Shown here: positions 1-64,000 of the stretch, one piece after another
Numbering within the stretch: the stretch's first letter is position 1
How the letters are laid out: every line of letters starts with the position of its first letter
NCBI GenBank assembly: GCA_958496175.1
Contig: OY292274.1
Coordinates: forward strand, 27,071,482 to 27,135,481
Reading direction: 5' to 3'
Length of the DNA stretch: 64,000 nucleotides
From: Sisyra terminalis
Taxonomy: Eukaryota > Arthropoda > Insecta > Neuroptera > Sisyridae
The notes under the pieces: generated by a model
The model's database searches: none
Told to the model about the DNA's origin: nothing
What the model saw: the letters and a program-made list of their open reading frames with translations, nothing else
Program-made: the position numbers and the translations under genes

Positions 1-2099
1 GTTATATTATATTTGGAAGAAAAAAGTGAATTCTTTTATTCTTATGTAAAATAATCTAATTGATAGATTCACAACTTTATATTGTTTGTTTCTGGCCTTT
101 GAATTATACCTACGTAACGGCCAAAGTTAATAAGATATACAGAAATTATTACCTTATATTAAAATTGACGTTTCTAATAGAAAAACGTACGTATTCATTG
201 AAAAGTAGGTAGGTATAAACGTGTTAGATATTTTATGTTTCCATCTGTACGGAAGAAGATAATTTTATAAAAATTAGCTATAGGTATATAAATTAAACTT
301 TTGAACTTCGTGTGTAAATTTCTCTCCAGGTGGGTGCCATCACACACGTATCTTGTCATGATTTCCATCGTTAATGCTTCAAATGTTTACTAAATGTCGT
401 GAGTTTCATTTTCTTTTCTGCCCCTATTTAAAATAAACAATCATCCCGTCTATTATACTTCTCATCTCAGCTACACGACTATGAAACACAAACTGGACTG
501 GTCAACCCATGTCAATCAAAAAAATCCTAAAGCTTCAAGAAGTTTACAAATAAATGAGAACAAAACATGGGTATTTACCAAATGGGATTAATTACTTGTA
601 TAAATAAAAATAAAAATCTTATTGCCGACTTTTAATAGCACCTATAGGCAATAATTTCTTGTATGATAATTATAGATAGTCATTTAGAAACTTTTGCCAT
701 ACGAATAATTTTAATAAAATTTTATTTTCTTTTTACTGATAAAAAAACAGGATGAATTCTTATTGTGAAGCGTATATTGGCTTTAATGTATAACCAGTCT
801 AAGCCTTTGCAAAATAGTTCGATTTTGATAATTATTTTTCATTGAAGAAGGTATAAATTAAAGTTGGTCCCATTTAAACTTGAAAATTCAAACCGTCTTC
901 CAAAGGTTGATAAAGGGATGAAAATAGGGGATGATTTACGATGTTTGTACAATAAATTTGGATTTAAATTCATTATTTCAGCCATCAAAAGTTCGTCAAA
1001 GTTAAATTTATTTGCACAGAAACATAGTAAGTAGTAAGTAATCACCAAAGTAAGTAATCTTTGAAAACTTCCAAATAATGATTTTAAAAAAGTTTTAATA
1101 TTTTCTATCTCCCGGAAAATCGATAAAAGCTCAGTAAAAAGGTTCCTCAATTTTTTTTTTTGAAATAGAAGTTTTAGCCTTTGTTTTTTAATAGTTTACT
1201 AGTAAAACAATTTTTTGGAACTACAAATATCTTCCAGAAAATAAAGAAAAACGTAGTTTCAATCGAAGTATATTTTATAATATTCTTTGAAACAGTAAAA
1301 CACAATAAGGTATAAGGATGAAAATCTTCAGAAAGTATACTTATTTTTCACAATTTGGATTAAGTTTTCTGGGAAATCAATTGTTTTTTCCAAAAATGAG
1401 CTTTTGAAAATGGATACTTTATAAGCTTTAAGTAATGTTAGCCAAAGGAAAGTGCATAGATTTAAAAGCTTATGAAATATACATTTTGAAACAAAGTCTC
1501 ATGAAAATGAGCAATGAAAAGACAGAAAATTTTGGAAAACCAATTTAAAATTTTCTTAAAACGTATACCGACTGGCATATAGAAACTTCAAGCTAAATCC
1601 CAGTAATTCGATAATATATCTACAAAATGTACTGAATACTTTCCAATCGTCGAGATATTGAAGTATTGCAATAAAAAATTCGTATTTAAAAAAAAAATGG
1701 CGACATTGTTTTAATTGTTTCAAAACTTATTGTCTTAACTAAATAATATTCTTGATCACTATTACTGTTCGGAAAATCAAAATCAAAGCTTGTCGAAACT
1801 TTTAAATTAATCAGAAAAACTGGGGATTTTCCAGAAAAATATATTTAATAAAAAATAAAAACCATATCGTACAAATAAAGGAGTTATAATGATTAAATAA
1901 TAGATAATAATGACAATGATCAGTATTTACTTTCCTTTAATTATCAATTAAAGTAAATAGAAGTAAGTTAATCTTTTAAAGTACAAAAATTTTAAGAAAA
2001 AATGTTTTTTTTTAATTAATTATAAAGAAAAATGGAACTGAAAAGAGGAAAATAAAGTAAACCTTTTTAGTCTTAGTAGCTGAACTTCTAAACTATGTG
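1..2099. other. AT-rich noncoding stretch
   Basis: I see no gene, RNA gene or recognisable mobile element here. The only reading frames are short, biased to Leu/Phe/Lys/Asn and fit chance in AT-rich DNA, including a 103-codon minus-strand frame at 839-1150 with no domain-like motif. Confidence 0.6.
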
Positions 2100-2352
2100 A
2101 ATTTCGAGTCGGCGCTAAAAAGCTACAAATAGTTTAAAAGAATAATCAAAACCACTAGTGCTAGAAAAATTAGTAAAATTAGAAAAAAGTTACAAATAGT
2201 TTGAGAAACTAATCACACCCACTAGCGCTGCAAAGCTCAGGCTAGATCTCGGATACAATTACACAATATTGTAAGTTTACGTTCAGTTGGCATCATCTCA
2301 TACTTTAAAAAGAAAATACGTCAGTTTGATAGTTTGGCGCCGACTCAAAATT
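2100..2352. repeat. inverted-repeat element with internal direct repeats
   Basis: Two 20-bp arms face each other. The left is AATTTCGAGTCGGCGCTAAA at 2100-2119 and the right is its reverse complement at 2333-2352, with two mismatches. Inside, a 44-bp direct repeat occurs at 2121-2164 and 2188-2231 with moderate divergence. It shares ctacaaatagttt-like and actagYgct blocks, and the copies are 67 bp apart. The layout suggests a small non-autonomous transposon, but I found no clear target duplication and no second copy in the window, so the family is unassigned. Confidence 0.5.
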
Positions 2353-5300
2353 AGTTATTTATTTCAGTTCAGAAACTTTTCGATTCCTTATATAGACGAT
2401 ACGTCTTTTTTATATGTGTATAATATAACTCACTTTCTTCAAAAACTAGATAGCAACGTTATGGTATCCCTAAGTGGTTCTTAATCTTTACATTTCCGCT
2501 TATAACTCATATCCACACATATTTTTGGTAATAGTAGCAGCATTGATTCCGTAAAGCAGAGAATTTCCTTAGAATTTTTGGAAGTGCGTTTGTACAAACG
2601 AGATGTGCATTTGTACACTTTTGATATCATTTACGAAACAGTGCATCTTCAAAGCTTACTCTAGGTGCCTTTTACCATTCATATACCTACGTTCGAAGGC
2701 ATAGCTGTGGGTTTATCTACATTTGAAAACATAATTTCATATTTGAAGAGGATTTAGGTAATTAATGTTATTTCGATTACTATAATTAAATTTTTATGAG
2801 TAAAAACAAAATAGGCAGGTATTTTTTTTAACAGAACCTTTTTATTAAACAATTGAAATCAATGCATATATATGTTATAACTTCTTATGGGAACATAGAC
2901 GGTATTGTACGCAGTTTTAACAGAAGAAAGGGTTAAAGGGAAGTAAAAGAGTGAAGAGGTAAGTTGTGGGAGCTGCAGACCGGAACTGATCGCGTGCTTT
3001 CTGTTGCTGACCGGAATTGGTCTGTTGACCTCGTATTCGGACATCGCTCTTCAAATTATTTTAGCGACTGTGGTAAATTTATCAAAAACAATATTGTCGT
3101 TTGAATTTTGACAATGAAAGAAAATGAACTGCAGCAGTAGGTTTTATCAACAGGGAAATCATTTTCCTTTTCTATTGTTTTATATAAAAAGATTTGTAAT
3201 TTTTTCAAGCAGTTATAGTTGAGCTAACTAGAATGCATTAAATTCATTGATATTGTGAAAATTGAATAATTATTTAATCCTCAGACATTACATAAGTACT
3301 TCAAAGGTACATCACACACGGAATCACTTAAACTATCCGTCTATTATTATATAAATTAGAAACTTTCTTTTTTCTATTCTAAAATAGTTTTCTAACGATC
3401 TTACAATAATTAAACAAATATACGGAAAAATACAAATAATTTCAGCTAACTTTTGTTCGAATTATAAAAATTGATGTAATTTACTGTTTCACTATTTGAA
3501 ATTTTCTAATTTATCTTTCTTTTCTTATTTCCACAAAGTTGGCAACTTCTTGTAGAACTAAATTTTACGCCTGAAAATTCTTCGTAGGTAGTTGAACATA
3601 ATTAAAAGTATAATTGTCTCATTGTTTAAATTCAGAGGTACTTGCAACAACAATCTCCATTAATTTGAAAAGTTTTAATTAATAGTTTAATTACTAATCG
3701 GTTTTAAAAAGAAAAACGAAATTTAGAAATTTGAAGATATTTACATTAAAGTCTGCATAAATAAATCTTGATTCATTAATAAGTAAATATAAACAAATGC
3801 CTATAAACAAATAAATCATTTTATAATGCGTTTTGTTAATTAGCAATTAATTAAATTGTATTGAACACAATGATTGGTTGAAAGAGTAGGGATGATTGTA
3901 TTCTTGTTCAGGTAAATGCATTGACCGCAAACATGATAATTAAACAGGCGTTTGCATAAATATTTGTGTTAATTGCAGTTAGAGATTATGATCATAATTC
4001 GACTTTAGTCGGCCTCCATTTTGTTGAAGTTAAGAAAAAAAAATTGTCATGTCATCCTTTCTCTTCCCTATCAACAATGAACTTTTTATTTGCTGCTTAT
4101 TGAAATTTGCACGTAAAGAATTACTGAATCTTGCAAATGAAATTTTTTTCTTCCCTTACTACGCAAACTTTTGTCGTGGATACAGCCGATGATTTTAAAT
4201 TGAGTCACATTCCGATTCTGAGTTTATTTATGGTATATCAAAAAAAGACAAGAAAAAAGATGTGCAATATAATTGTGCACGGTAACAAATACGTTTCTTG
4301 TCCGTTGTATTTGAAAAATGCAAAACTAATTAGCGGCGGCCAATGGCGCCCACCTATAGCGTGCCATTTAGAGCTTCAGATTCCATTCGTCGTGCCATCA
4401 ACATGACGAACCATTAAATTTATAAAACATATCAAATTAACGCAAAAATTAAAAATATTTGCATGTCTTCCTTTGCGCCATTAAAATAATCTAATTAAAT
4501 CAAAAATGTAACAACTGAAAAACCAAATTCTTCTAACTACATAATATTTTACTTGAGGGTCATATATGGGTAGTACAATCAGGCTAAAAAAATATTATTA
4601 CATAATTTTTTTTAGTATTATAAGCTTCTTCTTTCTACGTTGTAAACGATTCGAAGTCTTGAACATGTACTCATTAGGCTTAAAAACCTAATCCCAAATG
4701 AATTTAACATATACCTGAATTCAGTGCTTTTATCACAACTTACTGAATTTCAGTGTTCGGTTTTTATCATAAGTCTTCAAGACTTAAGGCGATTTCCTTA
4801 TCTTTTCGACAAAAGTTTAACTATCTTAAATCAAAAATGTTATTTTAAGCAAAGCCCAAATCTACCATACTAATGCAAGAAAAGATATTTGATAGATAAA
4901 GGATCCCTCAATAAATAGTTTTACTAATTCACAACTATGTTATCCTGCCAGGCTAAATTTATAAAAACTGTAAAGAAATAAATTTTATTTTATTTATATT
5001 TCTATAATAAATTAAGTTTTTATTTTATATAGCACAATATTATGTGTAGATAATATTTATGATTTCCATTATAAAACCAAAAATTTTCTTTTGATTATTA
5101 TTTTTTTTCAATAGAATAATGAAATATGACCAATACCTATAGCTCCCTTTGATTTTTCCATGTGGTTCTGAATTAGTTCATGAAGCATTTAAAATACCTC
5201 CCCGCATCTCTCGTTATACCTATTGTAACTTACTTTAAGGAAATACATTTCCAATTAAGGCTTCAGAAAAATCACTGTAACTTTGAAAATATCGATTTTA

Positions 5301-8300
5301 CTGAGAAAGCAATGATAAAAAAACTCCTTTAAAAGCCCGCAGCTTTCTTTATTGTATCTATATGTACCTGTGTATTTTTTTTATAAGCAAATTGAAGATT
5401 AAAGATACGTCAATACTTTTCGCTAAAAAAAAATAAAAACAAAATATACAACTAAAATTGTTTTATGTTTCTAATTCCAAGAGATTAAATTACCGCATAA
5501 AAGCTTCAGTTCAAGTTCATTTTTTTACTAATATTAAAGTTCTCACTAGATTATCACTAGACTAGATTGCCAAATTTTCAAGAAAATTAGTAAAGTGAAA
5601 TTATGGGTATTCGGTTTAGTCTAAGTTATTATCTATTTCTAAACAGTAAGATTTTGTGTACATTACCAATTTTTATTGCAAAAGTTTCATTTTTGTATCT
5701 TATGACTTAAACCAAACTGATTAAAAAACAAAAAAATAATCTGAGTTGCAAAAATATAATGTCATAATCAAAGATTTTAATTTTTTCAGAGATAAGAAGT
5801 TTTATTTAACCAAATTTGAAAATAATTTAAGCAATTATTGTGCTTACCCAATACGATTGTTTTATTATAAATGATCACGAAAAGAGTAAAACTTAATTAA
5901 CTTTGGTTATAGTATCAATTACCGAATTCAATTGTCAGTTATATTGTGAGGAGATTGGTAATATAAAACCATTTACGAAGGCATTATTTTTTCTATTTAT
6001 TGAAATAGCTTAATAGCAAACTTTGAATATGTATATTATATTCACAAACCGACATTTAAAGATATTAAAAAAACTGGATAATTTTCGATTCTAACAAAAT
6101 TTAATTTATTCTTAACATAAATTAATGATTGCTTAAAGAGACAGAGAGATTGGATTGTTTTAGTTTCTATTTTATCTTTAAATGAACATTTGACTTGAAA
6201 AAAATAAGTGTTTCCTTCTTTTCATAGCATTTGTAAATTTAATCTTTTTAAGCTAATTTCATTAATTGAGTTTTCTTCAAAAAATAAAATAAAATTGCAT
6301 TTATACAAAAAATTCCAAAAAACGCCGGTTTATCTTCCTAAGAAAAAGATAATCAAAAAGCATAGATTGGGAGTTTTTAGAATGTAGAGTAAATTATCAT
6401 AACTTATTAGTTAACTAGTAAAGAGTGTCTCCGTGACATGGAAATACATCGGTTCATGGATATTTTCAATGGTTCCCTATATAGGTATCTACAAGCTTTA
6501 GAAGTACCATAACAGTAATAAGTTTACTGTAGTTACAAACATAATAAAGTTATGTGAAATAAAAATGCATTCTTGCGATTTACTCATATGAATGTGACGA
6601 GAAAATTTTACGTCAAAGCATAAGGACTTATACCTATAGTTGGTGGACATGTTCCAATTATAATTTAATAAGATTCTTACTAGTTAAAATTTTAATGGAC
6701 CCCAAAAATGATAGATACTTCTTAATAAAGACATCTTTTCCCAATTTACAACCAAACCAGTAAATCTTGAGTACAGTTTAAGATGAAAATAAATATTTTA
6801 CTTAATATAGTAGCTTTTAAAACACTAAAATTTGCCTAAATTTTCTTTGTACAAACTTTAATCTATACGTGCTGCCGGGTTAAATACTACTCGACAAAGA
6901 GAAGACGTTTGCCTTTCTTGGGAATAATTATTTTACTATCGAAACTTTCAAACTTTTATAACCAAATATTTTATTCAACAAAGCAAAAACAAAATTTCAA
7001 ATTAAGAAAATTAAAAAATATAATTTGAATTCTACTTGATTCAGGTGAAACATGGCACTTGGGTCCACATTTGGCTGCACTTTAGGTTATAATTCGATTA
7101 AAAATTTTCAAATTGAACTCTAATTTATTAAAAAGAAATCAACGAAAAATATGATCTCATAGTTATCAATATCAATATTAAGACATAGATGAAGAATTGA
7201 TTATTTTTTTTTACTTTAATATTCTTAAAATTTTAAACAGTAAATCGATCATCAAATGAACTATAATTTATTTGAAATTAATGTTATTTTTATTGCTAAT
7301 TTGTTGAATTTTAAAAATCTTGCAATGAAAACAACATTTACAAGTGAGAGGGAAGATTTTTCTATTTGCACTTTAGATTTTCTCTCTGCTAAATTTTAAT
7401 CTGAAGCACATATTATAGTCTTCCACAAATACAATTATCAGAAGAAAATTTTTAAAAGAATCAATCAATTCATATTTCAAATTCTATATGAAATTGATAA
7501 ATTTACTTACATCTTACACAAAATAATTCAAATAGATTCATGGATGTTTGAAATGAATATTTTCTTCAAATTATCAACACCTAAAATTTTTATAGTTTTA
7601 ATGTTTCCTTACATTTATTGATAGGCTTAAAACATAAGAATGGAAAAACTTCAATCATTAGTCAATTAATTTTCCCAATAACAATAACTATGGCTGATGG
7701 CCATTTTAATCTATTGTTTCCTTTTAAGTCTGATGATAAAAAAAATCTCTATTGATGAATTTAGGTCTTAATTTAATAATCTTTAGCGTTTTATTACAAA
7801 AAAATGACATAAAACAATATAGTTTAATTTAATTATTTTTTTTATCTTTAATGATTAACATTTCATATCCAATATAAATAATATAGAGATCGATATCAAA
7901 AGAAAACCACCTTGAGTGTACGGGCATTGCATTAATTTCTTGAATGGAGAAAAAAAAGCGAAAACTACCCTAACGTAAATTTGTGTAGATGCTCAATAAA
8001 AAATCACAGAACTTACCTTTTTAAATTAGTTTTTGTAAACCTTTCGATTATGTGTATCTTTCAAAATGATTACATTTAAAATATATTTTCTATTTCACAA
8101 TATAATCAAATCTAAGCCTATTACTACCGACAAGTAAACATCATTTTAAATTCATGGAAGTTACTTGTTGCTACTTCATTTTTCTCATAGGAAATTATCA
8201 GAGCCTAATAAGAGGGTTGAACAGCCCATAACGCAACCGTATACATTAACCGCATGATAATATTGAGTGATAATTTGTGAAGACAATTCAATACAATCAA

Positions 8301-8990
8301 TATAGATTCTCGAAGTCAAACAAAATTGATCTATTATATACTTTGATTACATTTTAAATTATAGTCTTTCGGTTGGCAGTGCTTTGATGCATTTTTCACT
8401 CTATTTTTAAATAAAAACATGATACTTTAAAACTTGATTGAAGTCATTGTAATTTTTTTAGAAAAATGTGTGGGTAAAAACTTTTCAAAATTTTCACTAA
8501 GCAAAAGTTACTTAAAGTGAAAAAAAATCAAAAATTAGATATTGTTATTAACTGGAAATTGGTTTCAATCACGTTTCTCTGTGTGGTTTTGTATGTAATG
8601 GGGGCTACATCCTGTCTTTTGGATTGTTGTTCCTGCTTTATACGAATGGAAGTATAATTTCGTGGTTATCACTCATAATTTGTTTATTTAAGAAAAAAAA
8701 TCTTCCTAAGAAGAGATTTGTTGAACAAAAGTTTCAATTAAAATAAGTTCACATAACATATGCACGTATTATTCTCGCGACTGAAATGTGAAAAATCAAT
8801 CAAAATCAAGGGAAAAAACGGAATTGATGAACGGCTTGTAGCAGATACTTAACCAAATCGATTATTGTGCGGCGAAGTTCGGGTGAAGAAGGTGTAATAT
8901 TAAATATGTGTGTTCGGAAAGAAAGGTGTAGGTATCCGTAGGTCTTCTGGAGGCGACCGCTTGCGAGTTAACTCGTCACGAAATGCTCAG
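2353..8990. other. long AT-rich noncoding stretch
   Basis: Over 6.6 kb I see no supported gene or repeat. A small GC-richer patch at about 4330-4405 stands out (CGGCGGCCAATGGCGCCCAC region). It lies in a 91-codon frame at 4131-4406 that resembles no protein I know. The rest is homopolymer-rich AT sequence. Confidence 0.55.
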
Positions 8991-8997
8991 TCACGAC

Positions 8998-9141
8998 TCA
9001 CCACTGGTCATCTCCATAGGGTCCACCCCCAACGACTTCACAACTATCTATGTCTTCTTCGTTAAACGCTACTTTTAATATATAACAACAGTGTTTAATA
9101 ATTTCTTTAATATCATATTTCTTCATAAAATTAGCAACCAT
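8998..9141 (-). CDS. candidate small exon or 47-codon ORF
   Basis: Reading the minus strand, an ATG at 9141 opens 47 codons and closes at TGA 8998-9000. The peptide is not Leu/Phe/Asn-biased like most chance frames here; it ends in an acidic, glycine-rich segment (EEDIDSCEVVGGGPYGDDQW). The stop lies within GGTGAGT. If GTGAGT (9001-8996) is used as a 5' splice donor, the frame would continue into a downstream exon that I cannot locate. An in-frame TAA sits immediately before the ATG. The surrounding 8930-9060 is GC-richer than its neighbours. I do not recognise the protein. It could be a first coding exon, a decayed exon or chance. Confidence 0.25.
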   Translation of the reverse strand: MVANFMKKYDIKEIIKHCCYILKVAFNEEDIDSCEVVGGGPYGDDQW

Positions 9142-10007
9142 TTATTAATTTCAACTTCAGTGACTCAAAAATTCGATAACACCAAAAATATAAAGAACTT
9201 AACCATTAGGAAACTATTGCTTGAATTTTGTGGCTATTTATATAGTTTTTCATTTTATCACATATTGTAAGTTTGTGTTTATTGCAAGTTCAAAGAATAA
9301 ATATTGAAACTTGTACGAGATTATTTCGCGTTAGTAGTCTATAACAACGCCTAAGCTTCTAAGTTTAGTTAAACTTCACAAATCTCGTAAATGGTTCGGT
9401 CGTAAATAAATATCGTATAAATAAATATATTGCTTGTTTAAATGTTGTCAGTGAGAATATTTACAAGGAGCACTTGATCCCTTCACTGTATAACATAAAA
9501 AACAAAAATGACGTATTGGCAAAGGCCGTTAAAATATTAGCATAACACGTCGAATACTAAAACGAAACAAATTGTTATATAACAAGTAAAACATAAATAG
9601 CTGCAGTTATACATATGTTAAGTGTTATCATTTGGATATTAGAGATAAAAGTCGCGATGTAACACAAGAGTACAATGTTTGGAATCGTAAATCTCTCATT
9701 CTCTCGGGTGCTGGTTGCAACCAACTGGTTGAATATGTTAACAAAATGAAATGTTGTTAGCTCAGGTACAGTTAATGTAGTTAAGGTAATAACAGTTTCA
9801 ACAACAACAAGAAAACAACGAATGAACAACGGCCTATCTGACCAGCAAATTCACCTTGCAATTTCACACCTTCACTGCTTTTGATCACAATCAAATATCT
9901 GCACCAGAAAAGACGTATATTATCGACTAGTAATACTATAACGCTAAGGAATCACGATAAAAAATTATTAACATAAAAATAAAAACACAAACCTAAATTT
10001 GTTGATA
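9142..10007. other. noncoding stretch
   Basis: Nothing supported. An 84-codon minus-strand frame (9575-9829) is Thr/Ile/Leu-rich, has no recognisable motif and probably is chance. Confidence 0.5.
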
Positions 10008-10015
10008 GTGCAGAA

Positions 10016-10314
10016 CAGGAGTGGGCAAATGGTCGATCGCAGGCATTTTAAAAAACATTTTGGATAAATTTAAAATCTTTTATTCGAAAATGAGTAATAA
10101 AAATTTTGTAAAAAAACTTGAATTTAAAATTAAGCACGCATCTATTCTACAACAGATATTATCGATTCCCAAATAGTGCTTCTTATACTCCCTTCAACTC
10201 ATTCTATTTTTAAATTTGAATTTGTTTTTAATCTAACCCACCTTTAGAAGTGAATCGCGTATAAATAAGAAAAATTGTTGTCTATCATACTAGTATTAGG
10301 TTTATTCACCCCTC
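10016..10314. mobile_element. hAT-type MITE, family 1, copy 1
   Basis: This 299-bp non-autonomous element starts CAGGAGTGGGCAAA and ends in TTCACCCCTc, an imperfect inverted repeat of hAT type. It is flanked by GTGCAGAA (10008-10015) and GTGAAGAA (10315-10322), an 8-bp target duplication matching at 7 of 8 positions and fitting the hAT preference nTnnnnAn. The interior shares blocks such as GGTCGATCGCA, GCATCTATTCTAC and ATCATAC with copies at 42873 and 51888. It has no coding capacity. Confidence 0.8.
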
Positions 10315-11446
10315 GTGAAGAATATCTCAAAAGATTAAACTAGTACGGTATCAGTATCTAATTTAAATTAAAAAACACACGAATTAATATATTTTTTTAC
10401 TCTGTCAACTATTGTCTGTAAAGTGTAAAGTATAGCAGTTGTTTCCTTCATTTTTATCCTTTTAACTGTAAAAAAGTTATTATGAATTCAGATAGGCAAT
10501 TACAGTGATTCTTTTTTAATAAATATGAAAATTAAATCAAGTGCCAAACATAACACCAAAAGATCCATACTAAATTTGTTTTCAATTTTGAGAAATCTAT
10601 TCATCCATTTTCCATATACCTACCACACATAAAGCTTCATAAATGTACATAAATTGTACACATAAAAAGTACATAAATTGATTCCAAAAAAGCTCTGTCA
10701 ATAGTACTCCTCATAAGTATATTATCAATAAATCGTTAATCTTAAATTAAAATAAATTAAAATTTTTAACAAAATTTTGAATCAATACAAAAAAAGGAAA
10801 CCTTTAAAATTATTTATTTGGAATAGCTAATGCTTGCATTTTTTTTTACTTTACTGACATCTCTGTACTATAATTACTCTAAAATACATTCGCAAAAATA
10901 ACACGAATTTATTTTTATGAAATTCTTAGCTTTGGATATTGAAAAAAGTTCTATGAAAGCTTATTAGACTCAGTTAATTATATCACAATTTTAATTTCAA
11001 GTTGAAAATTAGAAGTGAAAAATTTGTTCTTTTTGGATCATATTACACCATAGTGTTTGGTTTAACTTTTCATAAGAACTTAAGTATTTAATAGTATTTT
11101 AAACTTTTTAAATTTCACAAAGTAATAAAAACAATTCGAAATGTTAGGACAATATAATAAATAATTACAATTATTATTAATAATAAGCAAAACATTATTT
11201 TTTATCTACATTGTAACTATTGTAATCGTATTACAATGAATTTCATTTTCTAAAAACATATTAACACCTAATCTAAGTGAAAATTTTATGTTTTTTTGAA
11301 TGATGTAAACGGAAATTGTCTATTTCTTTTCATTCGATCATCGTGTGAAGAAATCACAATAAACTCTACTTTTAAGTAAAAAAGGTAGTAAATAGGTAAT
11401 ATTTTTAAAGTGATTTTTTGAAAAATTGTAAATAGAAGATAAGTAA

Positions 11447-11617
11447 GCTTACTGGTGACCGAATTGTCAAAATGACCGCTCCAATACTGGTAAATGATGA
11501 TTTCGAATCTCATATCGGATAAATTTTCTATACTTCTTGATTTACGGACTTTTATTAACTCTAGAGCCGCTAAAAACCGTAGTAGTTATAAAGCGACGGT
11601 AAATAACAATAAAAAAA
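11447..11617 (+). mobile_element. tRNA-derived SINE, copy 1
   Basis: This copy runs head to tail on the plus strand. The degraded A-box region is GTGACCGAATTGTC and the B-box-like segment is TTTCGAATCTC. The conserved body block CTAGAGCCGCTAAAAACC follows, then the 3' signature AGCGACGGTAAATAACAA and an A-rich tail. It belongs to the 13-copy family described under the copy at 26239. Confidence 0.8.
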
Positions 11618-11707
11618 TATATATTACTTTTTATACATATAACTTTTTAATACTTTTTGTTAAGCGCCACCATAAAAACGGAAAAACTAACTAGGAAATT
11701 TAAAAAG

Positions 11708-12176
11708 TGTCCTCTTATAGAGAAAAATGTGGTCATCAGCAAGAAGAATCTTTTGGTAGGAAAATTAGAACTTAAACCCTGGACACAGTTGTGCAGAGGG
11801 TAGGATTATATAGATCAAAAGCTGGACCCCAAGAAAATACAAAGGAAGTATTTAAAGAGCTTTGAATTGGAAAAAATACATAATCAGATTAAGTCACGAA
11901 CGTGGAAGTGTTCAGAAAATTCAATGAAAAAAAACTATCATGAATGTGGTGACAACAAGAAAAGCAAACGGGATCTGTTTCATTTTGAAAAGAACAGGAT
12001 TCATACTTGATGTTGCTGAGGGGAACATGAAGGGGAACTACATTTATGCAAACATGGAATGCATCGCTAGTGCAAAATTTTGCATTGTTCTATTTTACGA
12101 ATTGAGCAAAATTTTGTCCATATTATGTACCAAATCGTCAAATTTTATCAACGCTAGTTTAGAGACTCGGTCGTGA
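11708..12176 (+). pseudogene. unassigned decayed reading frame
   Basis: From 11708 to 12010 one frame is open for 100 codons apart from a single TAG at codon 32. It is rich in Lys, Glu and Cys (for example KCSENSMKKNYHECGDNKKS), unlike typical chance frames here. A second, overlapping frame (11940-12176, 78 codons) continues to the right, so one old frameshift could join them. It starts about 90 bp after a SINE tail. I recognise no family. It could be a relic of a transposon protein or of a host exon. Confidence 0.3.
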
Positions 12177-13749
12177 AAAAGTAGCAAGCCTTCAGATAGA
12201 TAGAGTAACTTACTTTTGTACTACAATATTGGTATAAATTTAAATGTTATTGAAAATTTTACAACGAGGTCTAGAAATAGGTTACATAGGATACTTTATC
12301 AATTATTTGCTTATTTAAAAGTTTAAAGAATATAATTTATTATTTTTATTTTGAAGTCATATAATAGTAAATGCCATTAAAATTAAAATATTTTCTTGAT
12401 TTTTGTTTTTTGTTGAAATAATGAAAACATCTTAGTCGGTAAAGAAAGTTGTTATAAAGGTAATGATAATTATTTATTTGGTGACGACCCGTTAAAGGCT
12501 TTAAATCCTCCAAGAATGACAGGTAGCGCGGGTCATCTTCTTAATCATAGAGCGCTTGGTCCTCAGTTCTCCGCCTTCAACAAAATATGTATTCAACCGC
12601 GTAATCATTAGGTACTGTTTGCTTTTTCTTGTGTGTAATTTTATGTTTTCAAATTAGAAATTCTACTAACACAAAAATTTCTTTTATAATTAACTCTAAA
12701 GCCTATATAATAGTTGTCTCTCAGAAAATTTGCATTGCACGATTATACAAACTATAAGGGAGGTTTAAACACAATGTGTTGTACCCAAATCCCTAGAACA
12801 ATTTGAATCAATATCTGCGGTTGATTGATTTGGCAGGTGATTTGAAGATTGCTAAAATCCTCGTAAAATATATACCTTTGGATCATTGATTTTTTTGTTG
12901 TGATTAAATTAGATTTGGCCTCACCTTTTCCTAATGCGTATCTGATTATTTACTTACTGAGCTGTAACTCTATTAAAAAACCACGCTTACAATTTAACAG
13001 TTATCATTTGCGTCAGATAAGCAGGTGCTAAAAATGACAAAACAATTAGTTCCTGATTAAAGAAACAATACAAAATTTGATAGCTTAACCACAATCACTT
13101 GTGTTTAATGATAAACCTAAATGCATCTTCTTTTTCAGCATTTTTGTATTCTTTTTTACACTTACAATTTTTCGAGAGACGAATCTATAGAAATAAAATT
13201 GCTATTTTTTTTAACGTTGGTTTAGTGTAAAAATACATTGTATTTTTTTCAAATTCAATAACTCAAATTTTATCAAAAACTATGAATTGTGGAGATATTA
13301 ATTTTTATAAAAGTTCAGTGATAGTGTTAGTGTGTGCATTAAACATATAAAAATGATATCTGTTCGTGATGACGATGTGGCTGATGGTGCAGAATGCACT
13401 TTTTTGTAAATGTTGTAAATCGTGCGCCCCGTGGCCGAAGCTCCTTTGGCTGCTTCTGTTCAAGCAACATTTTATATATATTTTATGTGGCCATTGTAAT
13501 CGTCTGCCACGGTTGCTTCTTTTCACAATGTGTGGCTAACATCACAGAAAATATTCTATACGGCTTTTGCAAAACGTAGTTTGTCCCCCTATCTTACAAT
13601 CCGTTCGCGCTTTTATCATTTCTATTGTATTTTCTAAACCAAAAAATCAAAAGGTTCTTGTGTAATATTTACAAAAATAAGTAAAAAAATAAACATATGT
13701 AGATATATTTATATTTGTAAGAGATTTTTTTTCAACTTTGCCTATTTCT
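12177..13749. other. noncoding stretch
   Basis: No supported gene. There are two GC-richer patches, at about 12480-12600 and 13415-13520. The second carries short overlapping frames on both strands (61 to 73 codons), none with recognisable motifs. Confidence 0.5.
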
Positions 13750-13890
13750 TTTACTAAAAATTTACATTTTTCTTAAACAGCTTGTTTTAAATGGAAAAAT
13801 AAAATATTGCAAGCATTATCAATGCAAGAACGGTAATATGTTCTGAAAACTTTAATAAAAACAAAACTGAGGCTTATTAGAATTTTTAAA
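13750..13890 (+). repeat. dispersed direct repeat R1, copy 1
   Basis: About 140 bp, repeated in the same orientation at 15603-15740. After a divergent first 30 bp the copies differ at only about two positions. Shared words include CAGCTTGTTTTAAATGGAAA and CAATGCAAGAACGGTAATAT. Confidence 0.8.
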
Positions 13891-14326
13891 GTTAAACATC
13901 TTTACCGGAGCTTTGAAAAAAAATTAATGAGAGCAAATTGTTAAAAAAAAGACGCTTTAAAGTAACAGTATGAAATTGCTAGCAAACGATTAGCGACAAA
14001 TGACGGTTCAAGCGCGTGAAATCTGGCCGATTTTTGGAAGTGATAAGCCTAATAGTATGACTACTAACACACTATTGAATTTACCAAGTTAAGCCAGCAC
14101 TCGCATATGTTGGCATATGTTTTTTTGTTTATTGGGGGACTCGAGGGGAGAGAACTCGATCATCCTAAACAATCCCGAATCAGATACGAAGTTATAGCTA
14201 GCGAACAGTTAGAAACAGTCAAAACGGTTAGAACTTTTAGAATATGGAGAAGATAGATATGGTTGAACTAAATATTTTAGAATTTTACAGTCTAAACAAT
14301 ATCCATATTAATATACAACTAATAAT

Positions 14327-14475
14327 TTCCCGTAAAATATTCACCGTCCAATACTGACACAACTAACAAATGGTAAAAATTGGTATTTGAATGAATGAAT
14401 TAAAAATGACTGTTGAAACCATAGCAACAATCATTCTGTTCAAATTTGAAACAATTTATTATATTTGTATTTCGT
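14327..14475 (+). repeat. dispersed direct repeat R2, copy 1
   Basis: About 150 bp, repeated in the same orientation at 15214-15354 with clear but lower identity. Shared blocks are AAATATTCAC, AACTGACAAATG-like and TTATATTTGTATT. It sits between the R1 copies, giving the order R1, R2, MITE, R2, R1. Confidence 0.6.
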
Positions 14476-14729
14476 TTGCCTATTATTATTATTCTGAGAA
14501 TTAAAATGCTTTTAAAAGATAAATCTTTTTCTGAAGTTACTCAGTGTAATATTTAAAATAATGTAATAAAAGTCGATTGATACATTAAATTACATTATAT
14601 TTTTCTATATTTGACTTAAAAATCCGTGTCAATACATAGATATAAGTTGGTAAATAAAATACACAAACGCTATTGCATAAATATAATTTTTAGGACATCG
14701 CTATTTAGGATTGTTTATACATATCTATA

Positions 14730-14998
14730 CAAGGGCGGATTTAAGGAGGGGCACGGGGGCACGTGCCCCCCATGCTATTTCTGTGTATTGTAGAAATTCC
14801 ATAACAATACATACTTAGAAGCAAATCAAATTATTAAAGTTGTGAAAATATATGAATAAAATAACAAAAAGAACATTAGTGAAACTCTAGTGTATTTCTG
14901 GCTGGAGTTCCGATTTTTTGTTGTAATTTCTTTCACGCATTTGCAAATGAAAGATAATATAGTGCCCCCCTCAGAAAAAAATTCTGAATCCGCCCTTG
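14730..14998. mobile_element. MITE with perfect 8-bp target duplication
   Basis: This 269-bp element begins CAAGGGCGGATTTAAGGAGG and ends in ATTCTGAATCCGCCCTTG, so its termini are inverted repeats (CAAGGGCGGATT). It is flanked on both sides by the identical 8-mer TATCTATA (14722-14729 and 14999-15006). The 8-bp duplication and GC-rich subterminal GGGGGCACGTGCCCCC palindrome point to a non-autonomous DNA transposon, most likely hAT superfamily. It has no ORF. Confidence 0.85.
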
Positions 14999-15213
14999 TA
15001 TCTATACATAATATTTTATAGCTACAATCTACTTCTATATGGTAAAGGTTTTTGATAAGTATTTTTCGAACATGTTATTAATCTGTTAATTCGGTTAAAC
15101 GGTTAATTCGTATAATATGTAATATACATTTTGTATAAGTAACCAAATGTGTAAACATATAGTATCTGTGTATAAATAACCAATTTAACCTTTTATTTGA
15201 AACCCAGTAACAC

Positions 15214-15354
15214 TCCGTGAAATATTCACAGCGCAACACTGACATAACTGACAAATGTCTAAAATTAGTAATTGAATGAAATCAAAATGGCAATTGAAAC
15301 TAATGACATTGTAGTTTAAATTTGCGCCAATTATTGTTATATTTGTATTCCACT
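15214..15354 (+). repeat. dispersed direct repeat R2, copy 2
   Basis: Second copy of the repeat at 14327-14475, same orientation and moderately diverged. Confidence 0.6.
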
Positions 15355-15602
15355 TTCATGGATATATTTAAAACTTTATATTCTTTGTCCTGGTCTTTGC
15401 CGCAACACAGACTTTTTCTTATTAAGTATTTTGATATTAAGACTAATTTGTGCTTAGAATTGTATCATATTTTAGTAATCACAATTCTTATAACTAGTTT
15501 GCTAGTTCAGGCTACGGCAGTGGATTAAAAACCTATTTTTAACTATACCAAAGAAGTATAACTTCTCACGCGCGTACATAAGTATACACACTGTTTTTTT
15601 TT

Positions 15603-15740
15603 TTTACTAAAAATATTAATTTTCCTGAACAGCTTGTTTTAAATGGAAAAATAAAATATTGTAAGCATTATCAATGCAAGAACGGTAATATGTTCTGAAA
15701 ACTTTAATAAAAACAAAACTGAAGCTTATTAGAATTTTTA
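15603..15740 (+). repeat. dispersed direct repeat R1, copy 2
   Basis: Second copy of the repeat at 13750-13890, same orientation and almost identical over its last 110 bp. Confidence 0.8.
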
Positions 15741-15989
15741 TATAACATGGTTCCAAAATTTTGCAAAACATAAATTATAAAGTATGAAACGTAAACATTA
15801 ATAGACGTATTTTTAGTACTCACATAAATTTGTGACTTTATGAAAATTGCTAGTCCAAGAATCATTAATTTATCATTGAGATGATTGCACTTCCGCTGGC
15901 TCCATATTTTATTACTATTTAATTAAATAAAAATTCTAAAAGATATATCTTATTGGGATGTTATTAAAAAATGAAATTTAGTCCACCCA

Positions 15990-16196
15990 TTACACAGGCA
16001 GCTTACGTAAAATAAATAAATAAATTTGTGCATAAAAATGAAAATTACAGTTATAGCTGGAAAATTTAATGTGGTTTATAAAAGCCTGAAACAGATAAAT
16101 CGGAGTTGGAGTCTCCAGGTAGCGTGCGGTGTCCGAGGCTCGTGGCGTCATGGTTCGAAACAAATGACTGACAGAGCGAGGATAATTCACCGCCAT
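15990..16196 (-). CDS. hypothetical 68-codon ORF with AAGATGGCGG start
   Basis: The minus-strand ATG lies in CAAGATGGCGGTGAATTA (start at 16196). AAGATGGCGG is the known YY1/Pleiohomeotic-type motif often found at metazoan transcription and translation starts. The first half of the frame (Arg-, Ser- and Pro-containing, for example MTPRASDTARYLETPTPIYL) lies in a locally GC-rich patch. The second half is AT-biased and may be intron read-through. I do not recognise the product, and no downstream exon was found. Confidence 0.18.
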   Translation of the reverse strand: MAVNYPRSVSHLFRTMTPRASDTARYLETPTPIYLFQAFINHIKFSSYNCNFHFYAQIYLFILRKLPV

Positions 16197-16220
16197 CTTG
16201 TCTTTTATTATTATTCATAA

Positions 16221-18868
16221 ACAGAAAATATAATTATGACGAAGTGATCTACATTGTTTGTAGAGTTTGTTGTTCTGAGTATTTACTTCTGCTACAATCT
16301 TAGTTAACGTTGATTTTAAGTACATATATAGATACCACTTTAATGTGGGTTTCATTTCCGTTTGGGATGATTTAAATGATATTTTTCTAGTGACTTGCTA
16401 AATTTTTGAATCTCAATACAATAGGTGTTCGTTTTTTCAAAAACTTTCTTATTTTAAAAAAAAATTACAATATCGAAAATTATAGCAAAAGAAAACAAAA
16501 TTGTCGTTCATAGGTACCAACACTGTAGGTACCTTTTTTGGTACGTAAACAAAAATTATATTATACTATTATTCATGCAATAATTTAAATATCTTAAAAT
16601 GTTTATGGAAATATTATTATTTTTTAATTAAACTTAATCTTTGGGTATGATTTGAAATAACTATCAACGTTTTAATGCACATTGTATACAATATACCATA
16701 TTATAGTAAGACGTAAGGCTTTTGATCACAGATTCACTTCAAAAGTGATATACTTTAAAAATCAAAATATCCCAAAATTATGGTGATAAAATTATATTAT
16801 ACGAAATTATATTAGCATTTTAGATAAAACGGTACAGTCAATTTTAAGAAAATACTATTTCTATTATCGGAACCGAGAAGTAATGTCGTTTTTTTTATTC
16901 AAAACTAAGCCACAAAATTTTGAAAGAAGTTTTGATTTTAAATCACTGATATAATTAATCTCAATATCAACCTTTCGACATCTTGCGTATACATTTTGAA
17001 TGACCAATTAATATGAATTAATTTTGATTACTAAAGAAAATCTGTGAACATTTAAATTTTGAACAACAATAAAGTTTTCATTTTTTTACCTCCTAAATGC
17101 TGTACCGATTAAATTAAATAGAAATCTGATAGGAAAAACTTTAGATAAATTTAGTGGGTAAGGTAATATCACTCTTTCTCCTAAATTTATGTATTTTTTC
17201 CAGAGCTTTTCTTCTGCAAAGTCTTGCATTACCGTGTTGCAGAATAGTTTTCTCTGTTGGCAGTTCTTGAACAATTTTTGGTATTTGATTATTCGACTAA
17301 GATTGATTAAGAATATTTGACAGTCTATTCAGAATATTCGATCGAACGACATGGATTTGGTACCATTTTCTCACTTCATGATATACCTTATTGCTTAATG
17401 TTTTATCATTCACCGTTGATATAAATTAGAGAAATGAAAATTATCGAATTTTAACTTAAAGAAACTCATTTGGCATTAATGAACATAATGCTCTTAAATA
17501 AACATTGATCATGTTTTTTGTAACAACTTTGCGTTGTTAACCTGTGATACTCGAAAAGCGTACAATACCGTATTTGTGTTGCTTTTTGGTCGTACCATTT
17601 CAATATATACTAATTTTTTTTTCTAATTTGTTGAGTTAACAAGTACCATACTGAAATAAATTATAAACATATGAATGACAATTCAATAGCTATTGTTTTT
17701 TTTTAATTCTATCGAATAATATCAGTACTCTACAAAAATAAAAGTTCTAATATTTGAAATTCAAAATATGAGAATCTTATATCTGTACTAATACAAAAGG
17801 TTTGCTGTAATTATTAATATGCAATAACTTAAGTATATCGATGACTATATAAATAGGCACTTTCTTTTTTCATCGATTGAAAAAAAAATAATTGCACTAT
17901 ACAAAACAGTTTTAAATTTTCAAATACTAAATTATATTTCATAGAGAAAATATTAAACAAGCAATTTTGTTAATTAAAATTTACGAGCCATTAAAAATAT
18001 GTTAACGCGTAATGAGTAAAAAATTAATATTCTGAAAATTGCACCGTTAGAAGGACCAACCACCTACACTTCATGCACCACTTATCAGTTAATCACAGTT
18101 GCAACCGTATATCCTATAAAATATTCGTTGAGCTCTTCATTATAACTACAAGTAATTATTTAATTTTTAAAAAAGTCATTTTTTCATAATCAGTTAGATT
18201 ATATGTATAATTCAAGCAAAATCTTATAGTAATGTGAAATTTTTCACTCATTATATGCTGGAAATATAATTAAACATTAAGCAAATATTAAAAGCAAACC
18301 AAAGCAGTTACAGTAATAATTAAGCAGTGTATTTTCTTTATTAGAATATCGTGTTGACTTACGAAAAAAGTTTTTGGGAGAAGAAAAAAGTTATAGTCAT
18401 ATTACGATTTCGAATTTGTTTTCCCCATTTTCACTATATACCATATTTCTTAGCCATATCTATAAAAGTAAAATAGTAGATTTTTCAAAGAAAATATCTT
18501 TATTAAACTTTGTTTCGGGTTTTAGGAAATATATTAATGTCAAGATACTGCTGTCAGCTAATTAAATCTTTTAAATTTCAATCAATAGCGGCTTTTATTT
18601 TTATAAGTCCTCAAAAATGTTTCTTGAGCAATTTTCAATGGCATATTTTCGTCGAATTCAATATCTGCTTATTTTTTTTAAAGCACAACAATTTATTTAG
18701 GCTAATTTAATACCATATTTTTAAAAAATATTAAATACTGCTATTATATTTTTCCTTAAAAATGTTACAAAATGCTCACATATTATTTTAAAATTTTCAT
18801 TTAATTGCTATTTGTATAGACAGGATAATATGCCTCCACCATTAACGTCGTGAACACCTTAAACCCCT
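16221..18868. other. noncoding stretch
   Basis: No supported gene. It contains the dispersed fragment at 18041-18086, listed separately. Short frames at 17086, 18374 and 18510 are AT-biased and unrecognisable. Confidence 0.5.
18041..18086 (+). repeat. dispersed repeat fragment, copy 1
   Basis: A GC-richer block, CACCGTTAGAAGGACCAAC then CACCTACACTTC and CCACTTATC, recurs in the same orientation at 25544-25590. Weaker similarity extends about 30 bp upstream (TAATGAGTRAAAA). The family is unknown. Confidence 0.6.
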
Positions 18869-19353
18869 TTAACCCCTTAAAAGCTCATTTATTTGTCTTT
18901 TGCAATTCGTCATCTTCTCATAGAGCAAGCTTTTAAAGTACCAGTTCATAATTCATATAATTTTTAACCTCTTCGTCGTTTTCTTAAAACTTAAGTAAAT
19001 ACGTTGAAACAGCAACAATGGGTCATTTGGAATCACTTCGTTATTACTTTCGTTATCATTTCGTTCGGAATTTCAAATTTATTATTTTTCGCTAATAACA
19101 GATTTTTTTGACCTTCCTTTGATAATTTTAATTCGCTTAAACGTTACTCTATTTCCCTTATTATCTTCAAACCTTCCTCAAAAGTATCATAACAATTCAT
19201 ATCTTCTTCTTCAACTATTTCGGTAGCAATAAACATTATGCCATCTGCATCAGGAAAAGAATTGTGTTGTTTGAAGAAATCCACCAATATTTTTACATCA
19301 ACCTTAATATTTTTCTATTTTTGCATCAGTCGAGTCACTATGTTGATAACTTT
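18869..19353 (-). pseudogene. decayed transposon-type protein relic
   Basis: Read on the minus strand from 19353 down, frames joined by a few stops and shifts give a protein-like track. It opens ESYQHSDSTDAKIEKY, continues as VDVKILVDFFKQHNSFPDAD, then NCYDTFEEGLKIIREIE and LLLFQRIYLSFKKTTKRLK. It ends in a track ELWYFKSLLYEKM-like. From memory, this order (a D-rich IATxV / INCxxAYEVG segment, then xLLFQRI, then YELxPxPxSLFDE) resembles an uncharacterised protein family repeated many times in arthropod and cnidarian genomes. At least two stops and one frameshift break it. The function is unknown and the assignment rests on motif resemblance only. Confidence 0.5.
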
Positions 19354-19808
19354 CATATATTACAATAATATTGTATGCTTTCATTTATGTTTTGGTTATA
19401 AATAACTCCTTTGATCTATTTTACATTGCTCTTTAGTGACACCATGAATAAAAGGACCTCCTTCGACACCTATTTTTTTCATCAAGGTTTGCTCAATTGT
19501 CGAACACCTGCAATATTAGAAAAAAAAATATCTGAATGCTTTGATGTAAGAAAAACTTTTTTTTTAATTCCAATAAGGTCGATTTTATTATGTAGTTCAT
19601 TCTATCTATCAATGATTTAACTGCTCATATAATACTTAACTGCAGATGTTCATCAAGTTACTTACCATACAAAAAAATAAAGAAATTACGGAGAAGCTCA
19701 ATAGTAATAAACCGTGTACAATTGATCAATTTTCACTGTTAAACAAACATAAAATGCACGGGATCGTATCATAGACAACTAAACTAACTAAAAAATTAAT
19801 TGTATTAT

Positions 19809-20737
19809 TTAGGTAAGTTCTTCGGAAAGAATTTTTTTTTCTGAAAAGAAAAGACAATTATCGTACAGAGAAAAAATATTTTAGTAATTATATATTGACC
19901 ATTCTGGGTTCAACACCTTTCGCCACCTTTCGCAATAGCATGATTTTTTCCTCAAAAAACTTTTGCTTTTTTTTTGGCCAAAACTGATCCTGGGAGATTT
20001 TTGACTTCCTCATTTGAAGTAAAGATGTTACTGTCTACAAGATTTTGCAGAGACCGGAACAAACAATAAAGCGAAGATGCTAAATCTGTAGAAATGATGG
20101 GTATGGCAGTTTATTTCATTCAAGTTGCAAAAGCTTTTGCCGAATGACTAAACTTGTATGACGTCAAATTTCTCCTCGTAATAATATTGGGAACCATTAT
20201 AACGAGCTTCGAGGTTAAACCTAGGCCTTTCAAGTGGTCATAAACAATTGAATTTGAAAAATTTTACCTTTTACCGATTTCACGTGCTCTTATTCACCGA
20301 TTTGCATCATCTAATGATTTCACTGTGTCTTTATCAGCTTCAACCGGCCATCCAGAACGTGGTGCATTTTCGATATCAATATTACTGAATCGAAATTTCG
20401 CAAACCAATTTTGGCACTGGCATGTTAGCGATACATCTTCTGCATACACATCGGTTATTTTACTTCTGGAATAAACAACATTCTACCTTTTTTTAGTGAA
20501 AAAGTAAAATATGAAGAAAATGCTGGTTTTTGCTTTTCATATTTAAAAGGCCTTGAACCAAAAACTACTGCGTTGAATCAATTGAGCTTTTTCACATTCA
20601 AACCTCGTTATATTAGCTCTCAAAGCATACAATTATTATACGGCTTAATCATAAGGTGTTGTAATCATAAGTTAGGTGCAAAAAATACAATTAAATCCTT
20701 TACCGGCAAAAAATGACATTATTTTCCGAACAACCCG
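19809..20737 (-). mobile_element. degenerate mariner element
   Basis: Minus-strand coding remnants are bounded by degenerate inverted termini. The left reads AGGTAAGTTCTTCGGAAAGA (from 19811). On the minus strand the right reads GGTTGTTCGGAAAATAATG (near 20735). Both share the TTCGGAAA core of mariner-type ends. The total length, about 0.93 kb, is shorter than the usual 1.3 kb, implying a large internal deletion. I could not fix a TA target duplication confidently. Confidence 0.7.
19890..20480 (-). pseudogene. mariner transposase pseudogene
   Basis: The N-terminal part near 20340-20450 reads CQNWFAKFRFSNIDIENAPR then SGWPVEADKDTVKSLDDANR. This is the conserved helix-turn-helix and linker region of mariner transposases. 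The C-terminal part near 19900-20070 reads LASSLYCLFRSLQNLVDSN and FTSNEEVKNL, followed by ERWRKVLN and a stop, matching the usual mariner C-terminus. The region between, which should hold most of the DD34D catalytic core, is largely missing or scrambled, and several stops and shifts are present. It cannot encode an active cut-and-paste enzyme. Confidence 0.85.
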
Positions 20738-23700
20738 TTGCAATAAAGCTTCCGCTACCGTTTTCTCCTATACGTTTTACTACCTTTTCCGAATCCCTAG
20801 GATCTTGAATATATTCAGGTAATTTTAAAATATGTTTTGCTATTGGCCACTTTTTACATAAGTGAAGCTAAAAGATCAACTAAGGACCCACTTTGTATAT
20901 ACCGAAGCTTTTATACAAAGAACCCTTGTAATCGATTGGGTTAAGGTGCAAGTTTAATTTTTTCACTTCAATTTCAATTAGGAAACTTTTACATGTTCTT
21001 GGGAGTGAGGGTTGTTACAGACTGACAGCCATAAAGACGGTTAACGAAGTGATCACATAAAGCTTACTTTTTATGATACGGAATTCTTGTATTAAATTTT
21101 CTCTTGACCAAAATAATTTTCCTCTCATGTTTCTCATTGATTTTCTTAAAAATTTATAATTTGCTCAAGGATATGCTTCATTTCGTGTGACGAGCAAAGC
21201 CCACCGGGTGCGATTATAGGCCACCCACTATCCCGTAGGTTGATTTATTTCATATTAATATCAGAGTTTGATATGTTTATATCCGCGGTGGGTGTTAACC
21301 TCTTGACGTTTGGGGCGCACCGCAGTCAATCATATGCCACCCAACACCATATGATTAAGATGTCTAAGTGTTAAGATGCCACGATCTATAAACGACCTCC
21401 ACTTATGCATTACCATTTTACTCTAATATTATTATATAAAGTATAATGAGACTCGAAGCGCACTTGCTAAACAAAATCAAACTGATTTAGTCCATACCAT
21501 CTATAATCCACGCCATACACATTAACAACAAACACTTCATTTACACATATCAATTATTTATGGCTTGTGGAAATTATATTTTTTTCCTGTAAGAGTTGCA
21601 TTGATTTTAATTAGTATTAATCACGACAGCTTAACAATATAGTTTTCTCAAATAAAAATCATAACGATTTTCAAAATAATTTTCTATTGTAGGTACCCAC
21701 AGCTTGTAATTCTGAGGGTTTTTTTCTGGTTCTGTCTCTCAAAAAAGAAGATATTATGAAGGCTTCCAACATATGTCTGCAGAAATCAAAACAATGCTCA
21801 TAAAAAAACAATATATCCAGTTATGAATAACACAAATATCGAAGTTGAATGGATTCTATCGATCCAGGAGCGAGACAAGCGAAATATACTGTGAAAAAGA
21901 AAGAGTGGCGTCACGTAAACTGATATGAATGAATGATGACTGCGTTTTAGAAGACGACTTTTTATGACAAAACAATTTTAATCATAGTTTGATATGAGTT
22001 AAATTTATAGGCTTCGCCAAGGACTTGCGACGAATAGAAATGGGCCCATTAGCTTTATATTGGGACCGATGTAAAGCCAAAGCGAACGTCTTTTCCCGCG
22101 AGCCGAAGATGTGTTATAATTTTGCGCTAAAAATTGAACCTTGATTTCACTCAGCTTTTTATGAAGATTTATGTGTATCTTTATTCCATCTAATCGTTAA
22201 ATTATTCATTTTCGTATTAAGATTTCAATTTTGAAATTATTCACCTTAAAGTAACTGTACGGAAAAAAATAAAAATAAAAAGAACCGTAAAAGAATAAAT
22301 TTTCTAGTTCAAAAATTATATTCATTAGCCAAGCAAAAAATTGAATGAAATAATGCTTGTGTGCATACCGAGTTTTTGTTTTCAGTATGATCGGTTTATA
22401 ACGACTAACTCTACTTCTATAATTACACAACTGAAATTAAGAATTTTGAAGTTAATGATGTGTATTATCAGCTATATTTAATATTTAATATTCCGTGACA
22501 ACAATGATTATTAAAATTATTCCTTGGAGTTTCTCTTGATTGGGAAAAAAAATCAAATCAAATATAATGCTGACACAAAATTCAAAATCTGGCGGTTTTT
22601 TCCGAAGTTTGTTGACATAGAAACAATGAAGCGTTAACGGCAACCAATCAGCGCCCTTCATTATGAATCAATTAAACGTGCAGTCGGTTAAGCATAACTT
22701 ATTTTCTCGTCTTTCACACGCCTTCGCCGGAAGTGTTGGCGTATCCAGAAAAAGTTCTACCACACAATGATTGGCTGAAAAGTCATTTTGTGGGGTTGAA
22801 AAAAATTACCCATCATTTTTGTTGAAGATCAAGTTTTCTTTATTGACAAAAAAAATGATTTTCTCACGTTCACATTGAATATCTGCAAAAGTCGATTGAG
22901 ATATCCCTATGAATGAATTGAAAATATGAAATGTTCGCTATTTAATAAAGCTATGTATTGAGTAGTTTAGTTATGTGAGACATGCCGACTATCGGGTAGT
23001 AAATAAATCAACTACGGAAATCATAAAAAGAAGGCAATGCAAGAGCATTGACAATGTGATACATTCAAACGTGGTGACTGCAATGCTACACAAGACACCA
23101 ACCCTTTAAACTACTTCTAGATATTTTTATGTTTCATTTTATTTCATTAATATTTATAAGCTCATAACTACATTTCTATTAATAGAGATTTCTTTGCCAA
23201 GCTTAAGTAATTCATTTTAGCAAATACTAGCTGATGTAGATGTTGGTTATATTTTCTTTTCAGATTTGCTATTTGCAGTGGTATAAGGAAATTTTTATTT
23301 TTCTTACCTCTTTTACTAAAAACATTATCATACTTAAAACACTATTTTGTCGACTTTAAAAAGACACGTTTAATAAATTGTTGCTTAGAATAAAATACCA
23401 TAGTTGCCGGTAATGATCAATTAATTTTCACAAAATATTTATAAATACCTATATAAAGGTAATGAGTATGGTCTATTACGTATACAAACCGTGAGCCAAA
23501 TAATCCGTAAATCAATCAGCATCTATGCATAAATGAAACATTCAGTAAAGTCGGTCTTAAGTTGAATTATGATTTAAGACAGTTAAAAGTTTCCAAAAGT
23601 GTTCGCGTTAAAATTTCAAAAGTTAAGAGTCTAGAATTTTGAATATTAGTAGGAATTCCATCTCACTATCTTGATTCCCGAATGAACCTTTTTCTCAAAA

Positions 23701-24002
23701 CTATTACCCTTTTACAATGTTCAACACTACCGCAAAATTGAAATTTGTACAATTACACGAAACCCAGTTCCTCCATTATCAAGTATAACCATTGTGTAAC
23801 TATGTACTTATTATTAAAGTATCTGAACTATACAATTAAACCATATTGGATAGTCTCGAGTTCACCATACACGATTTGGCGTATGCCTTTTAAATTTCTT
23901 TTATCATTATAACTTTCCGTATATTTAACACTCTAAACACCCTCCCCCTTACATTATCATTCTTTCTCTGTCAATAGAAGCCACTAACTTTAATTCACAA
24001 AA
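20738..24002. other. noncoding stretch with GC-richer patches
   Basis: No supported gene. Patches of higher GC occur at 21180-21350 (two direct ATAKGCCACCCA-like words), 22010-22110 and 22570-22750. The last contains CAACCAATCAGCG, a CCAAT-box-like word. A 74-codon minus-strand frame at 22206-22430 is Phe/Tyr-biased and unrecognisable. Confidence 0.45.
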
Positions 24003-24014
24003 ATGCCGGTAAGT
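24003..24014 (+). other. possible minimal first exon: ATGCCG then GTAAGT
   Basis: CACAAAAATGCCGGTAAGTA presents an ATG in good context, one more codon, and an ideal 5' splice donor GTAAGT at 24009-24014. Upstream are a CCTCCCCCTT word and a pyrimidine run TCTTTCTCTG. Tiny first coding exons of this form are common in animal genes, including ribosomal protein genes. I found no matching second exon, so this may be chance. Confidence 0.2.
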
Positions 24015-26238
24015 ATTTTCTTTTAGTTCGCCGAATTTAAGGAGGTATTCGTTCAATAATGTATTTATTTGTGAATACGTATTTCGGATTTTCAGGTTTA
24101 CAATTTGTGAAAACCAAAAAACCATTTGCCTACTTATAAACCTAACTTAACCTTTTTCAAATATATCTTTCAGAGTTTAAATTTTTAAGCAGACCCTATG
24201 TTATTGTTTCTAATAGTAAACTGACTTTGTTTTTTATTAAGCGGTAATAGCATTTCGGCTTTAACGGTATTTTGTTTATGAAATTTGAAATTTCAATTGT
24301 TTATTAGGCGTTATCCTTTACAAACTTTGCCTCCATTTTGCACTCTTTTAGGGTAGGAATTTTTAAAACCTCATTCTTATTATATATCTACGTCGCATAA
24401 GGAAAAAACTTTCCAAATTTCATCAACATAAACGTGCACTTATATTTAAAAATACAATGTAAAACGAAAAAAAATATGATCTTTTTTATTTTGATGACTT
24501 AATAGCTATTCGATTTCACATATTTGGACGTTGTGCATACAAAATTGTTGGAAATAGGTGGAAAGCGTGGAAATAAATTCGAATATTTTATTTATTTTCA
24601 AAAACAATAATTAGTTTTCAAATTGTTTTAAATACCGAAGAAAAGTTAGAATGGAAGATTTAATATTTTAACTGATAATGAAATATATGACAAAAAATTG
24701 CTCCCTTAATGCTTTTCAGCAGAATACATAATTGCTCGTCTACAACATTAGATTTTTAAAAGTTTGATTATTGAAAAATAAACAAAAATGAAAAATTGCC
24801 TACTTGATTTAAGTAATACATAAATTTTCATACTAATTTAATTAAATGATGTTATTTAAAATGCTGTTATTAAAATAATATATCAAAAACCAACTTTTAT
24901 TTTATTTCTAAATATCTAGATGAACTTTGTTTTATATTAAGCGATAATACAAATTTTTCGTTTATAACAGTACTTTGATTATTAAATTTGAAATTTCGAG
25001 AGAAACTCTAAAAAAAAACTCAATTAATTTAAAAATATAAGCACTTGAAATCAAAAATTTTCAAAGAAAATCAAATTATGTCAGCATAATGTGGAGATGA
25101 TTAATTCCGAATACTGAGTCACATATCCTGTCACTCAATGTCATGTAATGATTAGAACGTATATTTATTTAGATGCCACATCCATTAAGGTGTATAGGGC
25201 AAATTTCATAAAAATAGCCATTAAAATAAAACAATGATCTCATTCAAAATGAGCAGAAGGAACAGAGCAAAATCAAAATAAGCAGTGGAAAAATCCACCA
25301 AACGAGGTCAAATTAAATTCTATCAAACAAAATTATCAGAATAAAATCAAATTTAATATTGCCGCAATTAATGTGGAAAAAAAAAGAGTTGAATAAACTT
25401 TTTCCTCCTCTTGAGCTCATTTTACTATAATAAAATAATATTTGTAAATAAGTATGTTATTTGCTTGCATATTTATCTACCGTGAATTTAAAAAAGAAAT
25501 AATGTCTTAATAATGAGTGAAAATATGTTTTTTTTTTAATTTGACACCGTTAGAAGGGCCAAACACCTACACTTCGCGCCCCACTTATCTACAAATTATA
25601 ATTACATCAGGGTATTTGACTTATAAAAATATTAATCACTAATAACAAATATTAAAAATTATTAATCACTATACTAATTAAATGTGAATTAATTTAATTC
25701 GAATTATCATACAAACATACTTTTTTATTTATAAATGATCATAAAATACAAAAATAAACAAAAATATCTCAAAATTATTCATTACATTTCCACTTCTTAG
25801 TAACACCCAGTAATAATTATAACATTTATTAATAGAAAAAAAATAGTTTTAATGATGTCCAATAAAAATTATAATTGTTCGTTTTTAATTCAATTCTTCA
25901 ATTCTTTTCAAATAAGCCAAAAATGTTACTAAGATCAATTGTAACCTATTTTACAAAATGAATATTTTACAGCAGGTAATAAGGTTCATTTCTTATAAAT
26001 ATTTAATGAACATTGCACAGAAAAAAATAATATTAGTTTATTAATTATGACTTGGCGTCACGAAAAAGTACTAAGACTATAGCTTTCTTTTATGCCAAAA
26101 TTAAAATTTTTGTAATGCAAAAAAAAATGCCAAGTACGATACTCACAATTTCTTTGACAAAAGTTACTCACATAACTTACAGTAATATAAATATTTTACA
26201 ATTCAATCATAGATAACCAACTGTACAATATTAAAATA
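24015..26238. other. AT-rich noncoding stretch
   Basis: No gene or element recognised apart from the dispersed fragment at 25544-25590. Confidence 0.5.
25544..25590 (+). repeat. dispersed repeat fragment, copy 2
   Basis: Same block as 18041-18086: ACACCGTTAGAAGGGCCAAA, then CACCTACACTTCGCGCCCC and ACTTATC. This copy keeps CpGs that look decayed in the other one. Confidence 0.6.
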
Positions 26239-26423
26239 AGCCTACTGGTGGCCGAGTGGTCAAAATAGCCGCTCTAAATTTGATAGGTGTTGGTTTCGAT
26301 CCTTGTGTCAAGCAAATTTTTGATATTTCTTGATTTATGGATCTTTATTAACTTTAAAGTCGCTAAAAACCTTGTGTCGCTAATAATTATAAAGCGACAG
26401 TAAATAACAATTGAAAAAAAAAA
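26239..26423 (+). mobile_element. tRNA-derived SINE, copy 2 (best-preserved head)
   Basis: The head contains TGGTGGCCGAGTGGTC, which matches the pol III A box of class II (Ser/Leu) tRNAs. About 40 bp later GGTTTCGATCC resembles a B box. The body follows (TTAACTTTAAAGTCGCTAAA), then the 3' signature AAGCGACAGTAAATAACAA and an A-rich tail; this copy has a short internal duplication (GTCGCTAATAATTATAAAGC). The family is about 170 bp long. Thirteen copies or fragments occur in this window on both strands. A SINE carries no protein and is retroposed by a partner LINE, which I cannot identify. Confidence 0.88.
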
Positions 26424-27652
26424 TATTAAAAATATAGATTAGAGCTTTAAATATCTATTTAGTTAATATTTTTTAACCATAAGCTTATAAAATTATAAAC
26501 TATAATAAATCAGTTACTAAAGTTTTTAACATTAATTGCATTGGGAAAAACGAATAAAATGAAATCTACAAAACTAATAGGAGTCAGTAAAGTCAAATAT
26601 TGCTAGTTTACTAAAAAATTGTTATAAATCGTTATAATTTTTTAAGCTCATTATAATTTCAAACGACATTACTAGTGAAAAATCTTCCACCAATTACCTT
26701 GTGAGCTATGAGTCATACCTTCTCCTCTTTATTCCGTTGTATTACTGTAATGACAAAAAAAAATTAAATTGACCATCTTTATATCATCGACCTAAGTAGA
26801 ATTTTAGGAGTTAAATAAAATACATTTTTTTATCCAATATTTAACCATTTACAAAGCAATTAATATTTAAGTCATTAAAATAATTAATGAGTAAAATTTG
26901 GTTTTGTAAAATATTTTTAAATAGGATATTGTTTTATGACAATTATTCTTTATTCTTATTTTTCAGTATTTATCATTATTTAAGCTATATAGTTAATTGA
27001 AGGACAATACAAGAAGTATTTGCTAACATTATGAAGAATTTAAATTGAGTTTCAGAAACACTGTGCCGCCAAGTTTTGAATAATGGAAGTTTCGATGACG
27101 TCATGTATAAGCCAAATTTCTTTTTTAAATGTACTATAGTTTTTAGCAATTTTTATATGTTCTTTTTGCTATCATAAATTATATTATACTTAGCACATTA
27201 TTGGTTTAACGTCGCAATTTGTTACTGAACATTATGTGCCTCTTAAACAATTTTCTTTTTATTTCCATTCAAATTTCTGTACTTAACCATGATGAACAGC
27301 CTTACTTTTACACTTTCTAATAATTAATTAGATACTTATTTAGTAGAATAAGTTAAATTCTAGCAAAAAAATAACAATAATAGATCATCTCAAAAGATGC
27401 CATATCCAAGTTGAATTGTTAATTCAGTAGTTCCTAGTCTTTCTTTACTAAAGTGACCCTCAAACATGTCATTTCTGTAGATTGTACCATGACTGTACTG
27501 CTTATTTCAACGTTTTTCAAAGCGCCACTCCAATTTATTGTACTTAAAATTTAAAGTGCTCAACTGTTTAGGCTGTATGAACTTTTGAAAGAGTTGTAAT
27601 TGTTTTACATGAAATAGTTTGTCTATGAAATATAAATAATATAGGATGCTGT
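26424..27652. other. AT-rich noncoding stretch
   Basis: Nothing recognised. Confidence 0.55.
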
Positions 27653-27822
27653 TTATTTTTATTGTTTTGTATCGTCACTTTTTAACAGCCAAGGTTTTTA
27701 GCGACTCTATGGTTCATAAAAATCGTAAATCAAGAAATATTGAAAATTAGCTTGATACAAGAATTGAACTCAACACTTATCAGCTTTGGAGCGGCCACTT
27801 AAACCACTAAGATGATCTAATT
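27653..27822 (-). mobile_element. tRNA-derived SINE, copy 3
   Basis: Minus-strand copy. On the plus strand it reads tail to head: T-rich run, ATCGTCACTTT, GCGACTCTATGGTT, then GAATTGAACTCAACAC (B-box side) and GCGGCCACTTAAACCACT (A-box side). Confidence 0.85.
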
Positions 27823-28087
27823 TTAATAGCGATATTAAACTTGACGTAAAATTATCACACACAGTTATAAGTAAACTTTCATTCTTTTCAGTTACTGTAT
27901 AATGTCCTAGATGGTGAACGTTGGTAATCTGAATCTTCCCTTCCTAAAGTTCCGTTTCTCGATAGAACCCCATTGCACCTATTGGTAAATATTTGATATC
28001 TAGGGCGCCTAAACTTTAGGGGCAAATTTTTTGTTCCTTGCCTTTCGTAGTTCAATCATAGGTCTCCCACATATGACCCATTTTTAA

Positions 28088-28245
28088 TCAAATCAGGGTG
28101 ACCTGGTTCGCACTTCTCCTTCTAATTCCTTTGTAGTCCAATTTTCCTACTTTTTCATTAAATTTCCTGAGATGAACTTGCGTTATATCCCACTTTTTTC
28201 CAAGTTGCTGTAATTAATCATTAATATCTTTGATTTTATTGCTAA
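28088..28245 (-). pseudogene. unassigned open stretch
   Basis: On the minus strand about 52 codons are open except for one early TAA. The protein-like track includes QQLGKKWDITQVHLRKFNEK and GKLDYKGIRRRSANQ. The Lys/Arg-rich, low-Phe composition differs from chance frames nearby. I recognise no family; it may be a relic of a transposon ORF. Confidence 0.22.
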
Positions 28246-29189
28246 GCACTTTGTCATTTGTTCACAATTCCTATTATGTTTAGTGCCTTTTCCATAAAGA
28301 GAGCTTATATAGGAAGAAGTTTGGGTTTGTTTATTTGATTAAAGGACAACTTTCATAGGTTTAATGTTTGCACATGTGATGGTTTGGATGAATTTTAAAT
28401 TGGCGATGCATACATAAATTGAGTTCGGCTAACCCTACCGAGCATACTCGATATGGAGCTGTTACGGTGGACTCCTGATTAGTTCCTAAGTAGGGAATAA
28501 GGTTAAATATGTCTAGGGTGGAATTGCTAATAAACTTCCAAACTGATTTTCTAAGGTCTGAAACAAACTTTTCACAATTACACTGTTGTTTCTTGATTTG
28601 TTTCCTATTTTCATTATTTTTTTAACATAATATGTAATTTTAATGCCTGCGCATAAGTAGCAAGGTATTCGGATGAATATTAGCAATTTAAAATTGAATC
28701 GATTGAAAATTCAGACATAATTTGGGTCATTTTAGAAGCACCCTTAAATAAATAAAATAAAAACAAAAATATGCCTGTTGAATTGGAAACATATGTATTT
28801 TACCAAAATATTATTTTTACAGTACGTAAAAAAATTATTTAATTTAAAATAACATTTTATAGATATTTAAACTTTGAATTTACTCAGAAACACTTTAAAA
28901 AGTTGACACCAGTTGACAACAGCGCAATAGTTTGCGATACAGTATAAATATATTTTTAAGCTTACAAAGTTAATATTTTTATTCCTAATTTCATGGTTCA
29001 AATTATCAAAATTTCATAGTGAACATAAAAAAGTCAAAATAATCTATGTCAAATTCCATTTTAATATTGTTAAAGTCTCTTGGGAATCTATGTGCCAAGA
29101 GTGGTCATACCTCAGGTTAAGAATCGCTTCTACAATTGAAGTATAGTAATAATTATCTAACTTCAGAAAGTAGATATCTTTCTCAATGT
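28246..29189. other. noncoding stretch
   Basis: Nothing recognised. Confidence 0.5.
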
Positions 29190-29197
29190 ATATTTAG

Positions 29198-29816
29198 TAG
29201 TGTCCCATCGAACTTTCGGTTTCGGCCTCGGAAACTGAATTCGTGAGATAAAAATGTAAAAAATTATTGTTTTCCACTTATTATTTTATTCCTCAATTAT
29301 GAACACTGATAACTAACAGTTCATTAAAATTATGTTTAGTATTATCTTCAATATTTTTTTTCAGTTCGAAAGAAAACTGATCAAAGTTTAGAAGAAATTA
29401 TTTTGTTATTATTATTTAAGAAAGAGTTCTTTCTATTTTGTGTACCTAAATATCTTAGACAAGAAGTAATTTTGTTTTGTAACTTTTTATTGTTAATTTA
29501 TGTTATTCGTAACTAATATTAAAAAGAAATTTTTGGTGCATTTCTTTCAAATCAACCCCTTACTTAAGCATAAATAATTTATTTGAAATAAGAAATGATA
29601 ATACTATGTTATGCTAATGATTAGCTCAAATATTAGGGACAAAATGATTAATGAATACCTATAAGATTTAAAAGTAAAGACTGACTTTGATTAGGTTAAC
29701 TTTTTTTCTACTAAAACATTATCTTATATGGAAATTTCGATTTCAACCGAAACTGAGATTGACGTCGAAATTCGGTTTCGGTTTCGGCTGTATAAACTAG
29801 TTTCGGTCGTTCACTA
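29198..29816. mobile_element. hAT-type non-autonomous element with perfect TSD
   Basis: This 619-bp element begins TAGTGTCCCATCGAACTTTC and ends GGTCGTTCACTA, giving TAGTG...CACTA termini. Both ends are flanked by the identical 8-mer ATATTTAG (29190-29197 and 29817-29824). Subterminal TTTCGGTTTCGG-type repeats lie at both ends (29215-29235 and 29772-29790), a layout known from hAT elements, where such repeats bind transposase. It has no long ORF. Confidence 0.85.
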
Positions 29817-29824
29817 ATATTTAG

Positions 29825-31866
29825 TGAACTTTGGCTTAATACCATTAAATTCAATATTCTCTTAAACATCTAAATTTTTAAGTTTAATTTTAGTGTTTAA
29901 GGATATTGAAATTAGTATTTACTTTATTCTGTAAAGTGCAACTTTCAATTGAGTTATCATTTTAATTTTTGGAATGAATTCAATCCATATGATTTTATTA
30001 AAAACTGTACGATATAAGTAGTAATTCTGAAGATATTTTTTCCATAAAAATTATCTTATAAAAATAAAAATAATATTTTCCATACAAAAACGTTTTTCTT
30101 GTTCTCAAAGGTCGGTTGTATAAAATATATTAATGTCTTATTCATATTTGAAATAACTTGACTTAAAAAAGTGCATGTAAGAAAAATATTTGCGCTTTTA
30201 AATACACGCGAGAATACAAGTTATTGAAATGACGAATGACGGATATTTTCATTAAATGCAGACTACTTGACTCTTATACCGCTGTTTTTGATCCAGCAAT
30301 AATTTCATTATGCAGTAGACATGCAATACATTAAAATAATAATTATTTTTGAAAAACTAGAAGCGCCAGAAAAAATCCCAAACCGAGCGAGACACAACAA
30401 CTGAAAGTCATCAATAAATTTTGAAAAATCCTATTTACAATTACCATACAAATACATATTATACGACATCGTAAAGAAGTCAGTGACGATCGCAAAGTCT
30501 GCGGGACCGTTCAACTGTTGTTGTGCTTCGGTACAAGTTTTGCGGTCCATACATTAGGCGATTTTTTGCGAGAAACACGTCGTGATACGATTTCATTAGC
30601 GTGCCAAAGACATATGTAGACGTCAATAAAATAACAACGCACACATGCATACAATCAAAAAACTATAATACTATCATCCAAGACTGCTCGCAAAACCGGC
30701 ATTTTTATTTATTAAACATTCTATACCATTCGATTATCCTTTTTGCATTGCTACTGATTGATAATATCAATATAGATATACAGGCTTATATACACAAGAA
30801 TAATTATTTCACAATTGCTTTTCAAGACACACGTAAAAAAGCTTGGCGACTAAATGGATTTTAATTTGATAATTAAATTTTATAATCCTATTAATTAGAA
30901 ATTCAATGAAGGTGTCAATGAATACGTTTATTAAATATAAGAAACGTTTAATTGATTCATATTAAAGTCAAAAAAAAAAACCTAAACACGCTATACATAC
31001 ATGCAGCGCATATATACAAATAGGTAGGTACCTGTATTTAAGTATTTACGAATTTATTTAGTAACTTGCATATTTAATTAGCTTTTATTTCCTTCTTATT
31101 ATTTGGCTGTAAAAAACCTACTACTTGACTCGGATGGGTAATTTTTTTCTTCAAATATAAAAAAAAAAACAGAAAAATTTCAGATTCATAATCCAAATAG
31201 TAGCACTATTAGGGTTATTTCAAAAGGCTATCTTTAAATTACTATACAATCCCTGACCATATTATTAGACGCACTTTAAATTTTAAACAATATGAACATA
31301 TTCTACTTAATTAAATTTAGTATGGTTAACTTTTTACATTATAAAAAATTGTTTTAAATTTTAAGAAATATATTTTCTGGATAAAGATTAAAACCTTGTT
31401 ATTTATATTTCATGATAAGTATATGTATGCAATTGTGAGTAATAAGTATGAATTACTTATTTGTTCATTCCGCTTATGAAATATAAATGAAATGAACTCT
31501 TTTTGGAAACGAATCGAGAAAATCATGACTGATGAATATGATGTGTGTGATAGAATCTTGCAAAATAGCTAAACAAAATTTATTTTTATTGCTTCTTTTT
31601 TCAGATGGCGTACATGTTATATTTTAGTGACGGAACCACATTTTTCGCTAGAAACCAGCGACTAACAACTGCATAAAAATGCACCATTTTCGAGGATAAA
31701 ATGGATTTATCTGCGATTTACCGACCATTTAGAAATCGTATTTATAAGCAAATACAAAACAGATGTGAAAATAATGTTATAAATTAAGGAAATTTTTCCG
31801 ACTCACCCAAAAATCTTCGCAGATCACTGAAAAATTTATACGGACCATCGGTTGAAAAACTAGGCC
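29825..31866. other. noncoding stretch
   Basis: No supported gene. The 87-codon frame at 30601-30864 lacks known motifs. A GC-richer patch at 30480-30600 (ACACGTCGTGATACG region) is unexplained. Confidence 0.5.
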
Positions 31867-31927
31867 CTAGAGTCGCTAAAGACCTTAGTCGTTAAAAAGC
31901 GACGGTAAATAACAATTAAAAAAAAGA
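31867..31927 (+). mobile_element. tRNA-derived SINE, copy 4 (3' fragment)
   Basis: Only the 3' third is present: CTAGAGTCGCTAAAGACC, then AGCGACGGTAAATAACAA and an A-rich tail. The tRNA-like head is missing, consistent with 5' truncation during reverse transcription. Confidence 0.8.
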
Positions 31928-33939
31928 AAAGGTAAACAATGTAGATTTTTAAGAAGAATCTTATGGTTCGACTAATTATATGAAAATGAATTTCAATTTA
32001 AAATTCATAAGAGAAATAATTTTAATTGATAAACAGTAAATATTTTTAATAAGCATTGACACAATAATAACCAATATAAATACTTCTTAATAATTTCATT
32101 CTTTCATCAGTCTGAGATTGATTATATTGGCATGCAAAATAGTGGAATTATATGGATAGATAAATTGATTGAATTACCACAAGAAAGGAATATCAAACTT
32201 TCTGTTGCTAAATGATAATAAACGAATTCAGGCTTTCCCAAGTGGAAGTCCGATGACATATTATCTGTATGGAAATATCTAAAAAAGTTCGTGAAAAAAG
32301 TAAACGTCATTACAAAAACATACTAAAGAAGTAGCCAAGGATGTGTTTAAGAGATCTATGACGAGAATATACCTCTTATGAGTCTTTTAGAGAAGTTTGG
32401 GAAAGGCATAATTAATACAATCGAATTATTTTCTTTTGTTTGAAATATTATTGCTTTTTATACTAAAGTCCAGTGTAATATGCAATATAGGTACGCACAA
32501 AATGAAATAAAATAGATCTGTCCTCCAGTGAAAAGTTGTCCTTCACCTAGGCACAGTCTTTCAAGAAGAATCAGCTATTGTTAAAACTTTTTCTAAATCA
32601 ATTAGTAAATCTCTCAGCCATCGGCGTTTTAATCGACGTGGGAGGTTATTTGGATGCGATGTAAAAGAAAGGATTTGAACATTGGGGTTGTGCAGTTTAT
32701 TATAAAATTTTTGGAACCGGACTTTGATTAAACTAATAATACAGGTAATTTTGAGATTGTTTTATATAACCTTATTTTTAAAGTAGTTAGAAGCATTCAG
32801 CATACATCGGATGATAATTTATAAGGATTGGATGCGTTCGATGTTTGAGAACTCCACAGCTCTGCTCTGTATATGTCTAAATGAATTGATTTATATTCAA
32901 ATAAATAAAGCTTTATATTCAATCCATTTATAAAACTGAATTTAAAAACAAAGTATTGCAAATTTTCCTATTATTTTTTTAAATTTCAACTTTAATAATT
33001 TTTCCCGAGTAATTTTATAGTTTATCAAAAAACAAACCTGCCTACTTTTAACGAAAATACCTTCGTACTCGATATTTTTAGATCATATTAGCAAAAGTTA
33101 GTTGAAATTCTTCCTCATTATTTGTTATTTAACATTGTTGTTTTTTTCTATTGTATTTATATTATTGATATAATTTAATGCCAATTTTTATTTCACGATA
33201 GAAATACATGTACATAATTTTTACCAATATCCTCAACTATCGTACTTTAAATTAATTTTAATTTTTTCGTTACTACTAACTAGCACAATTCACCCGTTAA
33301 CTAAATGGTTAAGAAAATGTTAAAGGTAAATAATAATATATCGGTTATTAAACACTTTGGGGTTTGGATAAAAATTCAAAATAATTTTTACAATAGTTCA
33401 AAAAAAAGAGTTTTCTTAGAACAGAAGCACACGGTTGACTGTTGGTAGAGATTTCATTAATTTAGTATTTTTAACTTTGTCCCAAAATTTTTCCGAATAA
33501 TTTAATGGAATAATTGAAAATTTCAATGCAAGGAACATTGACTTTTACGGGGTCATTTTGTTTACTTTTTTGTTACTTAAATATCTCATTAACGAAATTC
33601 CTCTCTATAATAATATGAACTTCTGAACAACAATTGGAAGAGCTCAAAGATTTTGTAACACTATTTATTAAATTTTACAATAAAGGAATTTAAGTAAGCT
33701 AAAAAATTTTGTTTTTATTCCAAAATCTGATATGAATTATAAATAACAAACTGGTGAATCAGATAATTTTCCATCTTCTTTAAAATAATGAAAAAAAATA
33801 GATCAAAAAAGCCGAAGTAAATTGAACAACGATTTCAATCCCTAAGTGCCACCTGTTAATATTATAAGCATAGATTGACATATAGCAAACATTTTTAAAT
33901 ATTTAAAATGAACATACCGCAGAGTTTCTTTTTGATTTT
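31928..33939. other. AT-rich noncoding stretch
   Basis: Nothing recognised. Short frames such as 32122-32310 carry no motif. Confidence 0.5.
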
Positions 33940-34099
33940 ATTTTTTTTTAGTTGTTATTTACCATCGCTTCATAACTACTAAGGTCTTTAGCGGCTTAGA
34001 GTTATTAAGAATCCGCAATTAAGAAATATCGAAAATTTGCTTTATACGAGGATAATCAGTTTTGGAGCGGTCACCTATACCACTCGGTCATCAGTAGAT
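33940..34099 (-). mobile_element. tRNA-derived SINE, copy 5
   Basis: Minus-strand copy. The tail is ATTTACCATCGCTTCATAAC, the body TTTAGCGGCTTAGAG, and the head GGAGCGGTCACC followed by CACTCGGTCATCAGTAG. The B-box segment between TACGAGGAT and CAGTTTTGG is deleted. Confidence 0.85.
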
Positions 34100-34338
34100 T
34101 TTTTATTTTTATATCAACTACAATTTTTGTTGATATTTAAATTTTTGATTTTTTTCGTTTCCTTGTTACTATTCAAAGTTTCAAATAAAAGATACGTAAA
34201 AATAGCCAAGATAAAAGATGTACTGTTCAAAAAAAGTTAAATTTTAGAAAACCAAGAACTACTTGTGGTAAAATCAAATCATTTTTAAACTTAAAACAAT
34301 CAAATTGAACTGTAATTGATTGGGGTATAACTCTATTT

Positions 34339-34688
34339 CAGGGTTACTCAAACTTTTTTTCTTGTCTAACTTTTCCGAAAGTTTTTACGGATCATGGAAC
34401 CCTTACCATACCACGAGCTGTCATAAACTAGAATAGTAGTAGTAGATATTTTAGACAATGATATTAACGATATCGGTTTGACTGAATTTGAGAAATTTAT
34501 TAGCAATATGCAATTAATGCCTTGCATTAATAGTTTGATGCATTTTTATGAAAATATTCTAGTTAAAATATTTTAGAAAATATCTTACGAATATTTTAAA
34601 TGCATACGACAACTTGTCTCGTGGAACTCCAAATTTTTTCGAGGAACCCCTGGATTCCACGAAACCTACTTTGGAAAACACTGCCCTA
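34339..34688. mobile_element. hAT-like MITE
   Basis: The left end CAGGGTTACTCAAAC and the right end, read on the minus strand as TAGGGCAGTGTTTTCCAAAG, are imperfect inverted repeats of the CAGGGNNNTNNNCAAA hAT style. Subterminal TCATGGAACCC and the minus-strand TCGTGGAATCC also correspond. I could not find a convincing 8-bp duplication, so the exact limits are uncertain. Confidence 0.6.
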
Positions 34689-37176
34689 GACGACTCTCGA
34701 GCCTTGATTCTTGTAAAATAAAAATGAATAAATTTCTTTATTCTTACAAACAGAATTAATAGCGTACGGTGAGGCCCTATATACTCTTGCAAACAAAAAG
34801 TTACTTCCAATAAATTATATGGTCATACGCTCTTTTTTATAACAAAGGTATAAAATGTTTGAAATATGAATCAAGTGTTTGAAACTATTTTTTTACCGTC
34901 AATAATTAGAATGGACATATAACAGTTCTATGCAGATAATAATTTATCGAGAAAATTTTAATTTTAACATTAGCAATACAGAAATTTAACTTCCTAGAGT
35001 TGTGGGAATTTGTAACATCATCTTTATGGATTATAGAGGTATGAGAAACATATAGTTGATTCATTTTTTAAACTAAAAAAAATTGTAAATAATAGATTTT
35101 AAGCTACTTATAATTGTTATAATTCTGAAAAGTATTCAACGTCTGCTTAAAAAAAATCAATAAATGTAAAATATATTTATTGTTTATGCTTCATTTAAAA
35201 AGTATAAATCTATATTCAAATATAAAGTATAAGTTGAATATAATTTGTTTCGTTGGCTACCTGAAAAATAAAATTAAAATCTCAATTGACTTCAACATTA
35301 ATATAGTACATGTAGAAGGACCTCGCCCAGTTTTACCAGCATAAACCACGTCATTCATCGTGCTCTAAACAATGAAATTACTTCACTTCCCGAATAACAG
35401 TCACTTCCGGTCCATTACCCATTATATTGTAGAATTTGTACCATTATGTATATATACACATTACCCCTTTCCATTCGCCTCACCGCCATTGCCTTCCTTA
35501 TTATTGGGCTCATAATACAATGGGTCCATGAATTAGTTTGCAACGACTGTAAAATCATCAACGATCATCAAACTATATAAAAAAGTAACGATCACTTCTA
35601 TCTTATAAATCAAGAGTGAATATAAATAGAAAAAATCAACTTGAATCAACAGCTGCTACAATGGTTTTATTTCAAAGGTGACTCTATCTTAGGATGATTT
35701 ACAAATAAATAATTTATAGTTTCTTCATCCTGCAATAATATATATGAAGAGTTTCAAGTTTTAAAAACAAAAATGCAACAACAAAGCCATTCGAGTGCTA
35801 CTAATTGTTTTTAAGTCATACGATTTGTACACAAATTCCATTTGAACAAATAACTCAAAAGCATTCCAATTCTTTAAATCTTGCAACTCAACAAATGTTG
35901 GAAAAATCACGCGAAACTCTTCTCTTTACGAATCTACATCTTTTTTTTTCAAAATAATAATTAAATACTACACAACGTTATTTATTTTATTTTATTATAT
36001 ATAATTAACAATCTACTCTTAGCACGCGTTGTTAATTAGAGAAAACCAGAAACAAATTTTTTGCTGCTTAATTACGTGCATTACTAGACTTTTTCCTGAT
36101 TTTTATTTTAGATAAACATTTTTTTACGAATCTAATGAATAAAAAAGGAACTTTAAAGTCTAATTATGAAAAAATTCCAACAATGAAATACTCCAATTGA
36201 ATCAGTCATATGAAAATGCACTCCGATCGGTCTGTTTAAAAATGCATTTTTACTGTAAACTTATTGGCATATATTAATCAAAAAATCTTTTATTTAATGA
36301 CTGTACAACTAGACATAGAAATTGTTTATTAAATTAAATTACTAAGCAGTTGTTTAATTAGCGGTAGCTATTTAGAATTAATTACAGTCCGGTGATCTGT
36401 GAGTGGAAGGAAAATATATCAATGTTAGTATATATCGCCTAAAATATAGCTTTAGTCGATGAGACCAAGTGGAAAATTTCTCCTAAGATCGCGCCAAAGA
36501 AATGGACCATAAACTTGAAAAGCTTGTAATTACTGTATTTTAATGTTTAAATGGAAGTAATTTTAATTATGTAAAATTTAATATTGTAATTTTCCTTATG
36601 GAGAAGTACGACTGCATTTATTTACGGTACTAGTCTCGTGCGAACCCCCACAACTTGGAAGTATTTAATTTGTTTTTCTTGTCTTATCTTGGATTTCAAA
36701 TGTCGTTATTTCACTTTTTATTACTTCTTCTATGTACATATTTATTATAATATCGCCGTTCATTTAAATAATCTTAAATACAGTGTGAAACGCTAGAGAT
36801 TTCAGTGGCGTTCTTGACTTTTTTTTCATTTTTATTTTGAAATTAAACTTCCTAAAACTTAAACTATATAGGATACTAAGAGCACCTATCAAATATTTTG
36901 ACGAATAAAACTAACGTCTCAATATAATAGGTACATCAACAATAAGTAGTAATGCATCAACAGAGGTTACTTTTAGCAAAGTTAGGATAATATTTAGAAT
37001 TGTTTATGTTAAATGTTCATACATAGCCAACTGTATCATTTCCTCGAATAACTAGCTTTTTCCCTTAATAAACTAAACTAAAGTTTTTAACAATCAGTTC
37101 CTCATAAATTGAAGATAATTGAGGATGCATCTTTTTCTTCCATTTTCCTTCATGTGAAGATCTTTCTTAATTTGGA
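34689..37176. other. noncoding flank left of the MULE
   Basis: No gene recognised. 35290-35530 is somewhat GC-richer but has no reading frame of note. Confidence 0.5.
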
Positions 37177-37185
37177 AAAAAAGAT
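37177..37185. repeat. MULE target-site duplication, left
   Basis: The 9-mer AAAAAAGAT directly abuts the element's first base (G37186) and is repeated exactly at 40190-40198. A 9-bp duplication is characteristic of Mutator-like transposition. Confidence 0.85.
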
Positions 37186-37638
37186 GGATGTGGCTATTTA
37201 TACATACAGTATGTATACGCAATTGGCTATTTATACATACAGTATGTATACGCAATTGGCTATTTATACATACAGTATGTATACGCAATTGGCTATTTAT
37301 ACATACAGTATGTATACGCAATTGGCTATTTATACATACAGTATGTATACGCAATTGGCTATTTATACATACAGTATGTATACGCAATTGGCTATTTATA
37401 CATACAGTATGTATACGCAATTGGCTATTTATACATACAGTATGTATACGCAATTGGCTATTTATACATACAGTATGTATACGCAATTGGCTATTTATAC
37501 ATACAGTATGTATACGCAATTGGCTATTTATACATACAGTATGTATACGCAATTGGCTATTTATACATACAGTATGTATACGCAATTGGCTATTTATACA
37601 TACAGTATGTATAAGAAATTGGCTATTTATAGTTACGT
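37186..37638 (+). repeat. left TIR: 13-copy array of a 33-bp unit
   Basis: After GGATGT, the unit beginning GGCTATTTATACATACAG and ending GTATACGCAATT repeats 13 times from 37192, then a partial copy ends in TATAGTTACGT. The first 12 units look identical; the 13th ends ATAAGAAATT instead of ATACGCAATT. Each unit contains the perfect 19-bp palindrome TATACATACAGTATGTATA. Because 33 is divisible by 3, several frames stay open across the array on both strands (up to 200 codons). These are repeat artefacts, not genes. Confidence 0.95.
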
Positions 37639-37736
37639 ATAACGCAGATAGAAAAGTAGAATATTGATTGTGACCATCTATGAATGCCATCCTCAACTAA
37701 AATGTTTGCCTCCACTAAATTGTGAATGACTTATTC

Positions 37737-37744
37737 TATAAAAG
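37737..37744 (+). promoter_or_regulatory. possible TATA box of the transposase
   Basis: TATAAAAG lies 67 bp before the ATG at 37811, inside the element and outside the repeat array. CTAACCTCACTTTTAG directly before the ATG also looks like a branch point and 3' splice acceptor, so the leader may instead be spliced. Confidence 0.35.
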
Positions 37745-37810
37745 TGTTGCAAGGTATTAGCTGATTTTTTTAAATTAATTATATTTTTAATATTCTAACC
37801 TCACTTTTAG

Positions 37811-39199
37811 ATGACAGAACAAATGTCCGTTAATGACAACAATGTTAGTGAACATACTTTAAATGTTGGTCAACATTTTAATGATTATGAACAGTTATCA
37901 AAGACTGTTAATGTATTTTGTAAAGAGCATTATCATCCATTTGTTATTAGAACACGGTCTCAGAAACAAGTGCTGTACAAATGTTGTCATGGTATTAAGC
38001 AAAATTCAAAATGCCTGGGAAAACGTCCGAATCAACATTACTACTACAAGAATTGTAAAGCTCAAATTAATTTTTATAAAAGCAAAAATGAAAAATGGAA
38101 ATTAACAAAACTATTACTAAATCACAATCATACCGTTGGCAAAGAAGAATATAGTAATTACGGCAAAGCCAAAATTATGAATGAAAATGATTACGAAACA
38201 GCAACAGATTTAATCTTGTCTAGCGCCAAAGATGGAATGGTTGCTGCAGTTTTAAGTAAAAAAAGTGGGAAACAGTTTATAAGAAAGGATATACAAAATT
38301 TTCGAAACAAACTTTTTCCTTCATGTACCGAAGTGGACCAAAATCATTTAATGGAATTCTTAGCGGAAATCGAAGAAAATGGTGGTATGTACGCTATACA
38401 AAAAGATGCAGAAGAAGAAGTAGAATCATTATTTGTAGCCTCTTCGGCGATGGTTCTAAATTATAATAAATCTCAGTGTCCAGTGATACAAATAGATGTT
38501 TCCTTTGGATTTAATGTCGAAAATTATAAAGTTTTGGGATTTTGCTACTATTCTAGCATAACCGACAAATCAGAATTTGCAGCTATAGGATTTATTGCTA
38601 AAGAAACATATTCCGCATTCATACATTGTATGAATGAATTTAAAAAAATTTGTAAGACCCACTCATCCGTTTTTTTAATTGACAAAGATTTCATCGAAAT
38701 AAAAGCTATCAGAGACATTTTTTCTAGTGCAACCGTTTTACTTTGTAAATTTCATGTCATTAAATACATTAAAAGGCTAGTTTCTACTGCCTACAATAAA
38801 CAAATTGATGAAAAAAACAAAATATTGGATGCGTTCAAGAAATGTTTATATGCTCAATCATATAAAGAATACGAAGAGCAGAAAAAGAAATTCCTGGACA
38901 TTTGCAAGTCTGTAAAAGTTTTTGCAGGAACAAAAGATAAATACGTGACTCTTGAAGAGCAATTTCTTAAAAATTGGGACAGCTGTAAAGAAATGTGGGT
39001 ACATTATTTTAGAAAACATTTGCCACTAATGGGAGATACGACAACAAACAGAATTGAACGATCATTTTGGACTCTTAAGCAATACATACAAACTAAATAT
39101 CATAGTTTGCCGACAATTTATTTATGTATTAAAGAGCTTATAGACTTTATTGATTCAAGAATAAAGAATAAATTAGCCAAAAATAAAAGTAATGGCTAA
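37811..39199 (+). CDS. MULE transposase, N-terminal and catalytic part
   Basis: The 462-codon frame encodes a Mutator-superfamily cut-and-paste transposase, which acts in the nucleus on the element's inverted termini. Residues 56-107 form a FAR1/WRKY-GCM1-type zinc finger (KCC at 57-59, C82, HNH at 105-107) expected to bind DNA. The RNase-H-like DDE core follows: D229 in QIDVSFG, the LIDKD motif at 289-293, C312 and H315 of the family CxxH motif (LLCKFH), and E416 in NRIERSFW. The start is the first ATG, immediately after TTTTAG. The frame ends at TAA 39197-39199, eight bases inside the next frame. The family normally continues into a SWIM finger, which here is in the second frame, so this is the front part of one broken or frameshifted gene. 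Confidence 0.92.
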   Translation: MTEQMSVNDNNVSEHTLNVGQHFNDYEQLSKTVNVFCKEHYHPFVIRTRSQKQVLYKCCHGIKQNSKCLGKRPNQHYYYKNCKAQINFYKSKNEKWKLTKLLLNHNHTVGKEEYSNYGKAKIMNENDYETATDLILSSAKDGMVAAVLSKKSGKQFIRKDIQNFRNKLFPSCTEVDQNHLMEFLAEIEENGGMYAIQKDAEEEVESLFVASSAMVLNYNKSQCPVIQIDVSFGFNVENYKVLGFCYYSSITDKSEFAAIGFIAKETYSAFIHCMNEFKKICKTHSSVFLIDKDFIEIKAIRDIFSSATVLLCKFHVIKYIKRLVSTAYNKQIDEKNKILDAFKKCLYAQSYKEYEEQKKKFLDICKSVKVFAGTKDKYVTLEEQFLKNWDSCKEMWVHYFRKHLPLMGDTTTNRIERSFWTLKQYIQTKYHSLPTIYLCIKELIDFIDSRIKNKLAKNKSNG

Positions 39200-39203
39200 T
39201 GGC
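39190..39203 (+). repeat. 7-bp tandem duplication that splits the transposase
   Basis: TAATGGC occurs twice back to back (39190-39196 and 39197-39203). The second copy supplies the in-frame TAA and moves the downstream SWIM-coding part by one frame. With one copy, the reading frame would run straight through. Confidence 0.85.
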
Positions 39204-39881
39204 ATTGAGGAAAATCTTGAGACTGGAATATCGAAGATTTATAATACGTCGCTGGAAGCATGTTCATGTACATTTTGGAACTCTTTCAGTGCACCATGTA
39301 GGCATATTTTTATGTTAAGAAAATACAATAACTTAGATATTTTTTCAAAAACATGTTTCCATCCAAGATACATTACTTCAGTTGGAAATACAGAAAGTAT
39401 TATGAATATGGATATCGATGATGAAGACACGAATGACGTAGACATTGAAGATATAGACAAGGATGAATTCGATGGTTGTCAAAAAGTATTATCGGATCGA
39501 GAAAAATTCAATACAGCACTGACAGTAACAAAAAATATCGCAGATATTTTATCAAATTATGGAACTACAACCTTTAACAAATATATGAACGAACTAAAAT
39601 TAATTGAAAAAAATGCTAGAAATGGGGTTTCTCTGTTTGAGAATGAGTATAGTGAACCTACAATTAGTTCAATAGAATTTGAGACAAGTAACTTAGTTGA
39701 AGCTGGAAGTTGCCAGGATAGCTTAGTTGGTACTGAAAGTCAGAACGAATCCGATACAAATCATCAATCAAATGAAAACCTAAAATTTAAAACAAAAATT
39801 AAGTCTAAAGGACGTCCGAAGAGAAAAACTAAACAGATTCAGTTTTACAAGAAGCAAATTAAAACACGAAATAAAAAATAA
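39192..39881 (+). CDS. MULE transposase, SWIM-finger C-terminal part
   Basis: This 229-codon frame overlaps the end of the catalytic frame by 8 bp, shifted by +1. Residues 24-38 hold a SWIM zinc finger (C24-x-C26, C36-x-H38, in ACSCTFWNSFSAPCRHIF), the domain that follows the DDE core in most MULE transposases. An acidic stretch (about residues 70-95, many Asp and Glu) follows. The tail is strongly basic with an AT-hook-like KSKGRPKRK centred on residues 207-209, plausible for AT-rich DNA binding or nuclear import. The ATG at 39192 is created by the TAATGGC duplication and is probably not a natural start. Alone the fragment lacks catalytic residues. Confidence 0.85.
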   Translation: MANGIEENLETGISKIYNTSLEACSCTFWNSFSAPCRHIFMLRKYNNLDIFSKTCFHPRYITSVGNTESIMNMDIDDEDTNDVDIEDIDKDEFDGCQKVLSDREKFNTALTVTKNIADILSNYGTTTFNKYMNELKLIEKNARNGVSLFENEYSEPTISSIEFETSNLVEAGSCQDSLVGTESQNESDTNHQSNENLKFKTKIKSKGRPKRKTKQIQFYKKQIKTRNKK

Positions 39882-40000
39882 AATAAATACCCAAGTATAT
39901 TGTAACAATAAACAATAAATAAAACAATATTTTTCTATAATTATGTAGTTTTTATTAAAATATTAATATCAATAAACTTTTTGGTTAGTTAGTACATTAG

Positions 40001-40189
40001 ACGTAACTATAAATAATCGATTTCTTATACATATTGTATGTATAAATAGCCAATTGCGTATACATACTGTATGTATAAATAGCCAATTTCTTATACATAC
40101 TGTATGTATAAATAGCCAATTGCGTATACATACTGTATGTATAAATAGCCAATTGCGTATACATACTGTATGTATAAATAGCCACATCC
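40001..40189 (-). repeat. right TIR: 5-copy array of the 33-bp unit
   Basis: Inverted relative to the left array. From the outer end, units 1, 2 and 4 carry the CGCAATT ending and units 3 and 5 the AGAAAT ending; unit 5 also has ACAATATG in place of ACAGTATG. The inner boundary is the same TATAGTTACGT as on the left. Both outer ends share CCACATCC/GGATGTGG. Confidence 0.92.
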
Positions 40190-40198
40190 AAAAAAGAT
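40190..40198. repeat. MULE target-site duplication, right
   Basis: AAAAAAGAT, identical to 37177-37185. Confidence 0.85.
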
Positions 40199-40896
40199 GT
40201 GCACAACTGCATACATTTTATTAAAAATGCGCAAATAATTTGTAACCCAAAAAATTTCTTCAATAGAAACAATATCCCATGGTGTACAAGGTGCTACAAT
40301 TACGGTGTATCAGAAAAGAAAATAAAATAAAAACAATAACAAAAAATAATTAATTATATCACACTGCGTGAATTCAAAGAACCAATCTCAAAATTAGATG
40401 TTAGTGATTTTTGTTATTTTTCTATTTTTTTTTAATTTTACGAACATGCGTTAAATGCGGAAATAAGCATAATAAAAAAATAAAAAATGTTTTCAACAAG
40501 ACAAAGTTTTTAGATAAACTATTATGGAAAGCGAAAAACATAAAGTCAATAATTTTGGGGAGTACTTATTGTATTCTTATAATATGATACGATTGACTAT
40601 ACAATCTAAACTACGTCAACAGGTTTGCTTATTTTGAATGTATTAGAATCTTTCAACCTCAGCGAATCAAAGTAGTTCAAAAAGGTGAATAAATTTAAGT
40701 AAGTTAAAATTTGAGAAAAAAAAAATAAACAAAAACTAAAGAAAATTAGCATCAAAAAAATTATTGCCTTTTCATGATCGAACCATTGTTTAAAATACCT
40801 GAAGGTATCTTGCAAGAATCTATTTTCTAAAATTGATTCACAGAAATAATGTTTTTAATCTGTAAATTATAATAAATTTTAATTTTAGCAATAGTT
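40199..40896. other. noncoding stretch
   Basis: Nothing recognised. Confidence 0.5.
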
Positions 40897-41790
40897 CGTT
40901 TAAAGAATAAACTACAGTCACTCCAAAAGGAGGTGTCCAATACTATCTTAGCGATTACTCTCTTTGGAAACTAACAAAACAAAAATATAATAAAAAAACT
41001 AACCCATAAAAATTCTCCGGTCCGAAAATTCACCAGATAATGGACAAGAAGTGATGAAGAAATAGCAAACTTATTTCCAAAACATCTGGAAAACGTGTTT
41101 ACTTTGAACGGAAATAGTGAAGTATTTTTGGAAGAAGAAATCAAAAAATTACTTTACACAATACCAATAATAATACTAGAAGAATTTAATTTTGAAATCA
41201 ATAAAATAAACATAAAAAAGGTACCCGAGCACGATCAAATTGCTATACTCTGGTCAACATCTAAACTGTCTAAAAAACTTCTTTTACAAGCCTTTACTGC
41301 GTCATAGGTGCTATAGGTTGCACACCACACCGTACAATTCCGGATATGGAAAATCAAAGTTAATGAAACCAAGTCTATCCTAGTGACTTTTACTCTAGAA
41401 GAGGAGTATATTTCTTTAAATTTTTAAACGATCAGTAAATTTCTTAGGGGGAGGATATCAGGTAACATGGAAATCGCTTAATCAGACGACTCATTTACCG
41501 ACTCATATCGCCACAAAACAACAGCAATTAGGGACCACTTTGAGAAGCCTGTGATGGCAGTTGAGAAGTGATTTGGGCCTGTTCTTTGACGGTGGGCTAA
41601 TGATCTATAAAACCTAACTAAAATCGATCTAGACGTATAAAATACAATTACAGGAGCTGCTAGCAGCTCCAACATTAAGATCATACAGAGATTTCAGTCT
41701 AAGACCTTTCATTTTACCACAGACGTTTCGTATTATGTTAAATATTTAAAAAAAGATTTTGGTATGAGAGGAAGGGGGTCAAATTTAGTA
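40897..41790 (+). pseudogene. non-LTR retrotransposon (Jockey-like) RT relic
   Basis: Plus-strand fragments follow the order of a Jockey-clade ORF2. DYSLWKLTKQ (near 40952) is followed by WTRSDEEIANLFPKHLENVF (41041 on) and INKINIKKVPEHDQI, the RT entry motif usually xKKLNPKKAPGxDLI. FRIWKIKVNETK (about 41340) corresponds to the FPxxWKxA segment. After a deletion that removes most of the catalytic palm, MIYKT.LKSI.TYKIQL and AASSSNIKIIQRFQSKT (41600-41700) match the post-RT C-terminal domain. Several stops and frameshifts are present. It is a dead internal piece; neither the 5' end nor the A-tail was located. Confidence 0.75.
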
Positions 41791-42084
41791 CGAGTTATCA
41801 GGTTCGTCTGAACATGCATCTTAATCATCTGGCTTTTGGGCTTCAAGATAAGTAAAGTTCAAGGATTTGTACCTGCACCCCCGTACCGGGAAAGAAAATA
41901 TGTAGAAAAGAGTAGCTAAAGAAAAAAATGTTTGCTAAGTTACTGCTCGAATAAAAATTTAATGCATATTCAAATTACTTGCACGATTTAAATTTAGTAT
42001 TAACTTATTTGGTTTGATATACTTGTGTTATTACACTGATCTACAAAATTCAAGCTTTTCTTGTCACAAAACTCAAAACTCATA

Positions 42085-42252
42085 AGACTACTGATGGCCG
42101 AGTGGTCTAGGTGACCACTCCAAAACTGATAAGTGTTGAGTGCGAGCAATTTTTCAATATTTCTCGATTACGGATTTTTATTAGCCCTAGAGTCGCTAAA
42201 AACCTTAGCAGTTATAAAACGACGATAAATATGTATACAATTTAAAAAAAAA
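42085..42252 (+). mobile_element. tRNA-derived SINE, copy 6
   Basis: The head ACTGATGGCCGAGTGGTCTA is well preserved in the A box. The B box is damaged by a short deletion (GTTGAGTGCGAGC). The body CTAGAGTCGCTAAAAACC and a decayed tail AACGACGATAAATATG precede an A-rich run. Confidence 0.88.
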
Positions 42253-42654
42253 TCTTATAAGAGTATCAATTTTTGTTTTTACTGTGTCCACCAAACACCA
42301 AATAATGTATCTATGAAAAAAATGGCACATCTGATTTCTTTGTAACATAAAAACCTATGATTTAGACAAATGATTACTTATTATACATTTCCTAGTTAGG
42401 ATTTTCATAGGTATTTGACTTCTTGTAAGTTCATTTAAAGTTCCCAACAGCATTCCTGGACTTAGTTATCCAAAATCACGTTTTTCGTTTTTGAAAATAT
42501 CCTGATGAAATCTCTCGTCTTGCTCGTCACTCATCACCCAAGTTTTCAAGTTTCCGGAAAAGAAATCGAGATGATACATGTTACAATCCGAACCTTTTAA
42601 GTACACCAAAACAAACAAATTTGGGGGACATAAGCAGGATTTACCATTATCTAT

Positions 42655-42823
42655 ATTTTTTATTGTTATTTACCGTCGCTTTATAACTACCATGGTATTT
42701 AGCAACTCTAGCGTTAATAAAAATCCGTTAATCGAGAAATATCGAAAATTTGCTCGATACGGAATTCGAACCCATCACATACCATTTTTGAAGCGACCAC
42801 TTTGACTGCTCGGTCAACTATAA
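42655..42823 (-). mobile_element. tRNA-derived SINE, copy 7
   Basis: Minus-strand copy with a near-consensus tail (TTATTTACCGTCGCTTTATA) and B-box side (GGAATTCGAACCCATCAC). The A-box side is CTGCTCGGTCAACTA. It forms an inverted pair with the copy at 42085. Confidence 0.88.
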
Positions 42824-42872
42824 AATATATTTTGTTATTATCGTTCAATACCTCATAGTATAGGGTGTAGAT

Positions 42873-43146
42873 CAGCGGTAGGCAAATGGTCGATCGCAAA
42901 CAGCTCGACAGTCGATTGCAGATATTTTAAAGTAAATTTAAATTCTTTTATAGAAAATGCGTACTTAAAATTTAGCAGTCAAGTAACTTAAATTTTAAAA
43001 TTAAAAAACGCATCTATTCTACAGCGGATATTATTGATCCTCAAACAGTATTTCTAATACTACCTCCTACTCAATTTCTCGATTTTTTGACGTCGATCTC
43101 GTATAAAGAAGAAAAGTTATTGTCGATCATACCAGTATTAAGTTTG
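42873..43146. mobile_element. hAT-type MITE, family 1, copy 2 (right end lost)
   Basis: It begins CAGCGGTAGGCAAATGGTCG after the 8-mer GTGTAGAT (42865-42872). The interior matches copies at 10016 and 51888 (GCATCTATTCTAC, ATCATACCAGTATTAAGTTT). The terminal TCACCCCTG is missing; the sequence passes directly into GTGTAGAC (43147-43154), the other target copy. Confidence 0.8.
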
Positions 43147-43154
43147 GTGTAGAC

Positions 43155-43600
43155 CAGTGATTCCCAACGTGGAGCGCAGGCCCCACCGGTAGGGCATGAT
43201 AATATTTTGGTGGGTCATGGGCAGGACGTGCATCTTTCGGCTGATTATACCAAAAATTATGGGGTAATTCGAGTATGAATTATTAACAATGAATTGTTTT
43301 TCATTCATTTCAGAATAATGTTTCATTCAAATATTTGCTATTTCAGCATTTCAGTTCTCTATTAGGTATATGTTTGGAAACTTTATTGATTTAACTGTTC
43401 TTTCATTTTTTATTTTTCCCTTTCATTGATGACTTATTGTTTGAAAGCTTGTTTAGATACCAAGTTAAGGATCTTTTAAGCTTCCTTTTAGGAAGTAACC
43501 GTAAAATTTTGAGTAACAAAATTTAAATAGCACGAGGGGGGCATCAGGATTTTAGAAATGCCTTGGTGGGGCATGGTCCAAAATCGGTTGGGAACCACTG
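43155..43600. mobile_element. hAT-type MITE, family 2
   Basis: This 446-bp element begins CAGTGATTCCCAACGTGG and ends CGGTTGGGAACCACTG, an inverted repeat (CAGTGRTTCCCAAC) typical of hAT ends. It is flanked by GTGTAGAC (43147-43154) and TTGTAGAC (43601-43608), 7 of 8 matching. Its left target copy doubles as the right target copy of the preceding MITE. Frames inside it on the minus strand are incidental. Confidence 0.88.
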
Positions 43601-43608
43601 TTGTAGAC

Positions 43609-44427
43609 TGTAGATGCAGATGCGCCTCCTTGAGAGAAATCCTGGTTGCGTTCATGTTCTTAGGCACAGTGAGTAAGTGATTTACATCGCGACGCATCTG
43701 ATTTTTGGAGTTCCTATTCCAGTAGTAACGTAAGAGGTATTCTTAATGGGAATATCTCATTCCATACATAAGTCCATCATAAATGCATATTGTGCGGGGA
43801 CAAATTGTGAATTAAAATAGCGACAAAATCAAAGTTTGAATTTTTTCATGTTTTTTAGTGTAAATTGATCGAACTAATTGATATTATAGTTAATTAAAAT
43901 TCAACAACGCCACATTATATAGTTTTGTAATTTGCAAGACGATAAAAATGTTGAGGACTTTTGTTGGACTTTTGGACTGTTTGTTATATACAGGCGAAAC
44001 ATTACACCATATTAAAATACCATATAAAATATTTTTCATTTTGATAGAAAAATTTACATTTACTGTTAATAATTTTTAGTAATTTTTTGGTTCAACCTTA
44101 AATATTATATTTCTTTTTTTTTAAAGTAAAACAATAACTACTATGAATCACATTTAATCAAGTTTCTTTAGCATAAAAATGCCAGAAATTAGTTTAACAA
44201 TCCATTTTTCATTGTATTGTTTACCATTAAATATTTACCAAAGTTTTTGGTATTTATTTTCGTATTATTTGATTTTTTTCTAGGAAATAAAAATTACATG
44301 GCTTGTTATTTGAAGAAAATGTTTAGAAAAAATGTCGTACTTACTTCAAAAAAAAAAAAAAAAGAACAACTACGTGCATGTGTCTTTATATGTTACACGG
44401 ATATATGGATTGCATGATGAGCACAAT
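43609..44427. other. noncoding stretch
   Basis: Nothing recognised. It includes a 15-16-base A run near 44350. Confidence 0.5.
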
Positions 44428-44520
44428 TCAGTGGCGTTGTCTTGGAGGGCACAAGAGGGGCACAGCACCTGGGCACGTGCCCACCGACCGTGTCTTACCG
44501 ACACGCCGATCTGAATCTCT
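44428..44520. mobile_element. possible solo end of a GC-rich MITE
   Basis: CAGTGGCGTTGTCTTGGAGG followed by AGAGGGGCAC and GGGCACGTGCCCA resembles the left end of the MITE at 14730 (same GGGCAC palindrome style). I found no matching right end or duplication, so it may be a truncated copy. Confidence 0.35.
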
Positions 44521-45646
44521 GCACATCCGGTAATCTGTGTGTTATGTGTCCGGAACGTGCCACATACAAACTCGTTGCCCCGCCTATCCCAACATAACCC
44601 ATTCATCTCTTTCTTCATCTTATCATTCCTATTATTTTATACATATTATCGTCTCTAATTTCTCATTATAATATACCATCCAATGTTTCTATGTAGCCGT
44701 CCACAGTAATGAGCTGCTGCTTGTGACGATTCACTAATTTTGTGAAAGAATTATATTTTTTTTCTACTTCTTCGTCTACAACCTAACAACAGTAATAAAA
44801 ACACTAACTTATTCTTTTCTATTCATGTGGATGGTACATATTATTATGAATGTACTTCTAATTAATGCTGAAAAAAATTGTAATAAATAACAAAAATGCG
44901 CGCTTAAAGTTCTCTCTTATAAGAATTATATCTTTAACTTTTAATTATGCATCAATTTTCTTTCATGACTAAAATTAATCATTATCTACAAACACTACCA
45001 TAAGTATTAACTATTAAAAGTTTTCTCTTTTTTTTTTTAATTAAAAGTACTTACTTTGAGGATGTTATTTCATTCGGAGAAATTAAATTTCAAAGACAAT
45101 TCACTTTGCAATTTGTTAATTAATTACTACATTTTTTTCCTCAGGACTATACATATACTATTTTTTTCAAAGAGACATATTTATATTGTAGGATTGGAAT
45201 TTTTCATTCCATATTTGTATCCATAAAAAAGAATAAAACTACTTTAAAAAAAATAAAAACTTAATTCAGTGCTACATTTTGATGGCTTTAGGGTGTTTTA
45301 ATGTACCTAGGTACAGATTAACCCAATAATTGACATTAATTTTCTAAACTTTGAACCTAAATCAAATTATTAACAATGAAACATCTAACAATGAGAAGCG
45401 TTGAAGTAAACGATTTAAGTAAAGAAAATTAATCAATTTTCTTGATATGTACTATCAAGAAAAATAAGAAAAGCTATTATATTTTTCCGATAATGTACCC
45501 TAAACATTAACTTTATCTTCTTTCAAATTCTTTAATTACGGAAAAATAATTTAGAGTTTATAAATGAGAAAATGGCTTTCAAAAGTTAGCAAAATTTTGA
45601 ACATTTATTTTTTCTTTTTTTTACCTCTTTCCGCCAATATACGTAC
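44521..45646. other. AT-rich noncoding stretch
   Basis: Nothing recognised. Confidence 0.5.
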
Positions 45647-45655
45647 ATAATATAC

Positions 45656-47180
45656 GCCGAGCCAAAATCATCGACTATTTTTTTTAAAGATATATCTAAA
45701 ATATTATTTAGGAAGGCAAAAAAAATATTGTGAAATTTTGACCTCGAAATATTGGTTTTAAGAGGTTTTACCGAGCTGTCAAAGATACTTTGGGAAATTA
45801 TCTAGATACTAGATAAGATTTTTTTTTAAAAAGTATCCGAAGTTACTTTAGGTATCTAGTTACTCTTTAAAAAAAGGAACTTATTTTTATTCTTATCTAA
45901 AAATACTTTTTAAAATGGTTAAAAAGACACTGTTTTAGTTACTACATATATTCTTTATGTTCGTAGTTTCAAAACATTTTAGGTAAAGTTATTAAATAAT
46001 TAGATAATGTATTTCTTATCGTTATTATTTTGGAAAAATAAAATATATATACCTAGTTCCCTGTAAATACAAAACACTTTGAAAACGATAGTAGATTTTT
46101 ATTAAAAGTATAAATTGAACCTTATAGAATAAAACAAAATAAAACTTTGTATTAAATCTCTCGGTATCTAAGTTACTTTTCGGTATCAAAGATACTTTTT
46201 AGTTACAAGATACAGTTCCTTTTAAACAGTGTATAAGATAAGAGTAATTTTTTTGTCAGAAAATAAATGAACTAAGGTAAAGTATTTTTAATACTTTAAA
46301 ATGGCTACGAGTAAATTACTTTAAAAAGTAACTATGATACTTCTTTCTGATAGCTCTGGAGGTCTAACATACCAATTTTCAATTTTTCAATCCAAAGTGC
46401 ATTTTTTTCTCAAAACTTTTGAACTAAAAGATTTAAACAACATATATTCTTGAAAGAAATTGAATGGTCTTCAAAAAACGTTTGATTGAAAATTTTCGTT
46501 AGACCAACCGTTTCCTGATAATCGAGCCTTGAACATTGATCTGTTTTTATGATTTGATTTTTTAACTTTGAAATTTTCTAACTGATGAACGATTTGGTAT
46601 ACAGACCAAAATTTTTACATACTCTTTAAGGAAATCAAATGCTCTACAAAACAGATATCGTAGCATTTTTTGATAAATTTACTGCATTCAAAGTTATTCA
46701 CAGTCAAAGTTGAATAATTAACCTTGAATAACTTTAAAAGCAGTAAATTTATCAAAAAATGCTACGATATCTTTTATATAAAGCATTTGATTTCCTTCAA
46801 TGATATGTAAAACTTTAACTCTTAATAATAATTAGTTCATTAGTTACAAAATACTAAAGTTAAAAAATCAATTCAGAAAAAAAATCAATGTTCAAGGCTC
46901 GATTACGAGGAAACGGTAGGTCAGGTAAAAATTTACAATTGGAGATTTTTGTTGAACATTAACTTCCTTTGAGAATATATGTTGTTTAATTCTCCCAGTA
47001 TAATAGTTTAAAACTTTTAAAAAAAAAATCGCAAAAATCGAAAATTGGGATGATAGACCTCTTACTATCAATATTAAGGGCTCTAAATTTCACAATAATT
47101 TTTCTTTATCACCCTAAATAATATTTAATATATCTTTAAAAAAAAAAAACAATTTCTTTCCGGCCCATCAGGCCCAGCCT
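45656..47180. mobile_element. fold-back / long-TIR element (about 0.94 kb without insert)
   Basis: Two arms of roughly 450 bp are inverted copies of each other. TTTAAAGATATAT lies near the left start and its complement near 47130. ATTGTGAAATTT recurs inverted, and AACAACATATATTC (about 46438) pairs with the segment near 46985. The innermost 32 bp are a perfect inverted match (ATATCGTAGCATTTTTTGAT onward, from about 46655, against about 46745). The loop is only about 25 bp (46701-46725). The flanks ATAATATAC (45647-45655) and ATTATATAC (47181-47189) match at 8 of 9 positions, suggesting a 9-bp duplication. No ORF. The left arm is interrupted by another element. Confidence 0.75.
45771..46359 (+). 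mobile_element. hAT-like element, family 3, copy 1 (nested)
   Basis: A 589-bp insertion in the left arm of the fold-back element. It begins CCGAGCTGTCAAAGATACTT and ends CTGATAGCTCTGG, giving inverted ends near CAGAGCTRTCA. It is flanked by AGGTTTTA (45763-45770) and AGGTCTAA (46360-46367), 6 of 8 matching. Removing it restores alignment of the left arm with the right arm (AAGAGGT then CTAACATACCAATTTTC), which confirms the insertion limits. It is full of short AGTATC / AAGTTAC / AGATAC words and has no ORF. Confidence 0.78.
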
Positions 47181-47189
47181 ATTATATAC

Positions 47190-47910
47190 CTTTTCCATCA
47201 TGTGATTTTTTAAGTGTCCGGAAAAATCATAAGGTTATATGGTATATTGAGACAATTCCCGCGACATTTGAAAGAATACACAGTTTGAAAAAGCGTTTCC
47301 TCCATTTTCCTCTTAAACAACAAAGAGTGTATATTGAGTTGTGTACATTATAATTTTTGTATTATTTGAACCAAAACTCATAATTTAAAAAAAATACAAC
47401 TACTATTTGAAACTTCAGCGTTTTTACCACAACTGACTGAACTCGATATAAGAATAACTGTCCTCAAATTTGAGCATGTTTTTTTTTATTAAATTGAAAA
47501 TAACCGGAATGGCATTTGTTTATCATTATGTCGTAAGATTATCAATAATATTCATTAAATCAAAAAACAAGGTTTGAAAAAAAGCACTCATAAACAATTT
47601 TTCCGGCTATATAATAGCAGTGTTTATTTTTATGGATAGCTTTACCACCTGAATTTTCATCACCTTTCTATTAATCTAAGTTGATTCTTTTTAAGACTAA
47701 TAATTTATTTCAATATCAAATTTATGATACAAATTTATTTGTTAGATAATTTTTTTGCATTTATTCTACTTCTATCCCCAATCTAAAGTAAAATACGCAT
47801 GTTTTCTTTATCTTGCGAATAAAATTTTATCTGGAAGATAAACATCACTATATATCTAAATGTGAAAATATTGGCTAAAGTTTTAATCTTAGGTGTCTGA
47901 AAATTGAGTA
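47190..47910. other. noncoding stretch
   Basis: Nothing recognised. Confidence 0.5.
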
Positions 47911-48086
47911 TTTTTTTAGTTATTTACCGTCGCTTTATAACTACTACGGCCTTTAGCGAGTCTAAGGTTAATTAAAATTCGTAATCGAAAAAAATCGAAA
48001 ATTTGCTCAATACGAGGATAAGAGGATAAAACCCGAAGCCTACCAGATTTGGAGTGGCCACTTAGACCACTCGACCACCGATAGGC
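47911..48086 (-). mobile_element. tRNA-derived SINE, copy 8
   Basis: Minus-strand copy. The tail is TTATTTACCGTCGCTTTATA, the body CTTTAGCGAGTCTAAGG, and the head GGAGTGGCCACTTAGACCAC then TCGACCACCGATAGGC. It has a small internal duplication (GAGGATAAGAGGATAA). Confidence 0.88.
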
Positions 48087-49630
48087 ATATTAATAATTCT
48101 TATACAAAATTTATTTTTTAATTATGAAAAATTTCAAACTATAAAGTTCCTTCCTTTTCCTTTTATCTGTAGGTTTCATTATCGATAACACTCAAAAAAG
48201 TGACAATTATCCTAGATGTTATGACAATCCTAAATACAAAATTGCAATGCAATGTCCTAGTATTGCTTTTGATTTTTACAACATATCTGTTTCAATAATA
48301 TTACAAAATTAATTTCGGTTTTGAAATGGGAGAGCAATTTTTTGCTACATGTTTTTGGAATAGTACACATGTGAAAAAAGGCTTTGAAAAATCAATGATT
48401 GTTTCAATTGAAAAATCTTTTTTTCTAATAAAAAGAAAATCAAAAACTGAAAAATTAATGATTACAAGTTATGACAAGTGCTTTTTGCTTACAAAGAGAT
48501 AATATTTTAAGAGGAAAAATGATTTTAAATAATTTCTTAAGTTAGAAATTAGTCTGGTGTCAAATCCATTCGAGCTTCAAAAGCAAATACCAAATACCCA
48601 GATGTAAATATGAGGTGATACGGGGTCGTGGCTTCAAATCTAAACATAAACAGAGATTACACATTGGATGAGTCTGGAAGTTCAAGGCCACAACATTGGT
48701 AACTCATCAATGTATGAAAACTTATCCATTGGAAAATTCACGGTATTTTGTATTTTCACTGTTAGGGCAGGTCACATAACAAATCAGTCAATGCATCAAA
48801 TTTTAATAGTAAATTGATCATCACCGCCCGTCCAACTGGAAAGGCGCCATGAAAAACTAAACGCAGGCTATTACATATTATCTCCATTTCGACAGTATTT
48901 GCTCGTCTCTCTTGTTCAAACTGGAGTAAAAGGAAGGAGATGCGCTCAAGGAACCACCCAAAGGTCCTTTAGGCTCTATCGGTCATCCATGAGAATGAGT
49001 TTAACGGGACTGAAAATTTTTCATTAAGCATATCATTTAGAAATACGAAATTCAAAACTGTGAGATTGCTTGTGTAAAAGCGAAACTTACGTGGTTAGTT
49101 GTGACTTGTGGGCGATCAAGAATGAATCAGCTGAGATCAAATGGACCATTTGATGAGCACCCAACCACCACGATTGCCAAGGCCGCTACCACCAAGTGTA
49201 AAATCAACCCATGTGTTTTACTACGAAAGATAATTGGTTTGGAACGTCACTAGAGTATGGCATTTTTACATATAACGGAATACTGTTTTGGAAAAGTGAA
49301 TTTTTATGAATGAAAACATTTAAATATTTTTTTCGTTTGAAATAAACTCAATAAAAACATTATTTTATTGTCATTATTTTTAGCTAATTTGATTTTTTAA
49401 TTAGTATATTGATATTTATTGGCACATTTTTCTTCAAAGTTAAGTAAATACTTGCCATTGGTACAACTTTCAAATAATCAAATTATTTTTTGATACTGAA
49501 ATTATTGCTAACCAAAATTTGTTTTAACTTTCTTTGTTTTATGAGATGGGACAAGCATACCAAAGAAAATATAAGAAAGACTAGATATTTCCTGTTTATT
49601 TTCTTTAAACTAAAAATTTAATGAATAAAA
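48087..49630. other. noncoding stretch
   Basis: 48800-49220 is GC-richer but broken by stops in all frames. I recognise nothing; it may be an old retroelement segment. Confidence 0.4.
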
Positions 49631-50035
49631 AAGGTCTAAAGACAATTTACTAGGCATTATTTGAGAATATTGTAAACTATGATATTATTGCTTGGGGGAG
49701 GTTATATGAATGTAACAAAGGTAGGTGGCCAAAATACGAAACAAATTAATTGGATTTTTGAGTGATAAAGATGATAATTCACCAATACTGGATATTAAGA
49801 ATAAATTTACTGTAGTCACTATGTTATCACTATTGTTATAGTAAAGATGAACATAAAAATTATAAGGGCAAAGCTAGGGCCAAACCTTTGCAATTACCAA
49901 AGAAAAATAAAAGCATATCTCAAAAAAGAGCTCAAAATATACAGCAATCATATACTATAATAATCTACCACAGGCATTATAGACTTTAAATTTAAAAAGT
50001 AAAACTAACAAAAAGAAAATAATTAAGTGGATCAC
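49631..50035 (+). pseudogene. non-LTR retrotransposon C-terminal relic
   Basis: The frame reads ALFENIVNYDIIAWGRLYEC near 49653, matching the conserved post-RT segment (xALxxSxxxYGIIAWGG) of LINE reverse transcriptases. After a gap it reads KNKSISQKRAQN and YNNLPQAL.TLNLKSKTNKK, the usual C-terminal YNxLPxxI motif. Stops and frameshifts occur. Only the last part of the RT protein remains. It may come from a different clade than the relic at 40897, because the motif style differs. Confidence 0.68.
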
Positions 50036-50592
50036 AACGATTGATATTTGAATCTCGTTTTTTTATACCTAAATACTACAAATTTATATACATTTGTAAT
50101 GACGCTTGTTATCGGTATAAGCTTTAGGTTATTAGATTAATAAGAATATTTTCCAGGCCTATGTACAAGTGTTTCAGTAACACCTCTATAGGTACATACT
50201 TTGTAGGTACATGCTTATGCATCCTGGCCAAATAATGAATAAATAAAATAAATTATTAAAATTAATTTAAATTCACAATAAATATACAAGGTTTATTCTA
50301 CATGCAAATCAATATCATGCTTTACTGATAATTTTTTTCAGATTTGTAATAAAAAATATGTAGTAAAACGTTCTGGTACAAGCAAAATTAATAATTTACC
50401 TACCTATTATGTAGATATAGTACATACCTTTTCAATAATTAACCTTTTCATCGGTATTGGGTAAAGGTAACCCTATATAAGTGCATTATGGTAAAAATAC
50501 TTGCTGCAAAAGACGTATGTACCTAAATATACAAAGTTTAAAAAAATCAATATCTTTCTTACTTATGTATTTTCTATGTTAAGGTTCTATAA
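50036..50592. other. noncoding stretch
   Basis: Nothing recognised. Confidence 0.5.
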
Positions 50593-50764
50593 TTTTTTTT
50601 AATTATCAGTTATCGTCACTTTATAATTAATAAGATCTTTAGCGACACTAGGGTGAATAAAAATCCTTAACCGAGAAATATCGAGACAATTTTCCCGATT
50701 AGAGGATCGAGCCCAACACCTACCAGTTTTGGAGCGGACCCCTAGACCACTCGGCCACTAGTAG
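50593..50764 (-). mobile_element. tRNA-derived SINE, copy 9
   Basis: Minus-strand copy. The B-box complement (GAGGATCGAGCCCAACACC) and A-box complement (CCACTCGGCCACTAGTAG) are among the best preserved. The tail has drifted (TTATCGTCACTTTATAATTA). Confidence 0.88.
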
Positions 50765-51425
50765 CATTGTTGTTCTATACACTGCATCATAAAATTTCTT
50801 AGAAACAATAATTCTTGTTTATATTAACTCTTAAGATAGTTTTAATGTCATCAATGACAAATTTTGATTTTAAAAATTTGTTCGTAATACTACATATACA
50901 ATTAGAAAAGAATAGAAATGAAACTATGGGTGTCGGCTAAAACATTACAGTTAATTCACTTGATGAAAATAGCTTGATGAACCTTACCGAAGACATAGTG
51001 TTGGAAAAATTCAATTACGCGGAAAACAGGAACTGATTTTAGGAAGAAAACAGAAAAATAATTTTCGAATTTTATGGAAAAGCCATTATCTTGATTTCTT
51101 TAACTCAATATTTTTGAAACTTAGTTAATTTTTTATGACAAAAGCGAAGGAGTCTGAAAAACAAAATATGTGATAATCAAATTATTTGCTGAATATTTTT
51201 TTAAAATTTTCTTGACATTGGATCTTTGTTTCTTGCAGGGCCAAATTGCATTTTTTAGCACTTAGAATAGATAAAAGTCGATTGTGTCTAATTTGTGAAA
51301 TTTGATCAATAAAGTAAACAATAAATAATACAATTTTGAAATATGAATTTAAAATTTTTTGTATATAGACAAGAATTATTTTGCCACAAAAACAATAAGG
51401 CTCATGTCTTTTGTAAATCAATCAA
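50765..51425. other. noncoding stretch
   Basis: Nothing recognised. A 79-codon minus frame (51182-51421) is AT-biased. Confidence 0.5.
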
Positions 51426-51559
51426 AGCAACGTTGCATTTTCTATTTTTTTTAATCTTTTCGCGATTTATTGTAAATTCAATTCTAATATGGTATAATTT
51501 TCTCTTTAATTAGCGAATTAAATTAAAAACAAAGTAGAAAATGCAACGTCGCCAGATTT
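51426..51559 (+). mobile_element. small MITE, family 4, copy A
   Basis: Inverted ends: ACGTTGCATTTTCTA near 51430, and its complement TAGAAAATGCAACGT ending near 51549, followed by CGCCAGATTT. The interior block TAATATGGTATAATTTTCTC recurs in inverted orientation at 52680-52710. About 134 bp, no ORF. Confidence 0.7.
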
Positions 51560-51715
51560 TCTGTAATATGAATGAATTCAAATAAAATTATTATTTGGAA
51601 CATAATACCTATGTTAATTTGTTTTTTCGGTTGTATCTTCATTGATTTAATGGTAGGTTAGATTTCAACGTATAAGAACGCAGAGTATAGTCCATTTTTG
51701 ATCCCTAAAAAGAGT

Positions 51716-51881
51716 ATTTTTTATTATTATTTTTATTCACCGTCGCTTTATAACTGGTAAGGTCTTTATCGACTCTAGGATTAATAAAATCCGAGATCGA
51801 AAATTTGCTCGATGCGATGATCAAACCTAATACCTTACAGTTTTGGAGTGGTCACCTTGACCACTCAGCCCTCAATAGGCT
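51716..51881 (-). mobile_element. tRNA-derived SINE, copy 10
   Basis: Minus-strand copy. The tail is TTATTCACCGTCGCTTTATA, the head GGAGTGGTCACCTTGACCAC then TCAGCCCTCAATAGGC. A hAT MITE is inserted just past its head. Confidence 0.88.
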
Positions 51882-51887
51882 CTAAAG

Positions 51888-52221
51888 CAAGGGTGGGCAA
51901 ACGGTCGATTGCGAACAGATCGACAGTCAATTTAAATAATTAAAATAAGTATTTTAAATAATTTTTCAGGTAAATTTTGAATCTTTTAATTGAAAATGTG
52001 TATTAAAAATTTAACAGACAGTAAAACTTGAATTTAAAATTAAACATGCGTCTATTCTACAACGGATATTAAAGATTCTAAAATAGTACTTTTAATACTT
52101 CCTTTTACTCATTCTCTCTTTTTTGTGTTTGTTTTTAATTTAACCCATTTTTTGAATTCGATCGCGTATAAATAACAAACATTTTTGTCGATCATACCAG
52201 TATTAAGTTTTCTCACCCCTG
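51888..52221. mobile_element. hAT-type MITE, family 1, copy 3 (both ends intact)
   Basis: A 334-bp element starting CAAGGGTGGGCAAACGGTCG and ending TTTTCTCACCCCTG. Its inverted ends are the clearest of the three copies. The flanks CTCTAAAG (51880-51887) and CTCTCAAAAG (from 52222) agree with a small indel, consistent with an 8-bp duplication. Confidence 0.82.
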
Positions 52222-52287
52222 CTCTCAAAAGTATTTTTGAATTATAATGCAGCAGTAGTTAGAAGTGCCGTAGGAAAATTTAAATTG

Positions 52288-52377
52288 TTTTTTTCTAATT
52301 GTTAATTACTGTTACTTTATAGCTACTAAGATCTTCAGCGACTCTAGCGTTAATAAAAATCCATAACTAAGAAATTC
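52288..52377 (-). mobile_element. tRNA-derived SINE, copy 11 (5' truncated)
   Basis: Minus-strand tail and body only (TTACTGTTACTTTATAGCTA, then CAGCGACTCTAGCGTTAAT). The tRNA-like head is absent beyond AACTAAGAAAT. Confidence 0.8.
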
Positions 52378-52597
52378 AAAAAATAAACAGAGAGAGTTCC
52401 TTTGGAATACCAAACTCTGATGATAAATTCTATTTCTACTAGTTATTTTCACCGGCTTTCCAAATCGACGAACTTGTATTCGCTAATAAAAGTGTTAATG
52501 TCGCTTTACTCTTTGTCATTGTAAAAATAAATTTTTTAGATAACATTAACGTTTAAACTTGACAATTTTCGGCTCATGTCCCCTTCAGAACCGTCAA

Positions 52598-52770
52598 ATT
52601 CGATAACGTTGCATTTTCTACTTTGTTTTTAATTTAATTTTACGAATAAATCGACTCATAATGAAAATTTAACCACTAAAGAGAAAATTATACCATATTA
52701 GATTTGAAAATTAACAAAATTTTATTAAAAAAATTAAAAATAAAGTAGAAAATGCAACGTCGCCAGATTT
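52598..52770 (-). mobile_element. small MITE, family 4, copy B
   Basis: The same family as 51426-51559 in opposite orientation, with ends ACGTTGCATTTTCTACTTT and AAAGTAGAAAATGCAACGT. The interior GAGAAAATTATACCATATTA is the complement of the copy A block. Confidence 0.7.
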
Positions 52771-52848
52771 GCAGTTCTAAAAGAGACATGAGTTCAATTT
52801 TCGACATTAATTTCAACAAACATATCATTCAGAAGTGAATAAACAAGA

Positions 52849-52892
52849 TTTAACAATTACTAACAATTACTAACAAGACCTAACAATTTCAT
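52849..52892 (+). repeat. short tandem repeat
   Basis: TAACAATTAC-type decamer in about three to four imperfect copies. Confidence 0.5.
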
Positions 52893-54989
52893 GTAATCTA
52901 TCAGTGCAGAGATATTCAAAATAAAGAACCCTTTTTAATACTAACAGGAAAACGGTGAATGTTAAATTTTCTTACATTTACATAACAAAAGTTAAAATCA
53001 CGTATGACGTAATTAAAATTATTACAACTTTTAAATGACACAACCATGTCCGGTCAATTTTGGTATAAAAATAAGGGTCAAAGAGACACAATTTAAATTC
53101 AAACAATACAGAAAAGAATAAATGTGTATATTATGAGGACAAGTGTACCTAGTTGATTTAAGAAAGGTATGGTACACTTTTTCATAACAACACATACAAA
53201 CGTAATCGGAAAATTTCAGGTAGAATTTAAAACACTTAATGTTTTAAATTAAAAATAAAAAATCAGCAAAGTAATGAGCGCAAACTCCAATGAGTGCTAT
53301 ACAAATTTTTCCTCATACCTTATCTCGATTTGTTGACCATAGAATTTTTCTTCCTCTTTCCAACATCAGGATGTTAACTGTTTATCTCTTATATGTACGT
53401 ATGTAGATTTGAACCACATTAAAATAACAAGAGAAAAATTTGTTTAAGCGCGCAAAATATTCTGCGATCCGTAACATTTTATATGTGTTTAGGTATGTTC
53501 TTTTTGTAACGATCTCCTGCTCCAGCATCAATTGTCATCACCACCCACCGAGTTTCAACAACTGCTCATGCATTATGTATTAATCCTAGAATTTCAAATG
53601 AGTTCAAATTTTAAATTATCTCAGTGATTTATTACAAAAACTACCGTATGAGTACGAAAATTTTCTTGCTTATTACAAACAAAAAATATCAATCATTATT
53701 TAATACAAAAACAGTATTATCCCACAAATATAAGTATTTAACGAGGCGAAACATTATTTTTTTCATTTTTCTTTTAAAAAAAATTCCTTCCCTAATTTAG
53801 TCCTAGAATATTTTCATTAAAAAAATCTATTATTACCGTTTTATAATACCAAAGTATTTATCCCGTATTGAGGATCAACGCATGGCTGCTCACCCTTTTC
53901 AACCACTACCCTTTTCCGCTCAGAAAAAAACGTTTACCTTAGTAAAACGAAAAAAAAATGTCTTGATATTGACTTAAATTCATCGCTTATAAAATAAATT
54001 TCATTTTCAATCTCATATATCGCGTTTTCAACTTGTTATCGCTCGCATATTCCAATTATTTTCAATGTGATACAATTTTTTGTCCGTTTCTTCTCATTTT
54101 CTAAGTAAAATTGGCATCCTCTTTGACTAAAAATAAATAAATCATTGATAAATATCAAACACTAAGAAAGTTTATCTCTGTACAAGTAAGACCGGGGAAC
54201 GATAACATCAATTTATTCCGGGCGGCCCTCAACATTAACACAATGGACTGGGTGTTTTACTTCGTTGTATTCAAATAAATTTCAGCACTTGTTCTGTTTT
54301 ATGTAGAGAGCATAAAAGAAATAAGTCGTTTATAAAATGATTTTCTATTTCCGCAAATTATAAATTTAAAAGCTTTTATTAAACATAATAGTAAAGCCAC
54401 CCAAAAACATACAGAGTACTTAGGTATTAACGCCACCATAACTATAGATTCGGCGGTTTTTAAGTGCCGCCAATCTACACCTAATTTTTTTTTATTAATT
54501 CGCGAAATAGAATATATTATATAGAAATAAATTGCAAAATAGAATAGAATTAGAAGGATTCCTACATGTCAAAGTCAATTGTAAATACAATTTTATTGAT
54601 CCTGATACAGGATTTTATATATTAACAGTTGCGGTAGCGTTAATATGTAAGTAGTACACATAAAGAATCACATAATTCACAAAAAGAAATACAAATTAAC
54701 ATTTATTCAAAAAATTATAAATGGTGGCGTAGACACAATACATATAATACAAATAAATAAGAAAATGTAATACTTATAATTTTGAGAAGTATAATACAAT
54801 TTTATCAAAAAACTACTAAAGAATTACATATTTTCTTCGTTAAGATAGTATTTAGGTGCCAATTGAATCGAATCTGATTTCTCATTAGTTCTGAAAAAGA
54901 TAACGTTTGATAATAAACTTGTTAAAACATATTTATATTAACTGAATACAAACCATTTTACGCTACAAAACGGAGTCAATGCAAATAAT
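52893..54989. other. AT-rich noncoding stretch
   Basis: No gene recognised. A weak, unconfirmed SINE-tail-like stretch lies near 53830. Confidence 0.5.
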
Positions 54990-55181
54990 TCAAGCACACG
55001 GTACGCAGTCCTTGCAGATCAGGATGCAATACAAAATAGAGGAAAAAAGGAGAATAGGAGGCCGTAAGAACTTATTATGGTCACGGAACCAGAGAACCTG
55101 ATACGGATGACCATCGATATAAAAGACCAATTCAGAATAGTTCTCGACATAGTTAGTTTTAAAGACTTCATGGCTGGTCAC
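54990..55181 (-). CDS. hypothetical 63-codon ORF
   Basis: A minus-strand frame starting MTSHEVFKTNYVENYSELVF with several Asp, His, Arg and Trp residues, less AT-biased than surrounding chance frames, in a patch of slightly higher GC. It ends with a hydrophobic Leu/Ile/Cys tail. I recognise no family and see no splice or promoter context, so this may be a relic or chance. Confidence 0.15.
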   Translation of the reverse strand: MTSHEVFKTNYVENYSELVFYIDGHPYQVLWFRDHNKFLRPPILLFSSILYCILICKDCVPCA

Positions 55182-55408
55182 TAAACGTCACTAAACTTTT
55201 GACCGACCTAAATGGGACATGAGCTTTTTATAATATTAAATATTAAATATGCAAATATGCAATCTGTTTAGAATTTTAGTTACAAAACCAAAATGGTTAA
55301 AACTTATTCTCAGAAAAAAACTGAACTTTAACAAAGAGGTTTAATTTCTCACGTGCATTCATAAATTCGCATACACATTTTTTTTTAAATTTTGATTATT
55401 GAATTACT

Positions 55409-55464
55409 TTCTTATTAATTAATTTCTTATTAATTAATTTCTCATAAATTAATTTCTTATTAAG
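55409..55464 (+). repeat. 15-bp tandem repeat
   Basis: The unit TTCTTATTAATTAAT occurs in about 3.7 copies, the third with two substitutions. Confidence 0.75.
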
Positions 55465-55589
55465 AACTTTAGTGGGCTCAATATAAATTATCCAGTAAAT
55501 CAAGGAATAAGATTACCAAAACCGTTTTACTGCATAAGTGCTTTTATTAAGTATGTAACGAACTTTCGACAAAACCGTCATCGGAAATT

Positions 55590-55910
55590 TCGATTGATTT
55601 TATAACTCTGACACCAACTTCGGCTCTGCTACTTTGCTACCTTGCTACCCTTGCTACTTTCCGAGTTACCTAAATTGATGATTTTCTTATTTAATTATTA
55701 TTTCATGTTTCGTATGTATTCTCATTTTAATTAAACTGATGTAAAGAACAGACTTCTTAATTATATTTATTATTCATTAAAACTGCCCTTAACTTACGTA
55801 TCTCCGACTTCGTCTCCGATTATGGCTCTTATTCCAACTCCGACTCTAAAAAATCCAATTCAAAATCTCCAATTCCTACTTCGGTTTCGATACATCTACT
55901 TCCGTAATAT
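55590..55910. repeat. degenerate TCCGAC-type hexamer-rich stretch
   Basis: Two patches (about 55600-55680 and 55795-55910) are rich in CTCCGACTC, CTTCGTCTCCG, CTTCGGTTTCG and GCTACTTTGCTAC-like words. They look like an old hexanucleotide microsatellite interrupted by AT-rich sequence. Confidence 0.45.
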
Positions 55911-57612
55911 CCTTAATTTTTTATAGTTATTGTCATTAATTCATGGATTGAAGATGGGTAGTAAAATTTTGCTATCAGTTTGTATTAAATGCGATTTTAT
56001 GATTATTTAAAAAAATAATTATACCAATTCATAATTTGTTACAAAAATAAAATAAATATGAGTTAATATAGCTTGTGGAGACGACACTTCATAGATCATG
56101 AGTAGGTGTAGCTATTATTTTTCGAATTTATTATTACTCCACCTTTTTAAATTACAATTAAAAATTTAGTTTTTTTAAAGCTCTTACATAAATCATGAGT
56201 TACACCTCAATTTTCATAATATGAACGATATCGTAAGTTCAATCACAACCAAAGCTACGGAGGGGTTGATTATGTTCTATAAAACTTAGATGGTCATTTT
56301 ACCTCTGTGGCCGTCATAGTGTGACGTTATTTCCGGACAATATGACAGGTGTTTTCCTCTACTGAATGAATTATAAAAAGAGCTTGGTACAGCTCGCGCG
56401 TTACTACAGTAATCACAATAACCATTTTCATTATTAAATTGGAATGCAACACAATCTTAATGAAAGCACTACAGAAAAACTATGGATATACAAAAGATTT
56501 ATTCTTTTTTATAATTCAAAATCGTGCGGACACAATTACATTAAAAATTTTGTCCAAGCGGATGTTGTAGAAAGAAAACTTAAATCTTGATGGATAAAAT
56601 TTATGGAGCATATGATAATTAAAATAAAAAAAATGCATTTATTAATTACTTTAAAGTATTACCTGTTTAGGATACTTATTTTTCGTTATTATAATATCTA
56701 AACAATAAATTTAAGTAAAATATATTTAAGTAGACAACTAAATATTTGGTATTAGGAGAAAATTTTACTTGCAATGGTTCAATGATGAAGAAGCAACAGT
56801 TGTTTTATAACACCTGCAAAATGAACGACGGTGATTACAGAACCGCGACAAATGTATTCAAACTGATCCCGGGAAATCATTGAAATGCATTTCACACAGA
56901 AATTTTAACATCTCGCCGAAATCAACACCCCAAACTTCGGTTCATTAGCATAACTGGGACAACCCAATAAGTGTAACTTTCTACCCTATAAACATTTATA
57001 ATACTCGTAAAACGCAAAATAATTTCAAAATTAAAAAAAAGGAAATTCTCATTGTTTAAAACTGTTTTGGCCCTTTATTGTATAATACAGAATTTTTAAA
57101 AATGTACAATATATCAAAACTTTACCCAACTAATATGAAAGTATTAATGTATCTAGTGCAATATGCAATTTTACTTAACAATAAAAAATAATTTCAGTCT
57201 AAATTATAATTCGATTTTAATATCTAAACTATTTCTTCACTAAGATAACCCGATACTTAATAATGACAATTACTCAAAGTAATTATATCTTCTTGAACCC
57301 GCATTTTCTAAAAAAACAAAATTCAAATTATAAAAAAACTTATACAATTCGAAAAAAAGTATTTTTTTTCTAAAGAACTTTTGTGTTTAAAAACTTCATA
57401 ATTTATGTCAGAAATTTTCATACTTTTATACCACTTAAGTTTAGTGCTTACCTCGGAACCGTAGTTAAATGAATGTGAAACAATACTCTTCCAGCAAGGC
57501 ATAAAAATTTAAAAAAATAACACAAACTGAAGTCTTCATTTATTTAAGCTTTGAGATATAGGAGCATATTATTATTATGGAGAACTATGAAAAAAAAAGT
57601 AATAAGTTATTA
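55911..57612. other. noncoding stretch
   Basis: No gene. TATAAAAAG at about 56372, followed 35 bp later by TACAGTAATC, resembles a TATA plus initiator pair, but no reading frame follows, so I give it little weight. Confidence 0.4.
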
Positions 57613-57620
57613 ATTGTAAA

Positions 57621-58146
57621 CAGAGTTATCAGAAAAAAGTTTCTTAGTTACTTCAAAGTATCAATGATAATGTCTCTTAATTTCTTTAGTTTTTTGAGTC
57701 AAAATAACTAGTATCTTAGAAAATTGTTTAAAGGAACTGCATCTTGTAACTTAAAAAGTATCTTATATGCCGAAAAGTAACTTTGATACCAAAATACCGA
57801 GAGGTTAAATACAGACTTTTATTTTGTTTTGATCTTTAAGGTTAAGTTTATACTCGTTATATTAATCTACTATCGCTTTTACAGTGTATTTTGTATATAG
57901 GAGATTAGACATACATACTTTACTTTTGCTGTAGTTAATAAGGTAAGAAACTCAAAATCTTACCTTATAATTTTACATTCTACGTTACGAAACTACTAAT
58001 ATACAGAATATATACAATATCTAAAAAGTAATTTTTGAAGTTTCTTAAAAAGTAACTTAAGATAAGTGTTTAACTCCCTTTTTTAAGGATAACTAGATAT
58101 CCAAAGTATATTCAGATACTTTCCCAAAGTATGTTTGACAGATCTA
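57621..58146 (-). mobile_element. hAT-like element, family 3, copy 2
   Basis: A minus-strand relative of 45771-46359. On the plus strand it begins CAGAGTTATCAGAAAAAAG and ends ACTTTCCCAAAGTATGTTTG then ACAGATCTA. The interior shares GGAACTGCATCTTGTAAC-like and CGAAAAGTAACTTTGATACC blocks. The flanks ATTGTAAA (57613-57620) and ATAGTAAA (58147-58154) match at 7 of 8 and fit nTnnnnAn. Confidence 0.75.
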
Positions 58147-58154
58147 ATAGTAAA

Positions 58155-58990
58155 GACTTGACAAATAAAGCTTGATACTGCTACTTTATTTATTCATTTC
58201 GCTTTTACTTTTGAATGATATGCGTTTTATATACTGTATATTACAGCTATGGTTGAAAATTTGGCTTTTCATGAATAATATGTGGCAAAAAAGAAAATTA
58301 CCGGCAATTTTGAGTGTTTCAAAACTTGAGTTGGACATTCATTTTCAATCGATATTCAAAATTTCATCAAATCGGAACTAAAGGGAATTTTGTGATAAGC
58401 CTGCTATAACAATGGGATTATTTCTTTCAAATGAATTCTGGTGGAACTTGGATATGAATTAAATCTGGGTTATACGCTTTTTCGACATCGTCTATCGCAA
58501 AGTATTTCCCAAACTCAAAGTAAGCCTTAAAAAATCTAATTAGATAGATGTATGCAGACAATCTATGCGTTTAAATAGTTTATTTTGTTAATCGTGAAAA
58601 CCACGAGTACCTAACTTCGGTTTCCTGAAAAGAAAGTACAGGGTTGTTTCACAGATCCTATGTTTTCCCTTAGGCGCAGGATACCCCGCACGATTCCCTT
58701 TCAGATACTGCAGTTCATATTTTGGTACCTCTGCTTGTTATAATGGTTATTTAGTATAGATATGTAGGAAATAATTCCTAGCCAAATTCTCGTTATGATA
58801 TGTTTCTAAATGTAAATAGTAGTTTTAATATTGTATAAACAATATAACAGTATAAACGACATAACTTGATTATTGTTTATCTTTCTCATAGCAACAATTT
58901 GATTCGTTATTAATTTAAAATCCAATACATCTCAACTATTTCCCCAATCATCACAATTGGCTATAAAATTTGATTTAAATTTACTGGTTA
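58155..58990. other. noncoding stretch
   Basis: Nothing recognised. A 69-codon frame at 58172 lacks motifs. Confidence 0.5.
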
Positions 58991-59101
58991 CATTTTTACC
59001 GCCGCCTTAAGGTTTATAGCGACTCTAGGGATTATAAAATACTGTAGTAATCAAAAATTTCCTCGACATGAGGATCGAACCCATAATACTACCACTTTTG
59101 G
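58991..59101 (-). mobile_element. tRNA-derived SINE, copy 12 (head truncated)
   Basis: Minus-strand tail and body (TTTTTACCGCCGCCTTAAGG, then TAGCGACTCTAGGGATTA) plus the B-box complement GAGGATCGAACCCATAA. The A-box part is missing after CCACTTTTGG. Confidence 0.8.
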
Positions 59102-60104
59102 TAAATAAATGAAAATACAAATTTTCAACTGATTTTCCATTTGCTTCTTTCAACAATTCTCTGTCACTTCTTACCTTCGTATTAGTATATACCGATATTT
59201 TTGATAAATTTTTATCTTCCAGATAACAAGTGTTGAGGATTATCAAAAAAAAAGTTTGTTATTATAGTAAATATTCCATATCAAAAAAAGTGAGATCGTT
59301 GAATTAAACATTAGGTTTTAGAGGAATCGGAAACAAAAATTCAGATTTTTGAAATTTATTTGACCTAAAATTGTTTATCTATAAATACCAAATTTTAACT
59401 AAACTTACATTAATACTAATATTGGAAGATCAACAGAGCTTTAGTGTTGACTTTTTTCTTATTAATAACTTTATGAAATATTTGCTGTTCAAGGCTTTTG
59501 AAGAAAAATAAAATATAAAGTTTTGGGAAATTCAAAGTAACATACGTGCTATGTACTATGGATGAACGTATGTAATAGAATATCTTTGATATAAGTTTAC
59601 CATTTTTAAACAGAAAAAGAAATAAAAATAAATTATGAAATATTTTTTAAAAAACAGATTACCCACAGCTACAATATATACCAAATTGAAAAAAACGCGA
59701 AATTTTTTGTTCGATTTCTACAGGCTATTGCGATTTATAATTATATATTATGTATATTCTTATATCTTCATTAAAATAAAATTACTATTATATATCTTAT
59801 TATATCTATACTTATCTATACTTAAATCTATACTTAAAATGTTTAATTCAATGGAACTTACCAAATATTTTGTAAGTTTTTTTGAATGTCTAAGAATAAT
59901 TAAAATAGTTTTTCTTGTTCATCGATTTGTTTTAATTTCTGAAGTAGGATCATGATTTAAAACGACTTTTTATATTTTCTTAATTATTTTTCACCATTTC
60001 TGTGAAAAATTATCTAAAAATATATAAAACTAGGTATATAAAAATTATTCTAAAAATTATCTCAGTGTTTTTCAGTTATTTCTTTCAACAATACTACATT
60101 ATAA
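59102..60104. other. AT-rich noncoding stretch
   Basis: Nothing recognised. A 106-codon frame at 59635-59955 is Ile/Leu/Tyr/Phe-rich low-complexity translation of AT-rich sequence, including CTATACTTA repeats. Confidence 0.5.
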
Positions 60105-60275
60105 TGCCTACTGGGAAGCGAGTGGTCAAGGTGGCCGCTCCAAAACTGATAGTTATTGGGTTCGAATCTCATATCGAGCAAATTTTCGATTTTTTTCGAT
60201 TTACAAATATTGATCAACACTAAAGTCGCAAAAGACCTTAGTAGATATAAAGCGACGGTAAACAAAAAAAAAAAA
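60105..60275 (+). mobile_element. tRNA-derived SINE, copy 13
   Basis: Plus-strand copy with an intact head (GCCTACTGGGAAGCGAGTGG, then GGTGGCCGCTCCAAAACTGA), a strong B box (GGGTTCGAATCTC), body (CTAAAGTCGCAAAAGACC), tail AGCGACGGTAAAC and a 12-A run. Confidence 0.9.
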
Positions 60276-62368
60276 CACTTCATTATTAAATATTCATTTT
60301 GTCAAATTTTTTTAACTTTTCATCAAGTGCCGAAAATAATTTTCTTGTAGACTGGTGTTAGTACCGCTGTTTTTCTTTGATCTAATTGTCTTCTTATATT
60401 AACTTTTAGTTAACCTGCACAATTTTAGTTATTGGGAGGTAGGTAATTCTTAATTTCAAGTTTTATGGCGACTGACTTCTTAACGATAGGATCTTATAGG
60501 AGAAAGAAAGTTTAAATAATGATTATATATTCTTTTTTAATTTAAATGTTAATAAGGCTTTAACTTCAAAAATATCTAGATGTCTACTAGATATTACATC
60601 CAACTTTGTCTTCATTTTGGAAAAGAAAAACAAACAATGTTATTTTAGTAGATACTACTATAACGAATCATAGATATACGGGTAAGTACTTTGCCATTGT
60701 AAAATTGCAGTTTCTTCTCTAATTTTGTTTTCAAAAGAATACAACAAAATACATTGCATTACATTTTTTAACAACATTTACTTATTTTTAAAGAAATAAT
60801 TAAGAATTACCGAGAAAAAGCAGACTATTTCAGCCCCTCTTCATTGGAAGTCAAAAAATTGTTTCAAGTTCTTTTAACATTATAAAAAGAAAAGTATGTG
60901 GATTTATAATGAAAGAAAATAAAAGGGCATCGATAAAGAATTGCTATCCCTTCAAAAGACACATCTGACAACATTTAGAACACCAAAGAACTTCAACCCC
61001 TTGTGGGGGTGCGCACTGGACAGTGACAAGAACAACGGACGTCTTGAGGGAAACATCCGGACAGCTGAGGCCGTTACGCGTTACAAACACGTATATAACC
61101 TAAATTAACCTAAAAACACTTGCATATCATTAAAGTCCTCCATGTTTTCTTCGATAACTAAAAAAGCTCTCGAAATACATTTATCTATGCAATATAAACG
61201 CAACAGAAACATTTTGGTGTTTCAAATTTAAAGCATTTATTCCCTAGCAACACTTCTATTGTACAATTTTCATTTACGATTAGAACAATTTCCAAATTGT
61301 AAATATTTAGACAATCTTCTTAGGAGAGATATTACTTAGGCGCACGTGGCTGCTGTATAACCGGAAGTCCGGCCGTAACGTTACTCTTGATTAACCGAGC
61401 ATGTCATGTCAAATATTGCCAATTATATGTGAGTATATAACAAGTTATAATATTTCTTGAAAGATAACGAAGTAAAAAACATAATGTTTAGTTTTCAAGT
61501 TTAGGTTTATACTATTTCAAAACTTATTTTTAACATTTCTCTATTTTACTACTTGAATACTACATTTGAATGAAAAAAATATGATATTATGTATAATTAA
61601 CACGTTATAAATAAGGACGTTAACTCTTTTCACTGTTTTTCTTAGTCGTCAAAATAAAATTTATTTCTAAAAATAAAGTATAAAAATTTCAAATTTATAA
61701 CCGCTGTTTTTGCAGTCGTTTGAAATTTTATTATCGTCGAAGCTTGTCCAATTACTTAAATCCCTCCCGTTTATTTTCAAGATAGCCATAACTTTACGAT
61801 AATGTTTCATGATTATAAATATTACACTTTAGTTTTCAAACGAAACAACGGGCAACGCTAACAAGATAATTTCACAAATAAACATATAACAAAATGCTTG
61901 GCAATAGGGCAATAGTATGTAAGCGTCGATACGATGAAGTTGGTAGTAAAAGATCTTAAGCTTCTGCAATTGCATAATAATGTTAAAATCATAATAAACA
62001 TGAGTTCTATCTCAATAATGGCTATTGTTTTATTCATACATGAAATTGTTGGGCGAGAATATTCAAATAAGTGCAAAAACACGGAAGGCCGCTAGTATTA
62101 TATATAAACTGGGAACAAAACACACCTGTGTGGTGCAGAACATCTCAACAGTATTTTACATCGGTTTAAGAAAAACGATCGAATTTCATTGACTAACGTT
62201 ACACAGTTGCACATTTATACAATCAATTCGAAATATGCGAAATTCATACTTTTGTATGTAAAATATTGTTCCACATACATTATACAAATACCTACATTCA
62301 AAAAATATTCAATAACTCCTTCCAGTAATTTTCAAAAATAAAAACGAATACGGTAACTAAAATACTTT
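60276..62368. other. noncoding stretch with GC-richer patches
   Basis: No supported gene. 60995-61090 (CAACCCCTTGTGGGGGTGCG onward) and 61335-61400 are GC-richer and unexplained. Reading frames are short and unrecognised. Confidence 0.45.
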
Positions 62369-62376
62369 ATGAATTT

Positions 62377-62605
62377 CAGTAGCGTATTGTGCAATTTTGC
62401 CACCCGGGACCGACCGGAAATTCGCCACCCTCAATTTTTATCATTGATCACGAAAATCGGTAAAAAGTCAAATATCTTTAAATTCTTTTATTACTTAAAA
62501 ATGTACTCTTTCTGTTTTTCTCAAAGCGAAATATTTTATGAAATTATCAATACTAATGTCACTCGGGGTCATGGCCCCCTCGGCATCCACCACACTACAC
62601 TACTG
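62377..62605. mobile_element. hAT-type MITE with perfect 8-bp TSD
   Basis: A 229-bp element starting CAGTAGCGTATTGTGC and ending CACTACACTACTG (minus strand CAGTAGTGTAGTG). Both sides carry the identical 8-mer ATGAATTT (62369-62376 and 62606-62613). Subterminal GCCACCCGGGACC is typical of this hAT end style. A 102-codon frame crossing it is incidental. Confidence 0.88.
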
Positions 62606-62613
62606 ATGAATTT

Positions 62614-63847
62614 TCTACAACTACTACAAATACGAACTTTGTTAATTGAAAATGCCTCAACTCTAACTAGCGATTAATTTGGCCACAAACTGAAGTCGGG
62701 AGTAAACTGAGTATAAATTGTAGGCTCAGAAGGATAAATGTAGAAAGATATCTGTATTGTTATGTCAGATGGGAATTTTGGAATGAAGGTAGAGAATGAA
62801 AGATAAAAAGAGTGTATCTTCGGTGTAGTTAATCTTAACAGGTAATGATTAAACCATTAACAAGGAAAATAAACCATATTTACTATATATAATTACTAAA
62901 CTGGTAAAACATATATATAACCATGAAACAAATGTTTAAATATAAAATTTTATTTGTAACTAGCTACTACCTTCAATTTCGTCTTGATATCAGTAACTAA
63001 CGTCTGGCATAAGTACTGATATATTGGTACTTAGTACTGAAATATTCTTAGTTTATTTTTGTTACTGGCAGTGAAATATGCAAAATAGTTGAAACTTTCA
63101 GTGTTAAGAATGTTTATATCTTCAAATATAATTTTTACATCTTAAAACGCGTATCACTCTACAAATTTACCAATAATTATGAGTTTCAACAAAAAAGTGA
63201 TTATTTCCTATTTTATTAACTTTAAAAAAAATATCCTCCACACCGAAGATTATTTGTAGGGAATGCTTTAGCTATCCTATTTAGTATCAATGCATACACT
63301 TTTGTAATGAAATAAGTTATTTCTAACAAGGTTCTTCAGTATTAATTTTACAGCAAGAGTATTTGAAAAGGAATTTTAATTCAGAAATTTGATTGAAAAT
63401 TAAAAGCTATTGACAAACGTTAGAATTATCTCTATTAAGGATTACTTTTGTGTTTTCTTCTACTGATAAAAATGTAGCTTTTGGAGCAAATATCGTACAA
63501 TTAGGGTAACGAAAGTATTTTATACATTATGTATTTTTCACAGGAATATTGTCGACATTTAATATTATTCATAGTTAATTAATAATCGATGGGAGAACAT
63601 ATTATAAGCCATACATACTAATTATTTTGTAATTATTTCCTCTAAAAAAATTAGTTTTCGTATTATTTTTTACATGTGACATATAGGTACCAGGTAATAT
63701 ATAACATTTTTACATTACATTTTATTTTTAAGAGCGTGATTGATGCATGAATCTTTCACTATAGTGCATTGAAATAACTACTTACCTGCTTATGTCAGAT
63801 ATGTATTATTTTTCGTTATTTAAATTTCGTACATACATAATACACAA
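62614..63847. other. AT-rich noncoding stretch
   Basis: Nothing recognised. Confidence 0.5.
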
Positions 63848-63900
63848 AGTAACTGAGAAAGTATTTAGATACTTTCCAAAATTATCTTTGGTAGATCTGG
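63848..63900 (-). mobile_element. hAT-like element, family 3, terminal fragment
   Basis: On the minus strand CCAGATCTACCAAAGATAAT then TTTGGAAAGTATCTAAATAC matches the start of the element at 45771. I found no other end within the preceding 600 bp, so this is a solo end or a strongly decayed copy. Confidence 0.6.
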
Positions 63901-64000
63901 TTGTAAATAGTTTATCGTTAAAGATATTGGTTAGATCAAGTTTGTGGGCTTTGTATACTTTATATTCTTCCAGGATAGCATATCGTTGGCCTAAAGTATT

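Follow-up and report, generated by a model that had tools for sequence, protein, structure and literature searches.

The window analyzed here, a 64,000-nucleotide stretch of DNA (C1:27071482-27135481), contains a 3004-bp Mutator-like element (MULE) at positions 37186-40189. The element starts with GGATGTGG and finishes with CCACATCC, and both flanks carry exact copies of the 9-bp target-site duplication (TSD) AAAAAAGAT (37177..37185 on the left and 40190..40198 on the right, neither assigned to a strand). The exact inverted ends and the perfect duplication had both been proposed in an initial annotation of this DNA and were confirmed. On the plus strand, the 5' end comprised the terminal cap GGATG (37186..37190), common to eight high-identity genomic copies, an array of 13 tandem 33-bp units TGGCTATTTATACATACAGTATGTATACGCAAT (37191..37619) and, adjoining the array, an inner terminal inverted repeat (TIR) domain beginning TGGCTATTTATAGTTACGT (37620..37642). 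The 3' end, on the minus strand, comprised an inner TIR domain (39997..40019), an array of five tandem 33-bp units in inverted orientation (40020..40184) and the cap CATCC (40185..40189); the counts of 13 and five oppositely oriented units previously given for this copy were both correct. As the inner stretch of ~23 bp was similar at both ends, we regard the TIR as a composite of cap, array and inner domain. The TIRs of the element were 188 nt long, with 95-96% complementarity.

The units of the window copy were highly uniform. Twelve of the 13 units in the 5' array were identical and the innermost had two changes; those of the 3' array, from outer to inner, differed from the unit at 0, 0, 2, 0 and 3 positions. 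The 19-bp palindrome TATACATACWGTATGTATA (allowing up to three mismatches) occurred 18 times in the window, each time inside the element, versus an expectation of 0.07 in shuffles. The hairpin of one 33-bp unit was modest (z -1.7), with 13 of 200 shuffles equally good. The unit length, 33, is divisible by three, so the 5' array reads through without a stop in every forward frame and in at least one of the reverse frames, which yielded spurious ORFs of 147-200 aa (37091-37696). Two degenerate units, the relic of a related array, were located 22 kb away on the minus strand (15123..15185), with a score of 51, compared to a mean of 28 and a maximum of 38 in 40 Markov sequences; no partner array was found for them. 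Seven ORFs of the window had no Pfam match, and the tRNA and Rfam scans of the window returned 0 matches each.

The transposase of the window copy was found to be split between two frames, both on the plus strand. ORF1 (462 aa, 37811..39199) contains a FAR1-like region (about 37967-38137), a MULE/RNase H domain (about 38483-38764), the catalytic residues D229 (38495), D291 (38681) and E416 (39056), and a CxxH at residues 312-315 (38744-38755). The 3' part of the transposase frame (39177..39881, first ATG at 39192) is out of frame with ORF1 and includes a SWIM-type motif, CxCx9CxH (about 39261-39305). Comparison with L015, an intact genomic copy, revealed a 140-bp internal deletion in the window copy with the 8-bp microhomology AAAATAAA at both breakpoints, its scar lying at 39180..39187 on the plus strand. 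Since the deleted length is not divisible by three, ORF1 is truncated and the SWIM part falls in another frame; a 736-aa protein that is 99% identical to ORF1 (P0001) covers both frames. The description of this copy as complete consequently had to be abandoned, as the window copy has no full transposase of its own and could move only with enzyme supplied by an intact copy.

Domain and structural analyses identified the protein as a MULE transposase. PF21056 scored above its cut-off, and PF10551 matched ORF1 with an E of 4e-6, at its cut-off of 27.6 bits, and P0001 at 27.4 bits, slightly under it. The DDE core and CxxH reported in the initial annotation were upheld; the FAR1-like and SWIM-type parts were also found, but their matches in ORF1, ORF2 and P0001 were below Pfam cut-offs. 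The fold of the transposase matched that of the bacterial ISCth4 transposase (16% identity), from residue 172 on, with the FAR1 and SWIM parts outside the match. ISCth4 is a member of the IS256 family. All six aligned proteins had D-D-E with CxxH between the second D and the E, and the D-D-E spacings of 62 and 125 were inside the ranges given in PMC13359780.

Searching the genome (376,648,809 bases in 11 contigs) with a two-unit array query produced at least 78 matches. Among the matches listed, paired high-identity arrays were present at eight places, the window included, and all eight copies had the ends GGATG...CATCC and perfect 9-bp TSDs (AAAAAAGAT, AAATATTTA, TATTAAAAA, AAAATATAA at two places, AAATAAATA, AATAGAAAA and TTAAAAGTA). 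These shared ends and duplications settle the boundaries of the element, and other genomic copies, which might have placed its true ends elsewhere, agreed with those first proposed. The two AAAATATAA copies represent one insertion inside a segmental duplication whose copies agree at 99.1% over 6283 bp, so that the eight copies derive from seven independent insertions. The TSDs of these seven had three G/C in 63 bases (P 2e-6 at 28.3% GC). When compared without their arrays, most core segments matched the L010 core at 99.6-99.9% identity; the extremes were 99.1%, over 1,022 bp of L011, and full identity, over 129 bp of L009. The element is a genuine Mutator-like DNA transposon of an insect, and it moved recently.

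Only two of the eight young copies, L013 and L015, had the full 736-aa frame. The frame of L014 had one stop, that of L010 a frameshift, L011 and L012 each carried a nested insertion, and L009 was a 1,158-bp deletion derivative. L011 and L012 (G000 C2:29.735 and 29.772 Mb) lie ~37 kb apart in a segmental duplication and represent one insertion. Their nested element, of ~2.5 kb, had a frame of 599 aa (598 aa in L012) and an 8-bp duplication, TTATAGAC; it is probably a hAT, its protein having a Spin-doc zinc finger above cut-off and a hAT dimerisation region below it (E 0.005).

The young copies varied chiefly in the count of their outer units. Relative to the gene, the numbers of 5'/3' units were 13/5 in the window copy, 3/5 in L009, 6/5 in L013, 4/7 in L014 and 4/6 in L010, L011, L012 and L015. 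As the other seven copies had 3-6 units at the 5' end, the 13-unit array is an expansion of the window copy alone. The inner unit pattern was constant at the 3' end in all eight copies and at the 5' end in seven, the exception being L013, whose 5' array had a variant order (0,0,0,2,0,2) resembling that of the 3' arrays, as though copied over from the opposite end by conversion.

Older members of the family were also detected. The transposase search of the genome gave 34 matches, with young copies at 87-100% identity (the 87% and 93% rows both belonging to the frameshifted L010) and older pieces, most with stops, at 33-56%. The older rows represented 17 loci, 16 of which were counted, L036 being left out since it had already been chosen by its array. 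Sequence matching the 33-bp unit at 73-96% identity was present within the fetched 4.2-4.6 kb at 13 of these 16 loci; in six of them (L055, L056, L059, L064, L065 and L066), such matches lay on the plus strand to the left and on the minus strand to the right. By the same criterion, a unit was found in 4/200 window pieces, taken after removal of the element but with the window's own relic unmasked, and in 0/200 Markov sequences. The nearest unit was 20-125 bp from the transposase piece in 11 of the 13 unit-bearing relics; in L052 and L060 the distance exceeded 1 kb, and the unit there may have no connection to the transposase. Relic segments from 20 loci, including four picked by their array, had a coding nucleotide identity of 72% (4486/6203), and 19 of the 20 were nearest to P0001 among the ten proteins tried. 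The presence of the unit near most old transposase relics indicated that the array is an old trait of the family in this genome. The idea that such termini may mark a distinct lineage gained support to this extent, with the unit in 13/16 relics and within 125 bp of the transposase in 11.

Non-autonomous derivatives were present among 24 diverged array loci. L018 was a 650-bp element with the perfect TSD TTATTTTTC, and L030 a 518-bp element whose TSD had a single mismatch. One-mismatch TSDs were also obtained for L017, only with its other left cap, and for L025, only with eight cap mismatches; the rest had worse end pairs, or none in six loci. The flanks of the inner cap pair of L017 were inverted rather than direct (119/120 bases reverse complements). 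A short related array pair in this locus (1600-2260) forms the centre of a larger inverted repeat, and a second cap, further left, gave the one-mismatch direct duplication.

Conservation of the palindrome was examined in 65 units from these 24 loci. The mismatch was 0.149 in the palindrome (centre excluded) versus 0.242 outside it. At A/T positions the values were 0.134 and 0.143, respectively, and at G/C positions 0.20 and 0.37. Compensatory double changes in the palindrome were not in excess in these units (six observed versus 6.2 in shuffles). With the difference confined to G/C positions and compensatory changes at the level of chance, conservation of the palindrome itself is unsupported.

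The DDE domain, 9-bp TSD, D-D-E with CxxH, and TIRs all place the element in the MULE/Mutator superfamily, and its composite TIR, whose unit number ranged from 3 to 13 at the 5' end and from 5 to 7 at the 3' end across the eight copies, places it in the foldback-type structural class. The FLYWCH finger by which Phantom is recognized was absent from ORF1 (E up to 1) and from six members of A1 (E up to 0.1), which had FAR1 instead; group 20 of PMC6446971 is described there as allowing no finger, FLYWCH or SWIM. The PHD finger listed for Rehavkus in Table 1 of the same paper was absent from ORF1, ORF2, A1, P0008 and P0009. A distant relative, P0017 (1458 aa, 21% identity), combines MULE, ZSWIM and Ulp1-type protease regions with a weak PHD match below cut-off. 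Protein searches returned relatives of this lineage, none of them named Phantom, MuDR or Hop. In a quick tree of ten rows, without a reference Phantom, the window transposase joined P0001, followed by P0002 of the caddisfly Arctopsyche grandis.

FB/NOF of Drosophila carries tandem repeats inside long TIRs, and comparable termini have been described in several other systems. In Aedes aegypti, 12 of 14 MULE families were reported to have TIRs over 100 bp, ten of these 12 carrying subterminal tandem repeats of 9-15 bp (PMC5225508). Two of the Aedes elements, Muta1 and Muta5, resemble the element studied here in described architecture, which does not imply sequence kinship: they are about 3.2-3.5 kb long with 8-9 bp TSDs, their TIRs consist of an 8-10 bp terminal motif and nine tandem repeats, and they have non-autonomous copies in which the number of repeats varies (PMC5225508). 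Muta1 was classed by its authors as a type 2 Foldback (PMC5225508). Both differ from our element in their 12-15 bp repeats, versus 33 bp here, and in a transposase of 504-554 aa from spliced exons (PMC5225508), where our element has a single 736-aa frame that includes FAR1-like and SWIM parts. Tm1 of Meloidogyne also has a 9-bp TSD, MITE-like derivatives and a composite TIR, with an outer motif, GGA, tandem units of variable number and an inner motif, but its unit is 14 bp, its outer 7 bp are asymmetric, and its transposase is a Phantom-like FLYWCH-MULE protein of 496 aa (PMC3169594). Tetris of Drosophila virilis shares foldback TIRs with tandem repeats and an 8-10 bp TSD, but has a 220-bp unit and, in the published account, no known transposase (PMC4079207).

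The existence of cap-plus-tandem-array TIRs in Muta1, Muta5 and Tm1, along with the repeats of ten of the 12 Aedes aegypti families, means that the architecture is not new and that calling array termini unusual was an overstatement. What is new, as far as searched, is the family, its 33-bp palindromic unit and its age, and an existing catalogue entry is possible. Neuroptera are not among the 24 orders in Table 1 of a 2026 survey of 4268 arthropod genomes, an absence of little weight since Araneae, named in the text, are missing from that table too (PMC13359780). The words tandem and SWIM do not occur in the main text of the survey (PMC13359780).

Based on these findings, we consider it highly probable that the window element is a young copy of an old family of foldback-type MULEs that moves by cut-and-paste with a 736-aa transposase, and that its arrays are candidate multiple transposase-binding sites. 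The autonomous form encodes a 736-aa DDE transposase with a FAR1-like DNA-binding region, an RNase H core and a SWIM finger. This enzyme is expected to cut the element out and to insert it by a 9-bp staggered cut, apparently favoring A+T-rich targets. The 33-bp palindromic units may serve as repeated binding sites, with a dimer of the FAR1-like domain as the probable contact, and their repetition could raise the avidity and specificity with which a short sequence is recognized. Weighing against this model are the chance level of compensatory changes, the near-equal mismatch of A/T positions inside and outside the palindrome, the modest hairpin of one unit and the sub-cut-off scores of FAR1 and SWIM. 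Galileo, with THAP-domain sites in its tandem repeats (PMC3688188), and Muta1, described as an active element with a cap and nine 12-bp repeats (PMC5225508), offer analogies. Arrays would grow and shrink through their outermost near-identical units, by slippage or recombination, and the 13-unit array may have arisen in this way.

Other roles for the arrays were considered. They could be by-products of slippage or gap repair at palindromes, with only the outermost unit and the cap mattering. The range of three to 13 units at one end, the 12 identical units in one copy, which point to recent expansion, and the lack of palindrome conservation beyond base composition are all consistent with this possibility. 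However, all eight young copies had at least three units at each end and the unit was still near 13/16 old relics, and a useless array would be expected to vanish from some active copies, so we regard this explanation as possible rather than probable. It is unlikely, in our view, that the arrays act chiefly in expression or silencing, either with the TATTTATA motifs as a promoter or with fold-back read-through RNA yielding small RNAs. MULE TIRs have been described as able to hold promoters and feed siRNAs (PMC6446971), and the sequence of each unit includes a TATA-like stretch. Yet the arrays occupy the two ends as inverted copies and are carried as well by the 0.65-kb L018, which is too short for the gene; their occurrence at both ends and in this gene-less element points to a role in mobility. 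A further, rather unlikely proposal is that of a distinct, long-lived MULE lineage whose conserved heritable core is the terminal array and not the transposase, the 33-bp palindromic units forming a multi-dimer loading platform in which unit number tunes the mobility of each copy. The unit would then have been kept over ages that span from copies at 99.8% to relics whose coding identity is about 72%. To say that arrays are better kept than coding DNA is unsafe, as only those passing the similarity threshold were detectable.

The identity and origin of the family were weighed similarly. The long TIRs of Galileo (Drosophila), with their internal tandem repeats (PMC3573991), might suggest a P-superfamily foldback and not a MULE, but Galileo has a P-type transposase with a THAP domain, no such domain was found in Pfam scans of our transposase, and the domain scan contradicted the assignment, which we consider extremely improbable. 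Recent entry of the young family by horizontal transfer from another insect is conceivable, although we do not favor it. The nearest named protein, a chimeric gene model of the lacewing Chrysoperla carnea, agreed with the transposase at 277/281 residues in a first part and 113/118 in a second, the host assembly is not C. carnea, and the genome had no transposase match between 56% and 87% protein identity. On the other hand, the affinity of 19/20 relic loci to the P0001 family makes the family look long resident, and the host may be close to Chrysoperla, so that near identity could reflect kinship. Relatives in viruses or bacteria were not detected: IMG/VR contained no exact 26-base part of the unit, and neither IMG/VR nor GTDB contigs gave a relative of the protein alignment.

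The genome bears on the question of why some DNA transposons have short-repeat arrays at their ends. It holds a graded natural series in which nearly identical copies have 3, 4, 6 or 13 units at their 5' ends, two of them with an intact enzyme frame, alongside short non-autonomous copies and old relics, so that how unit number affects binding and mobility can be tested directly.

Several public gene models related to the transposase were composite. The C. carnea model (P0010, LOC123296531) fuses the family's transposase to another protein and is likely an annotation chimera. The extra part had an Endonuclease VII-like stretch slightly below cut-off, and we take the partner protein to resemble a Maverick-type polymerase. 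Two caddisfly gene models were also among the nearest proteins (48% over 94% and 63% over 34% of ORF1). In P0002 and P0007 of A. grandis, a zf-AD domain precedes the FAR1-like part of a related transposase, which may represent either a chimera or exon capture.
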